This document shows, piece after piece, positions 1 through 29,408 of a stretch of 29,408 bases of DNA (its first letter is position 1; the number at the start of each line of letters is the position of its first letter). Made by a program: the position numbers and the translations under genes. The notes under the pieces were generated by a model, which was not told where the DNA came from, did no database searches, and was given only the letters and a program-made list of their open reading frames with translations. This stretch comes from Globomyces pollinis-pini (lineage: Eukaryota > Chytridiomycota > Chytridiomycetes > Rhizophydiales > Globomycetaceae). The DNA lies in NCBI GenBank assembly GCA_025399215.1, contig MU621260.1, positions 8,041 through 37,448 on the forward strand, in the 5' to 3' direction.

Positions 1-194
1 ACATTGGCAGCGACACCGACAAAGTAACGTCGATCAATAGGGTCATTTCCACAAGCACCAATTCCAAAAGGGCCAGCAGGTTCAAAAGGAGGACCATAGT
101 AAGTAGCAGTAGCAGCATATGCACGCTTAGAAAGAGGAGCAGATAAAACAAATGTATTTAACAAAGTAGACAGAACTAATGGCAAGAAATACAT
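1..194 (-). CDS. Expansin-like (double-psi beta-barrel) secreted protein, copy 1, partial
   Basis: The gene starts with an ATG at 194 and runs off the left edge, leaving about 64 codons. The N-terminus is a signal peptide (MYFLPLVLSTLLNTFVLSAP) followed by a Ser-Lys-Arg site that a Kex2-type protease could cut. The mature part starts AYAATATYYGPPFEPAGPFG and contains the GACGN motif of the barwin/expansin family. It is almost identical to the second copy at 1828-2316, with only one residue difference in the shared mature stretch, while the signal peptides differ. A TATA box lies at 247-254. By analogy it would loosen or bind wall polysaccharide outside the cell; no catalytic claim can be made. 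The missing C-terminal half lies outside the window. Confidence 0.85.
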   Translation of the reverse strand, partial: MYFLPLVLSTLLNTFVLSAPLSKRAYAATATYYGPPFEPAGPFGIGACGNDPIDRRYFVGVAAN

Positions 195-246
195 TGATTT
201 TCAGTTCAAATTTAAATATCAAGATCACGATTGAAATTTTTGAGCT

Positions 247-300
247 TATTTATACTTTAAATTCTTTATTTTGAACGCACCAAAAAATAAAATTTAAAAC
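247..300 (-). promoter_or_regulatory. TATA box and upstream A-rich element of expansin-like copy 1
   Basis: On the minus strand TATAAATA (254 to 247) lies 53-60 nt before the ATG. Just upstream is an A-rich AAAATAAAGAAT element that recurs in the same place before expansin copy 2 (TATA at 2350-2357). The duplication therefore kept the core promoter. Confidence 0.6.
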
Positions 301-826
301 GCGACTGCGCCATCCCCAATTAGGAAAATAAAATAAAGAATTTTAAGTTCTACAAAAGTTTGTTGTGTTGCATTTTCCTAATAAAAGTTGGATCAACGAA
401 AGATTTTAATGATCTATTGATTCTAGTTACTGATCTCTTGTCATAATAAAAATTGTAAAATGAGGCAACTTGGAATAGATCCAGAAATGAGTCATACAAG
501 ATACTACAAATGAAATATCTGAAGAGTTTACAATACCAATAGAGAATTTATTCACTTGAATCCGTTTACTATTCTCAAGTGAAAGACTCATACACTTCAA
601 TCGTAAATACCTAAAAGAGACACTTAATTATTCGTTATCCCACAAGATTCAGTCATTATTAATCTTGCTATTAGTTTCCTTTTTTCCTTGTGATTTTGAG
701 ATTGATTCTCCGTTGTTTCACACGAAATTTCACATGTTAGCGGGATATGTCCCAAATAAGACTTGATTATCTCAACTTTGGCCTATTCTTTACAGATAAG
801 ATACGGCAATGGGTCCTACACGTTTG
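301..826. other. Intergenic region between divergent expansin copy 1 and the beta-trefoil-like gene
   Basis: I see no gene. The stretch is AT-rich and holds the upstream regions of the minus-strand expansin copy and the plus-strand gene that starts at 879. The reading frame is open from 747, but the part before 879 lies upstream of, or on, the TATA box. Confidence 0.5.
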
Positions 827-834
827 TATAAAAG
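827..834 (+). promoter_or_regulatory. TATA box (TATAAAAG) that decides the start of the next gene
   Basis: TATAAAAG lies inside the open frame that begins at 747. The other TATA genes here have their ATG 35-60 nt downstream of the box, so the ATG at 879 (52 nt away) fits and the ATG at 747 does not. Confidence 0.6.
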
Positions 835-878
835 CATCAATGTTTTCCTATGGAATGGTGACTCGTCAATTTCTTAAA

Positions 879-1367
879 ATGCCAATATCAAACTTCTCAA
901 TATCATCCTTCATCAAAAGAAAACGTTCCTCTGTATCTCTTCCTAGTAATGTAGTAGCTGAAAATGTGAACTACCTTGATTCAAAAACAGTTGCGATTCG
1001 AACTACTAATGTTACATCTCAAGTTCAACTTCAACCCGATATGACTTTCAAATGTTATTGGGACTACCTCATCATTCACCGAATCAATAGTACTCAAGTT
1101 GCCATTGAAAGTAAAGTATTTCCAAAGATGTTTCTGGCTTTAAACGTTCATACCATGAAAGTTTCATTCATAAAGAAATCAGAAACATTATCATCCGATT
1201 ATACATTCAAGTGGAGTATCCAACCCATTGAAGGCAATGACTTGGTACAACTTAAATCTGATTTAGATACTTACTTGTGTGTTCAATCATACAAGGGAAA
1301 CCAAAGTCAAATATCTCTGTATTCATCGACAACAAATGTGAATGAATACATGATTGAAGTATTGTAA
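879..1367 (+). CDS. Hypothetical protein, possibly beta-trefoil fold
   Basis: The protein has 162 residues from the ATG at 879. The frame is open further up, to an ATG at 747, but a TATA box at 827-834 argues for the later start. I recognise no family for certain. After a basic N-terminus (FIKRKR) the sequence alternates hydrophobic and polar residues like beta strands, with spaced segments such as VAIESKVFPKMFLALN and VQLKSDLDTYLCVQ. These resemble the strand-turn pattern of beta-trefoil proteins (fascin, FGF, ricin B). There is no clear signal peptide from this start. AATAAA follows at 1407-1412. The gene sits between two expansin-like copies on the opposite strand. The fold is inferred by eye; a structure prediction would settle it. 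Confidence 0.5.
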   Translation: MPISNFSISSFIKRKRSSVSLPSNVVAENVNYLDSKTVAIRTTNVTSQVQLQPDMTFKCYWDYLIIHRINSTQVAIESKVFPKMFLALNVHTMKVSFIKKSETLSSDYTFKWSIQPIEGNDLVQLKSDLDTYLCVQSYKGNQSQISLYSSTTNVNEYMIEVL

Positions 1368-1827
1368 ACTTTGAAATATTTATCCAAAGATCCACTTGAT
1401 TGGTCTAATAAACTTTGTATAATACTCCAGATACTTGCTTTACGATTAGTTACTTGCACCACAAATTCATTATTTTTGTAATGTTGGAGTTACCACAAAT
1501 TAATTAATGGAACCAAACAATTAAATAAATAACGTCACACAAACTTTATTTTCATTCTTAAAAAAGTGTTGCAGATCAACACTAAGACATTTTGTAGATC
1601 AATAATGTCAGTGGACCCAGATCAGTGTTTGATAAATATTCTGATAAACAATTCCAATTATATCGTTTGAAATCAGTATATAATCCCGAACTTCAAAAGT
1701 TTACGAATTTCTGACAAACACAAGAAAAAGTTTTACGGAGTGGTAAATGTATATATATTATGTATACGAATTAGTTTAATGTATAATCTATGTGTGTAGG
1801 TCTATATAATAAGTTATTGCTTTACAG
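1368..1827. other. Convergent 3' intergenic region
   Basis: This lies between the 3' ends of the beta-trefoil-like gene and expansin copy 2. AATAAA at 1407-1412 (plus) is a likely poly(A) signal for the former. I see nothing else. Confidence 0.4.
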
Positions 1828-2316
1828 TTAAGCAACAGGTGCTGATCCTGTAACAGATCCGGCTGATCCAATCTTGTTTACAGAGGCAAAGCTATTTTGT
1901 CCAAGGACACCTCGTCCTTGTGGACAAGGAACATACTCCCATTCAATATCAATGTAACCAGCATTTACGGAAGCTTCTTCGCTTCCAGTCAATTCATTCA
2001 TCATTGTGATTGAAATATCTAGTCCGGCTCCTTTACATCCAGGACATTTATCAGCCATAGGACCAATAGTAGTTCGACCATTATGAGTTAATTGGACACA
2101 TTGTCCACATCGAGCACCATCATAGACATTGGCAGCGACACCGACAAAGTAACGTCGATCAATAGGGTCATTTCCACAAGCACCAATTCCAAAAGGGCCA
2201 GCAGGTTCAAAAGGAGGTCCATAGTAGGTAGCAGTAGCGGAATATGCACGTTTAGCAAGAGGAGAAGCAAATGTTAAAGTATTTATTGCAAGAGTAATTA
2301 GAATCCAGGCAATCAT
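1828..2316 (-). CDS. Expansin-like (double-psi beta-barrel) secreted protein, copy 2
   Basis: This is a complete, intronless gene of 162 residues. It has a signal peptide (MIAWILITLAINTLTFASP), then Leu-Ala-Lys-Arg, a likely Kex2 cut. The mature part shows the barwin/expansin-type pattern: ATATYYGPP, GACGN, ARCGQCVQL, then ADKCPGCKGAGLDIS, which holds the family's conserved Asp and Cys residues. The length allows only the barrel domain, so the second (CBM63-like) domain of true expansins is missing; a plant EG45 or fungal RlpA/loosenin-like protein is the closest description. A TATA box lies at 2350-2357, 34-41 nt upstream. It is a tandem duplicate of the gene at 1-194: the first 92 nt of the overlap are identical. 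Confidence 0.85.
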   Translation of the reverse strand: MIAWILITLAINTLTFASPLAKRAYSATATYYGPPFEPAGPFGIGACGNDPIDRRYFVGVAANVYDGARCGQCVQLTHNGRTTIGPMADKCPGCKGAGLDISITMMNELTGSEEASVNAGYIDIEWEYVPCPQGRGVLGQNSFASVNKIGSAGSVTGSAPVA

Positions 2317-2349
2317 TTCAAGTGTAAATGGCGTGTCTGACCGGTGGTC

Positions 2350-2357
2350 TATTTATA
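2350..2357 (-). promoter_or_regulatory. TATA box of expansin-like copy 2
   Basis: TATAAATA on the minus strand, 34-41 nt before the ATG. It is preceded by the same AAAATAAAGAAT element found before copy 1. Confidence 0.6.
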
Positions 2358-2959
2358 CCTTTTGATTCTTTATTTTAGTGATTCATTTATGTCGCAAACT
2401 ATTCGCCATATCTCAAAGGGGAAATAAAATTAAAGATTCCGATGAAAAAGATGGATCGGGATTCCCCGCTTTAAACCCGTTGCCCTTCTAAGTGACTTAA
2501 AACAAATATGAGTTGCACACCAACAGATTGTCTGAACCCCTTTTTGGTGTTGAGCTTAACTTGAAGCATTCTGGTTTTGGGTTTGGTAGTTGTAGTCAAA
2601 TGCAATCGTATTAATAACACCACAATGTTTTTTTTTTTGAGGAGTTGACGTGGATTTTCATCATGATTCATTGCCGTCATATGTGGTAAAACTACATACA
2701 ACTAAATGGTCTTGTTGAGTCTAATCCATATGTGTCTCTCTGACACCCACTTGTCCATAGTTGTCAGCTCTAATCGCGTATTTTTTTTACAATGGTAAAT
2801 AGTTGTACTATCTCTTTCAATACATCTTAAGGCGTTAGCTTCATGTTTGTAATCTACTTAGTTATCATGTTAAAAATCATTTAACATGTTTGTAATCTAC
2901 GTAGTAAAAATGAACACCATATGTTAAAAATCAGTTATTGTGATACATAAGAAAAAACA
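2358..2959. other. Intergenic region upstream of expansin copy 2 / downstream of 5'-nucleotidase
   Basis: I see no convincing gene. A minus-strand frame at 2471-2701 is low in complexity and has no promoter support. An imperfect direct repeat lies at 2842-2935. Confidence 0.4.
2842..2935. repeat. Imperfect tandem direct repeat, two units
   Basis: CATGTTTGTAATCTAC occurs at 2842-2857 and 2885-2900. ATGTTAAAAATCA follows in both units, at 2867-2879 and 2921-2933. The second unit is about 10 nt longer. It is probably a local duplication next to the 3' end of the 5'-nucleotidase gene. Confidence 0.7.
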
Positions 2960-2965
2960 TTTATT
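2960..2965 (-). terminator. AATAAA poly(A) signal overlapping the 5'-nucleotidase stop codon
   Basis: The last sense codon CAA and the TAA stop together form cAATAAA, so the poly(A) signal is inside the end of the reading frame. The same arrangement occurs at 5752-5757. Confidence 0.5.
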
Positions 2966-5028
2966 GCTTAATAGTGATACGACCGTCTTCTTTAGCAGGT
3001 AAGCCTTCACCCTTGGTTCTCTTTAAGCATTGGATAAGGACATCAGCCATAACAGGTCCAGTTAATTTACCCTTGATACCAGGCATGAGCGCATCACCAC
3101 CTCCTGCAACGAAGTCGTTAGTAATCAGAGTATAAGTTTTCTTAGGATCAACTGGAGCTCCGTTGAGTTCAATGGAAACAACTCGACTATTGACTGGCTT
3201 AGTCTTGTCAAGAACAGCTTTGATGTTCTTGGACCATTGTGGGAAACCGACCTTCACGGATGCACCATTGATGATGGTAGTACCTGCCATGGCTTTTTCA
3301 AATTGGTTGATGATTTCTTCACCAGTAAGTTGAACTGGAACAAGAAGGTTACCGAATGGAAGAGTTTGTAAAACATTAGCACTTGAAATGTATTCACTGA
3401 ATCTTGCACGGATACCACCAGCATTAGTAAATGCACCATCAGGTTTTGGATTCCAGGTAGCAGTTTCTTGCATAAAGCAATCGTTCAAAAGATTACCCAT
3501 AACACATTCTTGAGTTCTGCAAGCTTTGCTACTGTCAAAGCCAGGAATGTAAGCAATAACTTCTAATAATTCAGCAAATTGTTTGTTCCAGACTTGAATT
3601 TGGGAATCAATCTCTGGATCTTTCTCGATTTCATTTGCCATGAAGATTGGATCACCACCAACTTTGACGATGTTATCCTTGTCATCAAATTCAATTTCAA
3701 GGTTTCCAAGGTAATCAGCGTAACAACGAGCTTGAACAACAATGGTGTCATCACCTTCCAAGTTCTTAACTCGAGTTGGATATTTTCCAGCAGCAATAAC
3801 TTTAGGATCATTAGATAATAAAGTGTGTGAGTGACCTCCAACAATGAGATCGATACCCTTTGTTCGTTTAGCTAAGTCTTGATCTTCAGCATATCCATTG
3901 TGGGACACTGCAATGATACGATTGATACCCTTAGAACGTAATTCATCAACATACTTTTGAGTAGTGACAGCAGGATCAACCCAAGGAAGAGCCTTTACAT
4001 CAGCATCATTGACAAGAGTGGCCATGTCTTTGGTGATGTATCCAATAACACCCAAATTGTATTTTGGGAACACAATATAAGGCTTAATGTTGGAGGAAAT
4101 TGGAGTGGTTCTGTTACTGGTGTAATCAATGTTAGAAGAAAGAAGAGGGAAGGTAAGGTTCTTGGTGTATTGACCCAAATAGTTGATACCCTTATCGAAA
4201 TCATGGTTACCAACACAGGCAGTATCATATTTCATCTTGTTCATGAAGTATCCAATAGCTTCACCACCATAATAGGTGAAAAGAAGAGTACCAGTGAACA
4301 TATCACCAGCATCTAATAAAATGGTATTTTCATATTCAGAACGTAATTTCTTAATGGTAGTAGAAAGACGAGCGGCACCTCCAACACATTCCTTCTTCTT
4401 TTGGTCAGCTTCGGTACATGGGTTTCCAAGTAAGTTGAATTCATCCAAGTAAGAGTGCATGTCATTAGTGTGAATGAGGTTAATTTTTTTAGGTGCATTC
4501 TAATAATGTTAAAAAATCGCAATCGGATACCTTGTTGAACACAATAGTTTGACCTGGAGAGAGATATGGTCCAGCAGCTCCGAATGTAGCACCAGTAGGA
4601 GTAGAGGTAGCAGCAGAAGCGGAGGTAGTGGTTGAAGCAACAGCAGTTCCAGTAGCTGAAACGGTAGCAGTTCCAGTAGCTGGAATTCCAGCAGTAGTGG
4701 TAGCTTTAGGTTTACCATAACCACCTGGTAATGGCTTCACGTCGTATCCGTGGTTTCCACTGACTGGAGGACCATAATGAGGATACCCATAGTTTCCATT
4801 TGAAGGCGAGGCAACACCAGAGCTACCGGACGTACCAGCAGAACCAGAAGCACCAGTGGAACCGGAAGAGCCAGATGCTCCTGCTCCAGCTCCAGCAGCA
4901 CCAGAAGTACCAGCATTAGTTGAAGAACCACTAGTAACTGGAGATGACCCGGTGTAAGAAGGAACAACAACACATTTGTCAGTTGGTGCAGCAATAGCTA
5001 ACGATAAAATTGCTAATGAAAACAACAT
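2961..5028 (-). CDS. Secreted 5'-nucleotidase (UshA/CD73 type metallophosphoesterase)
   Basis: The protein has 678 residues in two exons (5028-4531 and 4499-2961) around a 31-nt intron. Splicing joins ...FNK to NAPKKINLIHTND and so rebuilds the metal-binding HTNDMH motif, residues 176-181. Further motifs are AGDMFTG (about 230), GNHDFD (263-268) and VGGHSHT of the metallophosphatase domain. The C-terminal nucleotide-binding domain shows TNAGGIRARF, LPFGNLLV and TNDFVAGGGDA. Exon 1 encodes a signal peptide (MLFSLAILSLAIAA) and about 130 residues very rich in Gly, Ser, Ala, Thr and Pro, a mucin-like linker that is unusual at this position. The enzyme should strip phosphate from extracellular nucleotides. 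A TATA-like box is at 5073-5080. No GPI signal is seen at the C-terminus. Confidence 0.92.
4500..4530 (-). other. 31-nt intron of the 5'-nucleotidase gene
   Basis: The donor is GTATCC at 4530 and the acceptor TTATTAG ends at 4500. A TTTAAC branch-like site lies 8 nt before the AG. The intron is required to restore the HTND motif. Confidence 0.85.
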
Positions 5029-5752
5029 TTTAATCTATGTTTAAAATTACAATTTGCCATCATTCCGTCCGCTATAAATACGATTCCAGTATCATCCGTC
5101 GAAACCTCGCATGTGATTTGAAAAACGTGGGACAGGTAACCAAAACGACAGGGTCCATCACACAAGATTTATGAAGCAATAACACTTCGAGTTATCCATA
5201 AATTATATTAAATTTTTCCTCAGTCTCTGGATATCGAATTATAATATCAACCAACATAAAGAAATCAAAAAACCCATTCGGATGAATTAGGAACTATGAT
5301 GTGAAACGTTTTCATAAACCCCGAATCAATAATCAAGAAATATAAAACGTGGAAGGACCAATGGGATCGAATCATTGTCAGGCAAATCTCCATTTAATCA
5401 ACTCACAGTGTCCATTGAACTCTGTACTATACAGACTTATTTTCTCTAAAATTGCTTTCAGTTTAATCCTTTGAAACAAACCCGTCAGATGAAAAAAGCC
5501 TCGATCGGTACTAAAATGTGATAAGAAAAAAAAAAGAAAAGAGAAAATTCCCTAAATAGGATACTGAAAGAAGAAAAGCAATTGTCTGTTGATATTGAAA
5601 TATGAATGTCATCATAGTTTGAATCAGTACGGAGTTAAAGGATCGTGTGGTTAGGTGGTGGCTTTGGAACTTATCGGTGGGTTTTGGAGTACAAAGCTCA
5701 CACGTTGTAATATATCTAATTGAAAAGGGAACTGACTGGCAGTATGGAGATT
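5029..5752. other. Intergenic region: 5'-nucleotidase promoter and TPR-gene 3' flank
   Basis: TATTTATA on the minus strand (5080-5073) is the likely TATA box of the 5'-nucleotidase gene, 45-52 nt before its ATG. An A-rich tract lies around 5521-5545. A plus-strand TATAAAAC at 5341 has no credible reading frame after it. I see nothing else. Confidence 0.45.
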
Positions 5753-5757
5753 TTATT
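5752..5757 (-). terminator. AATAAA poly(A) signal overlapping the TPR-gene stop codon
   Basis: When the last 29-nt intron is spliced, the frame ends AGA AAA TAA and the stop lies inside AATAAA, as in the 5'-nucleotidase gene. This supports the spliced C-terminus. Confidence 0.45.
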
Positions 5758-8700
5758 TTCTAAACTGTTTTAATCTGTCCAAGTGCCTTTGTTTCCGACT
5801 CTAATCATTTTAGTCAAATTATAAATTACCTGAAGTAGATGGGGTGAGTTTTTTATATCTTCTGGCCATTCAATTTCAATGGGCGGGCTTTCTTTTACAG
5901 TTTTCTTTATAGTCGGTGATTTAGCCCTCACAGGAGAGGAATAGTCGACTTGTAAATCCACATCAAGTGATCCATCAGTATCACCATTAGACGAAGCAAA
6001 TGATGCGTCCATGGACACACTTTCTTCTGGGGCTGGTGGTGGAGTCAGACCGTTTGTAACAACCTAGATATAAATAACAGACCTTAATTACGTTTGATTT
6101 AAATACATCTGTAACTGGAATTCGACTTCCATTTGATGGCAACACAATACGCCTTGCGTCTAGTGATGTGCTTTTCTGAAATGGGCTAGAATAGAGCATT
6201 GTGTTAAATTTTGAGATTGGTGTTTTAGGAAATGCGCCAGGTATATTGGATGTCATCATTTGAGGTGTGTTTCCATGAGGAGTGTCCTTCAGTTGTGGAT
6301 AAAGAAGGTTCTGTGGGGTCTGTGGAAAAGCACCTGGTAAATTATCAGTTTTTGCAATAGGTGTTCCAGGAGCGGGTGGTTCAGCTTCGCTTCTTTGACC
6401 CACTTCGACTCCAATTGGGATTTTAAGTAGTTTGCTAACAATCTCCTGCTCTTTTGCCCAATTGTCTTCATTAAACAACGACTTTTGTTGATTTTTAACA
6501 CTTTCATCATCAACTGTTGGATACAATGGTGTAGACTTCGTGTATGAATTGACTAATTCAACCACATTCTCAATATCATTATGAATATCTGGTAACCTAT
6601 GATATTAAACCGAACTGAATTCATTACGATGTTTTGTAGAAAGTTTCCCCAAACAACACTGAGGTTCTTTTATGCTGTTGATGATTCGATTTAAAAAGTT
6701 GCATGTAATAATCAATCTCACGTTTATGTTGAAAATCAATGTTTCCCAGTTCAGTGAAGGCAATGGCCAGCATTCCATAGATTTTCGCTGGTAATTGATT
6801 TGCCATATTACCACGAATCTCTTTCAACGACTGCGCAATTTGAGTCTTACTAGTGGTATCTTTAATATTTGTATTTCCCTAACGTAAGTCATTACAATTC
6901 ATACATTCTTGTAATAATTTCTAATCATTGCATTCCAAAATTCAATAGCGGTTAGCGAAGGTTTCCATGATAATGATCGAGTCATTAAAAAGTAAATTTC
7001 CGATTCAAGATCAGTAGTCTTTAAACTCTCCAAACAAATTTGTCTTTCAATAAGCAATAAATAAATAAATGCTTCCAAATCCATTATGGTAGGTGTCACG
7101 TTGACATTTAATTTTTTGGATGAATTGTACAATGTACTTGTGTGTGTATCCAACGTTGGAAATATATTTTTGAGCCATTGTCCCAACTTTCCATCTTTAG
7201 AATACCACGTAGCAAATCTTAATACACTATCTTTTTAGTGCTATAGCAGAATCACCTTTCCAAATTCTCTGGATTGGTTTGAAAAATTTCAATATTTGTG
7301 ATTGACGAAACGTATGTAAGGAGACTATTCAATTTTTCATCTTCTGAGTGTGCAAAGCTTTTCGAATCCCATGAAGGAAGTTTTAAGAATGTATCAGTTG
7401 AATCAAGTACTCGATAGGGAAGATCGGTGCTTGTGAAACCACTTAGCCAAGTTTGTTCGCAGCTTACCATGAGCAATTTCGCAGTCAAAATCGCATGCGC
7501 TTGGATGATTAATGCTGATGATTTTAACTGTGTGACCAATTCGTGATAGTCTGCCTTTGTTGAATGGATGGTATTTCGTGGATTGACTTTAGTAGGCGTA
7601 CGAGCTTTAAACGGTGATCTAACCGAAATCTGTTTCTTTTGCGGAGTCGCTCTCATTGCCACCTTTTTTGGTGAGTCATTTCCGTGTGTATTTCCAAAGC
7701 GGTTTGGGTTTGGATTATCTATTGCGATCAAAAGAAGAAAAGCATACATTCGATAAATAAATCCAAAGAAGCAACTACTTTTTGTAATATATGCTTATCA
7801 AAAAACGACTTCACTGGATTAATAAGCATGTTAAGATTCTTTAGAGCGCTGTAAAATTCATATCGAGAAGTCATCTCCTATTTCGTAAAGCAAATAAACG
7901 TTTAAAACTTTACTTGTCGATATACAGTCCAATCAATTAAGGCGGGAATATCATTGATAATGTTAGGTTCAGTGATTTTGAATATCTTGTCCGAATCAAG
8001 TACTGTTAATTGAAAATCTTCCAATGTTTTTGCATTGAAACTAATCATCAAGTTAAGAACGAAAAAAATACGGATTTTGTTGAATTGATAGGTAGGTGTT
8101 TTCAGCAGCCAGATAGATCCCAAACATCATCACCTCAACCTTTGCAGCAGATGTGATAGAATCAGATTGAGATATATTTGAATAATACAATTCAATTTGC
8201 GTTTTGGCCATTTGTAACCATTCTGAGTGAAGTGCGAAATATTTGTAAAACTTTTCAATATAAATCATCACATTTTTTTGACAAGCACCTTGAAATTTAA
8301 GGAATTCAATGTGAAGAGAGACATGGTTGATATTTTCCAGAGTGGAACAAATTGGGTTGAACTCATCAAATAAAAGGTTCAAATTAGTTGAATCTAAGTC
8401 TTAAATCGACATTAATTAAGATGCATACCTTTTGTTAATAACGCATTCATCAATCGAGCAATTATTTTGCATGATTGCACACTGTAAGTTGGACATTTCA
8501 AAATGAGTTTTTCTCTAAATCTGGTTAAATATTTGATGGTACTGTTTTAAGAGTAATAAGACCTTCTTTGCTAACGCAGTTTCGGGATATTTTTCAACTT
8601 TAAATTCCACAGGTATAATAGTTGGTGATTTCTCTAAACATGTACATAGTAGGTCAGCATGACGTGTAATTAGTTCAGAAGTAGATCCAGTGGAATCAAC

Positions 8701-9066
8701 CAGCCTTTTAAGTAGTTAATTAGATGAGTAAATGTATACTCCTGAATAAGAAAGATCGCTTGGTGTATCTTGGTATGTTCAAAGATATCGATCAATAGCA
8801 TTGTGGCCTAATCATAAATTGTCAATCTTTCAAACTCTGTAATTATTTGGCACAACTTTCAGGTATTTCATAATATAGATTTCTGCATTATCATAGTCCC
8901 GATTATTAAGACACCGTAGTCCATGAGTTAACAATTGTCCAGGTACCTTATAATTAAACAATCAATATATTACAATGGGTGATACATCTGATTTTATAGG
9001 ATATTGGGTGATTCTAGTGTCGGATACAGATGGCCTGGGAGATAGGAGATGCTCCAGCATTGTCAT
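5753..9066 (-). CDS. TPR-like alpha-helical protein with SP/TP-rich C-terminal tail, function unknown
   Basis: I do not recognise this gene. Removing 13 introns (39, 28, 35, 28, 29, 31, 36, 29, 38, 26, 31, 28 and 29 nt) leaves one frame of 968 residues, an exact multiple of three. The N-terminus looks like tetratricopeptide helices (GLRCLNNRDYDNAEIYIMKY, then a second helix pair LLIDIFEHTKIHQAIFLIQE). The middle stays helical. Near the middle and in the last 200 residues there are many CDK-type sites (SPKK, SPFK, TPTK, TPQKK), and a motif occurs twice: NLPGAFPQTP and NIPGAFPKTP. The tail ends with a basic segment (SRKQRHLDRLKQFRK) if the last intron is removed; unspliced, it ends WTD. A scaffold under cell-cycle kinase control is a guess. 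The ATG at 9066 is the first in the exon. Confidence 0.65.
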
Positions 9067-9238
9067 GATAAAAAAAATAGAAATGTAATGGAATTGAATT
9101 TCAAAGGTAACTTCCTAACAACTCATTGAATAAGATCTAATCGAAAATGTTCAGTCACTTTGGGAAAATCTACACTCATTCAATCAGAAACATTCCACTC
9201 AATAACCATGATCCTCGATTATATCATAAATGATGGAC

Positions 9239-9244
9239 TTTATT
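9239..9244 (-). terminator. AATAAA poly(A) signal of eL32
   Basis: AATAAA begins 10 nt after the eL32 stop codon. Confidence 0.55.
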
Positions 9245-9253
9245 TGAACACAA

Positions 9254-9821
9254 TTATTCGTTTTCAGCAGTGCGAAGACGAGCACCACCGTTGATAACTT
9301 TGATATCAAGTTGACGAGCACGTTCAACAATAGCGATACGGTTCTTTGATGAAACGTTCTTGGCGATTTCAGCAGAGTAGACTCTGTTAAGCATCAATAG
9401 CATTTCTAATTCAGAAACGTTCTTGATGAGGAATTTCTTGAAACCGTCTGGGCAGACATGACGAGTCTTAGAGTTGGAACCGTAACCAATTTTTGGCATG
9501 GCGATTTGTCCCTTAAATCGACGACGGACTCTGTTATCAATACCTTTTGGTTTTCTCCAGTTAGCCTAATTTAAAATAAGAAAATAGAATAATTGTACAT
9601 CGAGCTTGGCATATCTGTCAGATTGGTGACGAGTGAACTTTTTGGTTCTCTTCTTGATGATATCAATCTTCTTGAGTGGAGCTGGCCTAAAACATGAATT
9701 AGAAAAGTCCACAGTTAGAAACACAGTGTAAAAAGATATAATTAAAATCCAGACGATTAAAAGGTGAATATAGTTGATGGATGGATGGATTGATACTTTG
9801 TGTGTCGTGGTCAACTTACAT
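9254..9821 (-). CDS. RPL32: 60S ribosomal protein eL32, start codon split by an intron
   Basis: Three pieces join to 133 residues: 9821-9820 (the bases AT), 9686-9599 and 9565-9254. The donor GTAAGT at 9819 follows AT and the next exon begins with G, so the ATG exists only after splicing. The protein then reads [20 protein letters not shown], the expected N-terminus. It continues with [40 protein letters not shown] and the C-terminal helix region ([20 protein letters not shown]). Length and order match the family. The first intron is 133 nt, long for this genome, and contains an ATGG microsatellite; the second is 33 nt. No in-frame upstream ATG gives an alternative start. It is a structural protein of the large ribosomal subunit. 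Confidence 0.92.
9687..9819 (-). other. 133-nt intron inside the eL32 start codon
   Basis: The donor is GTAAGT at 9819 and the acceptor TTTTAG ends at 9687, with TTCTAAT as a branch-like site. It contains a short ATGG repeat near 9778-9793. No internal AG|GT junction is present, so it is not a concatemer of the kind seen elsewhere. Confidence 0.75.
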
Positions 9822-10250
9822 TTAAATGTGAAGATTTTTTTACGATACACTTTTCATGTCACAACCTAGAATTGTCACAAAGTCACACATTCTGAAATGG
9901 ACAAATTGTTGAACTTTTCCTTTCAATATAGAGAGTGATGAATGGATGTCAGTGAATCAGTGATGATTGAAAGGATTGGTTCTTAGTTCCAGTAGCATGT
10001 CAGTCTTTGTACAGTTACTCAGTTGCTGCAAGAGTTAGTAGTTTAACGATAACTCTAACCCTGTTGAACTAATTGAATAGTTCCAAAATGGTACTTGACA
10101 TCCTAGAAACTATATCCCAATCAGGAACATGTAAATATACAAATAGTTGAAATAATTATGTATTAATGATTATTGAACAGTTTTTTATTACGTACTAATG
10201 ATTTACAGCATGAAGCACTTACTCTGACTGGATAAGTCAGTGTGGATAAC

Positions 10251-10370
10251 CTAAGGTGCAGTCTTTTTGACAGAAGCGGAACGACGACGCTCCGATAAAC
10301 GTTCACGCAGAGTTTTACTTGAAAGAGATCCCACAACCATTGGAAGAAACAGAAAGGAATTTGAGTACAT
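10251..10370 (-). CDS. Candidate small secreted cationic peptide (39 aa)
   Basis: A short frame starts at the ATG at 10370 and ends with TAG at 10251. Its support is a TATAAATA box at 10409-10416, 39-46 nt upstream, the same spacing as at the other TATA genes here, and the first ATG after it starts this frame. The N-terminus (MYSNSFLFLPMVVGSLS) could be a short signal sequence. The remaining 22 residues are strongly basic: SKTLRERLSERRRSASVKK and then TAP. RRRSAS is a basophilic-kinase-like site. No cysteines are present. It matches nothing I know. The frame is short enough to occur by chance, and a spliced alternative is possible because the stop lies in a CTTAG context. Confidence 0.35.
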   Translation of the reverse strand: MYSNSFLFLPMVVGSLSSKTLRERLSERRRSASVKKTAP

Positions 10371-10408
10371 TTAAGTTATTGTGTTTAACTGTGTGTCAAA
10401 ATGTGGTC

Positions 10409-10416
10409 TATTTATA
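10409..10416 (-). promoter_or_regulatory. TATA box of the small peptide gene
   Basis: TATAAATA on the minus strand in otherwise empty DNA, with the first downstream ATG 39 nt away. Confidence 0.5.
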
Positions 10417-11580
10417 GTCATTCTATTGACCAGCCACAGACTGAACTTAAAGTGAGTCAATTTGCAATTCACTTTATTTGTAGACTTGATAAAATCGTTC
10501 AAGCATCATATTAATGGTCAATTACGCTATTACTCTGTTGTACTTGATCTAAATTACTAAAGACCCAACTGACTTAGCTCTCGTTCTCTATTCGTTGAAA
10601 TATCTATGATTGATATCAGTAAAGTGAGACATGGTGGGTATCTTTTAATGAACAGTGGTTTGAACTGTACTCTGGTTTGTACAAATTATCATTCTGAGTT
10701 ACAACTCCTTCGTTTGTGTTTTGTAGGCTCAACACAGCCTTTGACTTTATTACACACTTTGCTTCTTATACGTAACTACACATAGTTTGTAGATATTGTG
10801 GAAAAACTAGCTAGGTACTCAGAGACATTGTATCCATTGGATCAACTTAGATGGTATACTAATGGATAACTATAGTGTTTTAATATAATAGAGTCGTTAA
10901 GGATTAGATTCTTTCCTGCGCTTGACAATAACCTTAATAACAGACTGCAATTGTGAATCAATTGTGATCAAAATAGTATGTTGGTCTGTTAAATAGTGTT
11001 GTTTGGAAGAAGTGTACACAGTCTAAACACAAAACATGATGAAAACAATTTGAGACATTCCTCGTTCTAGAGATAGAGACATAAGTTGCTACTAGTCTAA
11101 TGGTTTTGCTAATAATAATACCATTTGCTTTTAGGACGATCAATCCTACAATTATCAAGATTCATATCAGAAGTATGTAAATTTGCATTTTAACGCGATT
11201 ATTCTGTTCAAGAAAATATAAGTATTGAATTCCGTTAATTGCGGTGGAGATTAGACACCTTTTAACTGCTCCTGGTCAAATTGTTCCCATAAACTATCAA
11301 AAAGATCTCATGCGAAGTCAGAATTAGGTTCATGCACACCAATACACCTATACATTTGATTAATACATTAAACCCATTTGTGTGAAATTGGTAGATCAGG
11401 AAGAGCAAATATCAACGACTTGCTAAATTGGCCAGTGGAATATGAAAACTAGTGGCTCGGAATTTGCGTACTTGTAAATTCATCGTAAATTGGAAACGTT
11501 GGTTATCTGACACAACGATTAATTCTTTGATGTGAAGTGTACATTAACAATATATTTTTAGTTTCAAAAACTACACAATT

Positions 11581-12543
11581 TTAATCATCATCAGAGAGAA
11601 CGATGACGTCTTGTTCCTTCCACAAAGGCTTGCAATTGGAACAACCTGTTAAATCAATGACATCTATTCTGTTGCGTAATCGTTTTGGATTCGTATTTGG
11701 CAAGTCGATGCGATTTAAATCAGCAGGTTTTGAAGATTCTGTTGCAGATTGTGTAGTTATAGATGAACTAGAGACACAGCTTGTTTGCTCAAATTGAGTT
11801 GATCGCAGCGGTAAATTTCCAATATCTTCCACTCCATCATTGCTTCTATTCCTTTTAGTCTGTAGTATGATTGGTTCGTCTGATCCACACCATATAGAAT
11901 CCTTTACCCGTTTCTCTGCTGCCATTCGAATCAAGGTTTTCAGATCTAAATTTTTCTCATCCAATGTCCTACCGCCTAATCGTTGTCCACCATTAGGCAT
12001 TATGCCATTCAACCATCTACGTTTTTCTATACTTTCTAGCTGAAATTTTTTCATTTCATTTTGATTTAGATTCTTTCCTCCCAATTTAAATCCTTGGTTT
12101 CTTTCAATTTCATTCGTACTTGATTCATATTCTTGAAATAAGTCATCCAATATTTTATAGAATTTAACATCATGAGGTCCTTGAATAATATGAACCAACC
12201 TTAAAGATTAAAACAATGATACGAATTACTCATGTAGCATTGTTCCGATTAAATCATGCCAAGGTATGAACTCATCTTTGTTATGAGCGTATCTTAATCG
12301 AATCCGAATTGCTTTACCCCTATTGACATTCAACCCCAATAAATTTGGATTGGTAGGATACATTTCCTTCAATTAGGATAAAATATCGTTACTTACTGTT
12401 AACACATCCACTTTCCATTGACGGTTCTTCATGATTGGAAAGACATGATTTGATAACTTCTCTAATAATTCTAAAGCTTGAGCTGTATTGTTTTGTCTTT
12501 TCAATGGTGTGATTGTCTTTATGTGCGGATTACAATTGGGCAT
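11581..12543 (-). CDS. WSS1: Wss1-type WLM-domain DNA-protein crosslink protease
   Basis: Three exons (12543-12397, 12366-12230, 12199-11581) give 300 residues; both introns are 30 nt. The N-terminal WLM domain shows the family pattern: RQWKVDVLTEMYPTNPNLLG, LNVNRGKAIRIRLR, then the zinc-protease motif HELVHIIQGPH at 94-104 (ligands H94, H98, H104; catalytic E95). The second intron cuts the codon of E95. Two LGG motifs follow (FKLGGKNL, QRLGGRTL), as in Wss1. The C-terminus carries two SUMO-interacting motifs, VIDLTG at 275-280 and VIVLSDDD at the end. Wss1 cuts proteins cross-linked to DNA, with SUMO and Cdc48 partners. The start is the first ATG before the conserved domain; no TATA box is seen. 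Confidence 0.92.
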
Positions 12544-12837
12544 TTTGTACGAAAAAATGTGAACCTTTCCAGTTTGAAGACTTGATCTGCACTCAATTCT
12601 TTGTGTGTCTGAATATTTGGATCATAAAAGGGCTTTGAATATTTAAGGTACTAATCCGATAAGAGTATCACTGACACAAAACCCAACTCAATTATTCATG
12701 ATATGAATGATATAAAACTACCAAACGTTAAGTATCAGATTGGATGGAATTTGAAAATGATATATTAATCGTTTTAAAATCCAACTTGGAATTCACCGAA
12801 CCTAAAATAAATACATTAGACACTCTTCAAAATCAAA

Positions 12838-13475
12838 TTACTTTTCATAGTATCCAGGTACACGCCATTGTCCACGTTTACACATTTTTTCCACAGTAGC
12901 ATCAAGAGATGGATGTGCCTTGACGATATCTTCAACCTAAACCATTAGCATGACATTGCTAAAAAATAGAGAGATAAAACATAATCGATAAAAAAGTACT
13001 GATATGAAATAGTAACGTACATTAAGTTCTTCAATTGGACGAGCAGTTTCAATGTGGACCAACAATTCCTTCATCTCCTTTAATTCCACGTTGACTTTTT
13101 CTTCAGTCAATTTGGCAGCAGCAATCTAACAAAGGAATGAGTTTAGAATAAGCAATGTACCTAACAAAATCAATAAAAAATATTGAATACCGCTTTTAGA
13201 CGTTCAGCTTCAATGACTTTAATCTGAGCAGAAACATCATAGACGACAGGTTTATAGGAATCGAGTGATTTCTTTGCTTCTGCCAAAACAGATTGATTCT
13301 TCAAGTTTTTGTAGTTATCAAAATTGATTTTTTGAGCATCCAATTCTCTCAATTCAGTGACGGTCTTGAGAATAGCAGCATGACGACTACGGAAGGAAGT
13401 GATGGCAGCTGCAGTTTCTGGTCGAAGTTTGTTAGCGACTGCTAACCAATCTACTTTCTGAATTTGTTTGGCCAT
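12838..13475 (-). CDS. ATP7: Mitochondrial ATP synthase subunit d
   Basis: Exons 13475-13191, 13125-13021 and 12936-12838 give 162 residues, the usual size of this peripheral-stalk subunit. The N-terminus KVDWLAVANKLRPETAAAIT followed by SFRSRHAAIL is diagnostic for the F-type ATP synthase d chain. The rest is helical (KLTEEKVNVELKEMKELLVH) and ends GQWRVPGYYEK. A longer frame starts at 13529, but it adds a segment the family lacks, so I chose 13475. Its first intron (65 nt) is an exact double of two GT...AG units of 30 and 35 nt; the second is 84 nt and cannot be divided at an AG|GT junction. No TATA box is seen. Confidence 0.9.
13126..13190 (-). other. Two-unit intron concatemer in ATP synthase subunit d
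   Basis: The 65-nt intron consists of unit 1, 13190-13161 (30 nt, ends TTTTGTTAG), and unit 2, 13160-13126 (35 nt, starts GTACATTGC, ends TTTGTTAG). They meet as AG|GT. Removing both joins ERLKA to IAAAKL in frame. Confidence 0.75.
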
Positions 13476-13642
13476 TTCGAAAAAAATATAAAATTTTTTA
13501 CTTGTTCTAACCCTCAACCCGAACATCACAAAAAATTAAACAGACTAGAAATTAAATTGATATGGTCAATGTTGTTTATATTGGTATGATCCAAAAGTAT
13601 TGGAAAGAGTCTGGAATACTATCAACACTTAATCTCACATTG

Positions 13643-17525
<3,883 letters not shown>

Positions 17526-17759
17526 ATATGAAAAGAAAAGGGACAGCCACTTCATTTTGGTTTTCATATACAAGAGGAAGTGTACAAATAATGTACGAAA
17601 GCAGCATGAAGGTTATATTCCTTCCAGTTGGTGTGATATATAAATGCTATGTTTTTGTATTATTAGAGTCATCTAAGTACATGTATAGTCAGTCACTCAG
17701 TCAATCGCGTAATTATTGTTATGCACTCTATGCTTTATTAGTGAGTTATTTAGTGCTAT
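17526..17759. promoter_or_regulatory. Divergent promoter region between USP7 and the FAD-BFD oxidoreductase
   Basis: The two genes are head to head, 234 nt apart. TATATAAA at 17637-17644 is near the middle and reads as an AT-rich box on both strands. It is 116 nt from the plus-strand ATG and about 110 nt from the minus-strand ATG, further than at the TATA genes, so its role is doubtful. Confidence 0.35.
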
Positions 17760-19802
17760 ATGAGTAAACCTTTAACGTATTTCATTTGCCTTTATTTTTT
17801 CATGTCTTGTTGTTCTTCAAACCCTTCCTGTTGCCAATTCAATCAAAATGCTCAACCTCTGGCTGGAAAATCAACACAGGATTTACCACTAAATAATCCA
17901 GCTTGCAGCTCTAAAAATAATATCGATCCTCCTTACTATCATGTTGCCATAATAGGTTCCCAAAATTTTCTTATTATAGGTGCTGGTGCTATTGGTTGCG
18001 CAATTGCTAGAGAATTGTCCAAGTTCAATATTCTAACTTTGGTATTAGAAAAATCAGACGATGTTTCCCAAGGTGCTTCTAAATCAAACTCTGGTATTTA
18101 CCCATTCTGACTCATTTTAGGTATTCAATACATATAAGTAACATTCTAAGGTATTTATTGGAAAATCTCATTCAAGGCATCATTCATGGTGGATTCGATG
18201 ACAAACCTGGATCATTGAAAGCAAAAGTTAGTCACAAAGGAAATTTAATGTGGCCTTTGCTAAATGAACAACTTAATTTTGGATTTAAAATGGTAGGATC
18301 CTTTGTATTGGCTTTCAATAGTGAAGATGAACGTATCTTGGAAGAGTTGTTGAAGCGTGGTATCCAGAACGAAGTTGCTGGGTATATTAAGTTTGACTAC
18401 TTTAATTGTTAGCTTGGAAATATGGAGTAGAGAACGTGTTTTGAAAGTGGAACCGCATGTTAATCCAAAAATCACTTCGGCTTTGTATTGTCCTACTGCG
18501 GGAATAGCTTCACCATATGAATATGTTATTGCATTGGCTGAAAATGCTGTGACTAATGGTGTTCATTTTAAATTATCTCATGAAGTAACCGATATTCAGC
18601 AAGTTTCTAACGATACCTCTCAAACGGATATTAACTCATCAACTGGGACCCATTTTTTGGTAAGAACTCTGAAAGATAGCGATTCTTTTAGGGCTAAAAT
18701 TGTTATTAATGCAGCTGGTATGAGCGTAGAGGCTTTTTATCACTAGGTTTATTACAATTGATTTTTAATCATTAGGTTTGATGCATCTTGATTTATATCT
18801 AGGTTTAATGGCCGATCGAGTAGCGGCAATGGTTGGTGCCAACGATTTTCACATTACTCCAAGAAAGGGGGAGTACATAATTCTAAATCGAACACAAGGG
18901 AGAATGGTCAGCTCTGTTCTCTTCCCCATCCCTGACAAAAAGGGAAAAGGTATATTAGTCAGTCCAACTTATCATGGGAACCTCTTGTTAGGTCCAACTT
19001 CACGAGGAACTGGTGACTTCAACCTTACCCAACGACAGGTATGTACTGAAATTGAGCTTATGTGTATCATTGCCATCAAAAAATCATGGTTTAACAATTA
19101 TTGACGATTTTCTTAGGTTCTGGAACTAATTATTACATCAGCCAAGAGATCAGTCCCAGATTTTGATCCAAGTGAGGCTATCACATCATACACAGGCTTG
19201 AGATCAAAATGTTCCAGAGGTGATTTTATTATTGAAGAAAGTGTATGTCAAGGGTTCATCAATGTTGCTGGTAAATGATACATATTGTAACGTTGTAAGG
19301 AATTGATTCACCCGGGCTAACCAGCTCACCAGCAGTAGCTGAGTTGGTGAGGGATATTGTGAAAGGATCGATTAAGCGTCTTTATAATATTGAAATGACA
19401 GCAAAAGAGTCTTTCAACCCTTATCGAGCTGCAATTATCATCCCCAAAACAAAGGACTTTGATGGAGAGATAGACCATCCGGACCCTAAAAAGAATATCA
19501 TCTGCCGTTGTGAGCGAGTGACCGAATATGAAATCGTTGACTCAATCCATCGTCCATTAGGAGGTCATAACACTGATTCAATCAAGCGCCGTACTAGAGC
19601 AGGAATGGGTCTATGTCAAGGGAATTTCTGTGAGGGCAGAGTGGCAAAATTAGTCTCACGAGAGCTTGCTATTCCGTTGGATAAAGTGCAGCGACACACT
19701 GCTGGTTCCTCGATATTGCCTCATCGAAGAGTCACTGACAGTGATCGTCAATTATTGGAAGAATTGGCACACTCAAAAACTACCAACTCATCCAAACTAT
19801 AA
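17760..19802 (+). CDS. FAD-dependent oxidoreductase with C-terminal BFD-like [2Fe-2S] domain
   Basis: Seven exons (17760-17955, 17980-18093, 18177-18381, 18413-18717, 18803-19038, 19117-19270, 19300-19802) give 570 residues. After a Cys-rich, partly hydrophobic N-terminus comes a DAO-type FAD domain: HVAIIGAGAIGCAIARELSK (GxGxxG at 66-71), LVLEKSDDVSQGASKSNSG joined to IIHGGFDD, then CPTAGIASPYEY, INAAG joined to LMADRVAAMVG, and GKGILVSPTYHGNLLLGPTS. The C-terminus has a four-cysteine BFD-like cluster site (C472xC474, C509x4C514). The layout is that of bacterial GlpA-like or L-2-hydroxyglutarate oxidase-like enzymes with BFD domains, also known from anaerobic protists. The substrate is unknown; glycerol 3-phosphate or a 2-hydroxyacid is likely. 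Two introns are three-unit concatemers. AATAAA lies at 19810-19815. Confidence 0.85.
17956..17979 (+). other. 24-nt in-frame, stop-free intron
   Basis: GTTCCC...TTATAG is 24 nt, a multiple of three with no stop, so translation could read through it and add eight residues (SQNFLIIG) inside the nucleotide-binding loop. Removal restores AIIGAGAIG, a standard GxGxxG motif, so it is an intron. Confidence 0.75.
18094..18176 (+). other. Three-unit intron concatemer (27+30+26 nt)
   Basis: Units 18094-18120, 18121-18150 and 18151-18176 each begin GTATT and end in AG, and they meet as AG|GT. Removing all three joins SNSG to IIHGGFDD, the continuous motif expected in this family. Keeping unit 2 brings an immediate stop, and keeping unit 3 shifts the frame. 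Confidence 0.75.
18718..18802 (+). other. Three-unit intron concatemer (29+29+27 nt)
   Basis: Units 18718-18746, 18747-18775 and 18776-18802 each run from GT to TAG. The junctions read CACTAG|GTTTAT and CATTAG|GTTTGA, and the true exon starts TCTAG|GTTTAATG. Only removal of all three gives INAAGLMADRVAAMVG. Confidence 0.75.
19039..19116 (+). other. 78-nt intron, not divisible at AG|GT
   Basis: GTATGT at 19039 to TTCTTAG at 19116, with GTTTAAC and TTGAC branch-like sites. Its length is about three units, but it holds no internal AG|GT. Confidence 0.6.
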
Positions 19803-19809
19803 ACCTCCC

Positions 19810-19815
19810 AATAAA
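19810..19815 (+). terminator. AATAAA poly(A) signal of the FAD-BFD gene
   Basis: AATAAA begins 8 nt after the stop codon at 19802. Confidence 0.55.
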
Positions 19816-19948
19816 AGTGAAGTTTAATGGACTGATAGTTCAAGATAATTCCTTAATCTTTTCTGAATATAAAACAAAATCAAGTATATCTCTATATCTG
19901 AAAAATCAAGGTTGTTCATTAAAAAAACACTAACTATCTCCATCACAT

Positions 19949-22486
19949 TCAGTGTTGACGGGTCATGCTTTGGGGATTGGAGACATTGCTCTTCATTCGG
20001 TAAGTCCAGTTTTCAAAAAATTTGGTCCACGACACACAATCTTCTTCGGTTTGAAATCGGCATTCATACACCTTGTCATCCACGGTGAATTGACGAGTCA
20101 TTGGACCTTTACCAACAATAGAGAACGTTTTAATGTGAGGAAGGTTCCAAAAAATACCATATCCGCATTCACTTGTTGAGCTGGATTCCAAGGAAAGACG
20201 TTTGATCGAGGCAATAAGTACACATTCTGGTGAATTTTGATGTAGCGCAACTGGTTGAGCTTCCGCAAAAATGCCTGCCAATCCTCCCAGAGTTTTAATT
20301 GTCACTTCACATCGTTGATCCTTTGTAATTTTTTTGATCTTTGTTTTTTCAGCATTGATAACACTGGAATTATTTGATGCTTTTGAATTATTGGTACTTG
20401 AATCGGTAGTAGTGATAGCCTGATAAATTTTCAACAAAAAGGAAGTGCCTAAGTTAAAAATGAGAATATAAAAGACTGCTAAATTTTTGATAATATACTT
20501 TGCAGTGAATCCCAATGAATCGGACACCAAAATTGCCAAACTAAACAATCCAATGATAGTCGTGTTATAAACGGACAATCCAATCATTTTGGTTTCATTG
20601 TAAGTGGACAAGACATTTCTTGTCATCACAGCCAAAATTAAGTTACCAATCAGCACTAGAGAGTTGACCAAAATCAATAAGTTCATAGCTGTTCCTCCCA
20701 AACTACCACTCGCACAAGTCCAATAGAATTGAGTTTGAGAAATTTGCTTGATATACGGACGAGGTGCATCAAATACATTCCAAATTACACAAATGATGAT
20801 ACTGGGTAACGTAATCAATAATGCAGTCAAATACAATTTGAAGTCTGTTAATTTTAATGCAGCACGAGGCAAAAAGAAAATTCTATAAATTCTAAGGGTT
20901 TTGGCAAACAGTAGTCCATAGTACAAAGAGAATGTAATGGGAATGACAATACTATCAATCGTACACTTCAATTGAGATGGTTTATCGATCATCACCAGGA
21001 ATTGAAAATTGACCAGTAAAATCGCCAATTGCATTCCATAACCAATTAAGTAACTTGATTTTTTGATTACACCCGATTTCTTGTAAATGATGATGCCAAC
21101 ATAGGAAAGTAATGTTAACGCAAATCCCAAAGCAGCGCATATAATAGATAGAATACCAGCACCGCCAGATAATTCAGCATAAACAGCAACATCGTTAGGG
21201 TCAATACCATCTTTGGGTTGAACAGTGGATCCACCCGGATAAACGATTGGGAAATTAGGGTCTAATACCTTTTTACCATTATTCCAACCTCCGACAATTT
21301 GAACCTTTTGATTGGATAGATAGTTGTAAACGCTGAAATCACCAGATCGGTCACCATTTTCATCGGCACGGACGTATCCACTTGGAGTGGCAATATCTGG
21401 AAAAGTAAAAGATTCTGGGACTTTCATGTATTCATTTAATTTTCCTGTTGCTAAATCATTTACAGTCCAATCGGGGTTAGATTTTAAAAGAGCATCAAAA
21501 CCATTCAAAAATAAATCGACGCAGGTAGCATAAAAGTAAATGTATGATTTTGGAGGTTCAACTGACGATAAACTAGCATTGATAAAAGTAGTCTGTAATC
21601 GATTGTTTCTCCAATATTCAGCAAACGGTTCGGCTTCAGGTCCTTGTTTTTCAGTTGGATAGAAAGATAGCATTCCATTATAGAGATCAGAATCATCTGG
21701 AAACATAGTTGGTAAATCTATTAACGCATCAGGACCCATCCAAACATAGTCTTTTCCAAATATACCCATGCTTCTCGCATACTTGAGTACAACCATAAAT
21801 TCATTCACATATCCACAATAGAAAATGATTCGAGCTCCTGATTCTCGAAGAATATGCACGGCAGCATCGGCTTGATGTTCAGTAGTTTCCATCTCAATAT
21901 TCACTTTTGCCAAGATTTCAACGGAATTCTCTCTTGCTAACGTTGAAAGAAAGTTGGCTAGTCCACCACCATAATCTTCATTTGTGTGAATAATCGCAAT
22001 CTTTTTCCAACCAGAAGCGACAACATACCCCATCATAGCCGCAGCTTGAGATGCATCGGTAGGAATCACACGAAAAAAATTTGGATACTGATTTTTATCA
22101 GAAAGGGATGGGTTGGTAGATGACCCGCAACATTGAGGAATATTGTAGTTTTGTAATACCAATGAAGTTAATATGGATAAAGAACTCCAACCAGATCCTA
22201 TCACCGCTACAACACCTTCTTTTTGAAACTCAAGAGCGTTTACAATGTTGAGATCCCGAGCAAGTTCATTGTTCAACAGTACAGGTTCCAGGGTAGTATC
22301 GTCTCCCAACAAGTCAGAGTTTTCATTTAATTGCTTGATACGTAAATAAACAGCTTCCACTCCTTCCAATAAAATCATATCGTCAGGAACGTATCCGATA
22401 CTGATACCAATCTTGATACGATTTGAACCGTTAGGAGTTAAAGCTGAGCATAAGCACGATAGTAAACTGACGATCTTGTAACGCAT
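19949..22486 (-). CDS. Class C (GABA-B-like) G-protein-coupled receptor with C-terminal PH-like domain
   Basis: An intronless gene of 845 residues. Residues 1-20 look like a signal peptide. About 24-400 form a type I periplasmic-binding (ANF receptor) domain, with GVVAVIGSGWSSLS, IPQCCGSSTNPSLSD, PNFFRVIPTDASQAAAM and WKKIAIIHTNEDYG. Seven hydrophobic helices follow between about 435 and 690, from GILSIICAALGFALTLLSYV to FYILIFNLGTSFLLKIYQAI, in the class C layout. A Ser/Asn-rich linker leads to about 125 residues that look like a PH or PH-like domain, ending TEEDCVSWTKFFENW, a typical last helix. The ligand is unknown; amino acids or GABA are usual for the family. A TATAATAA box lies at 22525-22532. 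Class C receptors occur in animals, amoebozoans and some early-diverging fungi. Confidence 0.9.
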   Translation of the reverse strand: MRYKIVSLLSCLCSALTPNGSNRIKIGISIGYVPDDMILLEGVEAVYLRIKQLNENSDLLGDDTTLEPVLLNNELARDLNIVNALEFQKEGVVAVIGSGWSSLSILTSLVLQNYNIPQCCGSSTNPSLSDKNQYPNFFRVIPTDASQAAAMMGYVVASGWKKIAIIHTNEDYGGGLANFLSTLARENSVEILAKVNIEMETTEHQADAAVHILRESGARIIFYCGYVNEFMVVLKYARSMGIFGKDYVWMGPDALIDLPTMFPDDSDLYNGMLSFYPTEKQGPEAEPFAEYWRNNRLQTTFINASLSSVEPPKSYIYFYATCVDLFLNGFDALLKSNPDWTVNDLATGKLNEYMKVPESFTFPDIATPSGYVRADENGDRSGDFSVYNYLSNQKVQIVGGWNNGKKVLDPNFPIVYPGGSTVQPKDGIDPNDVAVYAELSGGAGILSIICAALGFALTLLSYVGIIIYKKSGVIKKSSYLIGYGMQLAILLVNFQFLVMIDKPSQLKCTIDSIVIPITFSLYYGLLFAKTLRIYRIFFLPRAALKLTDFKLYLTALLITLPSIIICVIWNVFDAPRPYIKQISQTQFYWTCASGSLGGTAMNLLILVNSLVLIGNLILAVMTRNVLSTYNETKMIGLSVYNTTIIGLFSLAILVSDSLGFTAKYIIKNLAVFYILIFNLGTSFLLKIYQAITTTDSSTNNSKASNNSSVINAEKTKIKKITKDQRCEVTIKTLGGLAGIFAEAQPVALHQNSPECVLIASIKRLSLESSSTSECGYGIFWNLPHIKTFSIVGKGPMTRQFTVDDKVYECRFQTEEDCVSWTKFFENWTYRMKSNVSNPQSMTRQH

Positions 22487-22892
22487 TACTTTTGTCGCGT
22501 CAAATTAGAAAAAACCAGTCATTGTTATTATATCCCAACTCCACGTGATTAGGTTAATTATTGTCATATCCACCGACTACATGACCATAGTAACCCAATT
22601 GATATTTTTCGGTTTACACACGCTACATCATAATGGACTTGTACCCAAATACATGCTATTCGCCTTTTGTTTCGTTTGTTGTAACAATGGACACCATACT
22701 GATACTGTGATGGACGAGCAAGTATTGGTAAATAGAACTTATTGATTTTTCAAAGGTGTACCTTAAAATCAAAATCTTTTGGAAAATTTACCAATTGCCA
22801 TTGTTTTACCGCTTAGAAAACAATAACAAATAGGGACGGAAATGTTTATTTCATTTTATTAATTTAATAACATTAATCTTTCAAAAAACCGT
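22487..22892. other. Intergenic: receptor promoter and HutD-AstE 3' flank
   Basis: TATAATAA on the minus strand (22532-22525) is 39-46 nt before the receptor ATG. AATAAA on the minus strand at 22855-22860, about 33 nt after the stop at 22893, is the likely poly(A) signal of the HutD fusion gene. A 66-codon plus-strand frame here starts with GTG and is not supported. Confidence 0.45.
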
Positions 22893-25597
22893 TCAATAAT
22901 TTTCTTTAGCTTCTGCAGCCAATACTTCATTTTCTTTACGAATAATTCCAAGATGTAAAATTCGATCTCCAGCCATAGCAACGGGATTGGAAGATCGACC
23001 AATATTCTAAATTTAACTTCACTAGATTATTACCACACCAGTATTTGGACAATAAATTTCGTCAACAATGTTACCAAAGATATTCTTGATACGTGCAATC
23101 AATTGTCCTTTTTTGACTATAGTGTTGACTTGTGGGTATCTATGATAAGTAAACATTGTAATTACACTTCCAAAACACCACCAGTTTTAGTATAGATCCA
23201 AAATCCCCTTGAACAGACAATCGTTAGGGGGACACCGGCAGTGAGTTCATCCATATCAGATTTGAACATAGTCAAGTAGTTTAGAATACGCATTACACCT
23301 TGATAAGACCATTGCACGAACTGATTTTGGAATAATTGGGGGTTACCGATTTCCACAGTAATGGCTTTTATACCAATAGAAGCACATGCAGATCGCAAAG
23401 TTCCTAACAGGTTATTTTTCGAACCTTACCGTCTTGACCACTATTATGAAGGATAACTTGAGGCTGTTGAAGTTTAGCAAATACAGCCGAAATAGGATCA
23501 TTCATATCTGCACGAACATAGTACGAATTCACCCTTCCAAACGAAGCTGTATGCAAATCAATCAAATAATTCAACTAGGTTTTAGAATACAGTTAAAGTT
23601 ATACTTGTTTAATGATTTTTGTGAAAATGTTGTGATTGTAAATTTGTGAAGCTGTTCCATTGGCATTTCCTGGGAAATATCGATTCAAGTCCTTTCCATC
23701 CGAGAATTCACGGGCAAATGATAAGTAACCAGGCACATTCACACAAGGCACTGCTACAACCGTACCTTTCAACCGGGATACATCTATATCGGAAATAACT
23801 CGGTGGATGCAAGGAACACCATTCAGCTCATTTCCGTGAACAACCGCTGTTATACCCACCACTGGTCTATGAAAATAAAAGATTGTCGTTTGTTTACCCA
23901 GGTTGAACACCTCGCGCAATAATGACTGGAACTTTGATCCACTCAGATAGCCCTTGTTTGACCATGTTGATCCATGCAGTACTGATTTGACCGGCCGGGA
24001 ACTCTTCAATCACTAAATGATCTCTGATAACAGGTGGAGGAACATCACTTTCATTTCTATATCTGGCACTGAATACTGGTGGCTTATATTTGTGAGCGGA
24101 TTCCCAATATTTGGTGATTAAATGTGTGTTCCCCGATTGATCATTGATTGTTTTCGTCAGTTCGACCAATGAATCTCGCCTGGTGAGTTCCTGCGGAGGA
24201 ACGTTCCACATTGGCTGGTCATCAAAAACAATGATGGACCCTTTCCTAGATTTTGATTTATCAATTGTATCAGTATGAAGTATAGGAGGTGCAAACACAC
24301 CACTTTCTGCTGTCTTTATAGGCTTTAATAAATGGACTTTTATCAATAAAATTGTTGCCTCGATCTCCTCTAAAATAGGTTAATAATATCATAATATTCA
24401 TGCGGTAAGTGTTATAGATGGAAATAAATTAAAAGTTGCTTCTCTCGTGTGCACTCTCATATTAGTTTACTAATAAGTATCATATGATAGTTAATTTGAT
24501 CCTTGAATTTGAGGAAACAGATTGAGAACAGGGGTATTGAAAAAAATATCAATGACATACCATCCAAAGCTTCAATTCCGATTTGATTATCAGTTTCTAA
24601 CGGTGCAGGTTTCAGAATGGGTGTCATATGTAAATCCAAGTTACCAACATGAGGTCGACGACAAATCATTGTCGAATCTTCCTCCAAGATTTGCTTCTTT
24701 GACCCATCAACTGATACTCTAATATTTCCTTTGATAATTAATTGTAAATTTTAAACCTGAAAGAATTAAACCAGTATAGTATTACCTAGCAATTAACTTG
24801 GAAGGTACTCACCTAGGGTTAAATGAATTTTAACTACCTAAATGTTAACAAGGAAAAATCCACCTATTCATTAAAAAAATAAAAGATGGAACCTTTAATG
24901 ACATATAAAACAGTAATATGTGTGGTGGAAGGATCAGCCAGATCAGCCAAATTGTGATTGGAGCAAATAGTTTCCACGCTCATAGTAACCTGATAAAAAT
25001 AAGCTATAAAATAATTCACCTTTGTTTTGTTTTTGTGTGCCATTAAACCAAGGAGGTGAATGGGGGGACCTGGAGCAACATTCGCGTGTGTATTCCAATG
25101 ACCCTGATACTGGTAAGGTACCCATGGTTTCAATTGAATTGGGATTTGATTATCGTGATGAAATAAGTTTAATCTGCCTGTGGGTAATTCGTCTGATAAG
25201 AGCACGACGTATTGGTCATAATCAGGAAATAAGGCAAGATTAGTAGAAGTAGAAATAGTAGATTTTGAAAGTTTCCACAAGAAAGGATCATTCAAAGGAT
25301 TGGCTTCAGCAGGTTCTATTTGTGAGATAAATGGAGCATCATACCAATACAAATAAGGGTAGTTTCACCCAAACCATTCTTCCATTTAGAGGTAGAGTAT
25401 TGACTTTTTGGCAAGATGATAAAGTTATGCTGTGGGTTGCTTAAATCATCGAAGAGAGTGAAGTTATTTAGAGATGATTGAGATAGTAGAGGAGAGGTAA
25501 GGGAATGCGACAGATCAGGGTCTTTAACAGAATTATTAGGATTTCCGGTATTAGAATTTTTGGAAGGAATATTGAGTGGTTCAGTAGATTTGTCCAT
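22893..25597 (-). CDS. HutD domain fused to aspartoacylase/succinylglutamate desuccinylase-type (M14) domain
   Basis: Ten exons join in one frame to 716 residues. A Ser/Asn-rich N-terminus precedes a HutD-like cupin: [10 protein letters not shown] at 71-80 matches the HutD WKNGGGxT motif, followed by [24 protein letters not shown] and a second barrel half ([18 protein letters not shown]). The C-terminal half is a zinc deacylase: VVHGNELNG (H439, E442), DLNRYFPG (R491), DLHTASFGR (H524) and [11 protein letters not shown] with the catalytic Glu. HutD goes with histidine degradation in bacteria, and AstE/AspA enzymes remove acyl groups from acyl-amino acids, so a role with N-acyl or N-formyl glutamate is a reasonable guess. 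Introns are 29, 30, 164 (six units), 191, 31, 30, 26, 26 and 27 nt. The join between halves depends on the 191-nt intron; two separate genes are less likely because all phases agree. Confidence 0.8.
24370..24560 (-). other. 191-nt intron joining the HutD and deacylase halves
   Basis: GTATGT at 24560 to CTATTTTAG at 24370, with TTATTAACC near the end. It holds no internal AG|GT. It is the longest intron here and lies where the two domains meet. Confidence 0.6.
24729..24892 (-). other. Six-unit intron concatemer (29+26+25+27+29+28 nt)
   Basis: On the minus strand the units are 24892-24864, 24863-24838, 24837-24813, 24812-24786, 24785-24757 and 24756-24729. Each starts GT, ends AG and has a TTAAC or TTAAT site about 7-12 nt before its AG. 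The five inner boundaries all read AG|GT (ACCT on the plus strand). Removing the whole 164 nt joins TVLYVIK-G to NIRVSVDG in frame, completing a beta hairpin of the cupin. The units are not alike in sequence beyond their ends and branch-like site. Confidence 0.78.
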
Positions 25598-26345
25598 TGT
25601 AGTGAAGAATTCAAAGATTTATTCAAAGCGTGAACAACCGTTCTTTTTATTCTTTTTTTCATATGAGATCAAGAATCTAATCTCGAATGATTGTTATTGG
25701 GTGTCATTTGAGCAATGAAAGTCATTTCAATATCAACCATAAAGTTGGATCTGATGGTAACTTGTTATGAAACTTTGTGAAATTTGTATTGTAATATATC
25801 AAACGATAAAGTAGATTTCACTGATATATGAAAGTTAAGATACAGAATTAAATAAGACTCACATATCCAATGGATATGTGGATATTATTTTTTAAAAGCG
25901 AATCAAAAACTCATCAAATCTGTCGCATGAACGCTTACTTTAGAGACAACTATAAGCTTATGCAATTATGTATTTTACCCTGTTATAATTTAACCCTTGC
26001 TTCAAGGTCCGATTTGCTACCCAACTAGAACCTATTTTTCCTTTTCCCAATTTGAATATGACGGACTGCCTACGCATCACGATCGAGTTTTGAAACAGTC
26101 GGAACCTAACTGTTGGACTGACTTAGCATTCCGATTATTTTTGCTCAGAGTATCTGTAGCCTAGCGTTTGATTCAAATATTTCTTGATTTATAATACGCT
26201 TGACTTTCCCCTTTTTGACAAATACCCACAAACAATTTTTCCGAATAACTCTAGAATCCGGATACTCATTGAGTTCCCTGATGATAATTTTAGACAATTG
26301 CGGTTGCTATAGAACGCTTGTGGGTCTTAAGTTCATCCCAAAAAC
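25598..26345. other. Divergent intergenic region between HutD-AstE and lipocalin genes
   Basis: I see no gene. A perfect inverted repeat is at 25860-25880 and the lipocalin TATA box follows at 26346. Confidence 0.45.
25860..25880. promoter_or_regulatory. Perfect 10-bp inverted repeat with 1-nt centre
   Basis: CACATATCCA at 25860-25869 and its exact complement TGGATATGTG at 25871-25880. It could be a site for a dimeric regulator of either divergent gene. Confidence 0.45.
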
Positions 26346-26352
26346 TATAAAA
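26346..26352 (+). promoter_or_regulatory. TATA box of the lipocalin gene
   Basis: TATAAAA, 48 nt before the ATG at 26394. Confidence 0.6.
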
Positions 26353-26393
26353 ACAAGCTGATTTCTGTCCAAATTTCAACTACAAATCTTGAA

Positions 26394-27014
26394 ATGAACT
26401 TCTTAACTACTATTGTCCTCGCTACCCTCTCATCTGCTGCCACTACCCCTCTCTGTAACCAACCTGGCCAATTGTGCCCTATCGAAGGTGCCAAGTATCT
26501 CGGTGACTGGTACGAAATTGGAGCTACCCAAATCATCAGAAACACCTTTGAACGCGATTGTGATTGTGTATTGGCCAACTACGTGTTGAAGAACGCTACT
26601 GAAATCGCCGTCACTAACAGCTGCATTAATCCAAAAACTAAAGAACCATCCACCATTGTTGGTACTGCCAAAATCCTATCCAGCTCCCAATTAAAGGTCT
26701 CATTCGGTGATAACTCAGTGGGAGGTCAAATTGGATTATTCTTCCAAAACTTAAGCAAAGATCCAAACTATGTTGTATCCAATGTCTGGGTCGACGAAAA
26801 AGGTAACTATCAACGAGCTTTGGTGACTTCTCCATTACGAAAGGGAGTTCCTGCATTTATCCAAAAGCCATTAGAATTCACATGGATCTTATCCCGTACT
26901 CCATCCATCACACAGGCTGAAATCGACGAAACTCTAGCATATGCTGTTGCATCTGGTTACCATCCTAAAGATGCAGGATTCCGTTTAACTGACCAAGTGA
27001 CTTGCAGAAACTGA
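26394..27014 (+). CDS. Secreted lipocalin (Blc/apolipoprotein D type)
   Basis: An intronless gene of 206 residues. A signal peptide (MNFLTTIVLATLSSAATT) is followed by the lipocalin start motif YLGDWYEIGATQ (GxW at about 36-38). Then come CDCVLANYVLKNATEIAVTN, the mid-barrel strand YVVSNVWVDEKGNYQRALVT, and WILSRTP, which is structurally conserved motif 3 of Blc/ApoD lipocalins. The C-terminal helix (ITQAEIDETLAYAVASGYHP) is also typical. Several cysteines suggest disulfides outside the cell. It should bind a small hydrophobic ligand such as a lipid; the ligand is unknown. TATA box at 26346 and AATAAA at 27019-27024. Confidence 0.9.
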   Translation: MNFLTTIVLATLSSAATTPLCNQPGQLCPIEGAKYLGDWYEIGATQIIRNTFERDCDCVLANYVLKNATEIAVTNSCINPKTKEPSTIVGTAKILSSSQLKVSFGDNSVGGQIGLFFQNLSKDPNYVVSNVWVDEKGNYQRALVTSPLRKGVPAFIQKPLEFTWILSRTPSITQAEIDETLAYAVASGYHPKDAGFRLTDQVTCRN

Positions 27015-27018
27015 AATT

Positions 27019-27024
27019 AATAAA
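27019..27024 (+). terminator. AATAAA poly(A) signal of the lipocalin gene
   Basis: AATAAA 5 nt after the stop codon. Confidence 0.55.
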
Positions 27025-27604
27025 CTATTCAATACATTCAAACTTCTTTTAGATTGAAGTAGTTTATCACAAATTGTAAAGCAGTCTACACCAAGTTGTC
27101 TTTGCTGACTGCTTTTAGCAAGCACATGGCTGATTGTGTCTTTGAGGTGTAATAGAGTTCTATTAATTGCGAGATGTTATACATGACCGAGGATTTCTAA
27201 GGTAGTTGCAGTCATTTTGCATTTCGTTTCGAATGGTCGATTTGCTATAAGAAATGATAGGTTTTATGGCTGGTGATAGGAATTGGAAATCGCAATGGGT
27301 AGTACAACCCAGACATGGATGCATGGTTAACGGCTTTGTTTCCTATATATGGCTGGTTGCGTTCATTTTGCACACATGGCCACTACGGTTTATCCACATG
27401 CTGTCAATGTCTCCTGTTAAGTTGTTGGACTAAAATTATCAATCCATGGATCTTAACTTCATGTATGATTGTTGTAAAGCGTATTTATCAATAGTCAGAT
27501 GATATCTGGCTCTAAAGTGACACATTTTGTCTTTTATTGAAGATTATGGAAGGGCCTGAACGCATGAGGCCCCGTTTCAAATCACACTTTGTGGGTAGCT
27601 AGAA
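27025..27604. other. Intergenic region upstream of the subtilisin gene
   Basis: No gene seen. A GC-rich inverted repeat, GGGCCT at 27552-27557 and AGGCCC at 27667 minus 100 (27567-27572), stands out in AT-rich DNA, 70-90 nt before the ATG. A TATATAT at 27342 has only a 14-codon frame after it. Confidence 0.4.
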
Positions 27605-27610
27605 TATAAA
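27605..27610 (+). promoter_or_regulatory. TATA box of the subtilisin gene
   Basis: TATAAA, 37 nt before the ATG at 27642. Confidence 0.6.
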
Positions 27611-27641
27611 TTGAGCGTTACTAACTGATCAATCCCATAAA

Positions 27642-28847
27642 ATGAAATCTGCATTGGCCTTGATCGCTGCTACCACTGTTTTAGCAAACACCTATATTGT
27701 GCAATTACAACCTTCCGATAGACTTACAGAAAGTGATGGTCCTCTTGATTTAAGTTGGGTTCATGACATCCTTGCAAAAAATCCCGATGAAGATCGAAAT
27801 GAACCATCGAGCATCAATTCCGAATACAATTTCAACGGATTCCAAGGATTTGCTTTAACTGCCAATGAAAGAGCCATCAAGGAACTTTACGCTCATAACC
27901 AGGTTAAACATTTGGTGAAGGAGCGTCCATTGAAATTATACACTCCCCTTCCTGCTGAAAAAGCCCGTGCTGCCGACGCTACCTGGGGTATTGATCGAAT
28001 TGATCAACGCGATTTACCATTAAACAAAATCTACAACTCTCCAGGAGGTCAAGGTGAAAACATAACTGTGTACGTTATTGACACCGGTCTTAAAGCCGAT
28101 CACCCCGAATTTGAAGGTCGAGCAGTGAATGGGCCAGGATTTGTCCACGGTGTCATTACTGAAACATCTCCAGATGATAATGGTCATGGTACACACTGCG
28201 CAGGTACTATTGCCTCCAAGACTTATGGTGTCGCTAAGAAAGCCAAGGTTGTCTCTTTAAAAGTATTTGATAGAACTGGTGGTGGTGATTCGGGTGTGAT
28301 TGCTGCTATTCAATATGTAGCAAAGAATGCTGTACCAGGAAAAACCGTTGTATCTATGTCTTTAGGAACTGACCTTCGAAACTGTGTAGATACTCAAACA
28401 AATCCTACCCAAGAAGTATGTAACAACCCAATCATGAAAGAAGCTCTACGTGCAGCCACTGAATTGAACATACCATTTGCTGTAGCAGCAGGAAATGATG
28501 CTACCGATGCTTGCAGAGTAGCACCAGCTTCAGAACCAAAAGCTTACACTGTTGCATCTTCCACCAGCTCTGACAGACTTTCGGGCTTTTCAAATCACGG
28601 AAAATGTGTCGACATTATTGCTCCTGGTTCATCAATTACATCCACTTGGAACAATGGCCGAACAAACACTATTTCAGGAACTTCAATGGCAACTCCGCAT
28701 GTAGCTGGTGTAATGGCTGTTCTTCTTTCTCAAAGATCATTTGCAACTGTTGAGGAATTGTATGATGCCGTAAGTGCACTGGCAACACCAAACAAATTCA
28801 CTTCACTTCCAGCTGGGACTGTGAACAAATTATTGTTTGTCAAATAG
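27642..28847 (+). CDS. Secreted subtilisin-like serine protease, proteinase K family (S8A)
   Basis: An intronless gene of 401 residues. It has a signal peptide (MKSALALIAATTVLA), then an I9 propeptide to about residue 105 (TYIVQLQPSDRL...VKHLVKERPLKLY). The mature enzyme begins near ATWGIDRIDQRDLPL. The catalytic triad is intact: D147 in YVIDTG, H182 in NGHGTHCAG and S348 in SGTSMATPHVAG, with oxyanion N285 in AAGN. The spacing is that of proteinase K. It should be self-processed and digest proteins outside the cell. TATA box at 27605 and AATAAA at 28854-28859. The neighbouring lipocalin gene is also secreted, intronless and on the same strand, but each has its own promoter. Confidence 0.95.
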   Translation: MKSALALIAATTVLANTYIVQLQPSDRLTESDGPLDLSWVHDILAKNPDEDRNEPSSINSEYNFNGFQGFALTANERAIKELYAHNQVKHLVKERPLKLYTPLPAEKARAADATWGIDRIDQRDLPLNKIYNSPGGQGENITVYVIDTGLKADHPEFEGRAVNGPGFVHGVITETSPDDNGHGTHCAGTIASKTYGVAKKAKVVSLKVFDRTGGGDSGVIAAIQYVAKNAVPGKTVVSMSLGTDLRNCVDTQTNPTQEVCNNPIMKEALRAATELNIPFAVAAGNDATDACRVAPASEPKAYTVASSTSSDRLSGFSNHGKCVDIIAPGSSITSTWNNGRTNTISGTSMATPHVAGVMAVLLSQRSFATVEELYDAVSALATPNKFTSLPAGTVNKLLFVK

Positions 28848-28853
28848 ATTGAA

Positions 28854-28859
28854 AATAAA
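28854..28859 (+). terminator. AATAAA poly(A) signal of the subtilisin gene
   Basis: AATAAA 7 nt after the stop codon. Confidence 0.55.
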
Positions 28860-29408
28860 GGTGATCATTCAACTACAACTTTGTAATTTCACTCTTAAGT
28901 TAGTGTATGTCCTACCAACTTTAAAGATATCACTAAACAAAGGATGATCGTGTAATGAAATGAAAAGTTTCCAGTATTTAAAGACTTGGACTAATTACTT
29001 TCAGTATCAGTGTCTTTATATTCAATCTAAATAATCATTCAACTTTCCACCAACTTCAAAGCTACTATTGCGGTACGGCACACTATAAATAGGGATAGTG
29101 ATTGTAGTATCATACGTTTAAAAAATAGTGCATATCTGGTCTTCATGCAGTCTGATCCAGATAGGCCAGTTTTGGTAACACAAATCAAAAAATTAAATAT
29201 AACGGTAACAGCACCACTGAATAATCCGAATAAGTTCACAGACGTATAAAATTGATGATCAATCGGGATATGATGGAAACACTTACACCTTTAGTGCTTC
29301 ACTATTTAACATGACCCCACACATTTTTGTAGTTCTATCTTCGGCCGACAATTTGGTTAGGGTACCGTGAGGAATAAGGTACTCACGAATTTGAACATTT
29401 TGTATTTA
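28860..29408. other. Right-end region with only weak gene candidates
   Basis: A plus-strand TATAAATA at 29084-29091 is followed, 60 nt on, by an ATG at 29145 that opens a 34-codon frame (MQSDPDRPVLVTQIKKLNIT...). It has no signal peptide and no known motif. On the minus strand an open frame enters from the right edge and ends at 29283. A 66-codon minus-strand frame at 29039-29239 starts with GTG. None is convincing alone. Confidence 0.3.
29283..29405 (-). CDS. Possible last exon of a gene continuing past the window
   Basis: A 40-codon frame enters from the right edge and ends with TAA at 29283; it includes VQIREYLIPHGTLTKLSAED and then RTTKMCGVMLNSEALKV. The residue mix looks like real protein rather than intergenic AT-rich noise. 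AAG|GTGTAAG at the end could instead be a splice donor. I do not recognise the family. Confidence 0.3.
   Translation of the reverse strand: MQNVQIREYLIPHGTLTKLSAEDRTTKMCGVMLNSEALKV

Follow-up and report, generated by a model that had tools for sequence, protein, structure and literature searches.

In the chytrid Globomyces pollinis-pini, a 164-nt stretch within a HutD/AspA fusion gene consists of six complete, ultrashort intron-like units that follow one another head to tail. Our analysis suggests, with a probability of roughly two in three (0.68), that this array of ordinary-intron-like units, an arrangement that is found again at around sixty sites or more across the genome, is removed unit by unit by the major spliceosome across zero-length exons. 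An earlier note on this DNA had been limited to the one array, while arrays in fact recur both in the window (the whole stretch of 29,408 bases that was analysed) and throughout the genome. Of its overall interpretation, the single intervening stretch made of intron-sized units stands, whereas a length limit of the spliceosome does not, and repeated insertion is not supported.

A six-unit array in a HutD/AspA gene

On the minus strand, positions 24892 to 24729 tile exactly into six GT...AG units (Table 1; each unit starts at the higher of its two coordinates), which meet at five inner AG/GT junctions, the solidus marking the boundary here and below. The exact split, with a GT, a TTAAY and an AG in each unit, had been described in the earlier note without a strand and is confirmed from the sequence. 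All six units carry TTAAY, with the Y lying 5-12 nt from the 3' end, compared to 67 of 214 predicted ordinary introns. On the minus strand of the window, AGGT is present 92 times, or about once per 320 bases, which agrees with the previous estimate of once per several hundred bases. The longest AGGT chain at 22-34-nt spacing in the window has six members, namely the exon-intron junction AAAG/GT and the five junctions between units. By comparison, when the whole window was shuffled 400 times with dinucleotides preserved and both strands were scanned, no chain went beyond four members, a length reached 7 times; with a chain of five or six in none of the 400, the claim that the even spacing is not due to chance holds. 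An initial fixed pattern (GTAAGTTTTTTAAC...AG) yielded no matches, Tandem Repeats Finder gave no entry at 24729-24892, and Rfam no match within the window.

When joined, the exons flanking the array encode a HutD domain followed by a succinylglutamate desuccinylase/aspartoacylase (AspA) domain, as judged from Pfam labels and homolog names, and hence a fusion protein. We took 120 of 148 HutD homologs and, after omission of the Globomyces record, aligned 119, of which 116 cover the array junction (VIK/GNI); all 116 are without an extra residue and without a gap within six residues of it. Besides the array, the gene contains further introns of 26-31 nt as well as a longer one of 191 nt (Table 1). 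At the junctions of the latter and of the 30-nt intron, a mere 2 and 1 of the 119 rows, respectively, offer coverage, which is too few to be informative. The public model of this gene (P0001) starts only 3' of the array. Outside that model, in the HutD exon at ~25335-25365 on the minus strand, the frame is off by one relative to the homologs, reflecting either an assembly error or damage to the gene.

Table 1. Arrays, introns and exons discussed in the text (window coordinates; join sites given for arrays elsewhere in the genome)
Feature	Position	Strand	Description	Basis
Array unit 1	24864..24892	-	29 nt, GTTCCA...TTTAATGAATAG; full unit GTTCCATCTTTTATTTTTTTAATGAATAG	sequence, TTAAY
Array unit 2	24838..24863	-	26 nt, GTGGAT...TTAACATTTAG; full unit GTGGATTTTTCCTTGTTAACATTTAG	sequence, TTAAY
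Array unit 3	24813..24837	-	25 nt, GTAGTT...TTAACCCTAG; full unit GTAGTTAAAATTCATTTAACCCTAG	sequence, TTAAY
Array unit 4	24786..24812	-	27 nt, GTGAGT...TTAATTGCTAG; full unit GTGAGTACCTTCCAAGTTAATTGCTAG	sequence, TTAAY
Array unit 5	24757..24785	-	29 nt, GTAATA...TTAATTCTTTCAG; full unit GTAATACTATACTGGTTTAATTCTTTCAG	sequence, TTAAY
Array unit 6	24729..24756	-	28 nt, GTTTAA...TTAATTATCAAAG; full unit GTTTAAAATTTACAATTAATTATCAAAG	sequence, TTAAY
Exon upstream of array	24893..24989	-	end ...VLYVIK/G	translation, homolog alignment
Exon downstream of array	24561..24728	-	start GNIRVSVDG...	translation, homolog alignment
191-nt intron, HutD/AspA gene	24560..24370	-	without inner AGGT	gene reconstruction; also removed in public model P0001
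30-nt intron, HutD/AspA gene	24990..25019	-	in frame, stop-free	sequence; its residues missing from P0002 and P0003 (by eye)
Three-unit array, FAD oxidoreductase gene	18094..18176	+	27+30+26 nt	sequence, protein continuity
Three-unit array, FAD oxidoreductase gene	18718..18802	+	29+29+27 nt	sequence, protein continuity
78-nt intron, FAD oxidoreductase gene	19039..19116	+	non-array	P0241 RQV/LELIITSAK, relative P0242 RQVLQMIISSA
Candidate two-unit array, gene without homology support	13126..13190	-	30+35 nt	sequence
CHMP3/VPS24 array			ten units, 289 nt, join LAKE/VVNSKK	protein continuity
CLK/HIPK-like kinase array			five units, 138 nt, join LHDL/GLIHTDLKPEN	protein continuity
WD40 protein array			four units, 120 nt, join DDCIQ/IWDTR	protein continuity

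Arrays in the window and across the genome

The window harbours two further arrays of three units each, both in an FAD oxidoreductase gene, and a candidate array of two units. Full removal of both three-unit arrays, together with the 78-nt intron of the same gene, agrees with the public model P0241 and with a relative, P0242. At 17956-17979 on the plus strand, P0241 also lacks a 24-nt stretch (GTTCCC...TATAG) that is in frame and stop-free and would be among the shorter introns here. The ORF of 845 aa at 19949-22486 on the minus strand has no intron and, with ANF_receptor and 7tm_3, is of a class C G-protein-coupled receptor type, here in a chytrid.

Genome-wide, pairs of TAGGT numbered 180, 728, 160 and 312 at spacings of 15-23, 25-33, 40-48 and 53-61 nt, respectively; the counts thus peak at one unit length and again at two. 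Triples of TAGGT were found 169 times at unit spacing vs. 3 times at shifted spacing. The first 100 of these 169 merge into 62 places, so that at least 62 places exist among the matches listed, although a few may be coding repeats, as is the case for some AGGT triples of a looser pattern. When the 12 permutations of AGGT were compared over 217 kb, AGGT itself had the highest excess at 25-32 nt (59 pairs vs. 27.8 expected, a ratio of 2.12), with ratios of 0.95 to 1.56 for the other 11. A reversed-pattern control went against the arrays for the loose patterns (846 vs. 2239 and 728 vs. 1777) and in their favour for the strict TAGGT triple (169 vs. 49, and 3 vs. 60 at shifted spacing). Since TGGA is the commonest AGGT permutation here, we judged this control unfair and adopted shifted spacings in its place. 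As a background to such pattern counts, regularly spaced AGGT or TAGGT was also seen in short repeats that are not intron-like (L018 and L019 at C2:114783-114855, and C6:100886) and in a short repeat at C66:11020. In a 242-kb sample, 7 of the 50 predicted introns of at least 41 nt tile into units (0.8 on average in shuffles) and 43 do not. As most do not tile, arrays account for just part of the longer introns. Read from the spacing of sequence motifs, the genome-wide architecture is real.

Six arrays of 3 to 10 units each (the window array, those in the CHMP3, kinase and WD40 genes and the two in the FAD oxidoreductase gene) were verified by protein continuity. In printed alignments to solved structures, the CHMP3, kinase, WD40 and FAD joins are unbroken, and the CHMP3 join is continuous in all 119 homologs aligned (from 120 of 484 found). 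Were a single unit retained, a frameshift or an additional stop would result in 29 of 31 cases in these six arrays. That each of them is absent as a whole from the mature message finds good support in homology. Public annotation copes unevenly with such loci: among the models of three array-bearing genes, P0241 runs through its arrays, whereas P0001 and the CHMP3 model P0164 are cut off at theirs, the latter beginning inside unit seven and translating the rest of that unit plus unit eight.

Array units compared with ordinary introns

For a comparison set, 58 AGGT chains were formed from those of the 846 matches that were listed first, reaching from C1 into C12. Nineteen of them had at least three units; 15 were kept (AT 0.67-0.79), 4 with coding-like repeats were dropped (AT 0.44-0.57), and the three arrays of the window were added, giving 18 arrays with 79 units. 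A chain ends where AGGT ends, which leaves CHMP3 unit ten and WD40 unit four outside this set. A stricter chain filter that requires branch sites retained 25 of the 58 and was left out of the branch-site count. Ordinary introns came from a gene finder that treated all lengths from 16 to 600 nt alike and did not favour AGGT; over 242 kb, its predictions comprised 269 introns, of which 190 measured 25-32 nt. Its models were wrong at the window array, at the 24-nt intron at 17956-17979 and in the exons next to the 78-nt intron, so that its long introns can be trusted only in rough terms.

By these measures the units look like ordinary introns of this genome. The 79 units average 28.4 nt and the 214 predicted introns of 22-36 nt average 28.7 nt (p = 0.50), which upholds the statement of the earlier note that the two sizes are equal. 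A branch-like YTRAY site is present in 58% of the units (15% when shuffled) and in 55% of the 214 ordinary introns (16% when shuffled), the latter count being possibly raised by the finder's acceptor profile, which spans the last 12 nt. With regard to spliceosome type, U2 snRNA was found in the genome (135 bits, above the family cut-off); a U12 search gave no match, and neither did it in 14 control genomes. The window units thus combine GT...AG ends and TTAAY (6 of 6), a U2 snRNA in the genome and absence from the product by homology, as expected of U2-type introns.

On the other hand, array donors are relaxed. An A at +3 is found in 47 of the 79 units vs. 188 of 226 single introns under a flat donor model (p = 4e-5), and donors score about -0.5 in the six verified arrays vs. 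2.4 in ordinary introns, a set whose finder preferentially picks good donors. An exonic AG was not found to make up for weak array donors: among ordinary introns, A at +3 occurs in 52 of 63 that follow AG and in 136 of 163 that follow other dinucleotides. Besides, AGGT was the criterion of the array search, which makes its retention in arrays partly a matter of ascertainment.

Origin of the units

Arrays may grow by tandem copying of a unit at AG/GT boundaries: the copied unit would be a self-contained intron that leaves the protein unchanged, and the copies would then diverge while keeping their splice signals. The clearest case is C12:42085, which holds an identical pair of adjoining units besides three close copies. 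For a systematic comparison, we scored 188 within-array pairs from 35 arrays, comprising the above 18 and 17 of 38 two-unit chains chosen by eye as intron-like (the 21 left out include C6:100886, with identical 22-nt units). In five of the 35 arrays, some pairs score higher than the 99.5th percentile of pairs between arrays, a threshold that about one of the 188 would be expected to pass by chance; C12:42085 and C8:155153 exceed every between-array score, and the other three are marginal. The remaining 30 bear no trace of duplication, the window array among them. Without C12, the 18 arrays have mean similarity scores of -2.23 within and -2.45 between arrays, so that sharing an array does not make units more alike.

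The main competing view, which we regard as possible though rather unlikely, is that introner-like or mobile introns were inserted repeatedly at the AG/GT of earlier introns. Such insertion would produce exactly the observed geometry and would accommodate units that are unrelated in sequence within most arrays, but it sits poorly with the low similarity between arrays, with the tandem copies of an array's own unit in some of them, and with the window array having no second copy in a genome-wide whole-array search, which skips very common words. The earlier note had proposed repeated insertion into AG/GT for the window array; this gains no support there, with no second array copy found and the units no more alike than those of different arrays. 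As far as unit similarity can reveal, neither insertion nor duplication has left a trace in the window array. In those other arrays whose origin can be recognised, it is by the same measure one of tandem duplication. Both the alike and the unrelated units would be accounted for by copying in tandem and later divergence constrained by splicing. A minisatellite nature was rejected for most arrays, given units that are unrelated in sequence and the missing Tandem Repeats Finder entry at the window array.

Removal of the arrays

For stepwise removal by the major spliceosome, each unit would be recognised by intron definition, and the AG/GT junctions would act as zero-length exons between units. 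Once a unit is out, the intact donor or acceptor of its neighbour would be left at the exon edge, which would permit removal in any order and, at times, of two neighbours together. The weak array donors imply that the spliceosome may skip some units or take out two at a time. The possibility of recursive splicing raised earlier remains sound, each junction being able to regenerate splice sites in the course of stepwise removal. In contrast, the accompanying idea that this spliceosome cannot handle introns above about 40 nt is refuted by the 191-nt intron of the same gene, which lacks an inner AGGT, and by the 78-nt intron of the neighbouring gene.

These same two non-array introns indicate that longer introns are coped with here, and together with the relaxed donors they lend some weight to one-step removal, in which the first donor and the last acceptor would delimit one intron of 164 nt, with the inner units as leftovers of past duplication or insertion. 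We nevertheless find this account doubtful. Outer donors are not stronger than inner ones (mean scores of -0.47 and -0.50, respectively, across the six verified arrays with their 25 inner donors), and in the window array four of five inner donors outscore the outer one. Acceptors carry a T at -3 in 2 of 6 outer vs. 19 of 25 inner cases, the opposite of what one-step use would favour. Branch-like sites, which only the last unit would need, are present in 29 of 54 non-last units (C12 array left out; p ~1e-10 vs. shuffled) and in 118 of 214 ordinary introns, and the agreement of unit lengths with those of ordinary introns argues in the same direction.

With AG and GT flanking every inner unit, one could also read these units as alternative micro-exons between ordinary introns; this is very improbable in view of the frame breaks and stops that inclusion of a unit would bring about in nearly all cases, and of the junctions themselves, where no covering homolog of HutD (116 of 116) or CHMP3 (119 of 119) has additional residues. 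Accidental even spacing of AG/GT in a long AT-rich intron, for all that AG and GT are common dinucleotides, has a negligible probability and is refuted by the shuffled windows and by the genome-wide spacing excess with its second peak at two units.

Relation to known systems

Such arrays were not found described in the open-licence literature on introns and splicing, as far as titles and abstract starts among the matches listed indicate. The closest known systems are ratchet points and stwintrons. Drosophila ratchet points (PMC8605326), like the arrays, juxtapose AG/GT inside one intervening stretch and regenerate the donor stepwise. However, that paper describes them as abundant in long introns and as requiring, at the ratchet point, a cryptic exon, for which there is no room in Globomyces, where the next AG/GT follows after 25-32 nt, as many as ten units succeed one another and the window array measures 164 nt in all. 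Stwintrons (PMC5639578, PMC7138796, PMC8469720) share with the arrays their occurrence in fungi and their composition of several U2-type introns, and are removed by consecutive reactions. In a stwintron, though, the inner intron interrupts a splice motif of the outer one, whereas Globomyces units are complete and adjacent and number 2 to 10. No such nesting is present in the window array, each unit having its own uninterrupted GT, TTAAY and AG.

Other systems share single features with the arrays. In the work on dual-specific splice sites (PMC10809524), AGGT is usable as a 5' or 3' site and occurs in a tandem array in polyubiquitin; the repeats there are coding ubiquitin monomers, while Globomyces units are non-coding and cannot be part of the message. 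The ultrashort introns of Paramecium and Nyctotherus (PMC5014332) are, at ~25 nt, similar in size to Globomyces units, yet the start of that abstract does not mention arrays. Tandem genomic duplication has been described as making a new intron in one potato gene, with the term AGGT present (PMC4974935); in Globomyces, by comparison, a complete intron unit has apparently been copied beside itself. An introner paper (PMC9860276) contains one reference to stwintrons and does not use the word tandem. The many similar copies that characterise introners were not observed for the window array as a whole, and unit similarity between arrays is low.

Implications

Taken further, the data can be framed as poly-introns, a genome-wide class in Globomyces in which up to ten ultrashort introns, separated by zero-length exons, would be spliced singly by intron definition and lengthen through self-copying of units at AG/GT. 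We give this combined proposal even odds. The weak donor scores throughout the arrays and the clarity of duplication in just two of them slightly lower our confidence both in it and in unit-by-unit removal as the best explanation. On the practical side, public gene models are broken at arrays (P0001, P0164), to the point that array sequence is translated in P0164.

If true, poly-introns would mean that introns breed introns at an existing position while the protein remains untouched. Duplication of a whole unit at AG/GT would provide a concrete route of intron gain, with a young example (C12) beside diverged ones (the window and CHMP3 arrays). Besides, the arrays would represent a miniature form of recursive splicing without exon definition and, being many and involving up to ten steps each, could allow the order, the speed and the errors of repeated splicing to be measured in a fungus with a small genome.
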